Shown here one piece after another: positions 1 to 64,000 of a DNA stretch of 64,000 bases (the first letter of the stretch is position 1; each line of letters opens with the position of its first letter). The stretch lies in NCBI RefSeq assembly GCF_001956695.1, contig NZ_CP019070.1:744001-808000 (forward strand), in the 5' to 3' direction. The position numbers and the translations under genes are program-made. Below the pieces are notes generated by a model. The model searched no databases, was not told the DNA's origin, and was given only the letters and a program-made list of their open reading frames with translations. Origin of the DNA: Poseidonibacter parvus (lineage in GTDB: Bacteria > Campylobacterota > Campylobacteria > Campylobacterales > Arcobacteraceae).

Positions 1-1045
1 ATATTCCACCTACAAGTCCACCTAGGAATGTACCTAAGTAACCAAATGAATTAAAGATTCCTAGTACTAATCCTCTTTGGTGAACTTTTGCAAATTTTGT
101 TGCAAGTGATTGCATGATTGGTTCGTGCATATTGAAACCAATAAAAAATACAACTACACCAATAATAAATACTAAAGTAGATGAAGAAAACCCTATAATT
201 AAGTAAGAAATAGCAAATAATGCAATACCAATTACTAAAATCTCTTTGAACTTACCTTTCTTTTCTGCAATAATTGCAGCAGGTGCCATAGCGATAAATC
301 CAAAAATCATTGCAGGAAGATAAACTTTCCAAAGGTCAGATAAAACCCACTCGTAGTTTTTCATTAAAACCATTGGAATGATCATAAAAGCAAATGTCAT
401 TAAACCTTTTTGTAAAAAGTTTGTAATATTCATTTTGATTAAATTTTTATTTCCTAAAACAGAAGAAAGCTTTGCTTTTCCATTGTATGTATGAGTAATT
501 TGTGGAGGATTTGGTACTAATTTAACAATTACAAAAATTGAAGCAAGTGCTAAAATCATTGTAATATAAAATAATACTTCAATCCCAAAAGCAGCACCAA
601 GAGTCGGACCTGCTAACATAGAAACAGCAAATGAAATACCAATAAACATACCCATAGTAGCCATTGCTTTTGGTCTTTGTTCTTCTTTTACTAAATCAGA
701 AATCATTGCAGTAATTACAGCTGCAATTGCTCCTGCACCTTGCAAGAATCTTCCAAGCAATAATGTATAAATATCTGTTGATATTGCACAAATAAGTGAA
801 CCAATCGCAAAGAGTAAAAGACCAGTTATAATAGTTCCTTTTCTTCCTAATTTATCACTCATTACTCCAAATGGAATTTGAAAAATCATTTGAGTTAATG
901 CATATCCTCCAACAACAATACCTACAAGAGTAGTTGTAGAGCCTTCTAAATTTATAGCGTATACTGAAATAACTGGTAGTACTAAAAATAGACCTAAAAA
1001 TCTTAGAGCAATAATTGCACTAAGTGGTAAAACTGATTTAATCAT
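1..1045 (-). CDS. MFS transporter, drug-efflux type (3' part outside the window)
   Basis: An inner-membrane secondary transporter of the major facilitator superfamily, by analogy probably a proton-driven exporter of small molecules; the substrate cannot be read from the sequence. The translation from the ATG at 1045 is a run of hydrophobic helices. The loop after the second helix carries a classic MFS motif A (G at about residue 60, then SDKLGRKG to residue 70), and the sequence after it (LLLGRFLQGAGAI) fits helix 4. About 348 residues are present without a stop, so the last helices lie beyond the window edge. An AGGA ribosome binding site precedes the ATG. It is divergent from rdgB, with about 75 bases of AT-rich promoter region between them. 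Family call is firm, substrate unknown. Confidence 0.85.
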   Translation of the reverse strand, partial: MIKSVLPLSAIIALRFLGLFLVLPVISVYAINLEGSTTTLVGIVVGGYALTQMIFQIPFGVMSDKLGRKGTIITGLLLFAIGSLICAISTDIYTLLLGRFLQGAGAIAAVITAMISDLVKEEQRPKAMATMGMFIGISFAVSMLAGPTLGAAFGIEVLFYITMILALASIFVIVKLVPNPPQITHTYNGKAKLSSVLGNKNLIKMNITNFLQKGLMTFAFMIIPMVLMKNYEWVLSDLWKVYLPAMIFGFIAMAPAAIIAEKKGKFKEILVIGIALFAISYLIIGFSSSTLVFIIGVVVFFIGFNMHEPIMQSLATKFAKVHQRGLVLGIFNSFGYLGTFLGGLVGGI

Positions 1046-1119
1046 CTGTAATCCTAAATATAATATAATTTAGAGCGATTATATATAATTAATTATAATA
1101 ATAGGTTGAAAGGATAAGA

Positions 1120-1719
1120 GTGAAAATAGTTTTAGCTTCTGGAAACAAAGGAAAAATAAAAGAATTTGAGAAATTAATGCCAAATGATGAAGTTGTAGCA
1201 TTTAAAGAAATTCTAGGTGATATTGAAATTATTGAAGATCAGAACAGTTTCAAAGGTAATGCAATTAAAAAAGCTCAAACTATATATGACAAACTACTTG
1301 AAAAAGGATTTAGTGATATCATAGTAATTTCTGATGATTCAGGAATTACAGTTCCTGCTTTAAATAATGAGCCAGGAATTTACTCAGCAAGATATGCAGG
1401 AGTTAATGCAAGTGATAAAGAAAATAATGCAAAATTAATCAAAAATTTGAATTTAAAAACTTTAGAAAAAACGCCTGCTTTTTATACTGCTTGTATTGCA
1501 ATTGTATATCAAGGTGAAGTTTATACAGTTCATGGATGGATGCATGGAAATGTTATAAATGAACAAAAAGGTGAGGGTGGTTTTGGTTATGATCCTATGT
1601 TTATAGCTAATGGATTTGATAAAACATTAGGAGAACTTGGTTATGAAGCAAAAAAAGATTTCTCACACAGAACAAAAGCTTTAAATCTTGCAAAAAAAGT
1701 ATTAGATGTAATTATCTAA
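1120..1719 (+). CDS. rdgB: RdgB/HAM1 non-canonical purine NTP pyrophosphatase
   Basis: Cytoplasmic house-cleaning enzyme that hydrolyses dITP, XTP and related non-canonical purine nucleotides to monophosphate and pyrophosphate, keeping them out of DNA and RNA. The 199-residue length is normal for the family. Visible signatures are [10 protein letters not shown] at residues 7-16 (nucleotide binding), SDDSG at 71-75 with the following [10 protein letters not shown], the GGFGYDP loop near residue 155 and SHRTKAL near residue 184. The start is GTG at 1120, with AAAGGATAAG just upstream. The end overlaps the convergent pseudopilin gene by 8 bases. All key residues appear intact. Confidence 0.95.
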
Positions 1720-2044
1720 ATATCTTTTCATGTAAAGATATATCAAACTCTTTTGATTTTACAAATAAATCTATTTCATAAGAGTTTGATTCTTTTTTAA
1801 TGATTGAATAAATTCCAAAATTAGTATCTTCAATTTCTAAATGTGTTAAGTTTTTTAACTCATCTAATTGCAAAGTATAAATATACTGTTTTAAAAATTC
1901 TTTATGATTACTTGCTTGTAAATATAAATATTGACTTTGTAAATTTGTATTTCTTAAAGACTTTGTTTCTAAAATAGAAATAGCTAAATATGAAAATATT
2001 GATAAAAGAAATATAGTAATAAGTAAAGTAAAAGATTTTTTCAT
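1712..2044 (-). CDS. Small pseudopilin-like membrane protein (third of three)
   Basis: An approximately 110-residue protein with a short basic leader (MKKSFTLL) followed by one hydrophobic segment and a polar tail, the plan of a type IV pilin or type II secretion minor pseudopilin. Unlike its two neighbours it lacks the Glu five residues after the expected cleavage site, so it is the weakest match of the set. The ATG at 2044 overlaps the stop of the upstream gene as ATGA; a start five codons earlier at 2059 is possible but would lengthen the leader. By position after proC it may belong to the DNA-uptake machinery. Function is inferred from form and neighbours only. Confidence 0.6.
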
Positions 2045-2385
2045 AATCTTATTTTCCAATTCTCTTTTATTTTTTCTTCTAACTCAAGTGTGATTTCATA
2101 ATAATTTTCTTTTTTTGAAATAGTAAAATCACTAACATCTTTTAATAAAATATTAGTTTTAAAATAAATAGTATCATTTGAATAAGAAAGAGTATTTTCT
2201 AAATTTTGATTGTTTTTTTGTAGAAATATCTTAGTTGAGAGTAAATCTAATTTTAATTCTTCGACTTTTTGCATATTCTTGTTTGTTTGAAATAACTCAT
2301 TTGAAAAATAACTTGTATTAATAATTACAAGAGATGAAATTAAAATACTTAGAATAATTTCTAATATTGTAAAACTATTTTTCAT
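2041..2385 (-). CDS. Prepilin-type cleavage/methylation domain protein (second of three)
   Basis: A 114-residue protein beginning MKNSFTILEIILSIL. The basic leader, Phe at the presumed cleavage point and Glu five residues on match the N-terminal cleavage and methylation motif of type IV pilins and pseudopilins, although Ser replaces the usual Gly or Ala before the Phe. One hydrophobic helix (about residues 5-25) is followed by a polar domain. It overlaps the gene upstream by 11 bases and the gene downstream by 4 bases, implying translational coupling. A minor pseudopilin of a competence or secretion system is the likely role; the precise partner is unknown. Confidence 0.72.
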   Translation of the reverse strand: MKNSFTILEIILSILISSLVIINTSYFSNELFQTNKNMQKVEELKLDLLSTKIFLQKNNQNLENTLSYSNDTIYFKTNILLKDVSDFTISKKENYYEITLELEEKIKENWKIRL

Positions 2386-2662
2386 ATTTAAAAATCTTTA
2401 TATCTTCATTTTCAAAACTATATTTGCTTATTGTTATTTTCTCTTTTTGTGAAAGGTTTTTGATAATTGTAATTTCTTCATTATCTTTTGAAAAGCTTGA
2501 ATAGTCATTTGTATTAAATTTATTTTCAAGAGTGTTAAGTTTGATCGAATTTTCTAAAGCTTTTTCATCATAATAAGATGAGTTTAAAAACCCACTTATT
2601 ATGATAAAAAGTATAGTAATACTTAAAAGTGTTTCAAATAGTGTGAAGCTATTTTTTACCAA
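2375..2662 (-). CDS. Prepilin-type cleavage/methylation domain protein, CtsT-like position (first of three)
   Basis: Read from the TTG at 2662, the protein begins MVKNSFTLFETLLSI, a pilin-type leader with FT at the cleavage point and Glu at position 5 of the mature form, then one membrane helix and a polar tail of about 70 residues. The TTG lies inside the last codons of proC, in another frame. An ATG at 2689 would add nine residues and make the leader unusually long. In Campylobacter jejuni the transformation protein gene ctsT also follows proC (recalled, not searched), so a role in natural transformation is plausible. Sequence divergence in this family prevents a firm symbol. Confidence 0.65.
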   Translation of the reverse strand: MVKNSFTLFETLLSITILFIIISGFLNSSYYDEKALENSIKLNTLENKFNTNDYSSFSKDNEEITIIKNLSQKEKITISKYSFENEDIKIFKYEK

Positions 2663-3413
2663 GTTCAACTGCTTTTGAATAAGCAGCATTAATAGCTTTT
2701 ATCATTGAATCTCTAACTGCTCCTTCTTCAAGTTTAGTATACCCAGCAGCTGTAGTTCCTCCTGGACTCATAACAGAATCTTTAATAATTGCAGGGTGAG
2801 AATTTTCTAATAACGATGCAGTTCCTGAAAACAGACCTTGAACTAACTCTTTACTTAAATGTCTTTCAAGGCCTGCATTTACAGCACCATCTGTAAGTGC
2901 TTCTGCCACAAGAGCTAAATATGCAGGACCAGAGCCAGCAATTGCAGTAGCGATATCAAGTTGATTTTCTGTATTTACCCATAATGTTTTACCAATTGAT
3001 GAAAAAATATCAAGTGCGATATTTTTAGCTTCATTATCACCTGTTATTGTTGTCATTGAGTTTTGAACTGATGCTGCGATATTTGGCATAGTTCTTACAT
3101 AATATTTTGATTTTATTTGGTTTTTTAATGATGATAGTTTAGTTCCAGCTAAAATTGAAAATAGAATATCACACTCACCTACTAGCCTTGTAGAAACACT
3201 TCCTAAAGCATAAGGTTTTACACAAAATATTATATTTTTACCTTCAATATTTTCTTGATCATCAAGTGTTTTTATTGTGATTTGTGGTATTTGTTCTTGT
3301 ATTGTTTTAAGTGTATTCTCATTTCTACCTATCATTTCTACTTCATGATTTTTAACTAATCCTCTAGCTAAAGATTGAGCCATAATCCCATTACCTATTA
3401 AAGTAAGTTTCAT
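2649..3413 (-). CDS. proC: Pyrroline-5-carboxylate reductase
   Basis: Catalyses the last step of proline synthesis, reducing 1-pyrroline-5-carboxylate to proline with NAD(P)H in the cytoplasm. The Rossmann motif GNGIMAQSLARG lies at residues 7-18, and the C-terminal signature DSVMSPGGTTAAG with the preceding helices is intact. At 254 residues it is slightly short but complete. The ATG at 3413 has an AAAGG site a few bases before it. The stop overlaps the first pseudopilin gene by 14 bases, so the four genes from 3413 to 1712 probably form one transcript. Confidence 0.95.
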   Translation of the reverse strand: MKLTLIGNGIMAQSLARGLVKNHEVEMIGRNENTLKTIQEQIPQITIKTLDDQENIEGKNIIFCVKPYALGSVSTRLVGECDILFSILAGTKLSSLKNQIKSKYYVRTMPNIAASVQNSMTTITGDNEAKNIALDIFSSIGKTLWVNTENQLDIATAIAGSGPAYLALVAEALTDGAVNAGLERHLSKELVQGLFSGTASLLENSHPAIIKDSVMSPGGTTAAGYTKLEEGAVRDSMIKAINAAYSKAVELGKK

Positions 3414-3508
3414 TAAATCGCCTTTTAAATTATTTTTAATAATTATAGCAGATATTTCCTAAGCAAGTATTCGATAAAATATTGGCTTTAATAATAAAGG
3501 ATATTTAT

Positions 3509-4165
3509 ATGATTAATAATTCAAAAATTAAAAGTTTATTTTTAGTGCTTGCATCAGTTTTTGTTTTTACAGCTTGTTCTAGCAAAAATGAAGTTACAGA
3601 GTACAATAAACCAGCACTTTATTGGTACAATAAAATGCTAACACAAATAGCAAATGGAAATCTTGATGAAGCAGATGATACATACACGTCTTTAGAGAGT
3701 GAACATAGAAACTCACCTTTAATTGCTACTTCTTTACTAATTTTAGTAAATGGTCATATTGATGAGGAAGAATATTCACTTGCAAACTTTTATTTAGACG
3801 AATACATCAAAAGATTCGCACTTAGTAAAAATATTGATTATGCAAGATATTTAAAAATTAAAGCAAACTTTTTAGGATTTACTTATCAATTAAGAAATCA
3901 AGAATTGATTGAAAATACAATTACAGAAATTGCAGATTTTAAAGCAAAATACACTCGTTCACCATATATGCCTTTAGTTGATACAATGAATGCAAGATTA
4001 TATATGGCAAAAGCTTCACTTGATTTATCAATTGCAAAACTTTATGAGAAAAAAGATAAAAAATTAGCAGCAGAATTTTATAATAAAAAAGTAAAAGAAT
4101 CATGGGTTAACCCAAAAGAAATTGAAGCTGTAGATGTTCCATATTACAGAGCAATTTTTGAATAA
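3509..4165 (+). CDS. bamD: Outer membrane protein assembly factor BamD (TPR lipoprotein)
   Basis: Probable lipoprotein subunit of the BAM complex that inserts beta-barrel proteins in the outer membrane. From the ATG at 3509 the protein has a signal peptide ending in a lipobox FTAC with the acylated Cys at residue 23, then helical repeats with the BamD/ComL flavour (alternating Tyr/Leu, DTYTSLESEHRNSP, FYLDEYIKRFA). The length of about 218 residues fits. I chose 3509 because AAAGGA lies seven bases upstream and the signal peptide starts there; an upstream TTG at 3482 would place nine extra residues ahead of it. It is followed closely by lon, an order recalled from Campylobacter. Confidence 0.88.
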   Translation: MINNSKIKSLFLVLASVFVFTACSSKNEVTEYNKPALYWYNKMLTQIANGNLDEADDTYTSLESEHRNSPLIATSLLILVNGHIDEEEYSLANFYLDEYIKRFALSKNIDYARYLKIKANFLGFTYQLRNQELIENTITEIADFKAKYTRSPYMPLVDTMNARLYMAKASLDLSIAKLYEKKDKKLAAEFYNKKVKESWVNPKEIEAVDVPYYRAIFE

Positions 4166-4193
4166 ATATAATAAATTTTAGGAGCCAAGATAC

Positions 4194-6611
4194 ATGGAAT
4201 TAGAAAATTACGATAATTTCCCACAAGATATACCCTTAATAATAGAAGATGAAATATTTTTATATCCATTTATGATTGCACCATTGTTTTTAAGCAATGA
4301 ACAAAATATAAAAGCAGTTGAAAGTGCAATGGAAGAGAACAAATTAGTTATTGTTGCAGTTTCTAAACAAGGACATGAAGACAAAAGAGAAAAAGACTCT
4401 TTTTATGATGTTGGTGTTGTTGGAAATATAATGAGAAAAGTATCTCTACCTGATGGTAAAATAAAAGTACTTTTCCAAGGATTAGCAAAAGGAAGTATCA
4501 AAGAGTTTAACGAAGAGAATCCTCTTTTTGTAAATGTTGATATTCTAGAAAATAAAGAATTCAATGAAGAAAGTACAAAATCTGTAATTTCTGTGTTAAT
4601 TGAACAAATCAAAAAACTTTCAAGATTAAATGCAAAATTTCCAGCAGATTTAATAAAAACTATTGAAGAAAATGATGATGCAATTAGAATTGCTGATTTA
4701 ATCTCTTCTGTTTTAAAAGTTAAAAAAGATGAAGCTTACGCTTTATTTGCGCAAACAGATATTGAACAAAGATTATTAGATATTATAGAAGTTGTTAAAA
4801 AAGAGATTGAATCTTATAAAATACAAAAAGAGATTACTCAAAAAGTAAACTCAAAAATTGAAAAAACTCATAAAGACTACTTCTTAAAAGAGCAAATCAA
4901 AGCTATAAATAAAGAGCTTGGTACGGATAATAAAAAAGATGAAGAAATAAAACTTTATTCTAAGAAATTAAAAAAACTAAAAAAACATATGCCAAAAGAT
5001 GGCTATAAAGAAGTAAAAAAACAAATTGAAAAATTAGGAAGAATGCACCAAGATTCTCCTGATGCTTCACTTTTACAAACATATATTGAGCAAGTATTAG
5101 ATATTCCATTTGGTAAATATTCAGATGAAGAAATTTCTGTTACAAATGTAGAAGAACAGTTAAATAAAGATCATTATTCATTATTTAAAGCAAAAGAGAG
5201 AATCTCTGAATTTTTTGCAGTAAAAGAATTACTTGAAAAAAGAAAAGTTGAAAACTTAAAAACGAGAGGAACAGTTTTATGTTTTGTTGGACCTCCAGGT
5301 GTTGGTAAAACATCTTTAGCAAACTCAATTTCAAAAGCACTTAAAAGACCACTTGTAAGAATTGCACTTGGTGGAATGGAAGATGTAAATGAGTTAAGAG
5401 GACATAGAAGAACTTATGTAGGAGCAATGCCAGGACGACTTGTAAAAGGTTTAGTTGATGCAAAATCAATGAACCCTGTTATGGTTTTAGATGAAATTGA
5501 TAAACTAGGAGCTAATCATAGAGGTGACCCAACAGCTGTAATGTTAGAAATCTTAGATCCAGAACAAAATAATGAGTTTAGAGATTTATATTTAAATTTC
5601 CCAATTGACTTATCTCAAACTATTTTTGTATCAACTGCAAATGATGCAAGAAGAATTCCAGCACCTCTTAGAGATAGAATGGAATTTATTGAGATTTCTT
5701 CATATACACCAAATGAAAAATATCATATTGCAAAAGATTATCTAATTCCTCAAGAATTAGAAAAACATGGATTAAAGAAAACTGAAGTATCTTTAAGTAA
5801 AGCAACTATTGAAATGATTATCTCTAAATATACAAGAGAAGCAGGGGTTAGAAACCTAAGACGAGTTTTTTCTAAACTATTTAGAAAAGCCGTTAAAAAG
5901 ATAGTTGAAGATGAAAAGGTTACAAAAGTTACAATTTCTACTAAGAATTTAAAAGATTACTTAGAACATCCAATTTTTGAAATTGACCCTGCTGATAAGA
6001 AAAACTCAATTGGAATTGCAAATGGACTTGCATGGACAGCTGTTGGTGGAGATGTTTTAAAATGTGAAGCGATTAAGTTAAAAGGAAAAGGTATTCTTTC
6101 TGTAACTGGTAACTTAGGTGATGTTATGAAAGAATCATCTAGAATTTCTTATTCTGTTGTGAAAGTTTTAATAGATACTGGAGCATTAAAAATTGATGAC
6201 TCAATTATTCCAAAAACTGTAAAAGAAAAAGAAGATAAAACTAAAGTAGATGCTAGTGAAGTTTATAAAAGATTTGATATCCATTTACATATTCCAGCAG
6301 GTGCTACTCCTAAAGATGGACCAAGTGCGGGTATTACAATGGCATTAACAATTGCATCAATTTTATCACAACGTGAAATCCAATCTGATATTGCAATGAC
6401 AGGAGAGCTTTCTCTTTCTGGTAAAGTATTACCAATTGGTGGATTAAAAGAAAAACTAATTGCTGCATTTAAAGCTAAGATGACAAAAGCTTTAATTCCT
6501 AGAAAAAACTATGAAAGAGATTTAGAAGATATTCCTGAAGAAGTTAAAAAAGCTATGGAAATTAAGCCAGTCGATGTAATAGATGATGTTCTTAAAGAAG
6601 CTTTACTTTAA
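4194..6611 (+). CDS. lon: ATP-dependent protease Lon
   Basis: Homo-oligomeric cytoplasmic serine protease of the AAA+ class that degrades misfolded and regulatory proteins. Order of parts: N-terminal substrate-binding domain (about 10-200), coiled-coil helical region with KDYFLKEQIKAI, AAA+ module with Walker A GPPGVGKT near residue 366 and Walker B VMVLDEID, then the protease domain with catalytic Ser711 in DGPSAG and Lys754 in GGLKEKL. The 805-residue length is standard. AGGAG precedes the ATG. It sits 28 bases after bamD and 9 bases before the next gene, so it is probably part of a bamD-lon-rhomboid transcript. No HrcA/CIRCE element was seen upstream. Confidence 0.97.
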   Translation: MELENYDNFPQDIPLIIEDEIFLYPFMIAPLFLSNEQNIKAVESAMEENKLVIVAVSKQGHEDKREKDSFYDVGVVGNIMRKVSLPDGKIKVLFQGLAKGSIKEFNEENPLFVNVDILENKEFNEESTKSVISVLIEQIKKLSRLNAKFPADLIKTIEENDDAIRIADLISSVLKVKKDEAYALFAQTDIEQRLLDIIEVVKKEIESYKIQKEITQKVNSKIEKTHKDYFLKEQIKAINKELGTDNKKDEEIKLYSKKLKKLKKHMPKDGYKEVKKQIEKLGRMHQDSPDASLLQTYIEQVLDIPFGKYSDEEISVTNVEEQLNKDHYSLFKAKERISEFFAVKELLEKRKVENLKTRGTVLCFVGPPGVGKTSLANSISKALKRPLVRIALGGMEDVNELRGHRRTYVGAMPGRLVKGLVDAKSMNPVMVLDEIDKLGANHRGDPTAVMLEILDPEQNNEFRDLYLNFPIDLSQTIFVSTANDARRIPAPLRDRMEFIEISSYTPNEKYHIAKDYLIPQELEKHGLKKTEVSLSKATIEMIISKYTREAGVRNLRRVFSKLFRKAVKKIVEDEKVTKVTISTKNLKDYLEHPIFEIDPADKKNSIGIANGLAWTAVGGDVLKCEAIKLKGKGILSVTGNLGDVMKESSRISYSVVKVLIDTGALKIDDSIIPKTVKEKEDKTKVDASEVYKRFDIHLHIPAGATPKDGPSAGITMALTIASILSQREIQSDIAMTGELSLSGKVLPIGGLKEKLIAAFKAKMTKALIPRKNYERDLEDIPEEVKKAMEIKPVDVIDDVLKEALL

Positions 6612-6620
6612 GAGAGTTTT

Positions 6621-7232
6621 ATGAAAAAAAATAGAAGACAAAGTACAATAATAAACAACTTTTTTACTTTGGCTTCTATTATTATGATTACAATCACTTT
6701 AGTTGTTTATATGAAATTCATACGAGATGACAAAAGTAATTCTGCCGAAAATAAAATGCACTTAGAAAAAATAAATGTAAGTGCTTTAGAGTGTGAAGAT
6801 GAAACTTCAAGCTCAAAACTATTTAATCAAAAACTTTTAAACAATTCCTTATTAGCTTTATCAAAAGGCTATTATAAACTTGATGGTGGCTATATTAAAT
6901 CTTTAAACTCAAAATCTATTATAGAAGAGTTTATCCAAATAGAAGAGCTTGACTCCTTTTTCACACAAGCTATAAATATCAAAGCTAAAAAAGATATAAA
7001 AAAGTTTTTAAAGATAAATTATGAAATAATAGAAAATGATAAAGAAAAAAAGATTGATTTAAAAAAACAAATCAAGTTTAAAGCTGGAACTATAAAAACA
7101 TCATTTAGAGCTAATTCTATTGAGATTTTTACATTTTCAAAAGACTTCAAGTTTTATGACAAAAAAGAGATACAATCGATTATTGATTGCACAATAAAGG
7201 TATATAAAAATCATGCTAAAAAGTATAAGTAA
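6621..7232 (+). CDS. Membrane-anchored protein of unknown function between lon and rhomboid
   Basis: I do not recognise this 203-residue protein. It has a basic N-terminus, one clear membrane segment at about residues 14-32 (FTLASIIMITITLVVYM), and then about 165 mostly charged residues, presumably in the periplasm. No Cys-rich, enzyme or repeat motif is visible. It begins 9 bases after lon and its end overlaps the rhomboid gene by 20 bases, so its translation is probably coupled to the intramembrane protease. A role as substrate or partner of the rhomboid is only a guess from position. Confidence 0.75.
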   Translation: MKKNRRQSTIINNFFTLASIIMITITLVVYMKFIRDDKSNSAENKMHLEKINVSALECEDETSSSKLFNQKLLNNSLLALSKGYYKLDGGYIKSLNSKSIIEEFIQIEELDSFFTQAINIKAKKDIKKFLKINYEIIENDKEKKIDLKKQIKFKAGTIKTSFRANSIEIFTFSKDFKFYDKKEIQSIIDCTIKVYKNHAKKYK

Positions 7233-7752
7233 AAAAGATTTCACAGCTACAAATATATTAATTATTATTACAATTTTAATGTATATAGTTCAAATTAATA
7301 TAGAAAAAGGTGGTTTATATTTAGGTTTAAATATGTACTTTACTGTTTATGATTTTTGGTGGCAACCTTTATCATCTATGTTCTCTCATGGAGGAATAGC
7401 TCACTTGGGAATGAATATGTTTGTTTTATATCAATTTGGTAATTTAATTGAAAGAGGACGAGGAGCTAAAGAGTTAGTAACACTTTATTTAGTTACGGGA
7501 ATACTAACATCAATTTTATCTTTCGCTTATATTTATTATTTAGATAATTATGTAAATCTTGTAGGTGCTTCAGGTGCTATTTGTGCACTTTTAGGTTATG
7601 TGGCTTTTTATGATAAAGCTCAACGAAGTGGAATAATTACTTGGGTTTTACTTATCTCTGTGGCACCACTACTTATTGGACTTCCAATTGCTTGGTATGC
7701 ACACTTTATTGGTCTAGCTCTTGGTTTTATTTATGCAGTAATTAGAAAGTAA
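7213..7752 (+). CDS. Rhomboid family intramembrane serine protease
   Basis: Polytopic inner-membrane protease that cleaves substrates within or near their membrane segments. The Ser-His dyad is visible: catalytic Ser120 in GASGA and His164 in WYAHFIGLALGF. Upstream are the L1-loop and helix features, including SHGGIAHLGMNMFVLYQFG with the conserved His and Asn. Six helices fit within the 179 residues, as in small bacterial rhomboids. The ATG lies inside the end of the preceding unknown gene (20-base overlap), suggesting translational coupling. The substrate is unknown. Confidence 0.92.
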   Translation: MLKSISKKDFTATNILIIITILMYIVQINIEKGGLYLGLNMYFTVYDFWWQPLSSMFSHGGIAHLGMNMFVLYQFGNLIERGRGAKELVTLYLVTGILTSILSFAYIYYLDNYVNLVGASGAICALLGYVAFYDKAQRSGIITWVLLISVAPLLIGLPIAWYAHFIGLALGFIYAVIRK

Positions 7753-7760
7753 GCTTTCTT

Positions 7761-7919
7761 TTATTGCATAAAATATGTCACAGTTCCCATAACAACTAAA
7801 ACAATAGCTAAAGCAATAAAAATATCTTTTAATGTTACTGTTGGGTTTAATATCCCACAATAAGGACATTGTCTTTTTTTAGTTTCGATTTCTCTTTTAC
7901 AATTTTTACAAGGTGCTAT
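7761..7919 (-). CDS. Small zinc-ribbon membrane protein with apparent ATA start
   Basis: A 52-residue frame on the minus strand reads CKNCKREI...CPYCG, two CxxC knuckles of a zinc ribbon near residues 4-24, then one hydrophobic helix (about residues 30-49) and Gln-stop. The pattern is coherent and not that of random sequence, yet the frame has no ATG, GTG or TTG between its upstream stop and the first knuckle. An AAAAAGGA site sits six bases before an ATA codon at 7919, so ATA initiation is the natural reading; a sequencing difference or a decayed start are alternatives. It is convergent with the rhomboid gene. Function unknown; such proteins are common but uncharacterised. Confidence 0.55.
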   Translation of the reverse strand: MAPCKNCKREIETKKRQCPYCGILNPTVTLKDIFIALAIVLVVMGTVTYFMQ

Positions 7920-8020
7920 TTTATATCCTTTTTCTTGAATACTATCTTTTCTGTGCTATATAATCACTTAATTATACTAAAGTTAGTTATAATAAGTAAT
8001 AATAAAGTTAGGTGTTCATT

Positions 8021-10675
8021 ATGGAAAATCAAGTTAAAAGTTTATTATTGATTATTAAAATATTTCCTGCTTTTACAGTATTGCTAATGAGTTTTATTAT
8101 AATTGTAGTACTTATTAATGAAGAAAAAATAGAAATACAAGAACAAAAAAATAATATTGAAAAACAATTTATGTTTTCAGAAAAAAAAAGAATAAAATCT
8201 AATATTGATATTATTTATACTTATGCCAAATTACTACAAAGTACATCTGAAAAAGAATTACAAAAAGATCTAAAATATAGAATTAATAACATACATAATT
8301 TAATGCTAAATATATATATTAAGAATAAAGATAAAAAATCAAAAGCTGAAATAATCAAGCAAATAAAAGATGCAGTTGATCCTTTAAGATTTGATAATGG
8401 AAATGGCTACTTTTCTATTCATACAATTGAAGGAATTAATATTCTTCATCCAATTATTAAAAAATATGAAGGTACAAGTGTTCTTAATAGAAAAGATGCA
8501 AAGGGCTCTTATTCTGTACAAAAAGCAATTAATATTGCTAAAACAAAAGGTGAAGGCTTCTTTAATTGGTACTCTCTTAAACCAAATATTGATTCAAGAG
8601 AATTTGAAAAGATTGGTATAGTAAAAAGCTTTGAACCTTATGATTTGATTATTACTACTGGTACATTTAAGGATAGTTTCCAAAATTCTTTAAAAAAGAA
8701 GATGTTAAATTATATTTCAAATTTAAAATATAAAAATGATGCTTATCCTTTTGTTATTAACTTTAAAGGTGATATTCTTTATCATCCATCTAAAAAAGTA
8801 CTTAATGCTAATATTTTTGATGAAAAACGATTTTCTCATATAAGTAATATGTTTAAAAAATTAATTACAGAAAGAGGTGATGATATTGAAGATTATCTTT
8901 ATATAAAGCCAAAAGTACTAGAAAATAAAGAAACAAAAGAAACAAAAATCACGTATTCAAAAAGAATAGATGATTGGCAATGGATTATATTGACGAGTTT
9001 TAAACTTTCTAATGCAAATAATTTTATAAGAAATATGAAAAATATAGAAGAAGAAAGATATTCTAAATATAAAAAAGAGGTTATTTTTTATGGGTTAATT
9101 GCAATATTCTTCTTTCTTTTTTTCTCATATTTTGTGACTAAACTGCTAGAAAAAAAGTTTTTAAAGTATAAAAAAGATTCAGAAACTCAAAATGAAAAAT
9201 TAATTACGTTAAAAGCACAATTAGATAATGCAATAAATATTGCTCATCTTGGTATTTGGGAATGGGATGCTATTAAGAATATCACAATTTGGTCAGATAT
9301 TAACTATGAGATATATGGAATAAAAAAAGGCACTCCTTTAAATATAGAGTTTATTGAATCTTTAGTTCTAGAAGAAGATTTGGATTTTCATAGAAAAGTT
9401 GTTGGTAAATGTCTTGAAGATAAAAAAGCAGTTACATTTGAATATAGAATCAAAAAAGATAATGAAATTAGAATATTATTAGTTATATGTGATACGATTG
9501 TTGAAAATGATACAGTAGTCAAGCTATTTGGAGTTGTACAAGATATTACAGAAATAAGAAAACAAGAAAATGATTTATTAAATGCCCAAAAAATTTCAAA
9601 AATTGGACACTATGATTTTGATATAGAAAAAAATGTTTTTACTTCTTCTTTTGTACTTGATGATATTTGGGGTATAAATAAAGAGTTTAAAAGAAGTTTT
9701 GATACTTGGCTTGAACTTGTTTTTGAAGATGATAAAGAAATGATGTTAAATTATTTTAAAACTATTGTAGCAAATAAAACTGATTTTGATAAAGAATATA
9801 GAGTTATTAATCAAAAAACAAAAGAAATAAAATGGGTTCATGGATTAGGAGTTATGATATTTGATGATAAGAACATTCCTTTAAGAATGTTTGGAACTAT
9901 TCAAGATATTACTAAAATAAAAGAATTAGAACTTGATAAAATACAAAAAGATAAATTACTATCACAGCAAAGTAAAATGGCTGCAATGGGTGAGATGCTT
10001 GGAAATATAGCACATCAGTGGAGACAACCATTATCAACAATTTCTACTGCATCAACTGGTGCTAAATTACAAAAAGAAATGGATATTTTAAGTGATGAAC
10101 AACTAATTGAATCTTTAACAATGATTAACGATTCTGCTCAATATCTTTCTCAAACAATTGAAGACTTTAGAGGCTTTTTCAATCCTAATAATAATAAAAT
10201 AAATGAATTTGATATTCTAGATACCTTTAATAAAACATTAAAATTATTAAACGCACAATTAATATCAAAAGATATAGAAATTATTCAAGATATAAAATCT
10301 TTAAAGCTTTCCTCAATAGAAAATGAACTAATACAAGTTTTAATCAATGTTATAAATAATGCAAGAGATGCGCTTCTAATAAATCAAGAAGAAAAAAGAT
10401 TAGTTTTTATTAGTACTTATAGAAAAAATAAAACAATATATATTGAAATATTAGATAATGCAAAAGGAATCAAAGAAGATATTATAGATAGAATTTTTGA
10501 ACCTTACTTTACTACAAAATATAAATCACAAGGTACAGGAATAGGTTTATATATGAGTCAAGATATTGTAAAGAATCATTTAAATGGTGAAATCAGTGTT
10601 TGTAATAAGAATTTTACATATAAAGATATTGATTGTGTGGGCGCAAAATTTACGATTGAAATGCCTATTTCTTAG
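8021..10675 (+). CDS. Cache-PAS-PAS sensor histidine kinase (orphan)
   Basis: Inner-membrane histidine kinase of 884 residues. Order: membrane helix near residues 10-30; periplasmic double Cache-type sensor (FDNGNGYFSIHTIEGINILHP, then KGEGFFNWY, then a second Cache-like half); membrane helix near 350-370; PAS around 400-515; PAS around 520-640; HisKA with phospho-acceptor His665 in AHQWRQPLS; HATPase with N box NVINNARDAL and G boxes to the end. The start at 8021 has AGGTG upstream; a GTG at 8012 would overlap that site. No response regulator lies beside it, so its partner is elsewhere. The Cache fold suggests a small ligand such as a carboxylate or amino acid. Confidence 0.9.
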   Translation: MENQVKSLLLIIKIFPAFTVLLMSFIIIVVLINEEKIEIQEQKNNIEKQFMFSEKKRIKSNIDIIYTYAKLLQSTSEKELQKDLKYRINNIHNLMLNIYIKNKDKKSKAEIIKQIKDAVDPLRFDNGNGYFSIHTIEGINILHPIIKKYEGTSVLNRKDAKGSYSVQKAINIAKTKGEGFFNWYSLKPNIDSREFEKIGIVKSFEPYDLIITTGTFKDSFQNSLKKKMLNYISNLKYKNDAYPFVINFKGDILYHPSKKVLNANIFDEKRFSHISNMFKKLITERGDDIEDYLYIKPKVLENKETKETKITYSKRIDDWQWIILTSFKLSNANNFIRNMKNIEEERYSKYKKEVIFYGLIAIFFFLFFSYFVTKLLEKKFLKYKKDSETQNEKLITLKAQLDNAINIAHLGIWEWDAIKNITIWSDINYEIYGIKKGTPLNIEFIESLVLEEDLDFHRKVVGKCLEDKKAVTFEYRIKKDNEIRILLVICDTIVENDTVVKLFGVVQDITEIRKQENDLLNAQKISKIGHYDFDIEKNVFTSSFVLDDIWGINKEFKRSFDTWLELVFEDDKEMMLNYFKTIVANKTDFDKEYRVINQKTKEIKWVHGLGVMIFDDKNIPLRMFGTIQDITKIKELELDKIQKDKLLSQQSKMAAMGEMLGNIAHQWRQPLSTISTASTGAKLQKEMDILSDEQLIESLTMINDSAQYLSQTIEDFRGFFNPNNNKINEFDILDTFNKTLKLLNAQLISKDIEIIQDIKSLKLSSIENELIQVLINVINNARDALLINQEEKRLVFISTYRKNKTIYIEILDNAKGIKEDIIDRIFEPYFTTKYKSQGTGIGLYMSQDIVKNHLNGEISVCNKNFTYKDIDCVGAKFTIEMPIS

Positions 10676-10775
10676 ACTCTTTTAAACAGTTTTTATAATT
10701 TATTGCATTTTGTAATAAAAAAACTAAAAACAAAAAATCTTGAATATAATACAAGCTATAAAGTAGGAGAGTGTA

Positions 10776-12050
10776 TTGTTTATTCATTTAGATTTAGATT
10801 GTTTTTTTGTATCTGCACATAGAACTATCGATGATAGTTTATTTCATATTCCAGTTGCTGTTGGAGGACGAAGTAATTTAAATATTTTTTCAACAAAAAA
10901 AGAAATAAGAAAAATCTCATCAAATGATGGTGCTTTTGTATCTTCAATTTTAACAAATGAAGGACAAAAAACTTTTAAAGAATACTTTGTGGATGAAAAT
11001 GGAAAAATAAGAGGAATAATAACTACTTCTTCTTACGAAGCAAGAGCCTATGGTGTTAAAACTGCAATGAGTGTAAATGAAGCCTTAAAATTATGTCCAA
11101 ATTTAAAGATGCTTTCACCAAATTATCCTTTGTATCATGACTTATCCCAAAAATTAAAAGAGCTTTTAATAAAAGAAATTCCACTGGTTGAGCAGTTTTC
11201 AATAGATGAATTTTTTGGAGATTTAAGTGGTTATATTGATGAAAATGAAGTAGTTCAATTTGCATATAATTTAAAAGATAAAATACAAAAAGAGTTAGGA
11301 CTTCCTATTTCAATAGGGATTGCAAATACAAAATTTTTATCAAAATTAATCACAGAATATGCAAAACCAGATGGTGTTAAATACGTAAGCAAAGATAATA
11401 TTGGTAACTTTATACGAAATATTCCAATATCAGAGTTTCCAGGAATTGGAAAAGGTTTTCAAGAAAGACTAAAAGGTTATGGAATTAAAACTCTTGGAGA
11501 TATTAAAAGTAATCAAAAGCTTTTTTATTCATGGAAGAAACCAGGAATAGAACTTTACAATAGAGTTTGTGGAATAAGAGATAATAAACTTACAACCTTT
11601 AGAGAAAAGAAATCAATAGGAATAGGTCGAACATTTGATTGTATATATGATAGGGTTGAGCTAAAAAGAAGAGTTGTCATACTTGCTCGTTATTTATGTT
11701 TTTTGGTTAAAAAATCTAAAAAAAACCCCTTAACTTATGCAATTAAAATCAAATATGAATCAAATATAAAATCAAAAGATTATATAAATGTAAATACGAT
11801 ATTTAATGAGTTGGATTTTAAAAATCATATGCAAGAACTTTTTATAAAAAATGATAATCATCCAAGCCATGGAGTTGTACAGCTTAATATTACAGTATCA
11901 AATTTTGCAAGAGCAAATGAATATACATACAATCTTTTTGAGCATGAAAGTGATGCAAAAAAAAGTGCTTTAACAAATCAAATGCAAAAACTAAGAGATA
12001 AGTATGGAATTGATATTATAAAAAGTGCTAATGAAATAAAAAAGGAATGA
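10776..12050 (+). CDS. Y-family DNA polymerase (DinB/Pol IV-like) with palm-finger insertion
   Basis: Translesion DNA polymerase of the DinB/UmuC superfamily, low fidelity and able to copy damaged templates. Metal ligands are visible: Asp6 and Asp8 in HLDLDCFF, and Asp144-Glu145 in SIDEFF. YEARAYGVKTAMS (about 87-99) and the helix-hairpin-helix FPGIGKGFQERLKGYGIKTLGDI are typical. Between VGGRS (about 29-33) and RGIITTSSYEAR there are some 45 additional residues that standard Pol IV lacks. The 424 residues otherwise cover palm, thumb and little finger. The start is TTG at 10776 with GTAGGAGAG upstream. No beta-clamp motif was confidently identified. No lexA-type SOS box is obvious upstream. 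Confidence 0.85.
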   Translation: MFIHLDLDCFFVSAHRTIDDSLFHIPVAVGGRSNLNIFSTKKEIRKISSNDGAFVSSILTNEGQKTFKEYFVDENGKIRGIITTSSYEARAYGVKTAMSVNEALKLCPNLKMLSPNYPLYHDLSQKLKELLIKEIPLVEQFSIDEFFGDLSGYIDENEVVQFAYNLKDKIQKELGLPISIGIANTKFLSKLITEYAKPDGVKYVSKDNIGNFIRNIPISEFPGIGKGFQERLKGYGIKTLGDIKSNQKLFYSWKKPGIELYNRVCGIRDNKLTTFREKKSIGIGRTFDCIYDRVELKRRVVILARYLCFLVKKSKKNPLTYAIKIKYESNIKSKDYINVNTIFNELDFKNHMQELFIKNDNHPSHGVVQLNITVSNFARANEYTYNLFEHESDAKKSALTNQMQKLRDKYGIDIIKSANEIKKE

Positions 12051-13892
12051 TTAGAAAAACCATTTTAGATTGACATTTGATTTAGAATATGAACTGTTTT
12101 CATGTGAGATGGCAATTGAAAAATCATCTAATACTTTATATTGTGCTGAAACTTTTAAGTATTCATTTGTATTTTTATTATAAGGATTTACTTCATATCC
12201 AAATTCCAAACTATTTTTTAATTTATTAAAATCAAAATCAAAATTTATATTTGGTTTAACTGTAATATATGGAAATTTTGAGTGTACACTTGCATCAAGC
12301 ATATAATAAGAAGTTATATTTTCTGATATTTCAAATGTTTTTCCTATTCCTGCAGTTATAAAAATATCATTTGTTGTTTTAGAATTCTTTTCAATTAGTT
12401 CACTTCCTATATTAAGTCTCCACGATGGATTAAAACTTTCTTCCCAATCTAAAGCTGTTCTATTTAGTTTTTTAATTTTTATTAAAGAGAATTCATTTAT
12501 AAATAAATTCTCTTTAGAATTAGGTTTATAAGCAATTGATGTATTACCTACTATTAATTCATTGAAATTAAGACTATTTTGACCTAATGATTCAATTGCA
12601 AATATTGAAAAATCTAAAGTAGGATAAGAACCTATTTTTGATAAGCTTGTAAAAGACGAACCTAAAATCATAGGTTTATTTCCCATAGCTGGTGATTTTT
12701 TTTCTTTAATTTTTATCTTTTTATTTTCTTTTATTGGAAGTAATAATCTTAAATATAAAAGTTTATTTTTTAATATTTTTTTATCTTTTACTTCTGGATT
12801 TTTTATTAAAAGATATTTTTCATATGATAATAGAAAATCTAGAATATTTATTTGCTCATCTTTTTCTAACTTTTGCAGGTGAATCTCTAAATCTTTATAA
12901 TTTGTTTTAATTGCTTTTATAATAAATTTTTTCTCAATTTTTTCAAGCATTGAATATTTAGTATAAATTACTTTTTGTGAAGAAGGAATATATTTAACTT
13001 TTTTTAAAATAGGTGTCTTTTTATTTATTTCTTCTAATTTATGAAATGTTTCAACAGGAGCATACCAATATTTAGCATTTTGGATTATTGGTTCTTCTTT
13101 TATTAATTCTATTATTTCACTTACTCTATAGGCACAGTTTTTATCTAAGAAATAGTACTTAAATTTCTTACCTACAATTTCCCACAAATGAAATACTATT
13201 AATTGTTTTTCAAAAGTATTTAAATTTAATTCATAATCCCAAATATCTCTAAATTCATTATGCGAATATATTAAATCTTGAGTATAAAAGTACTTATCTG
13301 AGAAACCTGCTTCATAACCACCAAAAATTCCTTTGAATATATATTTTATTATTGCTTCATTATCAGGAACTAAAGCACCAAAATTTAGAGATAAATCAAA
13401 CAAATTATTTGTATTTTGTGCTTCTTTTGAATTTAGTTTTATAAAAGAATGCCCAAATGTTGAAGCAGGGTTTCCTAAATATCCACTAACCAGCATTAAT
13501 GATATTGATTGAGTATTTTTATATACAGACCATTTCTTAAGATGAGTACAATAATTTGGAACTTCATAATTAATAAAATCAAGTTTTTTTGATAACCAAT
13601 GGTACCTTGCAGGGTATTTACATAAAGGATGTGTATTGTCTTTTTTTAGATTATTTGAAGTATAGGCATTGATTGTTTCTATTAATTCTTTTTTATATAA
13701 ATGATTTTTTTCTTTACTTATAAAAAAGTCATTAGATATTATTTCACTTTTTTTATTTTTAATATGAAGTAATTTTTGCCACATTTTATCATTTGAAATT
13801 AAATTTAGTTCATTTTGATTAATTGTAATATTATTTGCAAAACAGTAATAATAAAAAAAAGGAAATAAGAATAAGAGTTTGATTTTTGTCAT
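12051..13892 (-). CDS. DUF4105 (Lnb-type) periplasmic/outer-membrane protein
   Basis: A 613-residue exported protein with a signal peptide at residues 1-19 (MTKIKLLFLFPFFYYYCFA). The central part, with NPASTFGHSFIKLN, LFDLSLNFGALVPDNE, GGYEAGFSDKYFYTQ and LDKNCAYRVSEIIEL, is the DUF4105/Lnb domain, with His and Cys residues in an NlpC/P60-like arrangement that suggests a cysteine hydrolase. The last 200 residues alternate polar and hydrophobic positions and end in Phe (WFF), like an outer-membrane beta-barrel. It follows a DUF3015 gene by 55 bases on the same strand; these two families are often neighbours (recalled). Substrate unknown. Confidence 0.78.
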   Translation of the reverse strand: MTKIKLLFLFPFFYYYCFANNITINQNELNLISNDKMWQKLLHIKNKKSEIISNDFFISKEKNHLYKKELIETINAYTSNNLKKDNTHPLCKYPARYHWLSKKLDFINYEVPNYCTHLKKWSVYKNTQSISLMLVSGYLGNPASTFGHSFIKLNSKEAQNTNNLFDLSLNFGALVPDNEAIIKYIFKGIFGGYEAGFSDKYFYTQDLIYSHNEFRDIWDYELNLNTFEKQLIVFHLWEIVGKKFKYYFLDKNCAYRVSEIIELIKEEPIIQNAKYWYAPVETFHKLEEINKKTPILKKVKYIPSSQKVIYTKYSMLEKIEKKFIIKAIKTNYKDLEIHLQKLEKDEQINILDFLLSYEKYLLIKNPEVKDKKILKNKLLYLRLLLPIKENKKIKIKEKKSPAMGNKPMILGSSFTSLSKIGSYPTLDFSIFAIESLGQNSLNFNELIVGNTSIAYKPNSKENLFINEFSLIKIKKLNRTALDWEESFNPSWRLNIGSELIEKNSKTTNDIFITAGIGKTFEISENITSYYMLDASVHSKFPYITVKPNINFDFDFNKLKNSLEFGYEVNPYNKNTNEYLKVSAQYKVLDDFSIAISHENSSYSKSNVNLKWFF

Positions 13893-13906
13893 AAAATAAT
13901 TCTAGC

Positions 13907-13932
13907 TAATATCTAGTAAAACCTAGATATTA
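13907..13932 (-). terminator. Hairpin between the DUF3015 and DUF4105 genes
   Basis: A 10-bp perfect inverted repeat (TAATATCTAG, six-base loop, CTAGATATTA) lies in the 55 bases between the two minus-strand genes. It has no U-tract, so it may be an mRNA 3'-end stabiliser or attenuator that keeps the abundant small gene and the large gene at different levels rather than a full terminator. Confidence 0.4.
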
Positions 13933-13947
13933 ACTAATTAAAAGCTA

Positions 13948-14415
13948 CTAATAAATAGTATTATATAACTTTTGTGATTTTTGGTATGTAGTCATTTCAC
14001 TATAATCATTGCTAGCAACAATTGATGAAAAGTTTGCTCTTAATGTAGAAATAAACTCTTCATTTGATTGAGTGTCTTTTTTTGCTAGTGAAGCAAGTGT
14101 ATTTAAATACTCACCATTTCCACTTGCTAAATCTTTTTCAATATTTTCATAACTATCGTTAATAAACGATGCAACTTTTGCTTGACCACCTTTACAAGTA
14201 TCTTCAGAAGAGATATTTGAAGAAATTGCAGTTGTTCCTAAATCCCAAGTAACATTAGTAACAGCAGCTACAGCTTCATTTTTTGGTGCAATCATTGCAC
14301 CTAATCCACATTCAGTATATATATCAGCAAATTCTCTAGCTTGAGAGTCTTGCGCAGTTGATAACATTAATGCAGTAATTGCAGCTAATGATAATTTTAT
14401 TGTTTTTGTAAACAT
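13948..14415 (-). CDS. DUF3015 family periplasmic protein
   Basis: A small exported protein: signal peptide MFTKTIKLSLAAITALMLSTAQDSQA, then a mature region with the DUF3015 features (YTECGLGAMIAP, VTNVTWDLGTTAISSNISSEDTC) with two Cys that could pair. The ATG at 14415 follows AAGGATACAA, and is preferred over a frame opening 24 codons upstream. Function is not known for the family. It is the first gene of a two-gene unit with DUF4105, which supports an envelope role. Confidence 0.82.
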   Translation of the reverse strand: MFTKTIKLSLAAITALMLSTAQDSQAREFADIYTECGLGAMIAPKNEAVAAVTNVTWDLGTTAISSNISSEDTCKGGQAKVASFINDSYENIEKDLASGNGEYLNTLASLAKKDTQSNEEFISTLRANFSSIVASNDYSEMTTYQKSQKLYNTIY

Positions 14416-14591
14416 TTGTATCCTTAGTGATGATTTATTAAAAATTATTTTTAACACAAATATTATAGTTGTAAGTTCCTTAATCAATTATTATAAAATA
14501 ATAAAATACATTTTAATTATTATAATAAGAGTTATCCTTTCATTAATACTGAAATGATATAATGACGAAAACAAATTAATTGGAAAAATAA

Positions 14592-14873
14592 ATGAGTTTG
14601 AAACAAATTATAAAAGAAAATGCTAATAAAGCATTTGATTATCCAAAACTAAAAAGTCAAAAACTAAAAGATGCTGTAAATTCTAAAATACGAGAAAAAG
14701 CAGTTCTTGCTACTAAAGCTAGATTAATGGAAAACCATAAGACATTTGATGATTATAATGATGAGCAGTTAGAAGTTATTATTGCTGATGAAGAGCGAAA
14801 AATAATTGATGATTTAAAGACTAAATCTTTAGTAGTTGCACTTGCTGCTTTAGGTTTAAACTTTTTTGTATAG
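14592..14873 (+). CDS. Small helical protein of unknown function
   Basis: A 93-residue protein that I do not recognise. It is rich in Lys, Asp, Glu and Ala and predicted mostly helical, with a short hydrophobic C-terminus (LVVALAALGLNFFV) that could insert in or peel onto the membrane. It begins from ATG and is followed after 9 bases by a second small membrane-protein gene, so the two probably share a transcript. It is divergent from the DUF3015 gene across about 175 bases. Confidence 0.65.
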   Translation: MSLKQIIKENANKAFDYPKLKSQKLKDAVNSKIREKAVLATKARLMENHKTFDDYNDEQLEVIIADEERKIIDDLKTKSLVVALAALGLNFFV

Positions 14874-14882
14874 TAGGCTATT

Positions 14883-15296
14883 ATGTTTAAACAAGTAAAA
14901 TCTGCACTTTTTTGGTACTACTTAATCAAGTTTAGAAAAAGAATAGTTTTAATAGTATTGCTTCTTATTATTGCGCTGTTTGCAAACTCAATATATGCTG
15001 ATGTTGTTCAATATTTAACACTAAAAAAGAAGCTAGAGTTTTTAGAAATAGTATTGATTTCTAAATGGGTTATTATAATATTTAATATAGTTTTTTCTAT
15101 TTATTTACTTTTAACGATGTTCAATAAAGAAGATGAAAAAGAAAAAGTATCTAAAAAGAAAGAAGTAAAAACAAAAGAAAAAGAGAAAGAGAAAAAAGAT
15201 ATTTTCTCTTCAAATGAAAAATTCACAGAACGTGAAAAACAGTTTTTACATAAAAAAAAGTTAAAAACTAAAGCAGATATTTTATTAGATAAATAG
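14883..15296 (+). CDS. Two-helix membrane protein with basic/acidic tail, unknown function
   Basis: A 137-residue protein with two membrane segments (about 20-38 and 58-80) and a strongly charged C-terminal tail of about 50 residues, mostly Lys and Glu (KEKEKEKKDIFSS). No family is recognised. It follows the preceding small gene by 9 bases and ends 10 bases before the convergent MscS gene, with a 12-bp inverted repeat spanning the junction. The pair may act together at the inner membrane; that is inference from spacing only. Confidence 0.65.
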   Translation: MFKQVKSALFWYYLIKFRKRIVLIVLLLIIALFANSIYADVVQYLTLKKKLEFLEIVLISKWVIIIFNIVFSIYLLLTMFNKEDEKEKVSKKKEVKTKEKEKEKKDIFSSNEKFTEREKQFLHKKKLKTKADILLDK

Positions 15297-15316
15297 AAAT
15301 TAACTTCTATTTATCT
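15287..15316. terminator. Inverted repeat across the junction of convergent genes
   Basis: A perfect 12-bp stem AGATAAATAGAA / TTCTATTTATCT with a six-base loop overlaps the last codons of both convergent genes. There is no strong U-tract on either side, so termination would be weak; it may also act as a shared 3'-end stabiliser. Confidence 0.45.
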
Positions 15317-17232
15317 GTATTCATATTTAACTCGTCATCATCATTTTTTAACATAATAGTTTGTGTAGGATATGCAAAATCACAATTATTCTTTTTAACA
15401 AGTTCATCTAATTTAATCAATACATCTTCTTTAGTTGCTAACCAATCTTCCCAATCAGGACTTCTTGAAAAGCAGTAAATCATAATATCAATAGAAGAAG
15501 GACCATAAGCATCTATGTAGACTAAAAGAGTTCTTTTCACACCATCTAAGTCTTCCTTTTTAATTGCTTCAAATCTTCTTGAGTGACTAATTTGAGAGTT
15601 TTTAACTGATGCAATATGAGGATGATTATCCAGCATTTCAAAAATATCATTTTTCAATTGCACAACATCTTCCATTTTACTTTGATAAGTAACACCTAGA
15701 TTCATTTTAATTCTTCTACCAATTTTTCTTTTTGACCAGTTCATAATAGAAGTATTGGCAAGTTCTGTATTTGGAACGGTAATCATTGCATTATCAAATG
15801 TTCTAATTCTTGTTGTTCTCATTCTAATATCAACTACAGTTCCCTCAACAGAACTAGTTCTAATCCAATCTCCTTGTGAAAATGAATTATCAGTCATGAT
15901 ATTTAAAGAACCAAAAAAGTTTGCAAGTGTATCTTTAGATGCAAGAGCAATGGCGATACCACCAACTCCAAGTGATGCAGCAATAGCTTTTATATCAATA
16001 CCTAATTGTGTAAATAAAAATAGAATAACTAATAAAATAAGAATAATTTTAATAATTCTTAAAATAAATACAATCATCTCTTTTCTAACATTAGGATATT
16101 TTTCTAAAAGTGTATGTGCATAAATATTTATACTATTATTTAAAATTGCATATAATCCCCATGTAAGAAGTGCCATATATGTTGTGTAAATCCATGGCAT
16201 AATTTTTGCAATAAGTTCTTGATCATTTATTAAGATATAAACTGAAATTTGAATTCCTAATAAATATAAACCATATTTTAAAGGAGCGTCAATTGACATT
16301 CTTAAATATTGTCTAATTACTTCACTATCAGCATCTTCAATTTTTACAAAAAATCTAGCTATTAAGGATGCAATTAAACTAATTATTTTAAGATTTAATA
16401 ATCTTAGAACTAACATAATTAGTATTACAACAGCTATTTCACCAATAGAAAACTTTAAATAGTATGATGTAAGACCAGAAACAAATGATATTCCATAAAA
16501 TGAGTCGATTTGATTCACTAGATATTGTAAGTTAAATTCATCAATAAAAAAGTTTGTAGTTCTATATAAAGACATATTTTCAAGCAGGTAAGTTAAAACA
16601 TAAGTTTGTAAATGAGTCTGATTATAAAGCTCAATATAGTTTTGTGTAAATGCAATTGAAATAGTGTTTTTATTCTTAGATTCTGTTTCATAAACAGTAG
16701 TATACTTTTCATAAAATAAAGTATTTAAATACTTTATATTTTCTTTTAAAATATTTTCAAAATACTTTTTATCTTTGTATTCTTGTTTTGCAATTATTAT
16801 ATTTTTTAAAGTATTTTCATATTTATATTCTTGCTTTAGCGTTTCTCTTCTTAGTTCATCTCTTTTAACTGCAAGTGTGTTTTTCTCGATTTTGTTTATA
16901 TTTATTTTCTTTGTTAAGAAATCTATTTGCTCTTTGTACTCTTTTTCATCTATTGCATCATTTAAATATGTTTCATTTTTGATATTTTCTACAACAGAAT
17001 TTAAAAGTTTATTTTGTTCTTCTATTTGCTTTTCTATTGAACTTTTTGCAACTGAGGCAATTGCTTCAACTGTTGTTGTTTCTTTTGTATCATTTTTTAT
17101 TTCTTCTTTTTTAACTTCTACTTTGGTATCAGGTGTGATTAGCTTTATAGGTTCTTTTTGAATATCTTCTGAATACATTAAAATAGGTAGTATTAATGTA
17201 AAAAATATTTTGTAAAATTTGCTTAAATTCAT
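15307..17232 (-). CDS. MscS-family mechanosensitive ion channel, long form
   Basis: A 641-residue inner-membrane channel that would open on hypo-osmotic shock. It has a signal peptide, then about 220 periplasmic residues rich in Lys/Glu with coiled-coil character (residues 60-170), several membrane helices from about 255 to 425, the MscS pore helix with VGGIAIALASKDTLANFFGS near 420-440, and the beta domain with NSFSQGDWIR and VPNTELANTSIMNW. The long periplasmic part places it with MscK/YbdG-like large relatives rather than with the 280-residue MscS. ATG at 17232 follows GGAGAAG. It is a single gene between convergent and divergent neighbours. Confidence 0.9.
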   Translation of the reverse strand: MNLSKFYKIFFTLILPILMYSEDIQKEPIKLITPDTKVEVKKEEIKNDTKETTTVEAIASVAKSSIEKQIEEQNKLLNSVVENIKNETYLNDAIDEKEYKEQIDFLTKKININKIEKNTLAVKRDELRRETLKQEYKYENTLKNIIIAKQEYKDKKYFENILKENIKYLNTLFYEKYTTVYETESKNKNTISIAFTQNYIELYNQTHLQTYVLTYLLENMSLYRTTNFFIDEFNLQYLVNQIDSFYGISFVSGLTSYYLKFSIGEIAVVILIMLVLRLLNLKIISLIASLIARFFVKIEDADSEVIRQYLRMSIDAPLKYGLYLLGIQISVYILINDQELIAKIMPWIYTTYMALLTWGLYAILNNSINIYAHTLLEKYPNVRKEMIVFILRIIKIILILLVILFLFTQLGIDIKAIAASLGVGGIAIALASKDTLANFFGSLNIMTDNSFSQGDWIRTSSVEGTVVDIRMRTTRIRTFDNAMITVPNTELANTSIMNWSKRKIGRRIKMNLGVTYQSKMEDVVQLKNDIFEMLDNHPHIASVKNSQISHSRRFEAIKKEDLDGVKRTLLVYIDAYGPSSIDIMIYCFSRSPDWEDWLATKEDVLIKLDELVKKNNCDFAYPTQTIMLKNDDDELNMNTDK

Positions 17233-17327
17233 TTCTTCTCCATAATAAATAATTTAAATTATTTATTATTATACGATTTTTAGGCTTACTTTCTGTATGA
17301 TATATAATGTAAAGACTAGGAAATAAA

Positions 17328-20300
17328 ATGATTAAGAATAATTATGAAAATTTTAAAGTAGAAATCATACTTGTTTTATTTACTTTTGCTGTAATTCTTT
17401 CTTTTATATTAACAAATAAAGTTTTATTTGGTGAAAAGATAAAAGGTATTGCAGTATCTAATTCTATTAATATATATTATGAAAAACAAAAAATTTTTGA
17501 AGAGTTCTTAGATTTATCAAGAAATAAACTTAACTCAATAAATAACTCAAATTCTTTTAACGACTTTTTAAAATCAAATGATGAAGAAAAAATAAAAGAT
17601 TTATTTTTAGCTCTTGCTAGAACTTCTGTAGACATAATGCAATTAAGATATATTGATAAGAATGGTAATGAAATAATAAGACTAGATAGAGATAAAATAG
17701 CTTCAGAAGTACATTTTGTAGAAAAAGAACAGTTACAAAATAAAAAAGATAGGGACTATTTTTATAACTCAATTAATAAAGCACAAAAAGTATGGTTTTC
17801 AAATTTAGATTTAAATATTGAAAACAAAAAAGTTCAAATACCTTTCAATCCTACACTAAGAGCAATTTTACCTTTGAAAAAAGATTCCTCTTTTAATGGA
17901 ATAGTAATAATAAACTATTTCATGGAAGATTTTTTAAAAATATTTGAAGAAAGTGCGATTTATAATACTATTTTATTTGATAAAAATGGGAATACTTTAA
18001 GTCATTACGAAAAAGAAAAAAGTTGGGGATTCTATTTAGATAAAAAGTATAATTTAAATAGTGAATATAAAGAAGAAATCCAAAAAGCTTTAATTTATAA
18101 TAAATATGAAGATGAAAATACTTTTATAAAAAAGTTTGATTTTGATATATCAAATGAACTTTATATTTTAATTGAATTAAAAGAAGAGTATTTAAAGCAG
18201 CTTGATAATCAAGAATTAAAAGAGAACGTAATTGTTTCATTTATTGTATTTATATTTGCATTAATCTCTTCAATGTTCTTATCAAAACTTTTTAGAGGTT
18301 TAACTAAAACAATTGTTACAACAAGTGATAGATTAAATGATGCTTCACTTTTAGTAAAACTAGCTTATTACAAGTATAGTTTTAAAACTAATATGATTAC
18401 TTTTGATGATAATATTTTTAATCTTTTAAACTATAAGGATATTAAAAAGAAATCTTATTATTTAGAAGAATTAGATGACTTTTTTGATGATGAATTTTTA
18501 GATAAAATTAAATTCAAAATAAAAAACATTCAAAATGAAGACTTCTTTGAATTTCATAATTTAGATAAGAATAATAAAAAGCTCACTTTTTTTACTAAGT
18601 TCAGAGCTATTTCTAAAAATGACAAGATTATCGAATTAGAAGGAATACTTCAAGATATTACAGAAGAAAAAATACTTTTAAAATCTTTTGAAAAAGCAAA
18701 AAATGATGCAGAAAATGCAAATGAAGCAAAAAGCAAGTTCTTAGCTACGATGAGTCATGAGATTAGAACTCCTTTAAATGGTATTATTGGTTTAACTAAA
18801 TTAGCACTAGAATCTAATCCAAATGATAAGATAAAAGATTTTTTAACAAAATCAGATATCTCATCAAGTGCACTTTTAAATGTAATAAATGATATTTTAG
18901 ATTATTCAAAAATAGAAGCAAATAAATTAACTTTTGAGAAAAAAAGCTTTGAATTTGATAAGTTACTTTTAAATGTAACGAATCTTTTTGATTATCAAGC
19001 ATATCAAAAACAAATAAGTTTACATATCAATCATGATCATCGTATCCCAAAGATATTATTAGGAGATCATCATAGAATAACTCAGATACTAAATAATCTT
19101 GTTGGTAACGCAGTTAAGTTCACTCAAAGAGGTCAAATAGAAATTAAAACATCTTTAATAAAAAAAGATGAAAAACTTTTAGTTTTAAAATGTAGTGTTG
19201 AAGATAGTGGTATAGGAATATCTAAAGAAGATCAAGACAAACTATTTAAATCATTTTCTCAAGTTGATGACTCTACTACTAGAGTATATGGAGGAACAGG
19301 TTTAGGATTAAGTATAACAAAAGAGCTTGTTGAATTAATGAATGGGAAAATTGAAGTAAGTAGTGTAAAAGGATTAGGAACTACATTTAGCTTTACTTTT
19401 GAACTTGAATATGAAAATAACTTTAATTTTGATAATAAACATTTAAAAAATAAAAAGTTTATGATTGTAGATGATAATGAAATTGATATTAGGCTTCTTG
19501 AAAATATTTTAAACTCATGGAAAGTTAAATCCTATAGTTTTCTTAATTCAAATGATGCATTAAAAAAACTTAATGAAGAAAATGATTTTGATTATATTTT
19601 AGTAGATTGGATTATGGATGATATTGATGGTGTTAATTTTGTAAAACAATTAAAAGAGAAAAACTCTGAAACTTCTCCTAAAATTATAATGGTTACGGCT
19701 TTTGAAGAAGATAATTTAAAAGCTAAATTAAAAGAAGAAAAGGTAAAAATAAATAATATTTTACGAAAACCTTTTACACCTTCTACAATTTATAATACGA
19801 TAATCAATTTTGAAGAAACAAAGAAAACAAATTATTTAAACAATCAAAAACTAGAAGAAAAAATCATAATTAATGCTAAAGTATTATTAGTAGAAGATAA
19901 TGAGATAAATCAAATGATTTGTCAAGAAATGCTTAAAAGAATGGGACTTAAAGTAATTGTTGCAAATGATGGTATAGAAGCTATAAAGATGTGCAAAGAG
20001 AATAATCCTGATATTGTATTAATGGATTTACATATGCCACGAATGAATGGTTTTAATTCTAGTAAAGCTATTAGAGAGTTTAATAAAGATGTTCCAATAA
20101 TTGCATTAACATCAGCTGTTATGGATGAAGATAAAATTGCTGCAAGAAAAGCTGGTATGCAAGAGCATTTATCAAAACCAATTGATTTTGATGAGTTATT
20201 AAACACAATTAGTTCATACTTACCTAATTTAATCACTAAAGAAAAAAAACAAAGCAATGAAATTCATAATCTTGATAAGTATGTAGATAGAAATGAACTT

Positions 20301-20594
20301 TTAAATAGAGTAGGGAGTGAAGAGTTAGCAAATCAACTTCTAGAAAAGTTTGCTTTAACATATAAGGATTATGGAAAGGAATTAACAAATGATTTTAAAA
20401 ACCAAGATAAGTTATCAAAAGAAATTCATAAATTAAAAGGTGTGAGTGGTAATCTTGCATTAAAAGTTTTATATAAACAATGTATAAAAATAGAAGAAGA
20501 ACTTAATTTAGAAAAAAAAGAAAAACTTTTAAATGAGTTAATAGTAGAATTAGAAAATATAACTAAACTAATTTATAAGAAAAATAAAATTTAA
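17328..20594 (+). CDS. Hybrid sensor histidine kinase with two receiver domains and Hpt
   Basis: A 1088-residue phosphorelay protein. Order: membrane helix (15-33), periplasmic sensor of about 260 residues, helix near 300-320, a PAS-like segment (about 340-450), HisKA with His477 in TMSHEIRTPLNG, HATPase with GTGLGLSITKEL, receiver 1 with phospho-acceptor Asp760 (LVDWIMDD), receiver 2 with Asp900 (LMDLHMPRMNG), and a C-terminal Hpt with His1034 in HKLKGVSGNL. All four phosphotransfer residues are present, although receiver 1 is less canonical. The response regulator gene starts 13 bases downstream, so the output may run through it. The signal is unknown. Confidence 0.92.
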   Translation: MIKNNYENFKVEIILVLFTFAVILSFILTNKVLFGEKIKGIAVSNSINIYYEKQKIFEEFLDLSRNKLNSINNSNSFNDFLKSNDEEKIKDLFLALARTSVDIMQLRYIDKNGNEIIRLDRDKIASEVHFVEKEQLQNKKDRDYFYNSINKAQKVWFSNLDLNIENKKVQIPFNPTLRAILPLKKDSSFNGIVIINYFMEDFLKIFEESAIYNTILFDKNGNTLSHYEKEKSWGFYLDKKYNLNSEYKEEIQKALIYNKYEDENTFIKKFDFDISNELYILIELKEEYLKQLDNQELKENVIVSFIVFIFALISSMFLSKLFRGLTKTIVTTSDRLNDASLLVKLAYYKYSFKTNMITFDDNIFNLLNYKDIKKKSYYLEELDDFFDDEFLDKIKFKIKNIQNEDFFEFHNLDKNNKKLTFFTKFRAISKNDKIIELEGILQDITEEKILLKSFEKAKNDAENANEAKSKFLATMSHEIRTPLNGIIGLTKLALESNPNDKIKDFLTKSDISSSALLNVINDILDYSKIEANKLTFEKKSFEFDKLLLNVTNLFDYQAYQKQISLHINHDHRIPKILLGDHHRITQILNNLVGNAVKFTQRGQIEIKTSLIKKDEKLLVLKCSVEDSGIGISKEDQDKLFKSFSQVDDSTTRVYGGTGLGLSITKELVELMNGKIEVSSVKGLGTTFSFTFELEYENNFNFDNKHLKNKKFMIVDDNEIDIRLLENILNSWKVKSYSFLNSNDALKKLNEENDFDYILVDWIMDDIDGVNFVKQLKEKNSETSPKIIMVTAFEEDNLKAKLKEEKVKINNILRKPFTPSTIYNTIINFEETKKTNYLNNQKLEEKIIINAKVLLVEDNEINQMICQEMLKRMGLKVIVANDGIEAIKMCKENNPDIVLMDLHMPRMNGFNSSKAIREFNKDVPIIALTSAVMDEDKIAARKAGMQEHLSKPIDFDELLNTISSYLPNLITKEKKQSNEIHNLDKYVDRNELLNRVGSEELANQLLEKFALTYKDYGKELTNDFKNQDKLSKEIHKLKGVSGNLALKVLYKQCIKIEEELNLEKKEKLLNELIVELENITKLIYKKNKI

Positions 20595-20607
20595 AAAAAG
20601 AAAAAAA

Positions 20608-21249
20608 ATGAATGAAACAAAATATAAAATATTAGTAGTTGATGATGAAGAGATAAATCTTCAAATAATTGAAGCGAATCTTCAATCTGATTATATTGTA
20701 GATTCAAGAACAAGTATAAAAGAAGCATTATCATTAATTGAAGAAAACCTTTATGATGCATTTATTTTTGATATTAATATGGATGAGATGGATGGTTTAG
20801 ATCTTTGTAAAATTGTAAAAAACTATAGGAAGTATATTTATACTCCTGTAATATTTGTTACAGTTGTTGATGAGGTAGAAAAGATAGAAAAAGGCTTTAG
20901 TTATGGAGCTTATGATTATATTACAAAACCTGTAAATCCAAAAGAATTAAAAATTAGATTAAAAGCTCATATAAAAATATCAAAAAATCAAATAGAATTA
21001 AATGAAAATCAACTCCATCTAAATGAAGAAATACAAAAATTAACAAAAGAACTTGTAGAAGCTAATAAAAATGTACGTATAAGTGAAGAAATCTTTCAAG
21101 GAAGAGAAACTAAATTTAAATATAATGATGAAAGAATAAAAGAAAACCTAAACTTCTCAAAAGTATTTGACCAAAGAGTTTTAGACATGCAAGAGAAATT
21201 AGAAAAACAAAAAATACTTTTATCAGAAGTAAAAAAATCTTTAGGTTAA
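20608..21249 (+). CDS. Response regulator with C-terminal coiled coil
   Basis: A 213-residue protein with an N-terminal receiver domain (residues 6-125, acidic VDDEE near 12, phospho-acceptor Asp55 in FIFDINMDEMDG, Lys in YDYITKPVNP) followed by about 85 residues of Lys/Glu/Leu-rich coiled coil. There is no DNA-binding, GGDEF or enzymatic output domain, so it probably works by protein contact. It lies 13 bases after the hybrid kinase and is the obvious partner. It runs close to a tRNA gene on the opposite strand. Confidence 0.88.
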   Translation: MNETKYKILVVDDEEINLQIIEANLQSDYIVDSRTSIKEALSLIEENLYDAFIFDINMDEMDGLDLCKIVKNYRKYIYTPVIFVTVVDEVEKIEKGFSYGAYDYITKPVNPKELKIRLKAHIKISKNQIELNENQLHLNEEIQKLTKELVEANKNVRISEEIFQGRETKFKYNDERIKENLNFSKVFDQRVLDMQEKLEKQKILLSEVKKSLG

Positions 21250-21259
21250 AACTATCATA

Positions 21260-21343
21260 TGGTGCAGCTGGAGGGATTTGAACCCTCACGCCGCGAAGCA
21301 CGAGCCCCTCAAGCCCGCGTGTCTACCGTTCCACCACAGCTGC
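21260..21343 (-). tRNA. tRNA-Leu (anticodon GAG)
   Basis: An 84-base gene with a perfect 7-bp acceptor stem (GCAGCTG / CAGCTGC), discriminator A and encoded CCA, T arm GGGTTCAAATCCC, long variable arm as expected for a class II tRNA, and an anticodon loop TTGAGGG within a CGGGC/GCTCG stem giving anticodon GAG (codons CUC and CUU). The conserved features are all visible by eye. Confidence 0.97.
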
Positions 21344-21458
21344 ATAGATAATTAAAGAGGTGAATTCTACAACGTAATATCATAAAATATGCTTAATCTT
21401 TATCTTTCTTGCTTTCTAAAATGTTATAATTGTTTAAGCAAATTTAATTGGATTAATT

Positions 21459-22589
21459 ATGAAAAATTTTGAAGAAAATAAATTTATTGATTTAATTGGA
21501 AAAATACCTAATGTAGCAGTGCAAGGTTACGATAAAGAACGTAAAGTTATTTATTGGAATAAAGCAAGTGAACTTATGTATGGTTATACAAAAAAAGAAG
21601 CATATGGCAAAAGCTTAGAAGATTTAATAATCCCAGATTTTATGAAAGAAAAAGTTATTGCTTTACATAAAGAATGGTGTAATAAAGGTATATCAATTCC
21701 TTCTTCGGAACTTCCATTAATAAATAAAAATGGTGATACAGTTTATGTATATTCTTCACATGTAATGTTAAATGAAAAAAGTAAAAACCCTGAAATGTTT
21801 TGTGTTGATATTGATTTAACAGAGCAAAAAAAACAAAAAGATGAACTTGAAGAAAAAAACAAAGTTTTAGAGTATCAGTCAAAAATGGCTACTATGGGTG
21901 AAATGTTGGATAATATTGCACATCAGTGGCGTCAACCACTTTCTCTTATTTCTACTACTGCAAGCGGTATAAAACTACAAAATGACTGTGGAATATTAGA
22001 TAATAATACAATAAGTGATTCCTTAGGCTCTATTGTAGATACTACTAAATACCTTTCTCAAACAATTGAAGATTTTAGAAACTTTGTTAATGGAACTCAC
22101 GTAAAAACTATTTTTAACCTCTTTAACACTTTAAAGTATTCACTAAAACTTTTAGATGGTATTTTAAAAAAGAATGATATAAAAGTTTATTTATCAACTA
22201 GTTTAGATGATATTGAAATACTTGGTTATCCAAATGAATTAATACAAGTTATTATTAATATTGTTAGTAATTCTGTTGATGCCTTTGATAATGATGTTGA
22301 AAATAAATTCATTATAATAGATATTAGAAAAGAAAATTCAAATGTATTTATAAAAATAAAAGATAATGCTAAAGGAATTGATGAAAATATTATTGATAAA
22401 ATATTTGAATTTAGATTTTCAACAAAAGAAAAGAACAAAAAATCAGGAATAGGTTTATATATGTCAAATCAACTTATAAAAGAGGGTATGAAAGGTTCTT
22501 TAAAAGTGAAAAATAGTGAATATTTACATGAGGATATAAAATATAAAGGTGCAGAGTTTACAATAGAATTAGCTTCTAATATAGAATAA
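21459..22589 (+). CDS. PAS-domain histidine kinase (cytoplasmic, orphan)
   Basis: A 376-residue kinase without membrane segments. A PAS domain (about 10-125: YWNKASELMYGYTKKEAYG) is linked by a short coiled coil to HisKA with His155 in AHQWRQPLS and a HATPase with IVSNSVDAF, DNAKGID and SGIGLYMS. The kinase core closely resembles those of the Cache kinases elsewhere in the window, but the sensor is intracellular. No response regulator is next to it. A strong bidirectional terminator follows. Confidence 0.9.
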   Translation: MKNFEENKFIDLIGKIPNVAVQGYDKERKVIYWNKASELMYGYTKKEAYGKSLEDLIIPDFMKEKVIALHKEWCNKGISIPSSELPLINKNGDTVYVYSSHVMLNEKSKNPEMFCVDIDLTEQKKQKDELEEKNKVLEYQSKMATMGEMLDNIAHQWRQPLSLISTTASGIKLQNDCGILDNNTISDSLGSIVDTTKYLSQTIEDFRNFVNGTHVKTIFNLFNTLKYSLKLLDGILKKNDIKVYLSTSLDDIEILGYPNELIQVIINIVSNSVDAFDNDVENKFIIIDIRKENSNVFIKIKDNAKGIDENIIDKIFEFRFSTKEKNKKSGIGLYMSNQLIKEGMKGSLKVKNSEYLHEDIKYKGAEFTIELASNIE

Positions 22590-22608
22590 TTATTACAGGT
22601 AAAAAAAA

Positions 22609-22640
22609 AGGCCAGAAGTAAAACTTCTGACCTTTTTTAA
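22609..22640. terminator. Bidirectional intrinsic terminator between PAS kinase and atpE
   Basis: Stem AGGCCAGAAGT / ACTTCTGACCT (11 positions, one C-A mismatch) with a three-base AAA loop, flanked by nine A on the left and six T on the right, so it can end transcription from both the kinase gene and atpE. Confidence 0.85.
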
Positions 22641-22663
22641 TTTATAAGCTGTGTAGCTGTTGA

Positions 22664-22978
22664 CTACCCTAAAAATGGGTTTGCATATAATGCAATCATA
22701 GCAACAACAAGTGCATAAATAACTTGTGCTTCGATCATCGCTAAAGCAATGAACATAGTAGTCATTAATTTTCCACCTAAACCTGGGTTTCTAGCAGTAC
22801 CAGCAATAGTAGCAGCAGCAGTATTACCCATACCAACAGCACCACCTAAAGCAGCAAGACCAAGTCCAACACCAGCAGCTAACACAGAGTAAGCTTTTAA
22901 AGTTTCGTTTGCAACAGCACCATCAGCAGCAAAAGCAGCTCCAGCAATAGCAAGCATTAATAAAACGATTTTTTTCAT
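22664..22978 (-). CDS. atpE: ATP synthase F0 subunit c
   Basis: The ring-forming proteolipid of the F1F0 ATP synthase in the inner membrane. Two helices are joined by the polar ARNP loop (Arg63-Asn64-Pro65), and the ion-binding carboxylate is Glu83 in MIEAQVIYAL. The ATG at 22978 follows AAGGATTTACAA and is preferred over a longer frame from 23044. From this start the protein has a signal-peptide-like N-terminus (MKKIVLLMLAIAGAAFA), giving 104 residues instead of about 80. The other ATP synthase genes are not in the window, consistent with atpE standing alone in this lineage. Confidence 0.95.
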   Translation of the reverse strand: MKKIVLLMLAIAGAAFAADGAVANETLKAYSVLAAGVGLGLAALGGAVGMGNTAAATIAGTARNPGLGGKLMTTMFIALAMIEAQVIYALVVAMIALYANPFLG

Positions 22979-23199
22979 TTGTAAATCCTTAAGAATATTT
23001 TGACTAAGTTTGTTCGGATAGCGTAACCCTATCAATAAAGACAAAGCAATACTTACATAAATGCAAATATTTCCCTACTAAATACTTAAATCGGAAAAAT
23101 TATATATAAAAAAACATTATATATAGATAAAACTATAGAGATTTCATTTTTTATTTAAAAATAGCTATAATAATTCTAATTATTAAATTAAGGATTTTT

Positions 23200-25281
23200 A
23201 TGAACAAGTTTTTTATAAGTCTAACAATATTGATTATATTCATAATTGGTACAGTTTACGGTGTGTTATTTACAAAAACTGGAAACGGTTTTATCTCATC
23301 ATACATAGAAAATACAGTAAATGATGAACAAAGTGATGTTAAGTTAAAAGTTAAGGATTTTACATTAACTTTCAATACTATAAATTTTGATGCAAGTATT
23401 AATGATGATTCAAATATTAACATTTCAGGTGATTTACAAATATTCAAAAAGAAGGTTGATCTTAAATACGATATTAAAATAAATGAGCTTTCAAATTTAG
23501 AAAATTTGACAAAACAAAAACTTAATGGACCTTTTTCTACTTCGGGTATTTTTAAAGGTGATGCAAACTTTTCTGAGATAAGTGGTATTTCTGATATTGC
23601 ACAAAGTGAGACTTCATATGCTTTAAAGCTTGTTGATTTTGAACCTAAGAATATTGACTTTCTTATAAAAAATGCACGAATCGAAAAGTTGTTACATCTT
23701 TTAAATCAAAAAAATCTTGCTATTGGTAACTTGACTTTAAAAGGTGATATTAAAGATGCAAATATTCCAAGTCTTGATGGAGATTTAACTGTAAATATTT
23801 CTAAAGGTAAACTAAACAATAAAGTAATAAATGAAGAGTTTAAACAAAATATTGCCTCAGCAATTTACTTTAAAAGTGATATAAAAGCCAAACTTACACC
23901 AAATAAAGCAACAATTAAATCTGATTTAATCACATCGTTAGCTGATGCTTTTACAAATCAAACAGAAGTATTTTTAGATTCTGGGAAAATATTAACAGAT
24001 TATAAATTAGACGTAAAAAATTTAGCTAAACTTGAAGGTATAATTGGAAAAAAACTTTATGGTAATTTCATTACTAATGGAAAAGTAAAAGTTGAGAATA
24101 ATACAATCAATATTGATGGAAGTTCAGATATTTTTGAAAGTCTTACTAAGTATTCAGCAAAATTAGTAGATTCAAATCCAGAATTTATTAACTTAAATAT
24201 TGCAAATGCAAAAATTGATAAACTTTTACGTCTTTTAAATGAGCCTGTTTATGCTGATGGTATTTTAAATATTGATGCAAATATTGTAAATGCAAATGTT
24301 GGAACTTTAGATGGAACAATAAAAACAAATATCTTAAATGGAAAAATCATTAATCCAGTTGCAAATACAGTATTCAAACAAAATCTTAAAAAAGAAATTG
24401 TATTTAGTGCTAATGCAACAACTTCTTTAGTTCCAAGTCAAGCTATTACTGAAGCAAAAATTGCTACATCATTAGCAAATATTGATGTTAAAAAAGCAGT
24501 ATTTGATTTTAAAGGTGCATCTTTAAATAGTGATTATTTATTACAAATACCAAGTCTTGCAAATTTATATGATATTACTTCTACTAAATTAAGAGGTGCT
24601 ATTAATGTAGCTGGTAATTTAGAAAGCAAAAACAAATCACTTCTTTTAGCAGGTAATTCAAAACTTCTTGATGGTACATTAGATTTTAATCTAAAAAATG
24701 ATGATTTCCATGCTGATATCAAAGATGTACAAATCAAAAAATTAACTCATATGTTATATTACCCTGAAGTATTTGATTCAACAACAGCTTTAACATTAGA
24801 TTACAATCTTCTTATGAAAAAAGGTAAATTAAATGGAAAACTAATTAAAGGTCATTTTTTACCAAACAACTTCTCAAGCTTATTAAACCAGTTTGCAAAG
24901 TTTGATATCACAAGAGAAGTATATGAAAGTGTTGATATTGAAACTAATATAAATAAATTAGTTTTAACATCTACAATTAATATGAAAAGTGAAAATACAA
25001 CAATAGATATAAACAAATCAGTTTTAGATTTAGAAAAAAGTACAATCGATGCCAAAATAAATACTAAAATTAAAAGTACGCAATTTGCTTTAAATGTAAA
25101 AGGTAATACTTCAAAACCTAAGATTTCATTGGATTCAAAAGATTTAATCAATAATCAAATAAATAAACAAATAGAAAAAAATGAAGAAAAGATAAAAGAA
25201 AAACTAAATAAAGTTTTAAAAGGAAAATTAGGTGAAGATGGTGCAAAAGAAGTATTAAAAAACTTTAAATCACTTTTTTAA
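23200..25281 (+). CDS. AsmA-like large periplasmic repeat protein
   Basis: A 693-residue protein anchored by one N-terminal helix (residues 4-24), then almost entirely beta-rich with recurring blocks of about 200 residues (compare IEKLLHLLNQKNLAIGNLTL, IDKLLRLLNEPVYADGIL and IKKLTHMLYYPEV), each followed by SLDGDLTVNI- or TLDGTIKTNI-like lines. The C-terminus with FALNVKGNTSKPKISLDSK and a Lys-rich helix is like that of AsmA/YdbH relatives, thought to form lipid-transfer bridges across the periplasm. The family call rests on pattern rather than a diagnostic motif. It stands alone, divergent from atpE. Confidence 0.68.
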   Translation: MNKFFISLTILIIFIIGTVYGVLFTKTGNGFISSYIENTVNDEQSDVKLKVKDFTLTFNTINFDASINDDSNINISGDLQIFKKKVDLKYDIKINELSNLENLTKQKLNGPFSTSGIFKGDANFSEISGISDIAQSETSYALKLVDFEPKNIDFLIKNARIEKLLHLLNQKNLAIGNLTLKGDIKDANIPSLDGDLTVNISKGKLNNKVINEEFKQNIASAIYFKSDIKAKLTPNKATIKSDLITSLADAFTNQTEVFLDSGKILTDYKLDVKNLAKLEGIIGKKLYGNFITNGKVKVENNTINIDGSSDIFESLTKYSAKLVDSNPEFINLNIANAKIDKLLRLLNEPVYADGILNIDANIVNANVGTLDGTIKTNILNGKIINPVANTVFKQNLKKEIVFSANATTSLVPSQAITEAKIATSLANIDVKKAVFDFKGASLNSDYLLQIPSLANLYDITSTKLRGAINVAGNLESKNKSLLLAGNSKLLDGTLDFNLKNDDFHADIKDVQIKKLTHMLYYPEVFDSTTALTLDYNLLMKKGKLNGKLIKGHFLPNNFSSLLNQFAKFDITREVYESVDIETNINKLVLTSTINMKSENTTIDINKSVLDLEKSTIDAKINTKIKSTQFALNVKGNTSKPKISLDSKDLINNQINKQIEKNEEKIKEKLNKVLKGKLGEDGAKEVLKNFKSLF

Positions 25282-25306
25282 AATAAGGGTTAAACCTTAT
25301 TTTAAA
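25277..25306. terminator. Bidirectional terminator between the AsmA-like and rhodanese genes
   Basis: A 12-bp perfect stem TTTAAAATAAGG / CCTTATTTTAAA with a six-base loop straddles the two convergent stop codons. The T/A runs in the stem serve as U-tracts for both directions. Confidence 0.65.
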
Positions 25307-25989
25307 TTCTTAGTTACACTCAAAGATAAACTTTCCCACGAAGCCATTCCTCCTCTATACCAAATCATTTTATTTGTTGGATATCCAATTGATGTAAGAT
25401 ATTTAATACTTTTTGATGATATTGGGCACCATGGACCATTACAGAAAAACACTGCTGTTTTTGCATTTGAAAAATCTAATTTATTATTTTCATTTACTTT
25501 AATTCCTAAATTTTTATATGCTTCATTAAAATCTTCTTCAAAATCTTCATCATATTTTAAATCTTCATAAGGAACATTAACGGCACTTGGAATTGTCTTA
25601 AAATCAAACCAAGATTTTTTTCTACTATCAACTAATACATATGATTCTGGATTTTTTAATGTTTTTGTAAAAATAAAATTCATCACTTCAATTTCTGAGT
25701 ATGTTTTTATTTTGTCATTTATATACAATCCTTGAATAACACCTTTTGTACTGATTATAGTTTTCTTACATTCATTTGGAATATTTGTAGCTATGTTTTG
25801 ATCAGTAAAACTCTCTTTTGAAACTGAAATATTAAGACATTTAGAATTAATCACTCTTTCAATAAGATATTTTTCTTTTGTTCCATTTGAATATGTATGT
25901 TCAACTTTTATACCTGTAAATTGTAAAGCATAGGGTTTTACTGCATGTGAGTATATAAATAAACACACAATTAGAAGAGCTGTTTTCAT
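25297..25989 (-). CDS. Periplasmic rhodanese-domain protein
   Basis: A 230-residue exported protein: signal peptide (MKTALLIVCLFIYSHA), about 100 residues of unknown fold, then a rhodanese domain (about 125-228) with VDSRKKSWFDFKTIPSAVNVPYE and the active-site loop FFCNGPWCP with catalytic Cys183. Rhodaneses carry persulfide on this Cys. The loop has a second Cys188, so redox chemistry is also possible. AAAGGATCAAAA precedes the ATG. It is divergent from the imelysin operon over about 165 bases containing a Fur box, so it may be iron controlled too. Confidence 0.85.
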   Translation of the reverse strand: MKTALLIVCLFIYSHAVKPYALQFTGIKVEHTYSNGTKEKYLIERVINSKCLNISVSKESFTDQNIATNIPNECKKTIISTKGVIQGLYINDKIKTYSEIEVMNFIFTKTLKNPESYVLVDSRKKSWFDFKTIPSAVNVPYEDLKYDEDFEEDFNEAYKNLGIKVNENNKLDFSNAKTAVFFCNGPWCPISSKSIKYLTSIGYPTNKMIWYRGGMASWESLSLSVTKNLK

Positions 25990-26064
25990 TTTTGATCCTT
26001 TATTAATTTATAGTATAAATAATAAATACTTAAAACAACACTTTAATATGCTCGAATATAGTTA

Positions 26065-26079
26065 TGATAATAATTATCA
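26065..26079. promoter_or_regulatory. Fur box (perfect 7-1-7 inverted repeat)
   Basis: TGATAAT-A-ATTATCA matches the minimal 7-1-7 Fur-type operator exactly. It sits 75 bases before the imelysin start and 75 bases from the divergent rhodanese start. A second, degenerate copy (TGATAATTGATATTA) starts at 26123. Repression by iron-loaded Fur is the expected reading. Confidence 0.8.
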
Positions 26080-26154
26080 GTTTAATATTAATTTAAGTCA
26101 AATTTCGATTTAATTTCATTAATGATAATTGATATTAAAATTAAAAGGAACATA

Positions 26155-27513
26155 ATGTTAAATAAAACAAAACTTTTTGCAGCTTCTTTATCTGTAGTAA
26201 CTGCAATCGCACTAACTGGTTGTGTAACAACAACTGCAAATGATGCAATGACAAAAATGGAAACTGTTAAGTCAAAAGGAATTTTAGGTTCATATGCAAA
26301 TTTAGCATTAGCAAACTATACTGATGCTTTAAACGATGCAATCGTTTTAGAAAAAGCAATTGATATTTTTGCTTCAAATCCAAGTGCTACAAACTTTACT
26401 AATGCAAAAAAAGCTTGGTTAGTTTCAAGAGAATCTTACGGTCAAACTGAAATCTTTAGACTTGCAAATGGTCCAATTGATGCAGAAGAAGGTTGGGTTG
26501 CTGATGCTTATGGTGCTTTAGAAGGACAACTTAATGCTTGGCCTTTAGATGAAAATATGATTGATTATACAATTGATGCAAATGGAGCTAAAACTTCAGG
26601 AAATATTATTGATACTATGGGTACTTTTAATCCAGGTGGAGAAGATGCACAAGCTGTAAATGTTAAAACTATTACAGAAGATGCTTTATCTGCATTAAAT
26701 GAAAATGGTGGAGACGCAAATGTTTCAACTGGTTACCATGCTATTGAGTTCTTATTATGGGGACAAGATCAAGATTACTCTAACTTCTTAAAAGATTCAG
26801 TAACAAAAGGTGCATTAACAGCAGGACAGCGACCATTAAGTGATTTTACTACTGCTAAAAATGCAGACAGAAGATTAGCTTATTTAAAAGCAGCTGCATC
26901 TAAAGTCGTAAATGATTTAACAACTGTTAAAAGTGCTTGGGTAAAAGATGTAAATGGTTCTAATGGTTTATATCAAGCTGCATTACAAGGTAATTTAAGT
27001 GATTCAAATTCTTCAAAAAATATTGAATCAAGTGAAGCTTTAAAACAAATTATTGCTGGTATGGGTGTATTTATGAAATCTGAATTAGCAAATGAAAGAA
27101 TTGCAGTAGCAGTTTTAACTCCTAGTGAAGAAGATGAACATTCTTGTTTCTCTGATAATACACATAGAGATATTTTAAATAACTATCTTGGATTTAGAAA
27201 TGTTTTAACTTCTACATATAAAGGTCAAAAATTTGGAAACTCTTTATTAGATACTCTTGATGCTGATTCAAAAACTAGAGTTATTTCTTTAATGAAATCA
27301 ATTGAAGAAAAAATTAATAGTGTTGATAATGCTGCAAAAACTAGTGAGCACTTTGATTATCAAATCAAATCAACAAGTTCTCAATCAAAAGTGATTGTAA
27401 AACTTAAAAATGAAATGAGAAAATTAGGTGATGAAATGGTTAATGTTGCTAAAGCAAATGGTATTGATTTAACTAGTGATGATGTAACTGATGCTGAAGA
27501 AACAAAAATTTAA
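26155..27513 (+). CDS. Imelysin family lipoprotein (iron-uptake associated, M75-like)
   Basis: Exported lipoprotein of 452 residues; lipobox LTGC with acylated Cys23. The imelysin signature GxHxxE is present as GYHAIEF with His195 and Glu198. Imelysin-like proteins are Fur-regulated and thought to bind iron or haem at the cell surface or periplasm; peptidase activity is disputed. The ATG at 26155 is chosen because AAAAGGA is directly upstream and the signal peptide starts here. It is the first gene of a five-gene unit and overlaps the next gene by 23 bases. A strong terminator follows 28 bases after the stop, so this gene should be the most abundant product. Confidence 0.9.
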   Translation: MLNKTKLFAASLSVVTAIALTGCVTTTANDAMTKMETVKSKGILGSYANLALANYTDALNDAIVLEKAIDIFASNPSATNFTNAKKAWLVSRESYGQTEIFRLANGPIDAEEGWVADAYGALEGQLNAWPLDENMIDYTIDANGAKTSGNIIDTMGTFNPGGEDAQAVNVKTITEDALSALNENGGDANVSTGYHAIEFLLWGQDQDYSNFLKDSVTKGALTAGQRPLSDFTTAKNADRRLAYLKAAASKVVNDLTTVKSAWVKDVNGSNGLYQAALQGNLSDSNSSKNIESSEALKQIIAGMGVFMKSELANERIAVAVLTPSEEDEHSCFSDNTHRDILNNYLGFRNVLTSTYKGQKFGNSLLDTLDADSKTRVISLMKSIEEKINSVDNAAKTSEHFDYQIKSTSSQSKVIVKLKNEMRKLGDEMVNVAKANGIDLTSDDVTDAEETKI

Positions 27514-28879
27514 TTTTTCTTTCTTTCGTTTAGTTCTAACTAAAAGCCTAGTAGCAATTTTTGCTACTGGGCTTTTTGCGGTTAATAATACTGGCGACTT
27601 TTTCTCCACAAAGAAAGATAAGTCTTTAATGTTAAAACCAATAAGTGGTATGAATAATGAACAGTATGATAAATTTATTTTAGGGAGAAGCTTTTTTGTA
27701 ATACCTTGGGTTGAAGCACCAAGTGCTACAACTGCAAGAGATGGTTTAGGACCATTATTTAATGCAAATACATGTGTTTCATGTCATGCAGGAAATGGTA
27801 GAGGAACTTTATACAATAAAAAAGGTAAACCCTCTCGTTCATTAGTAGCAAGATTATCTATTGCTTCTAATGGTTCTTTTGAACATAAAGAACTATTAAA
27901 TAAAAATGGTTTTATTCCGCATCCTGTTTACGGTGCTCAAATATCAATTAATGGTATTCATGGTGTGGATTTTGAAGCAAGAGTAAAAATAGATTTTGAA
28001 AAAATTAAAGTAAAGTTTCCTGATGGTGAAATTGATGAACTTTTAAAACCAAAATATGAACTTATAAATAAAAACTATGGAAAAATATCAGAAGATACAG
28101 CGATAACTTATCGTATTGCACCTTCTTTACATGGTTTAGGTTTAATTGAAAAAATATCAAATGAAGATATTTTAAAAAATGTTGATGAAAATGATAGCAA
28201 TAATGATGGTATATCAGGTAAAGCTAATATGGTATATTCACCTAAAACAAAAAAATATGAGTTAGGTAAATATACATGGAAAGCTAGTTCAGCAAGTGTG
28301 ATTGAGCAATCCGCAGCAGCAGCTTCTAGTGATATGGGATTAACAAGTATGTATTTTATGAATGAAAATTGTACTAGTTCTCAAAAAGAGTGTAATGATG
28401 CACCAAAAGCTGTACACAAAGAAGATATAACACCACAGCGATTAGAAGCAATTAGTTTTTATTTAAAAAATACAAAAGCCTATAAACCAAAACAAACACA
28501 AGAGTTTAAAGAAGGTTTAGAAATATTTGAATCAATTGGGTGTGTTAAATGTCACGCTAATAATTTTAAAACTTCTGATAACTTAACTATATCACCTTAT
28601 TCGGATTTTTTACTTCATAATATGGGTGAGCAATTAAGTGATAATAGAAATGAATTTAATGCAAGTTCAAAAGAGTGGAGAACTTCTCCTTTATGGGGAC
28701 TTTCATTACATGAAAAAATAAACAAAAAAAGACCTAGGTTATTACATGATGGAAGAGCTAGAGATTTCCAAGAAGCGATTCTTTGGCATGGTGGGGAAGC
28801 AAATAGTGTAAAAGAAAACTATATGAATTTACCAAAACAAACAAGAAAAAAATTACTTAAATTTTTAGGAAGTATATAA
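27491..28879 (+). CDS. Di-heme oxidoreductase, DUF1111 family c-type cytochrome
   Basis: A 462-residue periplasmic cytochrome with two c-type haem sites: CVSCH (Cys95, Cys98, His99) and CVKCH (Cys351, Cys354, His355). The middle region (GRSFFVIPWVEAP, DGLGPLFNANTC, LHDGRARDFQEAILWHGGEA) is typical of the DUF1111 'thiol oxidoreductase' family often coupled to imelysins. The ATG at 27491 lies inside the upstream gene; from here the N-terminus MLKKQK..LVAIFATGLFA is a fair signal peptide, which a haem c protein needs. That stretch is encoded by the terminator hairpin at 27542-27577. The next in-frame ATG (near 27629) would leave it without an export signal. Confidence 0.9.
   Translation: MLKKQKFNFSFFRLVLTKSLVAIFATGLFAVNNTGDFFSTKKDKSLMLKPISGMNNEQYDKFILGRSFFVIPWVEAPSATTARDGLGPLFNANTCVSCHAGNGRGTLYNKKGKPSRSLVARLSIASNGSFEHKELLNKNGFIPHPVYGAQISINGIHGVDFEARVKIDFEKIKVKFPDGEIDELLKPKYELINKNYGKISEDTAITYRIAPSLHGLGLIEKISNEDILKNVDENDSNNDGISGKANMVYSPKTKKYELGKYTWKASSASVIEQSAAAASSDMGLTSMYFMNENCTSSQKECNDAPKAVHKEDITPQRLEAISFYLKNTKAYKPKQTQEFKEGLEIFESIGCVKCHANNFKTSDNLTISPYSDFLLHNMGEQLSDNRNEFNASSKEWRTSPLWGLSLHEKINKKRPRLLHDGRARDFQEAILWHGGEANSVKENYMNLPKQTRKKLLKFLGSI
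27542..27577 (+). terminator. Intrinsic terminator hairpin inside the signal-peptide codons
   Basis: Stem AAAAGCCTAGTAGCAA pairs with TTGCTACTGGGCTTTT (16 pairs, one T-G wobble) around a three-base loop and is followed by a T run. It stands 28 bases after the imelysin stop, where a terminator would be expected, but also codes for residues of the export signal of the following cytochrome. Confidence 0.85.
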
Positions 28880-29823
28880 TGAAAAAAATTTTATTTACAT
28901 TGATGTTCTTAGTATCAACTATTTTTGCACAAGAGACAGCATTAATTTCGATATTAAAAAATATATCAATACCAAATGTACAAAACACAATAAACAATGC
29001 TGATGCTTTAAAAAAAGATTTAAACGAGCAGAATTTCAAGAAATTTTTAAAGTCATGGAAAAAAGTAGAAGCAATATATTTTGCAGGTGAAATAGACAAT
29101 GATTATTTAGATTCGCCTAGATATATTGATGTATTTCATAATCTAAAAGAAGATTTAAATGAACAAATGAAAAGAGTAATTGCTTCAAAAGATGATGTGA
29201 ATATTGCATTATTTAAAAATTCATTTAAAACTATAAATGCTTTAGAGTACGTTTTATTTAATGATAAAGAAATCACAACTAGAGAAAAACTTTTAAGTAT
29301 TGAAATAATTAAATCAATTCAATCTCATTTAAATGATATAAAAGAAGTTTATACAAACTATTTAAAGCAAAAACCAAAAGAAGAAAAATGGGAAAATGCA
29401 ATGATTATCAATACATTAGTTGCAAGTACATATAGATTGAAAGAGTGGAGAATAGGTGATCCAAGTGGTAATTCTTCAAAATATAAAGATGATATTGATA
29501 ATAAAAGAGCAGAATATTTTTTAAGTAAGAATTCATTTGAAGCTATTACTTCAATTTTAGATGCTCATGATGAAATAATGAATACTTCAAACTCTTATAA
29601 TTTTGGAAAAATGGCTATAGAGTCTGGTGCAAAAGCTGAGGTTATGGAAGTACAAAATGCAATAAAAAATGCAAAAATAGAAGTATCAAAATTGAAAAAT
29701 GATGATTTTTCAAATGCAAAAGAGTTATATAATAGTGCAAAGAACTTACATAATGCATATTATTTATCACTAATTGAGCAGTTATCTGTAACTGCAAAAA
29801 TCCTTGATGCAGATGGTGACTAA
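28879..29823 (+). CDS. Second imelysin-like periplasmic protein
   Basis: A 314-residue exported protein (signal peptide MKKILFTLMFLVSTIFA) resembling imelysins: an all-helical body with WKKVEAIYFAGEIDNDYLDSPRYIDVFH, the segment NALEYVLF where imelysins have HAIEFLLW, and YRLKEWRIGDPSG. The His of the GxHxxE motif is therefore Asn here while the Glu remains, so metal binding may differ from that of the first imelysin. Its ATG overlaps the cytochrome stop as TAATG. In other genera a pair of imelysins flanks a DUF1111 gene in the same way (recalled). Confidence 0.82.
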   Translation: MKKILFTLMFLVSTIFAQETALISILKNISIPNVQNTINNADALKKDLNEQNFKKFLKSWKKVEAIYFAGEIDNDYLDSPRYIDVFHNLKEDLNEQMKRVIASKDDVNIALFKNSFKTINALEYVLFNDKEITTREKLLSIEIIKSIQSHLNDIKEVYTNYLKQKPKEEKWENAMIINTLVASTYRLKEWRIGDPSGNSSKYKDDIDNKRAEYFLSKNSFEAITSILDAHDEIMNTSNSYNFGKMAIESGAKAEVMEVQNAIKNAKIEVSKLKNDDFSNAKELYNSAKNLHNAYYLSLIEQLSVTAKILDADGD

Positions 29824-29825
29824 AA

Positions 29826-30749
29826 TTGAATGATCTTTTTGCATTAGAATATATTATAAACCCAAATAAAAGAATATTTTGGGTTTATATCTTTACTGCA
29901 ATTGCAATAAGCATAATTTATTACTATTATAATTCAAGAGGTAAAAGAGTGATTTTAAGTTCAAAACTATGGCTTCATCCTAGTGCTAAACTTGATTATT
30001 ATTACTTTTTTATTTCATATTTTATAAAAGTATTTATGCTAATTCCTATTGTTATTTCTGCAAAAAGTATCGCTTTTTTAGTAAATAAACAACTATATTT
30101 ACAATTTGATTATTATGAAAATACATACTTCTCATATGAAGTTGTAATTTTAATGTATACAATTTCACTTTTTATAGTAAGTGATTTTTCAAGATATTGG
30201 TTACATAGATTTTTACATACAATTCCTTTTTTATGGGAATTTCACAAAGTTCATCATAGTGCAAAAGTTTTAACACCTATTACTTTTTATAGAGTTCATC
30301 CAATTGAAAATCTTCTTTTTGGACTGCGATATTCATTAAGTATTGGTCTTGTAACTGGTGTATTTGTCTATTTCTTTGGTGCTATGATTGATATATATTC
30401 GGTTTTAGGTGTAAATATTATTGTATTTGTTTTTTCAATTTTAGGATCAAATTTAAGGCATTCCCATGTGCCTTTTTCTTTTGGACAAAGAATTGAGAAA
30501 TGGTTTATTTCACCAAAGCAACACCAAATTCATCATAGTAGAAATTTTTTTAATAAAAACTATGGAGGAACATTAGCACTTTGGGACAGAGTATTTGGCA
30601 CTTTAAAACTATCAAAAGAAGTAAAAGTATTAAAATTTGGTTTACGAAGAAATCAAATGAATGAGTATAAAAGTATTTTTGATTTAGTATTTAAACCATT
30701 TAAACTTTTAGCAGTAAAAAACATAAAAAATATAAAAAAAGGGAATTAA
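29826..30749 (+). CDS. Sterol desaturase / fatty acid hydroxylase superfamily membrane protein
   Basis: A 307-residue membrane protein with the histidine clusters of non-haem di-iron hydroxylases and desaturases: HRFLH (His127, His131), HKVHH (His140, His143, His144) and HQIHH (His233, His236, His237). Four to five helices surround them. Such enzymes oxidise lipid chains or sterol-like substrates with oxygen; the substrate is unknown. The start is TTG at 29826, two bases after the upstream stop. Its place in an iron-controlled operon is unusual and suggests lipid modification or oxygen chemistry tied to iron supply. Confidence 0.85.
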   Translation: MNDLFALEYIINPNKRIFWVYIFTAIAISIIYYYYNSRGKRVILSSKLWLHPSAKLDYYYFFISYFIKVFMLIPIVISAKSIAFLVNKQLYLQFDYYENTYFSYEVVILMYTISLFIVSDFSRYWLHRFLHTIPFLWEFHKVHHSAKVLTPITFYRVHPIENLLFGLRYSLSIGLVTGVFVYFFGAMIDIYSVLGVNIIVFVFSILGSNLRHSHVPFSFGQRIEKWFISPKQHQIHHSRNFFNKNYGGTLALWDRVFGTLKLSKEVKVLKFGLRRNQMNEYKSIFDLVFKPFKLLAVKNIKNIKKGN

Positions 30750-30750
30750 A

Positions 30751-31914
30751 ATGATTTATTTAAAACTTATAGTATTAGGATTTTTTGCTCTAATATTTAC
30801 TGGGTGTTTAAGTGATAATACCTTATCAAAAGCAGAAATTTTAAAACAAAAACAAGATAAAGAAATTTTAGGAAAAGTTTTATATTTTGATAAAAACTTA
30901 TCAAAAAATAGAACTCAGTCGTGTGCAACTTGTCATAATCCTGAAGCTGGGTTTGTTGATGATAGAAATAATGGTGTAAATTCAATGGCTTCATTAGGTG
31001 ATAATAATACTTCAATAGGGGATAGAAGTGCACCAACAGCATCATATGCAATGTTTTCTCCAAAGTTTCATTATGATATTAAAAAGAAAAAGTATATTGG
31101 TGGACAGTTTTGGGATGGAAGAGAAGATGACTTAGAAGGTCAAGCTGGAGGACCACCATTGAATCCTGATGAAATGGGTATGAAAGATAAAAAAGAAGTT
31201 AGTCTTAGATTACAAGAAAACTCATATTATGTTGAAAGTTTTAAAAGTATTTATGGAGATGATATTTGGGAAAATGATGATTTGGTATATAAAGCTATGA
31301 CAGAAGTAATAGCAGCTTTTGAAAGAACAAAAGAGTTTGCTCCTTTTGATTCAAAATATGATAGATTTTTAAAAGGTGAATATAATTTGTCAGCTTTAGA
31401 AGATTTAGGAAAAGCAATATTTTTCTCAAATAATAATAACTCTTGTGCAACTTGTCATGTATTAAAAGGTGAAGATAAATTAGGTGAAACATTTACTAAT
31501 TATGAATATCATAATATTGGTACACCTGCAAATACAAGATTGAGAGCTAAAAATGGTGTTTCAACTATTGATGGTGGTTTATTAAATAATCCAAAAGTTA
31601 CAGATAAAAAAGAAAAAGGTAAATATAAAGTTCCAACTTTAAGAAATGTAGCAGTAACTGCACCTTACATGCATAATGGTGTATTTAAAGATTTAAGAAC
31701 TGTAGTAGAGTTTTATGATAAATACAATAATAAAGATAGAAAAATTAACCCTGAAACAAATAAGCCTTGGGAAGATCCAGAAGTTAAAGAAACGATTTCA
31801 TTAGAAGAGTTAAAATCTAAAAGACAAAGTGATAGAAAAATAGAAGCCTTAGTTGCATTTATGAAAATTTTAACCGATAAAAAATATGAACATCTTTTAA
31901 TAGATAGTAAATAA
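30751..31914 (+). CDS. Di-heme cytochrome c peroxidase family lipoprotein
   Basis: A 387-residue lipoprotein (lipobox FTGC, Cys19) of the CcpA/MauG family with two CATCH haem sites (Cys58-Cys61-His62 and Cys232-Cys235-His236). Supporting lines are RSAPTASYAMFSPKFHYD, GGQFWDGREDDLEGQAGGPPLNPDEMG and KVPTLRNVAVTAPYMHNG. Classical members reduce hydrogen peroxide with electrons from cytochrome c; relatives oxidise protein side chains. It begins one base after the previous stop and is the last gene of the operon, followed by a terminator. Confidence 0.9.
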   Translation: MIYLKLIVLGFFALIFTGCLSDNTLSKAEILKQKQDKEILGKVLYFDKNLSKNRTQSCATCHNPEAGFVDDRNNGVNSMASLGDNNTSIGDRSAPTASYAMFSPKFHYDIKKKKYIGGQFWDGREDDLEGQAGGPPLNPDEMGMKDKKEVSLRLQENSYYVESFKSIYGDDIWENDDLVYKAMTEVIAAFERTKEFAPFDSKYDRFLKGEYNLSALEDLGKAIFFSNNNNSCATCHVLKGEDKLGETFTNYEYHNIGTPANTRLRAKNGVSTIDGGLLNNPKVTDKKEKGKYKVPTLRNVAVTAPYMHNGVFKDLRTVVEFYDKYNNKDRKINPETNKPWEDPEVKETISLEELKSKRQSDRKIEALVAFMKILTDKKYEHLLIDSK

Positions 31915-31944
31915 CAACAAAAATAATTTTGTTGTTATTTATTT
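31909..31944 (+). terminator. Terminator of the imelysin operon
   Basis: A 12-bp perfect stem ATAACAACAAAA / TTTTGTTGTTAT (14 pairs counting the flanking A-T) with loop ATAA, then TTTATTTAT. It overlaps the stop codon of the peroxidase gene. Confidence 0.75.
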
Positions 31945-31999
31945 ATACTTAAGTATAATTTGATAATATGTATTAAATAAAGGATTTATTATCAAAACA

Positions 32000-32263
32000 T
32001 TGCTTTTTATACTTATAAGTACTTCACTATTTGCTAGTAGTTCTAATACTTACAAATTTAAAAAATTAGAAGAGGTAAAAACAGAACTAATTAATAAATA
32101 TGAAATTAGAGTTGAAGTTGCAAGACTTGATAAATTTTATAAACGAGTAAAAGTTTTAAATAGAACTCTTCACTGCTTTAAAAATTCTAGAAGTAAAAGA
32201 GAAATAACTGCTTGTAAAATCGATGAAAACAAAAGAATAATGCAACTTATAAAAAAAGGATAA
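32000..32263 (+). CDS. Small exported protein with unusual start
   Basis: About 87 residues: a hydrophobic signal-like N-terminus (LLFILISTSLFA), then a highly basic, helical mature part with two Cys (HCFKNSR..ITACKI). I do not recognise the family. TTG at 32000 is the first ordinary start codon, but it stands 15 bases after the AAAGGA site and leaves the signal without a basic residue. Reading from ATC at 31991, six bases after the site, gives the textbook leader MKTLLFILISTSLFA. The true start is thus probably non-canonical. It is flanked by the operon terminator and the convergent kinase. Confidence 0.6.
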   Translation: MLFILISTSLFASSSNTYKFKKLEEVKTELINKYEIRVEVARLDKFYKRVKVLNRTLHCFKNSRSKREITACKIDENKRIMQLIKKG

Positions 32264-32268
32264 CTTGA

Positions 32269-34149
32269 CTATTCTAGATTAAAAACAATTTTAGTCTGAA
32301 GTCCTAAATAGTTATCTTTATTAAGAATATATTTTTTATTTTCTATACTCATAGAAGCTTTAAAATGTTTCTTAATAATTTCGTCTGTCATATAAAGACC
32401 AATTCCTGTACCTTGTGATTGATGTTTGGTTGTAAAGTAAGGTTCAAGTACTTTATCTAGTATTTTTTTGTCAATACCTCCTCCATTATCACTTATTTCT
32501 AAAATACCTTTATTATTGTTTTTATAAGTCTTTATTGATATTTCTCTTGAGTGGTCTTTTGTTATTAGAGCGTCTTTTGAATTATTTATAATATTTATTA
32601 ATGCTTGAATTAACTCATTTTCAACACCATAAACTTCATATTCTATAAGCTCTTTTTTCAAATTTATATCATTGATTTTCAGTTGTGCATTTGTTAATTT
32701 TAAAGTTTTTTCAATTACAGTTAAGATACTTGAATGTTTACTAATTTTATCTGTTTTGAAAAAATTTCTAAAATCATCAATAGTTTTTGATAAATATTGT
32801 GCTGAATTTGTAATATTATGAATTGAATCATTAAATGTATCATCATCAAGAGTGTCATAATCTTTTTGTAGCTTCATACCACTAGCAGCTGTTGTAATTA
32901 AAGATAAAGGCTGTCTCCACTGATGTGCAATATTCCCAAGCATTTCTCCCATTGCAGCCATTTTAGCTTGCTGTGATAATAAATGATTTTGCTTAGTATT
33001 CTCTTTTATATGATTTTGAATATCTTTTCTATATTTATTAAATTTTATATTCAAAATTCTCGATATATAAAAAGATACAGCAAGAAGTATCGATGTTAAA
33101 ATAATAGCAACAGTAAATATATATAAAATATTTTTATTGAATTTCTTGTTTAATTCTTTTTCTTTTTGAATAAAAAGATTGCTAATATCATTTTCATAAA
33201 AAATCTTAGTAATTACCCAATTCCAATTTTCTAAACCTTTTGAATAACTTGTTTTGATTGTATTGTTAGCAGTATTATCATCATTTTTATATGAAAGATA
33301 ACCACTACCTGTTTTTGCAATATGGATTAGTTCTTTTTTTGTAGAAGTAGTCATTTCTGATAATGTATCCATTTTATTATTATTTGCTAATACTTCGCCA
33401 TTATAATCTAAAATCATATAATAATTATTTTTATCAGATGATAGTTTTTGAGTATAATTTAATACTTCTTTTTTTACAAGCTTTTCAAAATCTACAAAAT
33501 ATTCTCCTGTCCCTATAAACCAATTATATGGTTCAAAATATTTATTGAAACCTATTTTTTTATATTGCTTAGTCATATCATCTGGTTTATGATAAGACCA
33601 AGTTAAAAATCCTTCTTGTTCTTCTTTTACTTGTTTTACAATTTTTCTTGTAAGATATTCACCTTTGCCATCTTTAAAATTATAAAAACTTGTACCTTCA
33701 AGTTTTTTTGCAAGTGGTAACAAAATACATTCATAGTTTTCCATTGAATAGATGAAATAATAACCTCTATTTTGATTAAATCTTATATGTCTAAGTGCAT
33801 TTTTAATCATTTGTTTTATTTCTTGTTCAGATTTAATATCTTTATTTTCATTATATATACTACTTGCAACTCTATGTGCTTCATAAACTCTATTTTTAAT
33901 ATTTTCTTTTAAAAACTTTTCTGTATCTTTTTTTGTTTCTACAATAAAATCATGTAATCTATGAGTATCATTTTTAATTTTTAATTTATTACTTCGTATA
34001 AAATTTGTTTTTATTTGTTTTTTTTCTTTTTCTAGTGTTGATTGTTTGTCTATATATAAAAAAACAGAAATAATTATAGAAATTGTTAATACAAATACAG
34101 GTGGCGTATATTTAATTATATTTAATATTTGTTTTTCATTTTTATACAT
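32269..34149 (-). CDS. Cache-domain sensor histidine kinase (orphan)
   Basis: A 626-residue inner-membrane kinase: helix at 14-32, periplasmic double Cache sensor (RHIRFNQNRGYYFIYSMENYECILLP, then GKGEYLTRKIV, EEQEGFLTWSYHKPDD, and a second half ending ENWNWVITKIFYEND), helix near 345-365, HisKA with His409 in AHQWRQPLS, and HATPase with IINNSKDAL, DNGGGIDKK and GTGIGLYMTDEI. It has no PAS domain. AAAGGTGG lies before the ATG. No response regulator is adjacent. Its architecture matches that of the kinase at 48937, from which the sensor has diverged. Confidence 0.92.
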   Translation of the reverse strand: MYKNEKQILNIIKYTPPVFVLTISIIISVFLYIDKQSTLEKEKKQIKTNFIRSNKLKIKNDTHRLHDFIVETKKDTEKFLKENIKNRVYEAHRVASSIYNENKDIKSEQEIKQMIKNALRHIRFNQNRGYYFIYSMENYECILLPLAKKLEGTSFYNFKDGKGEYLTRKIVKQVKEEQEGFLTWSYHKPDDMTKQYKKIGFNKYFEPYNWFIGTGEYFVDFEKLVKKEVLNYTQKLSSDKNNYYMILDYNGEVLANNNKMDTLSEMTTSTKKELIHIAKTGSGYLSYKNDDNTANNTIKTSYSKGLENWNWVITKIFYENDISNLFIQKEKELNKKFNKNILYIFTVAIILTSILLAVSFYISRILNIKFNKYRKDIQNHIKENTKQNHLLSQQAKMAAMGEMLGNIAHQWRQPLSLITTAASGMKLQKDYDTLDDDTFNDSIHNITNSAQYLSKTIDDFRNFFKTDKISKHSSILTVIEKTLKLTNAQLKINDINLKKELIEYEVYGVENELIQALINIINNSKDALITKDHSREISIKTYKNNNKGILEISDNGGGIDKKILDKVLEPYFTTKHQSQGTGIGLYMTDEIIKKHFKASMSIENKKYILNKDNYLGLQTKIVFNLE

Positions 34150-34278
34150 TTAATACCACCTTTTATTATTATTTATACTTAAATGCTGTATTGTAAACAT
34201 AATACATATTATTAAATTAAACCAATATAAATAAAAATTAAACTATTATAATAATATAAAAGATAAACAAGGAAAAAT

Positions 34279-34983
34279 ATGTCTAAAAGAGTATTAGTAA
34301 CAGGTGGAAATAAAGGAATAGGTTTAGCAGTTTCACAAGCTATGTTAGCACTTGATTATGAAGTAATAGTAGTAGCTAGAGATTTCAAAGATTTTGCTTT
34401 AGGAGGTCTTCCTAATGTTACAGAAATAGAGTATGACTTATCAAATATTGAAAATTTAGAGCAATTAGCAAAAGAAGTTGGAAATATAGATATTTTGATT
34501 AATAATGCTGGTTTTATGCAACCAAAATATACTTATGATAATTATCCTAATGAGGCAAAAGAGAAAATCATGAATGTGGATTTACACGCTCCAGTTGAAC
34601 TTATGAATTTATTATGCGAAAATATGAAAAAACAAAAAAATGGAAGAATTGTAAACGTTGCATCAATTGCAGGACAAATCGGACATCCTGATGTTTGGTA
34701 TGGTATTGCAAAAGCAGGGCTTATAAATGCTACTAAAATATACGGAAAACTATTAGGTGCACATGGGGTTTCTGTAAATTGTATCGCTCCAAGTCCAACT
34801 GAAACTGATATGCAAAAAGATAACTCAGAGCAGAGAAAAAAAGAGTTTAAAAAGACTGTTTCATCAGGAAGATTTGCTCAACCTGAAGAAGTTGCAAAAG
34901 CAATTGTTTGGCTAGCAACTGAATGTCCTGTTTATATTAATGGAATTACTTTAGATATAAACGATTGTTCTTACGCAAGATAA
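34279..34983 (+). CDS. Short-chain dehydrogenase/reductase (SDR)
   Basis: A 234-residue NAD(P)-dependent oxidoreductase of the classical SDR family. Cofactor motif TGGNKGIG at residues 8-15, NNAG near 76-79, catalytic Tyr141 and Lys145 in YGIAK, with the Ser in VNVASIAG. The C-terminal APSPTETDM and substrate-loop features are like those of 3-oxoacyl-ACP reductases (FabG), but no fatty-acid genes are nearby, so the substrate is open. A start at ATG with AAGGAAAAAT before it. Confidence 0.9.
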   Translation: MSKRVLVTGGNKGIGLAVSQAMLALDYEVIVVARDFKDFALGGLPNVTEIEYDLSNIENLEQLAKEVGNIDILINNAGFMQPKYTYDNYPNEAKEKIMNVDLHAPVELMNLLCENMKKQKNGRIVNVASIAGQIGHPDVWYGIAKAGLINATKIYGKLLGAHGVSVNCIAPSPTETDMQKDNSEQRKKEFKKTVSSGRFAQPEEVAKAIVWLATECPVYINGITLDINDCSYAR

Positions 34984-35007
34984 AATTAAATAAAAATAGG
35001 ATGTTAA

Positions 35008-37020
35008 ATGTTTAAAAATAGTTCATTAAAAACAATATTACTAATGGGTGGTTTTATAATTAGTTTAATTGCAGTTGTAAATATTGTAGTTAATAGTATT
35101 CAATTAAAAGATATAGAAAATAAAGTAATTGAAAAAGAAAGAGAAATTCTTCCTCATGTCTTTAGTTTCTTAAATTTGCAAAGAGATGTTATTCAAGTTC
35201 AGCAGTGGTTTACTGATGTTTCTGCAACTAGAGCAGCAGAAGGTTTTGATGATGGATTTGGAATTGCAAAAGAATATTTTGTTAGTGGAAATAAAATTCT
35301 AGATCATGTAATTACAGAACACGAGAGATATAATGAACCAGAAATGGTACAAGAATTAGAAGAATTTAAAAAAGATTTCGCAAGTTTTTATAATATTGGT
35401 TTAAAAATGGCAAATACTTATGTTAAAGATGGCCCAACTGAAGGTAATAAGATGATGCTTGAACTTGATCCTTTTGCAGAAAAATTAACTATTAAACTTG
35501 ATAAATGGATTAAAGAACATATAGAAGAAAATAATTTAAGAGCTAATGAAATTGATAAGCAAATTGCTTCTGCTGAAACTAGTCAAATTGTATTAGGTTT
35601 GATTTTAATAGTTATGGCATGTATTATATTTTTTATTATAATTAAAAGAATAGTTTCTTCTTTAGATAATTTTCAAGAAGGTTTATTAAACTTTTTCTCT
35701 TATTTAAACAAAGAAGTTGCTACAGTTGAAAAATTAGATGATAGTAGAAATGATGAGTTTGGTAAAATGTCAAATGTTATAAACAAAAATATTGAACATA
35801 CTAAAAACTTAATTGAACAAGATATAGCTTTAATTGAAGATGTAAAAAATATTGTAAATAAAGTTAATCAAGGTCAAATTGAAAATACTGTGAATGCAAA
35901 AACAGAAAATGAAAACTTAGAAGAGTTAAAAAATCTTTTTAATGAAATGTTAAAAACTATGTCAAATAAAATTTGTTCTGACATGACAAAACTTGATGAT
36001 GCATTGAAATCTTATCAATCTTTAAATTTTAATCATAGAATTGAAAATGACAATGGGGATATTTCTTTAGGTATAAATTCATTAGCTAATATTATTAATG
36101 AAATTTTAGTTGAAAATAAATCTAATGGATTAACTCTTCAAAATAGTTCAAATACTCTTATGTCAAATGTAGAAACTTTAAGTACATCTTCAACTCAAGC
36201 CGCAGCTTCTTTAGAAGAAACAGCCGCAGCTTTAGAAGAAGTAACAAGTCAAATGGAAGGTAATACAAATAGTATTATTAAAATGTCAGGTTATGCAAAT
36301 GACTTAAATTTATCTGCTTCTCAAGGTCAAGAATTAGCAAATAAAACAACTTTATCTATGGATGAAATTAATACACAAGTAAATTCAATTAGTGATGCTA
36401 TTTCAGTAATTGATCAGATCGCTTTCCAAACTAATATTCTTTCTTTAAATGCAGCAGTTGAAGCAGCAACTGCAGGTGAGGCAGGAAAAGGTTTTGCTGT
36501 TGTTGCAGCAGAAGTGCGAAATCTTGCAAGTAGGAGTGCAGAAGCAGCAAAAGAGATTAAAAATTTAGTAGAAAGTGCAACATCAAAAGCTAATGATGGT
36601 AAAAATATTGCAGATGAAATGATTAAAGGGTATAGTGAATTAAGTAATAATATATCGAATACATCAGATTTAATAAGTGATATTGAAAAGTCTTCTAAAG
36701 AACAACAGCTTGGAATTGAACAAATTAATAGTTCGATATCTGCATTAGATACACAAACACAAAAAAATGCAGAAGTAGCTTCTCAAACTAGAAGTATTGC
36801 ACAATCAACATTGACAATTGCAAATAAAGTTGTTCAAAATGCAAATGATAAAGAATTTATTGGAAAAGATAAAGTAGAAGCAAAGATTGTAGAACTAGTA
36901 AAATTAGAAGAACCTTTAGTTACTAATAAACAAGAAAAAACAAGTAATACAAAATTAAATGATGTAAAAAATAAAGTAGTTCAATCAAATGACTCTTCAG
37001 ATGATTGGGAAAGTTTTTAA
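35008..37020 (+). CDS. Methyl-accepting chemotaxis protein
   Basis: A 670-residue chemoreceptor: membrane helix (about 10-28), periplasmic four-helix-type ligand domain (about 30-190), second helix (about 193-213), HAMP-like linker, and the signalling domain with the CheA/CheW-binding tip around residues 468-510 ([38 protein letters not shown]). The C-terminus DDWESF resembles the xWxxF tether that recruits CheR and CheB for adaptation. It begins 24 bases after the SDR gene. The ligand is unknown. Confidence 0.92.
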
Positions 37021-37040
37021 AATAGGTAATTTAAAATATT

Positions 37041-37907
37041 ATGATTAATAAGAAGAAAAAAACAGTATCATTAGTTCTTGGAAGTGGAGGAGCTAGAGGT
37101 TATGCTCATATTGGAGTTATTAAAGAGCTTATTTCAAATGATTATGAAATAAAATCTATTTCAGGCTCATCAATTGGTGCATTAATTGGTGGACTATATG
37201 CTGCAGGAAAACTTGAAGAGTATGAAGAATGGGTACTTAACTTTGATGTTTTTGATATTTTAAAATTAGTTGATTTTTCATTTAATAGAAGTGGAATGAT
37301 TAATGGTGAAAAAGTATTTAATAAGATAGAAGAAATGATAGGTGATGTTAATATAGAAGACTTGCCTATTTCTTTTACAGCAACTGCAACTGATATTACA
37401 AATAGGAAGCAAATATGGCTTCAAAAAGGCTCTTTAAAAGACGCAATTAGAGCCTCAATTGCAATTCCAACTGTTTTTACTCCAAAGAAGTTAAATGATA
37501 AAGAACTGTTTGATGGAGGAATTTTAAATCCTTTACCAATTATTCCAACAATTTCAGAGTTTACTGATTTACTAATAGCAGTTGATTTAAATAGTAGTAC
37601 TAATGTTCTAAGTAAACATAAACATATATTTGAAAAAGAGAAAAAAGGTATTAAAGAAAATATAAGTAATTTCTTTAAATTAAATATATCAAAAAAAGAA
37701 GAGCTTAGTTATTTTGAGATAATAAATAAATCTATTGAAACAATGCAAGAAGTTATTTCAAGATATCAACTAGCATCTCACCAACCTGATATTATGATAA
37801 ATATACCTAATAAATGTTGTGAATTTTATGACTTTCAAAAAGCAAAAGAATTAATTACTTATGGAAGTACAATAACAAAAGAAATTTTAGAAGATACAGA
37901 TAAATAG
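37041..37907 (+). CDS. Patatin-like phospholipase
   Basis: A 288-residue lipid acyl hydrolase of the RssA/YlbK-like patatin group. Motifs: oxyanion loop GSGGARGYAHIG near residues 13-24, nucleophile elbow GSSIG with Ser44, and the Asp of the dyad, Asp158, in FDGGILNPLP. It is cytoplasmic as read, since no signal peptide is visible. It follows the chemoreceptor by 20 bases and is convergent with the APC permease gene. Substrate presumed to be phospholipid or lysophospholipid. Confidence 0.9.
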   Translation: MINKKKKTVSLVLGSGGARGYAHIGVIKELISNDYEIKSISGSSIGALIGGLYAAGKLEEYEEWVLNFDVFDILKLVDFSFNRSGMINGEKVFNKIEEMIGDVNIEDLPISFTATATDITNRKQIWLQKGSLKDAIRASIAIPTVFTPKKLNDKELFDGGILNPLPIIPTISEFTDLLIAVDLNSSTNVLSKHKHIFEKEKKGIKENISNFFKLNISKKEELSYFEIINKSIETMQEVISRYQLASHQPDIMINIPNKCCEFYDFQKAKELITYGSTITKEILEDTDK

Positions 37908-37913
37908 CCTATT

Positions 37914-39101
37914 TTATTTTTTAAAATAAGTAAATAAAAATAAAGAAAATATTACTAATAAAATAAATATATTTGAAAATAGCAAAATAATAAAAAATAG
38001 TATAGCTAGTATTATTGCACTATTTTTAAAAAAACCTTTTTCAAAAATTATAACTGCTGTTATTAAACCAATCAAAGCATTTGCAATAAAAAAGCCATCA
38101 GCATAAGCGACTAAATTATCTAAACTTAATATTTTAAAATATACTAAAAGTAATGTAATTATATAGATTAAGGATAAAAAGTTTAAAGCTCCTATTGGTG
38201 TATTATTTGATAGATGTTTTGAAGTATATGAACTAAGCTTTAGTGATGATATAAGACGTGCTACACCACCTACAAAAAGTATTAACGTACCAACACAAAG
38301 TATCATAGAAACACTTGCTAATATCGCATTTGAGTATTCTTGGAAAATTGGTTCTATTATCCATACTAATTTAAAATCTTCTTCTTTAGGAAACTCTCCA
38401 AAACAAATAGCAAGTGTTGTCAAAATATAAACAAGTGATATTATAATAGCTGATAATTTAACTGCATTTGTAAGTGTTTTTTTCTTTTCAACTTCATTTG
38501 AATAGTTTCCAATTACTTCCCAGCCTACAATGGACCAGAATACAATAATCAAAGAATGACCAAACTCATCAATTGAAATCTTTACTAAAGAGAAGTTAAA
38601 CTCATTTGTATTTACTAAAATATTTATACTTGAAATTAAAAAAATTAATGTAATTGCTGAACTTACTATTAACATTAATTTCCCAAGAAAATTAATCTTT
38701 ATTAATAGAAGTAAATATGTAAGTATATAAATAAAAAAGCCTAATAATTCAAGAGAGGTATTTTGAAAGTAGGGTTTTATAAACTCTGCAGCAATTATTA
38801 AAACAGCAACTGGACCAAAGAAAACAGCACAAATAAGATAAAAAGAGGTAAGTAATTGATACTTCTTTCCCATAGCCTCTTTTGTTGCAAGACTAACTCC
38901 ACCTTCTCCTGGAAATAAAACAGCTAGTTTTCCGAAGATTAATGCAAAGACAAAACCTAATGATAAAATAATAGCCCAAATAATAAGTGAAAAATCACCA
39001 ACCATATTATAAAGTAGTGGAGGAAGAAGTATTAACCCTGAACCTAAGATTGGACCAATAATTAAACCTGATAGGGTAAAAGTATTTAAATTATTTTTCA
39101 A
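37914..39101 (-). CDS. APC-family amino acid permease
   Basis: A 395-residue inner-membrane transporter with about 11-12 helices of the amino acid-polyamine-organocation type: the unwound first helix GLIIGPILGSGLILLPP, then PGEGGVSLATKEAMGKKYQ and the helix-6 region FWSIVGWEVIGNYSNEVEKKK. The ligand is unknown. It is the last gene of a unit with two EamA transporters and overlaps the one before by 11 bases. An efflux role beside amino-acid exporters, as for YjeH-like members, is possible. Confidence 0.88.
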   Translation of the reverse strand: MKNNLNTFTLSGLIIGPILGSGLILLPPLLYNMVGDFSLIIWAIILSLGFVFALIFGKLAVLFPGEGGVSLATKEAMGKKYQLLTSFYLICAVFFGPVAVLIIAAEFIKPYFQNTSLELLGFFIYILTYLLLLIKINFLGKLMLIVSSAITLIFLISSINILVNTNEFNFSLVKISIDEFGHSLIIVFWSIVGWEVIGNYSNEVEKKKTLTNAVKLSAIIISLVYILTTLAICFGEFPKEEDFKLVWIIEPIFQEYSNAILASVSMILCVGTLILFVGGVARLISSLKLSSYTSKHLSNNTPIGALNFLSLIYIITLLLVYFKILSLDNLVAYADGFFIANALIGLITAVIIFEKGFFKNSAIILAILFFIILLFSNIFILLVIFSLFLFTYFKK

Positions 39102-39990
39102 TCTTCTTCTTAAATATTACAATATTATTCAAAATTTTTACTGCAATTACTGTTAAAATTACACCAATTATTGTTGTGATATGTACTTCTTCTTTTAAAA
39201 ATATTATACTAAAAATAATAGCAAAAAATGGAACTAAAAATATAAAAGAACTTACTTCATTTGTCCCAAGTTTTTCAATTCCAATAAAATAAACAGTAGT
39301 TGCAAATGTAGTTGCAATTACTGCAAGTACTAATATATTTAGCCAAAAGATTGAATCAAAAGCTTTATAGTTTATGCTAGAAAAATCTACAAAGAATAAA
39401 CTTACAATAACAGTTGAAATCAAATACATATACATACCAAAAACCATTGGAGAAGTATTTGTTATTTTAGAACTTGTAATTGTTAAAGCGGGCCATAAAA
39501 TTGAAGCACCTAGAAAATACATATTTTGTATTGAGAATATTTGTTCATGCGAAAATGACCAAACATTTAACATTGTAAGTACTCCGACTGCTCCAAGTCC
39601 TAAAGCAAATATATCTTTTTTAAGTATCTTTTTACCCCAAAATAGTGCCATAATAATAAATGTATTAATAGGAATAAGAGTAGTTACAAGTGCACCACCA
39701 AGAGATGCTGTTCCATATTTTGTTCCTAAAAAATAACACTTTAAATATACAATCATAATAACAGAAGCTAAAATAGCAAGCAAAAAACTTCTTTTATTAA
39801 TATAAAAATATTTTCTTGTAATTATTAGTACAGGTGCTAAAGTAATTATTGTAAAAAGGTTTCTAAAAAATATTAATTCATACTCATTTATATAAGAGCT
39901 TAGTACTTTTGCATTTACCCACGATGCTCCCCATCCTGCCATTGCAAGAATCATTAAGATATAAAATATGTTTTTGTTTTGTTGTGTCAT
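39091..39990 (-). CDS. EamA/DMT-family transporter, copy 2
   Basis: A 299-residue protein with ten predicted helices and two EamA repeats (about 10-140 and 155-290). Such drug/metabolite transporters usually export amino acids or related metabolites. It is a close paralogue of the gene just upstream: same length and matching lines such as NIFYILMILAMAGWGASWVNAKVLSSYINEYE and GTASLGGALVTTLIPINTFI. The ATG overlaps the upstream stop (ATGA), which supports co-expression. Confidence 0.88.
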   Translation of the reverse strand: MTQQNKNIFYILMILAMAGWGASWVNAKVLSSYINEYELIFFRNLFTIITLAPVLIITRKYFYINKRSFLLAILASVIMIVYLKCYFLGTKYGTASLGGALVTTLIPINTFIIMALFWGKKILKKDIFALGLGAVGVLTMLNVWSFSHEQIFSIQNMYFLGASILWPALTITSSKITNTSPMVFGMYMYLISTVIVSLFFVDFSSINYKAFDSIFWLNILVLAVIATTFATTVYFIGIEKLGTNEVSSFIFLVPFFAIIFSIIFLKEEVHITTIIGVILTVIAVKILNNIVIFKKKIEK

Positions 39991-40886
39991 TGTGATTTCT
40001 TTCTACTTTTAAAGATTTTTATATCATTGAGAATTTTAACTGAGATTATAGTTAAAATAGTCCCAATAACAATTGAAATAGTTATTTCTTCTTTCAAAAA
40101 GATAGCACTTAAAGTAATAGAAGAAAAAGGAACAAGAAAAATAAAAGAGCTAACTTCTGCTCCTAATTTTTCAACTCCTAAAAAATAAATGGTATTACCA
40201 AATACTGTTGCTACAAGTGTAATCATTACAAGATTTATATAAAAAGATGAATCAAAACTTACATAGTTTATTTCTTGCAAATCAACAAAGAAAAACAAAC
40301 TTATAAGTGAAGCTACAAGATAAATATAAAAAGTAAATACTAAAGGAGAAACCTTAGTAACTTTTGAACTTATAATTGTAACTATTGGCCAAATTAATGA
40401 AGCTAATAAAAAATATAAGTTCTGTTCTTTGAATATTTCTTCTGCTTTAAATGACCATATATTTAACATTGTTAATACACCTATTGCTCCAAGTATTAAA
40501 GCAAAAGCAGATTTCACTGTAATCTTTTTTACTTTTAAGAATGCTAAAAAAATAAAAGTATTAATTGGAACTAAAGTAGTTACTAAAGCACCACCTAAAC
40601 TAGCAGTTCCTAATTTTACTCCAACATAAAAATATTTCGTATAAGCAATAAATAAAATAGCTGAAATTATAATTAGAAAAAAAACCTTTAAATCAACACG
40701 AAAAGATTTCTTTAAAAACATAATTATTGGAATCATAAAAAGTGCGGTAAAAAAATACCTAAAGAACATCATTTCATATTCATTTATGTAGTTACTTAAT
40801 ACTTTCATATTTACAGATGATGCACCCCATGCAATCATTGCAATAAGAAGTAAAATGTAAAATATATTTTTATTTGTATGTGTCAT
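39987..40886 (-). CDS. EamA/DMT-family transporter, copy 1
   Basis: A 299-residue, ten-helix transporter of the EamA family; probable metabolite exporter. It shares matching N-terminal, central (GTASLGGALVTTLVPINTFI) and C-terminal lines with the next gene, indicating tandem duplication and later divergence. The two might form a heterodimer, as some DMT proteins do, though ten-helix members generally act alone. It follows the AraC regulator by 51 bases on the same strand. Confidence 0.88.
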   Translation of the reverse strand: MTHTNKNIFYILLLIAMIAWGASSVNMKVLSNYINEYEMMFFRYFFTALFMIPIIMFLKKSFRVDLKVFFLIIISAILFIAYTKYFYVGVKLGTASLGGALVTTLVPINTFIFLAFLKVKKITVKSAFALILGAIGVLTMLNIWSFKAEEIFKEQNLYFLLASLIWPIVTIISSKVTKVSPLVFTFYIYLVASLISLFFFVDLQEINYVSFDSSFYINLVMITLVATVFGNTIYFLGVEKLGAEVSSFIFLVPFSSITLSAIFLKEEITISIVIGTILTIISVKILNDIKIFKSRKKSQ

Positions 40887-40937
40887 AATAGTCTTTCTGT
40901 AATTTATTACAGAAGTATATATTAAAAAGGAAAATAC

Positions 40938-41729
40938 TTATAGAATAATATTGCTATTTTTTTGTAAGTTTGATGGTGTGTATCCAAAATATTTTTTGAA
41001 ATTTCTTGAAAAATGTGATTGATCATTAAATCCTACTTGAACACTTGCTTGACTAATTGAATAACCTTTTTGTATTAATCCATTTGCTCGATTTAATCGT
41101 TCATTTATAATAAAGGCATGAGGTGTTAATCCAAACTCTTTTTTAAAAAGTCTTAGAAAATGGTATTTACTAAGATTAACATTTGAAGCTAAATTATCTA
41201 GTGTAAAATTTGTATCAATTGAATCATTTATATATTCATAGGTATTTTTGATGATTTTTTTATCTTCAAAAATATCTTTATATGATTTTGTATAAATAAT
41301 TGAAGTTAGGATTAGCGTTGATAAAGCATCAATTAGATTAGTTTCTACTAATATCTCATCTTCATTTTTAAAATAAGAATCAAAAAAATTATGAAGTTTC
41401 ATAAATAGTATTTTATTATCAACTATATGTCTTTTAAAAAATGGTATTTTTTTATCATAAAATATTTGTTCATATAAATTTGTCATAACATCAACTGTTG
41501 GATAAAAGTTCACATGAGACCAATCTTTTGATTTACCTGCATGCACTTCTCCTGGATTGTTTATACGTACTGAGTATTTATACGAATCATAACTTTCATG
41601 AGAATTATAAGATTTTAAAACACCTTTATATGTTAATCCAATAGTATAAGTACTATGGTAATGTTTTGTAAAATCTTCAGTTGAGTGTGTAATATTTTCA
41701 AAAAGTATATTATTTAATAGTTTTGACAT
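40938..41729 (-). CDS. AraC-family transcriptional regulator
   Basis: A 263-residue regulator: N-terminal cupin-like effector domain (THSTEDFTKHYHSTYTIGL, NNPGEVHAGKS) and C-terminal double helix-turn-helix (about 165-258) with LASNVNLSKYHFLRLFKKEFGLTPHAFI and FNDQSHFSRNFKKYFGYTPS. This domain order is that of AraC regulators found before amino-acid exporter genes. It most likely activates the EamA/EamA/APC genes that follow in response to a small ligand. Confidence 0.9.
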   Translation of the reverse strand: MSKLLNNILFENITHSTEDFTKHYHSTYTIGLTYKGVLKSYNSHESYDSYKYSVRINNPGEVHAGKSKDWSHVNFYPTVDVMTNLYEQIFYDKKIPFFKRHIVDNKILFMKLHNFFDSYFKNEDEILVETNLIDALSTLILTSIIYTKSYKDIFEDKKIIKNTYEYINDSIDTNFTLDNLASNVNLSKYHFLRLFKKEFGLTPHAFIINERLNRANGLIQKGYSISQASVQVGFNDQSHFSRNFKKYFGYTPSNLQKNSNIIL

Positions 41730-41796
41730 GTAAGAATTATAGCTGAATAAAGAAATAAGAATAGAATAGAATTGCTATTTTAATAGTGTTATTAGT

Positions 41797-41826
41797 AAAA
41801 AAGCATAGAATTAACTATGCTTTTTT
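41797..41826 (-). terminator. Terminator after nhaA
   Basis: Stem AAAAAAGCATAG / CTATGCTTTTTT (12 pairs) with a six-base loop. It overlaps the nhaA stop codon and provides U-tracts for minus-strand transcripts. Confidence 0.8.
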
Positions 41827-43095
41827 TGCTCTTAATATTAATAAAACCCCAATAATAGCTGCAACAAATGAAGCTGCAAAAACTCCAAGTTTTACTGCTG
41901 CAATTATATCTTCATCTAAGAAGGCTAAGTGAGTAATAAATATAGACATTGTAAATCCAATTCCACCAAGGAATCCAACCGCAACTACTTCAGCCCATGA
42001 AATATTATCAGGTTTTTTAATGATATTTAATTTTGTAGCTAAATATGTAAAACCAAAAATTCCTACAGGCTTACCAATAACCAAACCAAAAACAACACCT
42101 AAAACTATCATCAAGTTTGCATTTACCGTTGAAAAGTCTATTAAAACACCAGCATTTGAAAATGCAAATAAAGGCATAATAAAGAAAGCTGAAAGACCAT
42201 GAAGTTGATGTTCTAATCTAACTAATGGATTTTGAACTTTATCATATTTATAAGCCATGTCTTCTAATGCATCAATTTGATTATGGTTTAACATAGGTAT
42301 TTCATCTATATTTTTTTCAAAGTCATCAATAGATTTTTTTGAATCTTTTATAAAGCTTTTTTCATCGATTTTCGATTTAATTGGAATAGCAAAAGCTAAT
42401 AAAACTCCAGCAATTGTTGCATGAATTCCAATTGCATGAATATAAATCCAAAGTGCAATTCCTAAAATCAAGTATGGCAAGATTTTAGTAACACCCTTAA
42501 AGTTTAAAGCCCAAATTAATCCATAAATTATTGCTGCATGTAAGAAATACTCACTATGAATCTCACTTGTATAAACAGTCGCAACTACTAAAACTGCTCC
42601 TAAGTCATCAACAACTGCAAGCGCAACTAAAAATAGTTTTAATGCTGGATTAACCTTTGTTCCTAAAAGCATTAAAATACCAAGTGCAAAGGCAATATCT
42701 GTAGCCATTGGAATACCAAATCCAAATGGATTATCTGGATTAAATGCTACATAAACAAGTGCAGGTATTAGCATACCACCAATTGCTGCTACTATTGGAA
42801 AAGATGCTTTACTTATAGAGGATAATTCACCTACAACCATTTCTCTTTTTATTTCAAGTCCAACCATAAGAAAAAATAGAGCCATTAGTCCATCATCAAT
42901 CCAATATGTAAGCGTCATTGAAATTGATAACTCACCAATATTTATACCAAGAGGCATATGCCATAAATCATAATATTCTTGGCCTAAACTAGAGTTTGCA
43001 ACTATAACAGCTGCAACAGTTGCAACAAAAAGTAAAATACCACTAAGGGCTTCTTTATTTATAAATTGATTTATTGAAACCAAACTTTTAATCAT
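41815..43095 (-). CDS. nhaA: Na+/H+ antiporter NhaA
   Basis: Inner-membrane antiporter that expels Na+ in exchange for protons, used for pH and salt balance. The paired Asp residues of the transport site are visible in VALAVVDDLGAVLVVA, and ATDIAFALGILMLLG is the typical helix IV region. The 426-residue length is slightly longer than E. coli NhaA because of a charged cytoplasmic loop near residues 245-280 (KDSKKSIDDFEKNIDE). It starts five bases after the Fur-family regulator, with AAAGGATAAAATCA before the ATG, so both are on one transcript. Confidence 0.95.
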   Translation of the reverse strand: MIKSLVSINQFINKEALSGILLFVATVAAVIVANSSLGQEYYDLWHMPLGINIGELSISMTLTYWIDDGLMALFFLMVGLEIKREMVVGELSSISKASFPIVAAIGGMLIPALVYVAFNPDNPFGFGIPMATDIAFALGILMLLGTKVNPALKLFLVALAVVDDLGAVLVVATVYTSEIHSEYFLHAAIIYGLIWALNFKGVTKILPYLILGIALWIYIHAIGIHATIAGVLLAFAIPIKSKIDEKSFIKDSKKSIDDFEKNIDEIPMLNHNQIDALEDMAYKYDKVQNPLVRLEHQLHGLSAFFIMPLFAFSNAGVLIDFSTVNANLMIVLGVVFGLVIGKPVGIFGFTYLATKLNIIKKPDNISWAEVVAVGFLGGIGFTMSIFITHLAFLDEDIIAAVKLGVFAASFVAAIIGVLLILRAKKA

Positions 43096-43100
43096 TGATT

Positions 43101-43475
43101 TTATCCTTTATTTTTTAAACAATTAGGGCAAATACCCTTTATAACTATATTATTAACTTGATAGTCTGTTAGATTTAAATCAAGCTTTTTATGAATACAC
43201 TCAATCTTTGAACATATTGTACAAATAAAATGAGAATGTTTCGTTTTTTGAATTTCAAAATACCTTTTTTTATCATTTGATTCAAAAGAGTCTATTAAGT
43301 CTTCTTCTTCAAATTTTGTAATATTTCTATAAAAAGTTGCTTTATCCATTGAAAGCTCATTTTTAATATCTTCATAAGACAAAGGCTTATCTGAATTAAC
43401 AAGTATCTCAAGAATTACTTTTCGAGCAGTTGTTAATTTTATATTTTTATCAGTTGTTAATTTTTCTATATTCAT
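43101..43475 (-). CDS. Fur-family metalloregulator, Zur-like
   Basis: A 124-residue repressor of the Fur superfamily: winged helix (about 10-80, with SYEDIKNELSMDKATFYRNI) and dimerisation domain with CTICSKIECIH and CPNCL, the paired CxxC knuckles that hold structural zinc, plus a His-rich strand KTKHSHF. It is shorter than iron Fur proteins, as zinc regulators often are. It is divergent from a zinc-binding protein gene, with two matching palindromes between them; this context is the main reason for calling it Zur-like. It is cotranscribed with nhaA. Confidence 0.85.
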   Translation of the reverse strand: MNIEKLTTDKNIKLTTARKVILEILVNSDKPLSYEDIKNELSMDKATFYRNITKFEEEDLIDSFESNDKKRYFEIQKTKHSHFICTICSKIECIHKKLDLNLTDYQVNNIVIKGICPNCLKNKG

Positions 43476-43511
43476 ATTTTATTATATCAATTTATGTTTA
43501 AAGTTTTTTTA

Positions 43512-43522
43512 CAACTAAGTTG
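43512..43522. promoter_or_regulatory. Palindromic operator 1 for the Zur-like regulator
   Basis: CAACTAAGTTG, an inverted repeat of CAAC and GTTG, centred 46 bases from the second copy. Both lie in the 123 bases between the regulator and znuA starts. Confidence 0.6.
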
Positions 43523-43556
43523 CGTTAAAGAGTTTTTTTATTAAAATTCCAAATGC

Positions 43557-43569
43557 GCAACCAGGTTGC
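43557..43569. promoter_or_regulatory. Palindromic operator 2 for the Zur-like regulator
   Basis: GCAACCAGGTTGC, a perfect inverted repeat around a central A. It shares the CAAC..GTTG half-sites with the first copy and lies about 30 bases before the znuA ATG, where binding would block transcription or the start region. Confidence 0.68.
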
Positions 43570-43598
43570 ATAAATATAATAGATTAATTAGGATTATA

Positions 43599-44501
43599 AT
43601 GAATAAAATAATATTAGTAGCTTTAATGATGATTTCATCTTTATATGCGACAAAAAAAGATGTAACTGTTAGTATTGTACCTCAAAAATATTTCGTAGAA
43701 AAAATTGCAGGAGATAAAATAAACGTTAATGTAATGGTTAAGCAAGGTTTTTCTCCAGCTACATATGAACCACGTACTTCTCAAATGAAGAAATTATCGC
43801 ATTCAAGTGTGTATTTTGCAATTGGTGTTCCTTTTGAAAAATCATGGCTTGAAAAGTTTGAAAATGCAAATAAAAAAATGTTAATTGTTCATACGGATAA
43901 AGGTATTAAAAAGCTAGAAATGGAAGAACATTCACATCATGAGGAAAAAGGTCATGATGATCATGAAGAACATGGACATGAAAAGCACGATGACCATGAA
44001 GAACATGGACATGAAGGTTTAGACCCACATGTATGGTTAGATCCAGTTGCTGTTAAAATACAAGCTTTAAATATTTATGAAACATTAGTTAAAATTGATG
44101 AAGTTAATAGCTCTTTTTATAAAACTAACTATGAAAATTTCTTAAAAGAACTTGATACTTTAAATGAAAAACTTACTAATATTTTAAAACCTTTTGAGCA
44201 TAAAGCTTTTATGGTATTTCATCCATCATGGGGATATTTTGCAAATAGATATTCATTAGAACAAGTTGCTATTGAAGTAGAAGGGAAAGAACCAAAACCA
44301 AAAGAGTTAATTGAATTAATAAAAGATGCACAAGAACATAAAATCAAAATAGTTTTTGTAGCTCCTCAATTTTCACAAAAAAGTGCAAAAATTATTGCTA
44401 AAAGTATAAATGGAAATGTTCATACTATTGATCCTTTATCAATAAATTGGGAAACAAACCTAATTGACTCAGCAAAAAAAATAGCTGATACATATAAATG
44501 A
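43599..44501 (+). CDS. znuA: Zinc ABC-type substrate-binding protein ZnuA
   Basis: A 300-residue periplasmic zinc-binding protein of cluster A-I. Signal peptide MNKIILVALMMISSLYA, N-lobe with VSIVPQKYFVEKI, a His/Asp-rich loop (about 108-145, with repeats of HDDHEEHGHEK) typical of zinc-specific members, GLDPHVWLDP metal site, and C-lobe FHPSWGYFANRY. The ATG at 43599 with TTAGGAT upstream is preferred over the longer frame from 43566, which would start inside the operator. No znuB or znuC lies in the window; instead a DUF1007-NicO gene overlaps its end as ATGA. Confidence 0.92.
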   Translation: MNKIILVALMMISSLYATKKDVTVSIVPQKYFVEKIAGDKINVNVMVKQGFSPATYEPRTSQMKKLSHSSVYFAIGVPFEKSWLEKFENANKKMLIVHTDKGIKKLEMEEHSHHEEKGHDDHEEHGHEKHDDHEEHGHEGLDPHVWLDPVAVKIQALNIYETLVKIDEVNSSFYKTNYENFLKELDTLNEKLTNILKPFEHKAFMVFHPSWGYFANRYSLEQVAIEVEGKEPKPKELIELIKDAQEHKIKIVFVAPQFSQKSAKIIAKSINGNVHTIDPLSINWETNLIDSAKKIADTYK

Positions 44502-46003
44502 TAAGATTTCTCACCTTACTTCTTTTTATTCAAAGCATCCTTTTAGGATGCTCGATATGTTCAATAACAACTCCACGAACAGATATTTCTATAAATATAA
44601 CTGCTGATAAAACACTAATAAAAGATGCCCACTTTAAATGGACTTTTTCAAAAGAATTTACAGAAGAACTTTTACGTTTATATGACACAAATCTTGATTT
44701 AACTTTTAGTAAGCAAGAACTTGAACCTATCGAAGAATCTCTTTTAACTTATATTGAACCCTTGAATTATCTTACTTTTTTATCATATTCAAACAAAATT
44801 GAAGAACACAGTAGAATTATAAATATTAAAAGTCATAAAATATCATTTGTAAATAATATTCTAAGCTTTGAATATGTTGCTAAATTAAACTACAAAATTA
44901 TTGATAAAAATAAATTGTATATTCGTCTTTATGATGATTATGGATATTTTTCTATTTTCTTTGATGAGTTAAAGCAATCTTTCACAATTCCTTATAATGT
45001 GAGAAAAGATTTTAAAGAAGATAATATTACTTATACTATTGATGCTCCTTCATTGGTAAATGAAAAAAGACCTGCTATCACAAATGAAGATGAAATAGAA
45101 ATTAAAAAACAAAGTGATGAAATAGTTGAAGAAAAAGAATTAACAATCACACAAAGCTTCAAAGAAGAAAATCTTATAAAAGTAAAAGATACTAACAAAG
45201 AAGAAAAAACACTAGATAAATTTGTTCAAAAAATAAAAGAGTATTTATTAGCTGTTGAAAAAGGTGAAGATAAATATGCAATGGTATTTTTACTTTTTGC
45301 TTCATTTGTTTATGGGATGATTCATGCTTTAGGACCAGGACATGGAAAAGCATTGGCTTTCTCATATTTTAGTTCAAGAAAAAGCTCTTATACACAAGCT
45401 TTTACAATATCATTTTTTACTGCATTTATTCATATCGTTGGTGCGTTAATTCTTGTTAGTATTTCTATTTTTATTATTGAAGGGATTTTTTCAAGTTTTT
45501 TAGATGATTCAATTTCATATATAACAAAGACATCAGCTGTGTTGATTATGCTTTTATCTTTATTTATTTTATATAGAAAATTAAAAAATAAATCTTGTGC
45601 TTGTTGTGCTTGTAATATTCCTGAAAGTAAAAATCAGATGTTTACAGTGCCAAAAGAAAAATCAAATTTTGTACTAAAAAACCCACAAGCAGTTCACACT
45701 AGTGCTAATAACAAGAAAGAAAATCTATTTTTTGTATTAACAGCAGGGCTTATTCCTTGTCCTGGAACTGTTGTATTATTTGTTTATGCATTTATTTTAG
45801 AAACTTACCTATCTGTATTTCTAGCTAGTATTTTTATTAGTTTAGGAATGGGAATAGTGATTTTTGCATCTTCATTTTTAGGTGTTTCTTTACATAAAGT
45901 ATCTGCAAAATCATCGAAGTTTACAAACTTTTTAGAAATTGCATCACCTATATTTATGTTTTTCTTAGGTTTGTTTTTATTACTTAGTTGGGAAACAATT
46001 TAG
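44498..46003 (+). CDS. DUF1007-NicO fusion transporter
   Basis: A 501-residue protein with a signal peptide, an N-terminal DUF1007-like periplasmic domain (about 20-180: ADKTLIKDAHFKWTFSKEFTEELL), an acidic/basic linker (about 185-245), and a NicO/RcnA-type metal transporter domain (about 255-495) with the signature HALGPGHGKALAFSYF and GLIPCPGTVVLF. Between helices there is a Cys cluster (SCACCACN) that could bind metal. NicO proteins move nickel or cobalt, but this one is translationally coupled to ZnuA behind Zur-like operators, so zinc is the better guess; direction (import or efflux) is open. Confidence 0.85.
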   Translation: MIRFLTLLLFIQSILLGCSICSITTPRTDISINITADKTLIKDAHFKWTFSKEFTEELLRLYDTNLDLTFSKQELEPIEESLLTYIEPLNYLTFLSYSNKIEEHSRIINIKSHKISFVNNILSFEYVAKLNYKIIDKNKLYIRLYDDYGYFSIFFDELKQSFTIPYNVRKDFKEDNITYTIDAPSLVNEKRPAITNEDEIEIKKQSDEIVEEKELTITQSFKEENLIKVKDTNKEEKTLDKFVQKIKEYLLAVEKGEDKYAMVFLLFASFVYGMIHALGPGHGKALAFSYFSSRKSSYTQAFTISFFTAFIHIVGALILVSISIFIIEGIFSSFLDDSISYITKTSAVLIMLLSLFILYRKLKNKSCACCACNIPESKNQMFTVPKEKSNFVLKNPQAVHTSANNKKENLFFVLTAGLIPCPGTVVLFVYAFILETYLSVFLASIFISLGMGIVIFASSFLGVSLHKVSAKSSKFTNFLEIASPIFMFFLGLFLLLSWETI

Positions 46004-46021
46004 AGTTTAATAAAACAAATT

Positions 46022-46066
46022 AAAAGACTAGAATCAATTTAGATTATTCTAATTTTCTAGTCTTTT
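46022..46066. terminator. Bidirectional terminator between convergent genes
   Basis: Arms AAAAGACTAGAA and TTCTAGTCTTTT (12 pairs) enclose 21 bases with a smaller hairpin. The right arm lies within the final codons of the PLP enzyme gene. Confidence 0.6.
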
Positions 46067-47545
46067 AAACTCATTTATAATTTCATTTATATTTTCAACT
46101 CCAACAGAAATACGAAGTAAATCAATTGGCAATCCAATCTCTTCTAAAAACTCATTTCCTTCTTTACTTTGAATCAAATCCCAATGAGCTAAATAAGTAT
46201 AAGGCATAAGAAGTGTAAATTCTGTACCTAAACTTGGACCTTTTGCAAAATTTAGATTGTCATATATATCTTTAAATGGTTTATTAAATGTTACAGAGAT
46301 AATTCCTGTTAGGCTATTATCATCTTTTATTGTTTGAGAATAATTCTCTTTATTTTCTTCATTTAAACAATAATAAATATCTTTAATATATGAGCATTTT
46401 TTGAAATACTCAACTAATAGTTTTGTATTAGAAGAAATCTCTTTTACTCTTTTTTCATAGCCTTTTATTTGTAGTGCTAATCTTTGTATATCTTTTATAT
46501 ATACAGGTTCACAGTGAGTGAAAAACTCTACATTCATATGTGAGAGATTATGTTTTTTATTTAAGATAATTGCACCCATTAAAATATCTGCATTTCCACA
46601 GGCAAACTTCGTAAGTGATTCTACAAATATATCTGCATAAGCTTCTAAATTTAAATTAAAAGGTGTTGCAAAAGTTGTATCAATTACCAAAGGAATATTA
46701 TATTCATCACAAAGGCTTCTTAATCTTTTAATATCAACAGTTTTTAAAAGTGGATTTGTAGGCATTTCTGTAACTATTGCTGATACTTTTTTCCCATCAA
46801 TTTTTAAAAACTCTTCAAGTAAGTCAAGATTTAAAATATCTGGGAATATTTTTGATTGATTATAGTGATGATTTACAATATTCATAGTATCTAAATACAA
46901 CCAACCAAATTGAACTAAAATAGTTCTTCCATTATGTGATTGAATACTATTTAACCCTCGTACAATTGAATATATTGCATTCATTCCTGAAGGTGCTAGG
47001 CATACATTTTTTGAAGGTTGATTATAAGCATTTGCTAAAGTATTTATTATAATATCTTTTGCTTTTTTCTCATCTTCTAGTTTTTCTTCATGGACTGTAT
47101 TAATCAATTCTACATCAAAAAGGTATTTTTCTGCTAATCTTGAAGATAAATTACAGCCAACATGTTGGATATATGTTAATACTTTTTGAAGTTGAGTTGT
47201 TCCTCTTTGAACTAATATTACTCCAAAAGGCTCATCTACTTCAATTTTATTATGAATAAAATACTTATCACTTATTAACTCAACTGCTTTTTTAGAAGAT
47301 AGTAATACTACTTCAAAATTATCAGATACTTTATATTTATCTTTTATATAAAGTCCTAGCTTTTTTAAGTATGGATGTAGTTTAAATCGTGGATAACCAC
47401 TTTTTATTTTTTCAAAAATTTGAGGTGTTTGTTTCTCATAATCAATAACATCTTGCATTGTTGGCATCGATACAGATACTGCATGCACATTGTTAATAGG
47501 TAGTGTTTGACCACATTCAATAGCTTTAAAAAATTCTTTACTCAT
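46049..47545 (-). CDS. Cystathionine gamma-synthase-like PLP enzyme, STR2-type with N-terminal extension
   Basis: A 498-residue Cys/Met-metabolism PLP enzyme with the cofactor Lys at residue 313 (SLTKFACGNADIL). The catalytic core is preceded by about 120 residues containing NVHAVSVSMPTMQDVIDYE and KSGYPRFKLHPYLKKL. This start strongly recalls fungal cystathionine gamma-synthases (STR2/met-7 group) rather than 385-residue bacterial MetB. It follows the other PLP enzyme gene by 9 bases, so the pair probably carries out transsulfuration or homocysteine synthesis. Exact substrate unverified. Confidence 0.8.
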   Translation of the reverse strand: MSKEFFKAIECGQTLPINNVHAVSVSMPTMQDVIDYEKQTPQIFEKIKSGYPRFKLHPYLKKLGLYIKDKYKVSDNFEVVLLSSKKAVELISDKYFIHNKIEVDEPFGVILVQRGTTQLQKVLTYIQHVGCNLSSRLAEKYLFDVELINTVHEEKLEDEKKAKDIIINTLANAYNQPSKNVCLAPSGMNAIYSIVRGLNSIQSHNGRTILVQFGWLYLDTMNIVNHHYNQSKIFPDILNLDLLEEFLKIDGKKVSAIVTEMPTNPLLKTVDIKRLRSLCDEYNIPLVIDTTFATPFNLNLEAYADIFVESLTKFACGNADILMGAIILNKKHNLSHMNVEFFTHCEPVYIKDIQRLALQIKGYEKRVKEISSNTKLLVEYFKKCSYIKDIYYCLNEENKENYSQTIKDDNSLTGIISVTFNKPFKDIYDNLNFAKGPSLGTEFTLLMPYTYLAHWDLIQSKEGNEFLEEIGLPIDLLRISVGVENINEIINEFKRLEN

Positions 47546-47554
47546 TTGTCTTTC

Positions 47555-48706
47555 TTAATTTACAGCTTGTTCTATATCTTTGATTAAGTCTTCAACATTT
47601 TCTAATCCAATTGAAAATCTTACTGTAGAATCACTTATTCCAATTGCTGCAAGCTCTTCTTTGGAAAATGTTGCATGAGAAATTTTTGCAGGAATTTCAA
47701 CTCTTGAATCAGGACTTCCAAATGAACACTTTTCACCAAAGATTTTTGTTTTTTCTATAAATTGCTCAGCTAATTCAACACTTTTAAAATCTACACAAAA
47801 TAAACCTGGAATAAAATCCATTTGCTCATTTGCAAGGGCATGTTGTGGGTGTGATTTTAAACTTGGATGTGTAACTTTATCTATATAGTTTTGCTCTTCT
47901 AAATACTGTGCAATAATAATTGAGTTTTTTTCATGTTCAGCCATTCTTACTTTAAGTGTAGGAATTCCAAGTGTGATTAAATACACATCCATTGGATTCT
48001 GAGATCTTCCTCCTGCATTTGCATAGTAGTGTATTTCTTTTGCAAGTTCTTCTGTTTTTGCAACAATTGCACCTGCAACTACTGCTCCATGTCCTGAGAT
48101 ATACTTTGTAGTTGAAAATAATGAGAAATCAGCTCCAAGTTTTAATGGTCTTTGAGAAATAAAAGTAGCAAGTGAGTTATCAACTGCAAAAAGGGCATTA
48201 TTTTCTTTTGCTAAGGCTCCTACTTTTTTTAAATCAATGATTTTTAATCCTGGGTTTGTAGGACTTTCACATAAAACTAAATCAATCGGATTATTTTTTA
48301 AAATATCTTCAATTTTATCAAATTCTAAAAAGTCTGCAAAATGAACTGTAACATTATATTTTTCTTTAAAGATCTTAAGTAATCTAAATGTTCCACCATA
48401 ACAATCAGCTTCAACTAAAATATGTGAATTTGCTTTTAAAACTGTTTCAAAAAGTAGCGCAACAGAAGCAATTCCTGTGTGCGTACAAACACAACCAGCT
48501 CCGCCTTCAACTTCTGTGAAAAGATTTTCTAGCATTTCTCTTGTAGGATTATCACTTCTTGTATAGTCATATATCTTATCGCCATCTTGTTTTTTTAAAT
48601 CAAATGTTCCTGTATTGTATATTGGAAAATGAGAAGCTCCTGTTTGTTCAGCAAAAGGTGCAAACTTTGCAATGTGGCTTAGTGATGTTTCTACATGTTT
48701 TTTCAT
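47555..48706 (-). CDS. Transsulfuration PLP enzyme (cystathionine lyase/synthase family)
   Basis: A 383-residue Cys/Met-metabolism PLP-dependent enzyme. The Schiff-base Lys is residue 201 in STTKYISGHG, and the pyridoxal pocket lines (YDYTRSDNPTREMLE, CESPTNPGLKIIDL, VDNSLATF) are intact. Sequence alone cannot separate cystathionine gamma-synthase, gamma-lyase and beta-lyase. It is the first of two genes read toward 46049. Since its neighbour looks like a gamma-synthase, a beta-lyase role here would complete the path to homocysteine; this is inference. Confidence 0.85.
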   Translation of the reverse strand: MKKHVETSLSHIAKFAPFAEQTGASHFPIYNTGTFDLKKQDGDKIYDYTRSDNPTREMLENLFTEVEGGAGCVCTHTGIASVALLFETVLKANSHILVEADCYGGTFRLLKIFKEKYNVTVHFADFLEFDKIEDILKNNPIDLVLCESPTNPGLKIIDLKKVGALAKENNALFAVDNSLATFISQRPLKLGADFSLFSTTKYISGHGAVVAGAIVAKTEELAKEIHYYANAGGRSQNPMDVYLITLGIPTLKVRMAEHEKNSIIIAQYLEEQNYIDKVTHPSLKSHPQHALANEQMDFIPGLFCVDFKSVELAEQFIEKTKIFGEKCSFGSPDSRVEIPAKISHATFSKEELAAIGISDSTVRFSIGLENVEDLIKDIEQAVN

Positions 48707-48936
48707 AAAGTGTCCTAATAGTTATTATAATTTGACGTGATTATATCTAAGTTTTTCTTTGAGTTTAAGTGAATAAATGTGTAGTAATTTGATTGTGATT
48801 ATATTTATCTTAGGATGTAATCATTTAATAAACAATTACTTTTCTTTTATGACATTTTAAATATGAAACTTTAATAAAAACTTTTATATACTGATAATAA
48901 ATAATAGCAAGAAAGATTTAATATTAGGAAAATAAT

Positions 48937-50862
48937 ATGAAAATAACAAATGATGAAAGAATAATTCTAAATATAATTAAATTCTCTCCCATAATCCTTG
49001 TTATTATTGTATCTCTTTTTATATCTAATATATATTTAAATAAAATGGAAGAAGATTTTACAAAAGAAGTAGAATTAACAAAAGAAAAATATCTAATTCA
49101 AAATAAAGAAAGAATAAAAAATAAGATAGTAAACATACATAATTTAATTGTATATGAAAAAGAAAAATCAGAACAAATATTAAAACAACAGATAAAAGAT
49201 AGAGTTTATGAAGCCCATACTATAGCAACAAATATATATATGGAAGCAAAAAACTATGCTAGTAAAGAAGAGATATTTTTAACTATAAAAAATGTCTTAG
49301 GTAATATCTCTTATAACAATGGAAGAGGATACTTTTTTATTGATGATGTAAAAGGAACAAGCCTTTTACAACCTCTAAATAAAAAGTTAGAGAATCAAAA
49401 TAAACTAGAATTTAAAGATGCAAATGGCTACCAATTTGTAAAAACTATTGTTCAAACTATCAAAGAAAAAAGTGAAAAATATGATACTTATCATTGGTAT
49501 AAACCTAATGATAATAAAAACACTTATAAAAAAATCAGTTTTTATAAATATTTTGAACCGCTAAATGTTGCTATTGGAACAGGTGAGTATATTGATGATT
49601 TTGAAAGTGATTTACAAAAAGAGTTATTATTAAAAATTAAAAAAACTAAAAGTGAAGATAGCTCTTATATATTTATATTTGATGATAAAGGAATGGTCCT
49701 TTCTCATTATAAAGATTCCTTAGTTGGAACTAATCGATATAATATAAAAAATCCTCTAGGTAAATATGTAATAAAAGATATAATTAACTTTGCCAAGGAA
49801 AACAAAAAAGGTTTTATGTCTTATAGTACAGGAGTAAATCCAGAAAATTTAAAGAATAGAGATAAAATCTCGTATATAAAGCTTGTCGATAATTGGGAGT
49901 GGATTATTGGGACAGGATTCTTTTTAGAAAAGTTTGAGAAAGAAATTGAGCAAAAAACACAAGATCTACTAGAATCTAAGCAAAAATCAATTAATAAAAT
50001 AATTATACTTACTACATTTATAACATTAGTATTCATCTTGTTGTCTTTTTATATATCTAATAAAATTTCAAAAAAATTTATAACATATAAAAATAGAATT
50101 GAAGATGAAATTAAGAAAACCATAGAAAAAGAAAGATTATTAATACAACAATCTAAAATGGCAGCAATGGGAGAAATGTTAGGAAACATTGCTCATCAAT
50201 GGAGACAGCCCTTATCAACTATTACAACAGCAGCAACAGGTTCTAAGTTTCAAAAAGAGATGGGCCTTTTTAATGATAATGATTTTATTCATACAATGGA
50301 TACTATTAATAACTCAGCACAATATCTTTCTCAAACAATTGAAGATTTTAGGAGCTTCCTTGACCCAAGAAATAGTAAAGAAGAAGATTTCTTTATCTCT
50401 CATACAATTAATAAAACATTGAATCTTATAAATGCTCAGTTTTCAGCAAAAGAGATTGAAATAATTCAGAATATCAAGGATGTTACTATTTTATCTTTTG
50501 AAAATGAAATTATTCAAGTATTAGCGAATATTTTAAATAATTCAAAAGATGTTTTAGTAGAAACTAATTCTCAAAAAAGATTTATTTTTATAAATACATA
50601 CAAGAAGGAAAATACTTTAATTATTGAAATACTTGATAATGGTGGTGGAATTGCAGATAATATTATAGATAGAATATTTGAACCATATTTTACAACAAAA
50701 CATCAGTCACAAGGTACAGGTATTGGATTATACATGAGTGATGAGATTATCCGAACACATTTAAATGGAACACTAATTGCAAGTAATGAAAAATATGAGT
50801 ATAAAGGTGTTCAATATAAAGGTGCAAAATTCACAGTTTCATTACCAACTGATAATATTTGA
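48937..50862 (+). CDS. Cache-domain sensor histidine kinase (orphan)
   Basis: A 641-residue kinase: membrane helix at 15-32, double Cache periplasmic sensor (GNISYNNGRGYFFIDDVKGTSLLQP, then YHWYKPNDN, then a second half with SSYIFIFDDKGMVLSHY ending VDNWEWIIGTGFF), helix near 350-370, HisKA with His420 in AHQWRQPLS and a HATPase with ILNNSKDVL, DNGGGIADN, GTGIGLYMSDEI. It is built like the kinase at 32269. A TTAGGAAAATAAT leader precedes the ATG, and 230 bases divide it from the divergent PLP genes. No response regulator is adjacent. Confidence 0.92.
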   Translation: MKITNDERIILNIIKFSPIILVIIVSLFISNIYLNKMEEDFTKEVELTKEKYLIQNKERIKNKIVNIHNLIVYEKEKSEQILKQQIKDRVYEAHTIATNIYMEAKNYASKEEIFLTIKNVLGNISYNNGRGYFFIDDVKGTSLLQPLNKKLENQNKLEFKDANGYQFVKTIVQTIKEKSEKYDTYHWYKPNDNKNTYKKISFYKYFEPLNVAIGTGEYIDDFESDLQKELLLKIKKTKSEDSSYIFIFDDKGMVLSHYKDSLVGTNRYNIKNPLGKYVIKDIINFAKENKKGFMSYSTGVNPENLKNRDKISYIKLVDNWEWIIGTGFFLEKFEKEIEQKTQDLLESKQKSINKIIILTTFITLVFILLSFYISNKISKKFITYKNRIEDEIKKTIEKERLLIQQSKMAAMGEMLGNIAHQWRQPLSTITTAATGSKFQKEMGLFNDNDFIHTMDTINNSAQYLSQTIEDFRSFLDPRNSKEEDFFISHTINKTLNLINAQFSAKEIEIIQNIKDVTILSFENEIIQVLANILNNSKDVLVETNSQKRFIFINTYKKENTLIIEILDNGGGIADNIIDRIFEPYFTTKHQSQGTGIGLYMSDEIIRTHLNGTLIASNEKYEYKGVQYKGAKFTVSLPTDNI

Positions 50863-51014
50863 AAAGGGTTTGATTAAATAATATATTCTACTCCCTATTA
50901 AAATCTCACTACACAAACAATAAACGAACTCTTTACGCAAGATACACATAAAAAATCTATAATACACTTATCAAACAAACGAAAATAAAAAATTAATATT
51001 TAAAAGGATTTACA

Positions 51015-51377
51015 ATGAAAAAATTATCAACAACTATTATAGGATTAAGTTTATTAGCAGGAAGTGCATTATCAGCACAAGATACATTTGCAAGTTTTTA
51101 CCCAGTTGAGAACGATGACACTCCAAGTTATCTTTCTTCAGTTCAAGATGATTCAAAAGCTTATCAAACTTTAGGAGTAGCAACTAGTGATAACAAAGTA
51201 TTTGCATCATTTTATCCACTAGAAAATAGTGATACACCAGATTATTTAAGTTTTAACAATACACAAACATCAGCAGCAAGTACTAATATTTTAGCAGCAT
51301 CTGCTATTAGTCATTGTACACTAGCTTCTTTTTATCCAGAAGAAGATACTGATACTAGACTTCATACTTCTTGTTAA
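51015..51377 (+). CDS. Secreted small protein with three ASFYPxE repeats
   Basis: A 120-residue protein not recognised from any family. Signal peptide MKKLSTTIIGLSLLAGSALS, then three copies of a short motif: FASFYPVENDDTPSYLS (about 25-41), FASFYPLENSDTPDYLS (about 63-79) and LASFYPEEDTDT (about 103-114). Spacers are Ser/Ala/Thr-rich. Two Cys lie near the C-terminus (HCTLAS..TSC). A good -10 box TATAAT is at 50958-50963, AAAAGGA precedes the ATG and a strong terminator follows, so it is a monocistronic gene that looks well expressed. Confidence 0.8.
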   Translation: MKKLSTTIIGLSLLAGSALSAQDTFASFYPVENDDTPSYLSSVQDDSKAYQTLGVATSDNKVFASFYPLENSDTPDYLSFNNTQTSAASTNILAASAISHCTLASFYPEEDTDTRLHTSC

Positions 51378-51411
51378 TATTTTAACAAGAAACCCCTCTC
51401 CTTAATTTAAG

Positions 51412-51442
51412 AAGCTAGCAATTTATTTTGCTAGCTTTTTTT
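51412..51442. terminator. Intrinsic terminator, both directions
   Basis: Stem AAGCTAGCAA / TTGCTAGCTT (10 pairs) with loop TTTATT, followed by a long T run on the plus strand. It ends the FYP-repeat gene and also overlaps the stop of the convergent exonuclease gene. Confidence 0.82.
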
Positions 51443-52177
51443 CTTTTTTTCAAGAGTATCAAAAGTATATTTTATATCCATATCAAGTTCTATATTATTT
51501 TTTAACCAATTTATATATTCTATATCATTGTTATAAATATCACTTATTTTTTTGCCCTTATATTTACCATATTTGAAATTCTTTTGTAATATTGGTGTTT
51601 TAGTAAACTCTAGCATTTTCTCTATAGCATTCTCATTTGGGAATTTTTCTTTTGTTAGTATTTGAAGCTTTGAAAATAATAGTTTTGTAACTAATACATC
51701 ACCAATTGCTGTATGCTCTTTCATAACAACACCATATTTTAATGCTTCTTTTTCTTCCTCTTCATATAATTTAAGTGAATATCTAAGATATGGAAGTGCT
51801 ATAGATTTACCCTCTACTAAAAGATGCTTAGCAACTCTTAACGTATCAATAATTCTAAACTTATTTACAAAACCTTCTTTTTCTAACATTCCTAAATCAA
51901 ATGGCATATTATGAGCTATTAAATAGTTTTGTTCATTATTTAATTCAAGTAATCTTTTATAAAATTTTGTTTGAGTAAATTTGCATTTGTCTTTTATCAT
52001 CTCTTGTGAGATTTTATGGATTAAAGTAGCTTCCATTTTTATAGGAACATCAGTACTACAAAGTTCATCTAAGATTTGGACATCATTATCATCAATAATC
52101 ATTGCTCCAACTTCTATGATTCTATCTTCTTCATAAAAGCCAGTAGTTTCAGTATCAAATATTATAAATTTCGACAT
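51431..52177 (-). CDS. DEDDh 3'-5' exonuclease with C-terminal DUF3820-like domain
   Basis: A 248-residue protein. Residues 1-170 form a DnaQ-like exonuclease: FDTETTGF (Asp and Glu ligands), LIAHNMPFDLGML, and the final HxAxxD as HTAIGDVL. The tail (about 195-240), KYGKYKGKKISDIYNNDIEYINWLKNN, is like the small DUF3820 domain found fused to or beside exonucleases. It is not the replicative epsilon subunit in form; a repair or RNA/DNA trimming role is more likely. ATG with GGAGTAGTAAT before it. Single gene. Confidence 0.87.
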   Translation of the reverse strand: MSKFIIFDTETTGFYEEDRIIEVGAMIIDDNDVQILDELCSTDVPIKMEATLIHKISQEMIKDKCKFTQTKFYKRLLELNNEQNYLIAHNMPFDLGMLEKEGFVNKFRIIDTLRVAKHLLVEGKSIALPYLRYSLKLYEEEEKEALKYGVVMKEHTAIGDVLVTKLLFSKLQILTKEKFPNENAIEKMLEFTKTPILQKNFKYGKYKGKKISDIYNNDIEYINWLKNNIELDMDIKYTFDTLEKKKKS

Positions 52178-52228
52178 ATTACTACTCCTTAAATATTAAC
52201 TTTGTGTAAGTCCTTTTATATTATACAT

Positions 52229-52870
52229 CTAAATCTCTTCTAAAAGTAAATAGTCTTTCATTTTATAAACTTTTGAAGCGATTCTCTCACAGTCATGTTT
52301 ATCATGTGTAACCATTATTGTATGAAGTTTATGCTCTTGTGTGATATTTTTTACTAAATCTAGCATTATGATTTTTGTTTGCTCATCTAAACCTGAAAAA
52401 GGCTCATCAAGTAATAGTATGGGTTTATTTCTAAGAAGAACTCGTGCAAGTGCAACACGTTGTTGTTGACCTCCTGAAAGTTGTGATGATAAAGTATTTT
52501 CAAACTCTTCAAGTCCTACATCTTTTAAAATATTTCTTACTCTTTTTTCATCATTTAAATTTGTTTTTCCTAAACCTAATAAGATATTTTTCTTTACATT
52601 CAAATGCTCAAAAAGATTATGATTTTGAAATAAAATACTAATAGGTCTTTTCTCAACACCTAAAGCTAATAACTCTTTTTGATTTAGTGTTATACTTCCA
52701 TCAAGTGCTTCAATAAATCCAGCAATTAAATCTAAAAGCGTTGATTTACCACTTCCACTTTCCCCTAAAATTGCTACAATTTCTTGCTCTTTAACTTCTA
52801 AATTATAAGTATAGTTTTCTTTTGAGTTTGAATTTTCGTAACTATATTGCAAGTTTTTAATTTTAAGCAT
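52229..52870 (-). CDS. thiQ: Thiamine ABC transporter ATP-binding protein
   Basis: A 213-residue ATPase that powers thiamine/TPP import. Walker A GESGSGKST, signature LSGGQQQR, Walker B ILLLDEPFSGLD and the switch His (TIMVTHD) are all present. The ATG at 52870, after AGGAGTAAAA, overlaps the permease stop by 8 bases; a frame 16 codons longer would lie inside the permease gene and is not needed. It is the last gene of the riboswitch-controlled unit. Assignment to thiamine comes from the operon, since the ATPase itself is generic. Confidence 0.92.
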   Translation of the reverse strand: MLKIKNLQYSYENSNSKENYTYNLEVKEQEIVAILGESGSGKSTLLDLIAGFIEALDGSITLNQKELLALGVEKRPISILFQNHNLFEHLNVKKNILLGLGKTNLNDEKRVRNILKDVGLEEFENTLSSQLSGGQQQRVALARVLLRNKPILLLDEPFSGLDEQTKIIMLDLVKNITQEHKLHTIMVTHDKHDCERIASKVYKMKDYLLLEEI

Positions 52871-54494
52871 TTTTACTCCTAAATATTCTTGGTATAAAAA
52901 TAAATACAAAAAGTACAAGTACTAAAAGTATTAGCGCAACTCCTGCTGCGTCATTTGTATTGTATGAGCCCATAAGTTGATAAAGATACCAAGGTAAGGT
53001 TATAAATTCATCAGAGCCAAATAGCGCAATAATCCCTAAATCTCCTAGAGAAAAGCAAAAAGACAAGGTAAAAACATAAGCAAGTGATGATTTTAAATAA
53101 GGCAATTCTACTTCTTTGTATCTTCTTAATGAACTAAGATTTAAAGAAAAAGAGAGTCTATCATATCTCTTTGCTATTTTTTGCATTGCTGGTGTTATTA
53201 CTGCAAGTGCAAAGGGTAGGGACATCAAAACATTTGCTGTTAAAAGAGCCATACTTGACCAAAGAGTAAAAGAACCATCATATTTTTGATACATCATAAA
53301 AAAGCCTAAACCAAGAACTAAAGAAGGAATAGCTAGATAAATATTACCAGAAAAGGCAACAAATAAATTTAATACTTTTGAAAAAGGATACTTTGCTAAT
53401 CTTGTATCAAGACTAAAGTTTCTTCTTGTATTACTTAAAAATATTGCTGCTATTAATGTTATGATTGCTGATAGAGTTGCAATTATTATAGAAGTTACAA
53501 ATGCTTGAATAAAAACTTTATCACTTAGTATTTTAGCAAAGTTTGCACTAAGACCATCTATAAAAATCACTATTAAAGGTGAGATAAAAAATAGTGTAAA
53601 TAATGATATGATAAACCATTGTAATATCTGAATTGTTTTAGAGTTTTTTGTAATACTTGATAAGCTATTTGTCTTAATATTTGTAGTATTTATTTTAAAT
53701 GAAGATGATAATATTACTAAAACAAAAGAAATACCAAGTTGAATAAGAGCTAGTTTTAAAGCAGTTTGAATATCAAAGTCTAACTTTACGGCTTCATAAA
53801 TAGCAACTTCTAAAGTATTATAACTAGGATTACCACCAAGTAAAAGTACAACTGCAAAAGAAGTAAAACAAAGTAAAAATATTGTAGAAGCAATACTTAA
53901 TAAACTTGGCCTTAAAGCAGGATACTCTACATAATAAAAGCATTTTAAAACTGAAAAATTAAGACTTTTTGCTAGTTTATATTTCTCTTTTGGAATGGCT
54001 TCAAAACTATGAAGTAATGAACGCAGTGCAAAAGAAGCATTAAGATAAACATGAGCTAATAAAATACCACCTAAGCCATAAAGATATGTCCCAAAGTTAG
54101 TATCAAATAAATAAAGACTAATTTGGTTTATGTAACCCTGTCTTCCAAAAATTCCAATAATTCCAAAAACAACTATAAGCGTTGGTAAAACTAGTGATGA
54201 AGAAAAAAGTGCGATTAAAATACTTCGCCCTTTAAACTTTACTTGATGTGCTAATGCCCAAGCTAAAAGTAGTCCTACAAAAAGTGAAAGAACTGTTGAT
54301 AAAAAAGCTTGAAAAATTGTAAATTTTAATAAGCCATATATTTTGCTATCAACTGAGGTAAAAAGATTTGTTTCTTGAGCTGTGTATAAAGTATAAAAGA
54401 TTAGAAAGCAAAAGCTTAATAAGGCTAAAGATAAAGTTCCACCTAAAAGTGTAGAGCTTTTAAATCTTTTTAAATCTTTTAAGCCTTTACTCAT
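52863..54494 (-). CDS. thiP: Thiamine ABC transporter permease
   Basis: A 543-residue inner-membrane permease made of two fused halves of about six helices each. Each half has a binding-protein-dependent transport EAA-type loop (ESVEYPALRPSLL-like at FYYVEYPALRPSLLS, and RRYKEVELPYLKSSLA). This fused form is normal for ThiP and iron permeases such as FbpB; the TPP riboswitch and neighbouring ThiB favour thiamine. It begins two bases after thiB. Confidence 0.92.
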   Translation of the reverse strand: MSKGLKDLKRFKSSTLLGGTLSLALLSFCFLIFYTLYTAQETNLFTSVDSKIYGLLKFTIFQAFLSTVLSLFVGLLLAWALAHQVKFKGRSILIALFSSSLVLPTLIVVFGIIGIFGRQGYINQISLYLFDTNFGTYLYGLGGILLAHVYLNASFALRSLLHSFEAIPKEKYKLAKSLNFSVLKCFYYVEYPALRPSLLSIASTIFLLCFTSFAVVLLLGGNPSYNTLEVAIYEAVKLDFDIQTALKLALIQLGISFVLVILSSSFKINTTNIKTNSLSSITKNSKTIQILQWFIISLFTLFFISPLIVIFIDGLSANFAKILSDKVFIQAFVTSIIIATLSAIITLIAAIFLSNTRRNFSLDTRLAKYPFSKVLNLFVAFSGNIYLAIPSLVLGLGFFMMYQKYDGSFTLWSSMALLTANVLMSLPFALAVITPAMQKIAKRYDRLSFSLNLSSLRRYKEVELPYLKSSLAYVFTLSFCFSLGDLGIIALFGSDEFITLPWYLYQLMGSYNTNDAAGVALILLVLVLFVFIFIPRIFRSKNA

Positions 54495-54496
54495 TG

Positions 54497-55486
54497 TTAT
54501 TTTTTAACAGCTTCAAGCCATTCATTTATAATAGCTTTTCTTTTTTCTTGTACAGTTTTCCCATCCATTAAAATAAACTCTTTTGGAAGGTGTAATTTAG
54601 AAAAAGATTCGTGTAGTTTTACATCTTTTATAACAGGATAAGCCCAGTTTGATGTAGGAATTAGTTGTGCAAACTCTTTGCTATATAAAAACTCTAAAAA
54701 CTTTTTACCTAATTCTTTTTGTTTTGAAGATTTAACAATAGCAGCAACTTCAATTTGTGCATAATGACCCTCTTTAAATGGTGCAGCTTTGATATTGAAT
54801 TTATTCTCTTCAACCATATGATAAGCAGATGATGTAGTATAACTAAGAGCCATATTTGCTTCACCTTTTAAAAATAAACCGTAAGCTTCTGACCAACCTT
54901 TTGTAATAGTTAAAATATGTGGAGCTAAACGCTTCCAATAATCAGATGCTTTATCACCATAAACTGATTTAACCCATAATAACAAACCAAGTCCAGGAGT
55001 TGAAGATCTTGGGTCTTGAATTACTATTTTAAAATCATCAGGCATTGATGCTAGCTCTTCAAAAGATTTAGGTACCTTTTTTGTTTTTTCTTCATCATAA
55101 ACAAAAGCAAAGTAACTATAATCAAAAGGTACAAAAGTGTCATCTTTATATGAATTTGGTAAATCAATAATAGACGTATCTAAGTCATGAGTAGAAAAAA
55201 GCTTAGTATCTTTTGCAACTTGTGCAACTGCTGTATCTAAACCTAAAAGTACATCAGCTTTTGTTTTTTTACCTTCAAGTTGTATCTTACGTAGTGTTGC
55301 AATTGAACTTGATACTCCTATAAAATTAATATTACAATTACAAGTTTTTTCAAATGCTTTCTTAACCTTAGGAGCTGGTCCCCATGATGCAGCAAAGGCA
55401 TCATAGGTATATACATTTAGTGTTGGTTTTTCATTCGCATATGCAAAAAAAGTTGTTAAAAGTAATAGATATACTAGTTTTTTCAT
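54497..55486 (-). CDS. thiB: Thiamine/TPP periplasmic binding protein
   Basis: A 329-residue solute-binding protein that delivers thiamine or its phosphates to ThiPQ. Signal peptide MKKLVYLLLLTTFFAYA, then typical ThiB lines: LNVYTYDAFAASWGPAPKVKKAFEK, LGLDTAVAQVAK, FDYSYFAFVYDEEK and SWNAYP-like TSNWAYPVIKD near the C-terminus. It lies directly after the YkoF-like gene and two bases before thiP. Length fits the family. Confidence 0.93.
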   Translation of the reverse strand: MKKLVYLLLLTTFFAYANEKPTLNVYTYDAFAASWGPAPKVKKAFEKTCNCNINFIGVSSSIATLRKIQLEGKKTKADVLLGLDTAVAQVAKDTKLFSTHDLDTSIIDLPNSYKDDTFVPFDYSYFAFVYDEEKTKKVPKSFEELASMPDDFKIVIQDPRSSTPGLGLLLWVKSVYGDKASDYWKRLAPHILTITKGWSEAYGLFLKGEANMALSYTTSSAYHMVEENKFNIKAAPFKEGHYAQIEVAAIVKSSKQKELGKKFLEFLYSKEFAQLIPTSNWAYPVIKDVKLHESFSKLHLPKEFILMDGKTVQEKRKAIINEWLEAVKK

Positions 55487-55765
55487 TTAGTCTCTTTTCT
55501 CTTTATATATTCCATCTTTTTTAAGTCTATTGTTTCCAACAAATTTTAATACAAAGATAGAATCAGGAATTTGTGCAAAAACAGAAAACATCTCTTTTTC
55601 TAAAAGTTTCATGATTATATTATAATCCCCATGAATTTGAGTACTAAGGTCATTTTTTACTACATCAATACTAGTTTCATTTTCAATAGCATTAATAAAT
55701 GCTAAAATTGGTTTTCTAAACTCCTCTTGTAGAGGGTACATACTTATATCTACTGAAATTTCCAT
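55487..55765 (-). CDS. YkoF-like thiamine/HMP-binding small protein
   Basis: A 92-residue protein without a signal peptide, beginning MEISVDISMYPLQEEFRKPI, which resembles the repeat unit of Bacillus YkoF and the MTH1187/DUF77-type thiamine-binding fold. YkoF itself has two repeats in about 200 residues and binds thiamine or HMP; here there is only one, so a dimer or tetramer would be needed. Its ATG overlaps the receptor stop (TAATG), and thiB follows, putting it in the middle of the thiamine operon. Its job could be cytoplasmic thiamine binding or delivery; the match is by pattern. Confidence 0.75.
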   Translation of the reverse strand: MEISVDISMYPLQEEFRKPILAFINAIENETSIDVVKNDLSTQIHGDYNIIMKLLEKEMFSVFAQIPDSIFVLKFVGNNRLKKDGIYKEKRD

Positions 55766-57798
55766 TAGAAGTCATACCTCGCTGTAAATCCAAATGTTCT
55801 TGGATTTCCTTGTTGTGTATAAAGTTCATCACCATTACCTTGTCCATCAAAATAAAATCCTCTAGTTTGATAAGATTTATTTGTAAGATTTTTACCCCAT
55901 AAAGTAACTGTCCAATCACTTACAAAATATGAAAGACTTGCATTTAAAAGTGCATAAGATTTTGATTTTTGATTATGACTATTTGAGAAATAATATGAAT
56001 CTTTACCCTCTATATCTGATTTAATTTGAATATCATCAGTAATCATGTAGTCGAAACCTACATTATATTGATAAAGTGGAGATTGTGCAGGTGTTCTTCC
56101 ATCATTAACATCAGTACTTTCATATTCATCAAGTTTTGATTTAAGTAATCCTAGTGAAGCAAATAAGTGTAAAGTATTATCTGCATAATAGTTTGTTTGA
56201 GCTTCTACTCCATAATAACTACCTGATTTACTATTTGATATCCATTCTATCCATTTAGTTCCATAATATGAATTATCAACTTGTTGGTCTTTTCTTAAGC
56301 CATAAAAAAAGTTTACTCTAGTTTTTAATTTATTTTCAAAATTAGAAAAACTTTTACCTATGTCTAAGTTCCATAAATGCTCAGTATTAAATGTTTTTCG
56401 TTCTTGACTTAATGTATATTCTGAATTTGCTCCTCCAGGTTTATAACCTTTTGAAAGTGTTGCATAATATAAATTATTTTCATTCTCTTGGTAACTTAAT
56501 CCAATCTTTCCACCTATTAGTACTTCATCTGTCTCTTTATTTAACGAATCTGAATCTTTAAGTTCAGCTTTCCAGTTTTCAACTCTTAACCCTGTTGTTA
56601 ATGTAAGTTTATTTGTAATATCAGAATCTAACTGTCCATAAATAGCTAAGTTTTCTGAATCAAAATTATTCGTATAATCTGAAGCAAAATAAGTATAGTT
56701 TTGTCTTAAGTCTTCACTTTGTTTTTTATAATATGTTCCAAAAGTCCAATCTGTACTATTATTGAAAATTCGACCTTCTTCGTCAGATACTAATCTTAAA
56801 TCAACATCTGTTTTTTCTCTTTTTCTAAAATATTTATCTTCTGCGATATAAGAAGATACAGCATCATAAGACCAATCTTCATCATAAGAATATTCACTAT
56901 TAGATTTTGAAAAAGAAGCTTTGCTAATTAAATGCATTTTTCTGTTAATTTTATATGTAGATTTAAGTCCAATCGCATTTGTTTCTTGAGAATCTGTTCC
57001 TGGATTACCTGAATAAGTATTATAAGAGTTATCATAAGTAAAAGCATCATATCCATTATCTACATTAACATGAGCAAAATTTATATCTACTTTGTGATCA
57101 TCATTTGCTAAATAAGTTAATTGTGATTTAAGTGCAACTTCATCAATATTTTGAGTGTCTTTTCTACCTAAGTACTTATTTTCCATAAAGCCATCGCTAG
57201 TATTCTTATAAACTGAAAGTCTACCTAATAATTTATTTTCTATTAAACTTCCACCTAGTGCAATACCTGCAGCTTTTGTGTTATAGTTTCCAATTGTAGT
57301 TTCAATATGGCCTTCAAAATCTTCTGTTGGTTTATTACTTTGTAAACTAACAATTCCAGCCATACCATTTGAACCAAATGTTGTACCTTGAGGTCCTTTT
57401 AACACTTCTATTTGATTAACATCAAACATAGTAAGTGCAAGTGCAGATTCAGATACATCAATACCATCTAAAACTAAACCAACTGAAGGGTTTTTAGGAG
57501 ATTTGAATTGACTTCTTTGTCCAATCCCACGGATTTGTACATAGTGAGCTCTTGAAGCACCTGAAGTAAAGTTTACATTTGGTACTTGACCTATAACACT
57601 TTCTAGAGATTCATGAGCTTTGTCAGCTATTTTATCTTCTGATAATACGCTAATTGCTTTACTAGTTTTATCTAGATTTGCATCTCTAAAATCAGATGTA
57701 ACAGTAATTGAATCTAGCGTGATGTCTTCTGCATATGCAAAAGGAGTTAGTAATGTTAATGAAGCTATCGCAGATAGCGTTAAATTTTTAATTTTCAA
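55765..57798 (-). CDS. TonB-dependent outer-membrane receptor for thiamine
   Basis: A 677-residue outer-membrane barrel that would import thiamine or a thiamine derivative using TonB energy. Signal peptide (to about residue 23), TonB box region ITLDSITVTS, plug domain (ISVLSEDKIAD..VIGQVPNVNFTSGASRAHYVQIRGIGQRS), then a 22-strand-type barrel ending in RTFGFTARYDF with terminal Phe. The start is TTG at 57798 preceded by AAGGA. The TPP riboswitch upstream and the ykoF/thiBPQ genes downstream define the substrate; no Fur box was seen. It is among the few receptors whose ligand can be inferred from RNA control. Confidence 0.92.
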   Translation of the reverse strand: MKIKNLTLSAIASLTLLTPFAYAEDITLDSITVTSDFRDANLDKTSKAISVLSEDKIADKAHESLESVIGQVPNVNFTSGASRAHYVQIRGIGQRSQFKSPKNPSVGLVLDGIDVSESALALTMFDVNQIEVLKGPQGTTFGSNGMAGIVSLQSNKPTEDFEGHIETTIGNYNTKAAGIALGGSLIENKLLGRLSVYKNTSDGFMENKYLGRKDTQNIDEVALKSQLTYLANDDHKVDINFAHVNVDNGYDAFTYDNSYNTYSGNPGTDSQETNAIGLKSTYKINRKMHLISKASFSKSNSEYSYDEDWSYDAVSSYIAEDKYFRKREKTDVDLRLVSDEEGRIFNNSTDWTFGTYYKKQSEDLRQNYTYFASDYTNNFDSENLAIYGQLDSDITNKLTLTTGLRVENWKAELKDSDSLNKETDEVLIGGKIGLSYQENENNLYYATLSKGYKPGGANSEYTLSQERKTFNTEHLWNLDIGKSFSNFENKLKTRVNFFYGLRKDQQVDNSYYGTKWIEWISNSKSGSYYGVEAQTNYYADNTLHLFASLGLLKSKLDEYESTDVNDGRTPAQSPLYQYNVGFDYMITDDIQIKSDIEGKDSYYFSNSHNQKSKSYALLNASLSYFVSDWTVTLWGKNLTNKSYQTRGFYFDGQGNGDELYTQQGNPRTFGFTARYDF

Positions 57799-57802
57799 TA
57801 TG

Positions 57803-57835
57803 TTTCCTTAAATAAATTTTTATTTATGTAGGAAA
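57803..57835 (-). promoter_or_regulatory. Hairpin sequestering the receptor ribosome binding site
   Basis: In the mRNA sense, TTTCCT + ATAAAT pair with ATTTAT + AGGAAA around an AAAA loop, with a small internal loop (AC / TTA). The right arm contains the AAGGA site of the TTG start, so folding would hide it. It lies between the riboswitch and the start and is the likely expression platform. Confidence 0.55.
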
Positions 57836-57885
57836 AAGTTGTATATAAAGTATGATAAGAATATTATTATAAGATTATTTACAAT

Positions 57886-57982
57886 TCTCTTCCTTACGCT
57901 GGAATTACCCAGTTCAAGTTCAACGGGACAAGCAATATGCTATCTCAGCTTTTAATCTTTAAAATCAAAGCGCCCCCAGAGG
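57886..57982 (-). promoter_or_regulatory. TPP riboswitch (THI element)
   Basis: In the minus-strand sense the leader reads GGGGGCGC, then GCTGAGATAG (CUGAGA at 57943-57948), then CCCGTTGAACTTGAACTGGG and TAATTCCAGCGTAAGGAAG. These are the conserved cores of the thiamine-pyrophosphate aptamer. Bound TPP should shut down the downstream thiamine import genes. About 88 bases separate it from the receptor start. Confidence 0.95.
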
Positions 57983-58073
57983 TTGATTCGCGATTTTACT
58001 TTAACTTTTATTTGTTGAAGCTTAATGATATTTGATATTTAATTAAGTAGAAAGGAATTTATAAGTTTGAGTA

Positions 58074-58103
58074 TTAATAAATAGTCAAAAGACTATTTAT
58101 TAA
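58074..58103 (-). terminator. Inverted repeat after mdh
   Basis: A 13-bp stem TTAATAAATAGTC / GACTATTTATTAA with loop AAAA overlaps the mdh stop. There is no long U-tract, so termination is plausible but unproven. Confidence 0.5.
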
Positions 58104-59034
58104 AGAATTTTTCTTCTAAAGTATCAGTAAGTTCTCTTACAGATAAAATTGATTTAGCAAACTCATTTTCTTGGTCTGCATCTAATTTTAGTTCAATAAT
58201 TTCTTCACAACCTTCTTTCCCAATTTTTACAGGAACACCAGCTGTTATATTTTTGTAACCATATTCACCTTCTAGTAAAACAGCACAAGGATAAACTTCT
58301 TTTGAATCATTTAAAATAGCTTCTACCATTAATGATGCTGAATATCCAGGAGCATAATAAGCTGAACCATTTCCTAGAAGTTTAACAATTTGAGCTCCAC
58401 CATTTCTAGTTAATGTTACAATTTCTTCAATATCTTCTTTTGATAAAAGATCAGTTAAGTTTTTACCATCAACTGTACAATAATTAACTAAAGGAACCAT
58501 AGCATCACCATGTCCACCCATTACAGATGTTTTGATTTTTCCTTGTGAAGTTCCCAGTTTTTTTGCAATAAAGTGTGCCATTCTTGATGAGTCTAAAATT
58601 CCAGCCATTCCTAAAACTCTATTTTTTGGAAGTCCAGAAGCTTTAAGTGCTGTATAAACCATTGCATCAAGTGGATTTGAAACAATAATGTAAATAGCAT
58701 CTTTGTTTGCATCTTTAACTTCATCAATAACTGAAGTCATGATTTTAGCATTTGTAAGAAGTAAATCATCTCTACTCATTCCTGGCTTTCTTGGAATTCC
58801 TGCTGTAATTACAATTACATCACAATTTACAAAATCAGAAGTTTCAGATGATACTTTTGTACTTGCATTTGCTGCATTTGCTGCTTGTGAAATATCAATT
58901 GCCATTGCTTGAAGATAATCTTCTCTTAAATCTTTTAAAACAACTTCATCACAAATGTTTTTTGTTGCTAAATTAAAAGCAAGAGTTGCTCCAACATTTC
59001 CTACACCAATTACACCAACTTTTTTATTTTCCAC
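58093..59034 (-). CDS. mdh: Malate dehydrogenase
   Basis: A 313-residue NAD-dependent enzyme of the LDH-like MDH class: malate to oxaloacetate in the TCA cycle. NAD motif VGVIGVGNVGATLA at residues 6-19, ITAGIPRKPGMSRDDLL with the substrate-binding Arg that marks malate rather than lactate specificity, VSNPLDAM, and the active-site His in GGHGDAMVPL. The start is GTG at 59034 with AAGGATTATTA before it. It follows lipA by 32 bases. Confidence 0.93.
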   Translation of the reverse strand: MENKKVGVIGVGNVGATLAFNLATKNICDEVVLKDLREDYLQAMAIDISQAANAANASTKVSSETSDFVNCDVIVITAGIPRKPGMSRDDLLLTNAKIMTSVIDEVKDANKDAIYIIVSNPLDAMVYTALKASGLPKNRVLGMAGILDSSRMAHFIAKKLGTSQGKIKTSVMGGHGDAMVPLVNYCTVDGKNLTDLLSKEDIEEIVTLTRNGGAQIVKLLGNGSAYYAPGYSASLMVEAILNDSKEVYPCAVLLEGEYGYKNITAGVPVKIGKEGCEEIIELKLDADQENEFAKSILSVRELTDTLEEKFFNK

Positions 59035-59066
59035 TAATAATCCTTTTTTATTTAATTTTCTATTTT

Positions 59067-59945
59067 CTATTTTTTTTGATTTGATAAATACTCATGAGCC
59101 ATATATGAACTTCTAGCATATGGAGTACTATGAACAAATTCAAAGCCTAAATCCATTGCAAGAGTTTTATATCTTTCAAATTGCTCTGGCTTAACGTACT
59201 CTTTTACTGTTGCATAATCTCCTGAAGGAGCTAAATACTGACCAATACTTAAAAACTTACAACCAACATTTATAAGGTCTTTAAAAACTTGAACCATTTC
59301 TTCTTCAGTTTCACCAAGTCCAACCATTAAAGCACTTTTTGTTTTAACTTTTTCGCCACCAAGTTCTTTTATTCTTCGTAAGACTTCTAGTGATCTTTCG
59401 TATGTTGCACCTTTTCTTACTTTATATAAGCTTGGAACTGTTTCAACATTATGTCCAATGATAACAGCACCTGAATCAACAACTTTTTGTAGTGATTCAT
59501 CTTTTGCTTGAAAATCAGGTATTAAAATTTCAACTTGTGTATCTTCTGTATTATTTAAAATACTTTTTGTAACTTCATAAAAATGATTTGCTCCACCATC
59601 TTTTAAATCATCTCTAGCAGGACTTGTAATTACAACAAATTTAAGACCAAGTTTTTGAACAGAAATAGTAATTTGTTCTACTTCTTTTTCATTAACATAG
59701 CCATTTGGATTTCCTGTTTTTACATTACAATATTGACATCTTCTTGTACATAAATCTCCTAAAATCATAAATGTTGCATTTTTCTTTGCGAAACATTCAC
59801 TTATATTTGGACATTTTGCTTCTTGACAAATTGTATGTAATCCTGCATTATCAAGTAACTTTTCCATATCTGCTTGCGCTTTATTTGATAGCTTTTTTCT
59901 AAGCCATTGAGGTTTTTTAAAGCCAACTTTACTAGGTACTGACAT
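59067..59945 (-). CDS. lipA: Lipoyl synthase (radical SAM)
   Basis: Inserts two sulfur atoms into protein-bound octanoyl groups to make lipoate. Both iron-sulfur sites are visible: auxiliary cluster Cys40, Cys45 and Cys51 (CQEAKCPNISEC) and radical-SAM cluster Cys66, Cys70 and Cys73 (CTRRCQYC). The C-terminal RSSYMAHE supplies the Ser ligand. 292 residues, normal length. The ATG directly follows the stop of the ligase gene (TAAATG). Confidence 0.97.
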   Translation of the reverse strand: MSVPSKVGFKKPQWLRKKLSNKAQADMEKLLDNAGLHTICQEAKCPNISECFAKKNATFMILGDLCTRRCQYCNVKTGNPNGYVNEKEVEQITISVQKLGLKFVVITSPARDDLKDGGANHFYEVTKSILNNTEDTQVEILIPDFQAKDESLQKVVDSGAVIIGHNVETVPSLYKVRKGATYERSLEVLRRIKELGGEKVKTKSALMVGLGETEEEMVQVFKDLINVGCKFLSIGQYLAPSGDYATVKEYVKPEQFERYKTLAMDLGFEFVHSTPYARSSYMAHEYLSNQKK

Positions 59946-60659
59946 TTAATTCCTTTCTAATAGTTTATTTAATTTTTCTTTTTCTATAGTATTTAATTCA
60001 TCTAAAACTAATTTTGCATCAAAACATTTTTCAAAAGCACTAATTAGCTTTTCTTCAAGTTGTTTAAATGTTAAATTAATTTTAAAATCTTCTAATGATG
60101 AACCAAACTTATCATCATCTTGTGTTTTTATAAGTGGAATAGAACCGTGTTGAAAAATCATTTTTTTTGATCTTTTTTGTGCATTTCCACCAATTTTTTT
60201 ATTATTTACAATAATGTCATAAGCTTCAAAGCCTACTTGACAAAATTCATTTTTACTTAAATTTATTTGTTCTAAATCTTTTGCAAAACAAGTATTAAAT
60301 CCTAACTCTTTATAAAAATGTAAAAGAAACTGACATATTTGTTCATATGATTGCTTAACACTTAAGTTCTTAAACCAAGAGCTAGGTATTGTTAAACTAT
60401 ATGAAAGGTCATGTCCATGAAATAATACTCCTCCACCTGTGATTCTTTTTGCACAGTTGTTATTGTATTGTTCTTTTAATTGTGTATAATCTTCAAAATT
60501 TTGAGATAATCCTAATGTAAAAGAGTTTTCCCATGTATAAAATCTTAAAATTGGAGTATCATTTTCCTTATAAGATGATGCTATTGCATTATCAATTGCC
60601 ATATTTATTTTAGCATTATTTCTAGGAGTTAAAATTAATCTAAATTGTTTATTTTTCAT
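59946..60659 (-). CDS. Lipoate-protein ligase / octanoyltransferase family protein
   Basis: A cytoplasmic enzyme that attaches lipoate (or octanoate) to E2 and related proteins. The BPL/LplA fold shows RITGGGVLFHGHDLSYSL near residues 75-92, and the lipoate-binding Lys in KIGGNAQKRSKK. About 237 residues, shorter than E. coli LplA, so it may be an LplA, LipL or LipM type. I place the start at ATG 60659 (MKNKQFRLIL); a TTG at 60695 is possible, and neither has a convincing ribosome site. It heads an lplA-lipA-mdh unit divergent from aceE. Confidence 0.83.
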   Translation of the reverse strand: MKNKQFRLILTPRNNAKINMAIDNAIASSYKENDTPILRFYTWENSFTLGLSQNFEDYTQLKEQYNNNCAKRITGGGVLFHGHDLSYSLTIPSSWFKNLSVKQSYEQICQFLLHFYKELGFNTCFAKDLEQINLSKNEFCQVGFEAYDIIVNNKKIGGNAQKRSKKMIFQHGSIPLIKTQDDDKFGSSLEDFKINLTFKQLEEKLISAFEKCFDAKLVLDELNTIEKEKLNKLLERN

Positions 60660-60915
60660 TAATATTTTTTTGATACCTTTTAATATGTGTTTCAAACAAG
60701 AGTATAATATTAAATTAAACTTAAATTTGAATAAAAGAATTTAAATTTCAGCATAATTTAATATTAAAACCATAAAATTCTAATTAACTTATTTAAAACT
60801 TAAAAAAATATAATACTTTTTTAATTAATTTTTTATTAAAATAAGTAAATAAATTGATAAAAAATAAAAGTATATAAATATATAAACAAAATTTAACTAC
60901 ATAAAAGGAGAATAG

Positions 60916-63588
60916 ATGTCAAACGGACATTTAAATGATATTAATGAAGAAGAAACAGGCGAATGGTTAGAAGCCTTTGAAAATGTTTTAGAAGAAGGTG
61001 GTCCAAGAAGAGCTCACTTTTTATTAGAAAAATTAATTGATAAAGCTAGAAGAAAAGGTACATATTTACCATTTAGAGCTACAACTGCATATTTAAATAG
61101 TATTGATGTTGATGATGAGCCTAAAATGCCTGGAGATAGAGATATCGAAAGAAAAATAAGATCAGCTATTAGATGGAATGCACAGATGATGGTTCTAAGA
61201 GCTTCTAAAAAGAACTTAGAACTTGGTGGTCATATTGCATCTTTTCAATCTAGTGCTACTTTATATGATGTTGGATTTAACCACTTCTTTAGAGCACCAA
61301 ATGAAAAAGATGGCGGAGATTTAGTTTTCTTCCAAGGACATATTGCTCCTGGTATTTATGCAAGATCATTTCTTGAAGGAAGAATTACTGAAGAACAAAT
61401 GGACAACTTTAGACAAGAAGTAGATGGAAAAGGTCTTTCTTCTTATCCTCATCCAAAATTAATGCCTAGCTACTGGCAATTCCCAACTGTATCAATGGGA
61501 CTTGGACCAATTCAAGCAATTTATCAAGCAAGATTTTTAAAATACTTAACTAATAGAGGTATTAAAGATTGTAGTGAGCAAAAAGTATATTGTTACATGG
61601 GTGATGGTGAATGTGATGAGCCAGAATCTTTAGGAGCAATTGGTCTTGCAGGACGTGAAGGTTTAGATAACTTAGTATTTGTAATCAATTGTAACTTACA
61701 AAGACTAGATGGACCAGTTCGTGGAAATGGTAAAATCATTCAAGAACTTGAAGGAAACTTTAGAGGAAATGGATGGAGAGTTGTTAAAGTTATTTGGGGT
61801 AAACATTGGGATGCTTTATTAGAAAAAGACAAATCAGGAAAGCTTTTACAATTAATGGAAGAAACTGTTGATGGTGAGTACCAAAACTTTAAACAAAAAG
61901 GTGGAGCTTACACAAGAGAACACTTCTTTAATAAATATCCTGAAACTGCAAAATTAGTTGAAAACATGAGTGATGATGAGATTTTTAACTTAAACAGAGG
62001 TGGACATGATCCATTAAAAGTTTATGCAGCATACGATGTAGCAGGTAAAACTAAAGATAGACCAACTGTAATTTTAGCTAAAACTATTAAAGGTTATGGA
62101 ATGGGTGAAGCTGCTGAGGGTAAAAATATTGCTCACGGTGTTAAGAAAGTTGATTTTGCTTCATTAAGACAATTTAGAGATAGATTTAGAATTCCTTTCT
62201 CAGATGAAGAAATAGAAAACTTACCATATTATACTTTTGCTGAAGATTCTGCTGAGTTAAAATATATGAAAGAAAGAAGAGAAGAACTTCATGGATTTGT
62301 TCCTCAAAGATTAGAAAAATTCACTCAAAAATTAGAAATTCCAAGCTTAGGTGCATTTGATGCAATTACAGCAGGAAGTAAAGATAGAGAAATTTCTACT
62401 ACTATGGCATTTGTAAGAATTTTAAACACTTTAGTAAAAGATAAAAATATTGGTAAACAAATTGTTCCAATTGTTCCTGATGAAGCAAGAACATTTGGTA
62501 TGGAAGGTATGTTTAGACAAATTGGTATTTATTCTAATGAAGGACAAAAATATGTTCCTCAAGATAGAGATCAAGTTGCGTACTATAAAGAAGATAAAAA
62601 AGGTCAAGTACTTCAAGAAGGTATCAATGAGTTAGGAGCTATGGGTTCTTGGGCTGCAGCTGCAACTTCTTATTCTGTAAATGATGTTCCTATGATTCCA
62701 TTCTATATTTATTACTCAATGTTTGGATTCCAAAGAACAGGTGATATGGCATGGGCTGCTGGAGATTTAAGAGCTAGAGGATTCTTAGTTGGAGGAACAT
62801 CTGGTAGAACTACACTTAATGGTGAAGGTTTACAACATGAAGATGGACATTCACATATTTTAGCTAATACTATTCCAAATTGTATTTCATATGATCCTAC
62901 TTATGGTTATGAATTAGCTGTAATTGTTCAAGATGGTATTAATAGAATGTATGGTGAAAATCAAGAAGATGTATTCTATTACTTAACTACTTTAAATGAA
63001 AACTACAAACAACCAGCAATGCCTACAGGTGTTGAAGAGGGAATTAAAAAAGGTATTTATAAATTAGATACAGTGGAAGCTTCAAATGATTACAAAGTTA
63101 AATTATTAGGTTCAGGTTCAATCTTAGAACAAGTTAGAACTGCTGCTGATATTTTAGCAAAAGAGTTTGATATTAAATCAGAGATTTACTCTGTTACTTC
63201 ATACAATGAATTAACAAGAGAAGCACAAGATGTGGAAAGATATAACTTATTACATCCAAATGAAGAAAATAAAACAGCATTTATTACTAGTACTTTAGGT
63301 GAAGATGAAGATAATATTATTATTTCTGCAACTGATTATATGAAAATTTATTCAGACCAATTAAGAGGATATGTTAAAGGTAACTTTAAAGTTCTTGGTA
63401 CTGATGGTTTTGGTAGATCAGATTCAAGAGCAAACTTAAGAGCTCACTTTGAAGTTGATGCTAACTTTATTGCTTATACTACTTTAGCTTCACTTGTAGA
63501 TGAAGGAAAATTAGATAAAGCTGTATTAGTTGAAGCAATTGCTAAGTTTGATATAAATCCAGATAAAATAAATCCATTATATGCATAA
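60916..63588 (+). CDS. aceE: Pyruvate dehydrogenase E1 component (homodimeric)
   Basis: Thiamine-diphosphate enzyme that decarboxylates pyruvate and passes the acetyl unit to the lipoyl arms of E2. The 890-residue length matches the homodimeric AceE type. The TPP/metal motif begins GDGECDEPES (about 233) and ends near NCNLQRLDGPV; the domain with HIASFQSSATLYDVGFNHFF and the later GLQHEDGHSHI are typical. AAAAGGAGAAT precedes the ATG. aceF follows 9 bases later. About 256 bases of AT-rich divergent promoter region separate it from the lipoate genes. Its TPP cofactor ties it to the thiamine import operon nearby. Confidence 0.96.
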   Translation: MSNGHLNDINEEETGEWLEAFENVLEEGGPRRAHFLLEKLIDKARRKGTYLPFRATTAYLNSIDVDDEPKMPGDRDIERKIRSAIRWNAQMMVLRASKKNLELGGHIASFQSSATLYDVGFNHFFRAPNEKDGGDLVFFQGHIAPGIYARSFLEGRITEEQMDNFRQEVDGKGLSSYPHPKLMPSYWQFPTVSMGLGPIQAIYQARFLKYLTNRGIKDCSEQKVYCYMGDGECDEPESLGAIGLAGREGLDNLVFVINCNLQRLDGPVRGNGKIIQELEGNFRGNGWRVVKVIWGKHWDALLEKDKSGKLLQLMEETVDGEYQNFKQKGGAYTREHFFNKYPETAKLVENMSDDEIFNLNRGGHDPLKVYAAYDVAGKTKDRPTVILAKTIKGYGMGEAAEGKNIAHGVKKVDFASLRQFRDRFRIPFSDEEIENLPYYTFAEDSAELKYMKERREELHGFVPQRLEKFTQKLEIPSLGAFDAITAGSKDREISTTMAFVRILNTLVKDKNIGKQIVPIVPDEARTFGMEGMFRQIGIYSNEGQKYVPQDRDQVAYYKEDKKGQVLQEGINELGAMGSWAAAATSYSVNDVPMIPFYIYYSMFGFQRTGDMAWAAGDLRARGFLVGGTSGRTTLNGEGLQHEDGHSHILANTIPNCISYDPTYGYELAVIVQDGINRMYGENQEDVFYYLTTLNENYKQPAMPTGVEEGIKKGIYKLDTVEASNDYKVKLLGSGSILEQVRTAADILAKEFDIKSEIYSVTSYNELTREAQDVERYNLLHPNEENKTAFITSTLGEDEDNIIISATDYMKIYSDQLRGYVKGNFKVLGTDGFGRSDSRANLRAHFEVDANFIAYTTLASLVDEGKLDKAVLVEAIAKFDINPDKINPLYA

Positions 63589-63597
63589 GGTGTGAAA

Positions 63598-64000
63598 ATG
63601 AGTATTGAAGAAATTAAACTACCAGATGTTGGTGGAGAAGAAGTAGAAATTATTGAAATTAGTGTTAGTGTTGGAGATAAGTTAGAAGAAGATGAAGCAA
63701 TAATTGTTGTTGAAACTGAAAAAGCTTCTATGGATATTCCTGCACCTTATAATTGTACAATTGAATCACTAAATGTAAAAGCTGGTGATAAAATATCTGA
63801 AGGTATGGTTATTGCTAGTGTTAAAAAAGAAGGTGCAGAAGAAGCTACACCTGAAGTAAAAGAAGAAGCAGCACCTGTTGTTGAAGTCGAAGTTACAAAA
63901 GTAGAAGAAAAGTCAATTATTGAAACAAATACAAGTTCAGCAGAAATTACTTCGGTTGTTGAAGATGTTTTTGTTCCTGATATCGGTGGTGAAGAAGCTG
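63598..64000 (+). CDS. aceF: Pyruvate dehydrogenase E2, dihydrolipoamide acetyltransferase (5' part)
   Basis: The window holds 134 codons of the E2 core subunit. A complete N-terminal lipoyl domain runs from residue 5 to about 77, with the lipoylated Lys42 in ETEKASMD. A Glu/Ala/Val-rich linker follows, then a second lipoyl domain begins (VFVPDIGGEEA) at the window edge, so at least two lipoyl domains are present. Start ATG at 63598 with AAGGTG before it, 9 bases after aceE. The catalytic part lies outside. Confidence 0.95.
   Translation, partial: MSIEEIKLPDVGGEEVEIIEISVSVGDKLEEDEAIIVVETEKASMDIPAPYNCTIESLNVKAGDKISEGMVIASVKKEGAEEATPEVKEEAAPVVEVEVTKVEEKSIIETNTSSAEITSVVEDVFVPDIGGEEA

Follow-up and report, generated by a model that had tools for sequence, protein, structure and literature searches.

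The imelysin operon and its first gene junction

The window analysed here is a 64,000-nt stretch of the Poseidonibacter parvus chromosome, and all coordinates refer to it unless stated otherwise. It carries an operon that opens with an imelysin gene followed by a di-haem (two-haem) oxidoreductase gene (DHOR) and three further genes. The features are listed below together with their basis.

26065–26079, strand not assigned: Fur box TGATAATAATTATCA in the operon promoter region, 5' of imelysin; perfect 7-1-7 match (sequence)
26155–27513, plus strand: imelysin (Peptidase_M75), first gene of the operon, with a lipoprotein-like signal (ORF list, domain match)
27491–28879, plus strand: DHOR (PF06537, 2.9e-68)
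27491–27583, plus strand: DHOR signal-peptide code, MLKKQ...LFAV (ORF list; only in-frame start ahead of the mature protein)
27542–27557, plus strand: 5' arm of the junction hairpin, AAAAGCCTAGTAGCAA (sequence, fold, pair counting)
27558–27560, plus strand: hairpin loop, TTT (sequence, fold)
27561–27576, plus strand: 3' arm of the junction hairpin, TTGCTACTGGGCTTTT (sequence, fold, pair counting)
27573–27577, plus strand: U-tract, T run within CTT TTT, which codes for L-F; the RNA would be expected to end in it or immediately 3' of it (sequence, terminator score)
28879–29823, plus strand: second imelysin-like gene (ORF list, domain match)
29826–30749, plus strand: fatty-acid hydroxylase family gene, 3' of the hairpin (ORF list, domain match)
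30751–31914, plus strand: CCP_MauG di-haem gene, 3' of the hairpin (ORF list, domain match)

The imelysin ORF opens at 26122, and the likely start at 26155, which is preceded by AAGGA, was picked by inspection. The DHOR start falls within the 3' end of imelysin, and the gaps among the four genes downstream of the hairpin amount to -1 to +2 nt. The second imelysin-like gene follows DHOR in all 30 relatives with enough flanking sequence. A single Fur box lies 5' of imelysin; in 30 of 31 relatives it retains 13 or more of its 15 positions, compared with 10.8 in shuffled sequences, and the imelysin operons of P. aeruginosa and V. cholerae are described as Fur-regulated (PMC3143127). Promoter-like sites in a consensus scan of the window are no commoner than in shuffles, and hence we claim no internal promoter. 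The same scan lists a terminator-like site at 30455–30474 inside the fatty-acid hydroxylase gene, with seven pairs and a T-rich tail.

A terminator-like hairpin in the signal-peptide code

The junction hairpin (27542–27576) comprises 16 pairs, one of them G-U, a 3-nt loop and a U5 tract. It begins 28 nt 3' of the imelysin stop and 51 nt into the DHOR frame. The region 27480–27610 folds at -39.1 kcal/mol (z -5.75), a value equalled by none of 200 shuffles. The G+C-rich 12-pair core (GCCTAGTAGCAA/TTGCTACTGGGC) with its 3-nt loop has the form of an intrinsic terminator stem, and in the window the U-tract TTTTTGCGGTT adjoins the stem as intrinsic termination demands. On the score of d'Aubenton-Carafa form, a heuristic calibrated on E. 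coli in which d>0 marks a terminator, the hairpin reaches +17.2, with a stem of -18 kcal/mol. Of the 46 sites that exceed zero in 464 kb, it ranks 25th, and it thus scores as a mid-ranking intrinsic terminator. The consensus scan for promoters and terminators in the window did not pick it up, the T run being taken up into the 16-pair stem; since the end of the longest stem swallows these bases, the U-tract was judged by the terminator score. In Rfam, no family matches above its gathering score; weak matches to the trpB motif and rli61 were set aside as generic terminator similarity.

The DHOR ORF from 27491 reads MLKKQKFNFSFFRLVLTKSLVAIFATGLFAVNN, and the bases of the hairpin encode KSLVAIFATGLF (K-S-L-V-A-I-F-A-T-G-L-F), the core of its signal peptide. 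There is no in-frame start codon between the hairpin and the mature protein, and thus the peptide encoded by the hairpin is the only export signal of DHOR. The preliminary description had proposed that this sole signal is encoded by a hairpin of terminator strength just past the imelysin stop and that a polymerase must cross this hairpin to reach the four downstream genes, and had named a separate promoter and start after the hairpin as one finding that would overturn this. Its proposal is supported on these points.

The stability of the hairpin is not a consequence of the peptide it encodes. Synonymous recodings of the same peptide (90-nt fold, local codon usage) reach -14.4 +/- 3.0 kcal/mol, compared with -29.9 kcal/mol for the observed sequence (z -5.2), and nearly all relatives likewise fold more strongly than their recodings, with z mostly between -3 and -8. 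In 1.26 Mb of the genome, 333 ORFs have a hydrophobic N-terminus, and none of them carries a more stable hairpin near its start than the junction hairpin. Strong terminator-like sites within an ORF on the same strand number 2 out of 65 in this 1.26 Mb, both in signal-peptide code.

Codon choice and residue identity point in the same direction. The Gly10 codon is GGG in 56 of 59 sequences although GGG makes up 5–7% of glycine codons, Ser2 is AGC in 47 of 53 (AGC usage 4–6%) and Leu11 is CTT in 58 of 59 (CTT usage about 21%). The 14-residue block KSLVAIFATGLFAV has a mean pairwise identity of 69%, compared with 64% in the mature enzyme, 27% in the eight residues before it and 25% in the 12 residues after it; these flanks vary as an ordinary signal peptide and the N-terminus of a mature protein do. 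Moreover, residues that face each other across the stem covary. Positions 5 and 8 are occupied by A-A, V-A, V-T, A-C, I-C or T-V, and the combination A-T, which would create a C-A mismatch, is never seen in the aligned Arcobacteraceae sequences. Rare codons suited to the stem are thus retained, and the shape of the RNA helps to dictate the residues of the signal peptide.

Compensatory change in Arcobacteraceae

A DHOR match is found in 72 of 104 Arcobacteraceae genomes, and 71 loci have an identifiable imelysin stop; ORF calls and stops were assigned by script. With mononucleotide shuffles, the 75 nt after the imelysin stop fold at z<-3 in 70 of these 71 loci, compared with 4 of 69 for the 75 nt after the DHOR stop, that is, at the next junction. 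A terminator score above zero occurs at the imelysin–DHOR junction in 43 of 71 loci, which is a conservative count as the scan rules leave out bulged stems, and in none of 65 second junctions or 699 CDS windows (Fisher, 1e-16, indicative as relatedness is ignored).

In 55 distinct aligned sequences, 90% of cells are paired and double changes affect 12 of the 16 pairs (35 cells). If the partner is slid by 1–3 columns, 42–62% of cells pair and at most five pairs show double changes. A Fitch count on the tree (FastTree, DHOR and imelysin; a single maximum-likelihood tree with simple parsimony) gives 24 independent double changes between standard pairs, compared with 0–4 with slid partners. The alignment across relatives that the preliminary description had suggested as a check therefore finds both pairing and hydrophobicity kept. 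RNAalifold on the aligned core yields a poor consensus (-2.9 kcal/mol), probably because the Cys-containing Aliarcobacter set has a shifted internal loop, and pairs were counted on the named structure instead. This set, whose Cys lies in the signal peptide, keeps the stem and U5 with a bulge or internal loop and under the scan rules is scored as having no terminator.

These data bear on two readings in which the RNA structure has no function. T-rich hydrophobic codons could by themselves provide a T run, and the hairpin might then be a by-product of signal-peptide composition or codon use. The recoding z values, the independent double changes, the retained rare codons and the identity of the block relative to its flanks refute this reading, to which we assign practically no probability. 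The near-perfect inverted repeat with 16 bp per arm would also suit a DNA palindrome bound by a dimeric regulator. Such a site is very hard to reconcile with loci in which the stem sequence is wholly replaced at the same place (L041, which has a longer stem, L062, L064, L066, L069–L072 and L074), with pairing kept in L041, L062, L064, L066, L072 and L074, or with the G-U pair, a mismatch in DNA, that is retained in 54 of 55 sequences. The hairpin with its double role, imelysin 3' end and DHOR signal-peptide code, is thus confirmed as real and not a product of chance.

A tract of U4–U6 lies 3' of the stem in most loci, the divergent L064, L072, L091 and L107 included, and the stem stands without a U-tract in L053, L065, L066, L067 and L069–L071. 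As the stem is kept without a U-tract in some lineages, termination cannot be the whole function everywhere. The stem should then have another role as well, and the simplest candidate is that it protects the 3' end of the imelysin mRNA. In E. coli, hairpins that are stable and conserved at the start of a downstream coding sequence favour the first gene of an operon; they lack a U-tract and have been read as decay protectors (Dar and Sorek, 2018; PMC5927463). The junction hairpin could likewise be a pure mRNA-decay device that terminates nothing and stabilises the imelysin part by blocking 3'–5' exonucleases after downstream cleavage. Its location within a downstream coding sequence and the stems devoid of a U-tract agree with such a device, whereas the U4–U6 in most loci and the enrichment of the terminator score at this junction only speak against it. 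We consider it unlikely as the full explanation.

Position relative to the imelysin stop

The apex of the hairpin lies at a median of about 46 nt past the imelysin stop in Arcobacteraceae and about 37–40 nt past it in other phyla, where such a hairpin is frequent, inside the DHOR frame or not. Where the gap between the genes is long, the hairpin is intergenic, as in Vibrio (L118, L120, L123, L125), Psychromonas (L112), Pseudomonas (L115), Tenacibaculum (L111) and Polaribacter (L160). Marinobacter sp. SS5-14b (L144) and Ca. Ruthturnera (L107) have a hairpin with U-tract inside the DHOR signal-peptide code. Genus g3 (L059–L061) has a shorter signal peptide, and its hairpin, weaker, devoid of a U-tract and about equally far from the imelysin stop, falls in the codons of the mature N-terminus (synonymous z -0.8 to -2.7). 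In other taxa, the terminator score exceeds zero at 16 of 63 imelysin–DHOR junctions, compared with 0 of 62 next junctions and 1 of 619 CDS windows (Fisher, 1e-5, again indicative with relatedness ignored). The members of this distant set are variably related and include a few Arcobacteraceae duplicates (L103, L104, L106); L102–L104 were excluded from the score count. Loci of the same order outside Arcobacteraceae score above zero in 1 of 11 cases. A Fur box with at least 13 of 15 matches is found in none of 21 imelysin–DHOR gaps of distant loci, and recognisable Fur boxes in these loci lie 5' of imelysin. Hence, the distant hairpin is probably internal to one operon.

Taken over all these loci, the position of the hairpin is tied to the imelysin stop and not to the DHOR start. 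This matters for the idea, put forward in the preliminary description, that ribosomes entering at 27491 prevent termination. Such a ribosome-gated attenuator, in which ribosomes cover the stem and DHOR translation controls downstream transcription, has a precedent in pil1 of Streptococcus gallolyticus, where melting of a premature terminator by the ribosome is proven (PMC3894217). The DHOR frame overlaps the stem, ribosomes on the full-length mRNA must melt it, and with a start 51 nt before the stem, in the imelysin end, a ribosome could in principle arrive. However, the hairpin tracks the imelysin stop and lies outside any frame in other phyla, the DHOR start region is not unusually structured, and no conserved structure occluding the start codon, alternative structure or pause element 5' of the stem was found in relatives. 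Furthermore, a re-initiating ribosome would presumably need to outrun the polymerase. Antitermination by ribosomes from 27491 is possible but unsupported, and we regard ribosome gating as highly improbable.

Proposed function

The sequence evidence is best accommodated if the hairpin is a leaky intrinsic terminator and at the same time a 3'-end protector of the imelysin mRNA that keeps imelysin above its four followers, which we think is probably the case. Transcripts would begin at the Fur-controlled promoter 5' of imelysin. Most of them would be expected to end near 27577 and to yield abundant imelysin, the stem would also shield this mRNA from 3' exonucleases, and the fraction that reads through would provide DHOR and the next three genes at a lower level. 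In nearly all Arcobacteraceae, the DHOR frame opens no later than the imelysin stop. With the two genes overlapping in this way, only signal-peptide codons were left to hold the element. Compaction would have led the 3' element and the signal peptide to share bases, with selection on the stem constraining the peptide.

In a broader version, Arcobacteraceae would repeatedly place the terminator of a strongly expressed gene in the codons for the signal peptide of the gene that follows; translation of this peptide would tune read-through, and synthesis of an exported protein would thereby influence how its own operon is transcribed. This seems doubtful to us.

Relation to known systems

ORF-internal RNA 3' ends have already been described (PMC7815308). 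The closest relatives of the junction hairpin are those of Dar and Sorek (PMC5927463), with which it shares a conserved stable fold in the start of the next gene, extra conservation at wobble positions and the expected benefit to the first gene of the operon. Those hairpins lie 107 +/- 56 nt into the coding sequence and are unconnected to signal peptides. The junction hairpin fits that type in its location at a CDS start; it differs in its U5, a U-tract being absent in a minority of relatives, and in lying in signal-peptide code that is conserved family-wide with coupling between amino acids. The malE-malF hairpin (described in PMC5927463) also follows a first gene for an exported protein and favours it, but is intergenic and non-coding and acts by exonuclease resistance. 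The pil1 attenuator (PMC3894217) is similar in that translating ribosomes can melt a terminator hairpin, but it follows a dedicated, phase-variable leader peptide in front of the operon, whereas the junction hairpin is overlapped by the frame of the downstream enzyme and its control by ribosomes is putative.

Imelysin/DHOR (EfeB-like)/imelysin operons such as PA4370-PA4373 and VC1264-VC1266 resemble the locus in gene content, order and Fur control (PMC3143127); the passages on them do not mention a hairpin at the junction. The Pseudomonas and Vibrio loci in our analysis have a hairpin at the same junction, but it is intergenic. In a limited literature search, we found no report of a terminator that shares its bases with a signal peptide and is maintained by compensatory change, and no paper that treats imelysin together with a terminator. 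Protective hairpins in downstream coding sequence are thus known; what appears to be new is the combination of U-tract, signal-peptide code and compensatory change.

Signal peptides are usually seen as freely evolving hydrophobic filler. RNA pairing explains why residues change in pairs here and why the DHOR signal peptide is as conserved as its enzyme. The many compensated variants offer a clean natural system for the study of stoichiometry within an operon without intergenic space. Elements of this kind will escape terminator predictors that leave out coding sequence, as well as consensus scans.

Further structured gene starts in the same genome

A second terminator-like hairpin, TAGGAGTGATTTTTTCACTTCTATTTTTTTT, lies within the codons for the signal peptide of a 212-aa protein (G000:C1:367522-367545; L185:3522-3545). 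By inspection, its gene directly follows an apparent ccoNOQP (cbb3 oxidase) operon and two small ORFs. A hairpin at this site is visible in all 30 relatives read, 26 of them with z<-2.5, and shows compensated changes such as that from GGAGTGA/TCACTTC to GGCAGTGC/GCACTGTC. As a second conserved case after the cbb3 operon, it indicates that the arrangement of a terminator in signal-peptide code recurs.

On the minus strand at G000:C1:490841-491680, 58 nt past an apparent napA, the codons for the twin-arginine-like signal of a napG-like gene contain a strong hairpin of -20.4 kcal/mol (synonymous z -4.2) with a weak U-tract. From G000:C1:935914 onward, the first codons of a secY-like gene, which starts 2 nt after a ribosomal L15-like gene, are structured beyond synonymous expectation (z -5.6).
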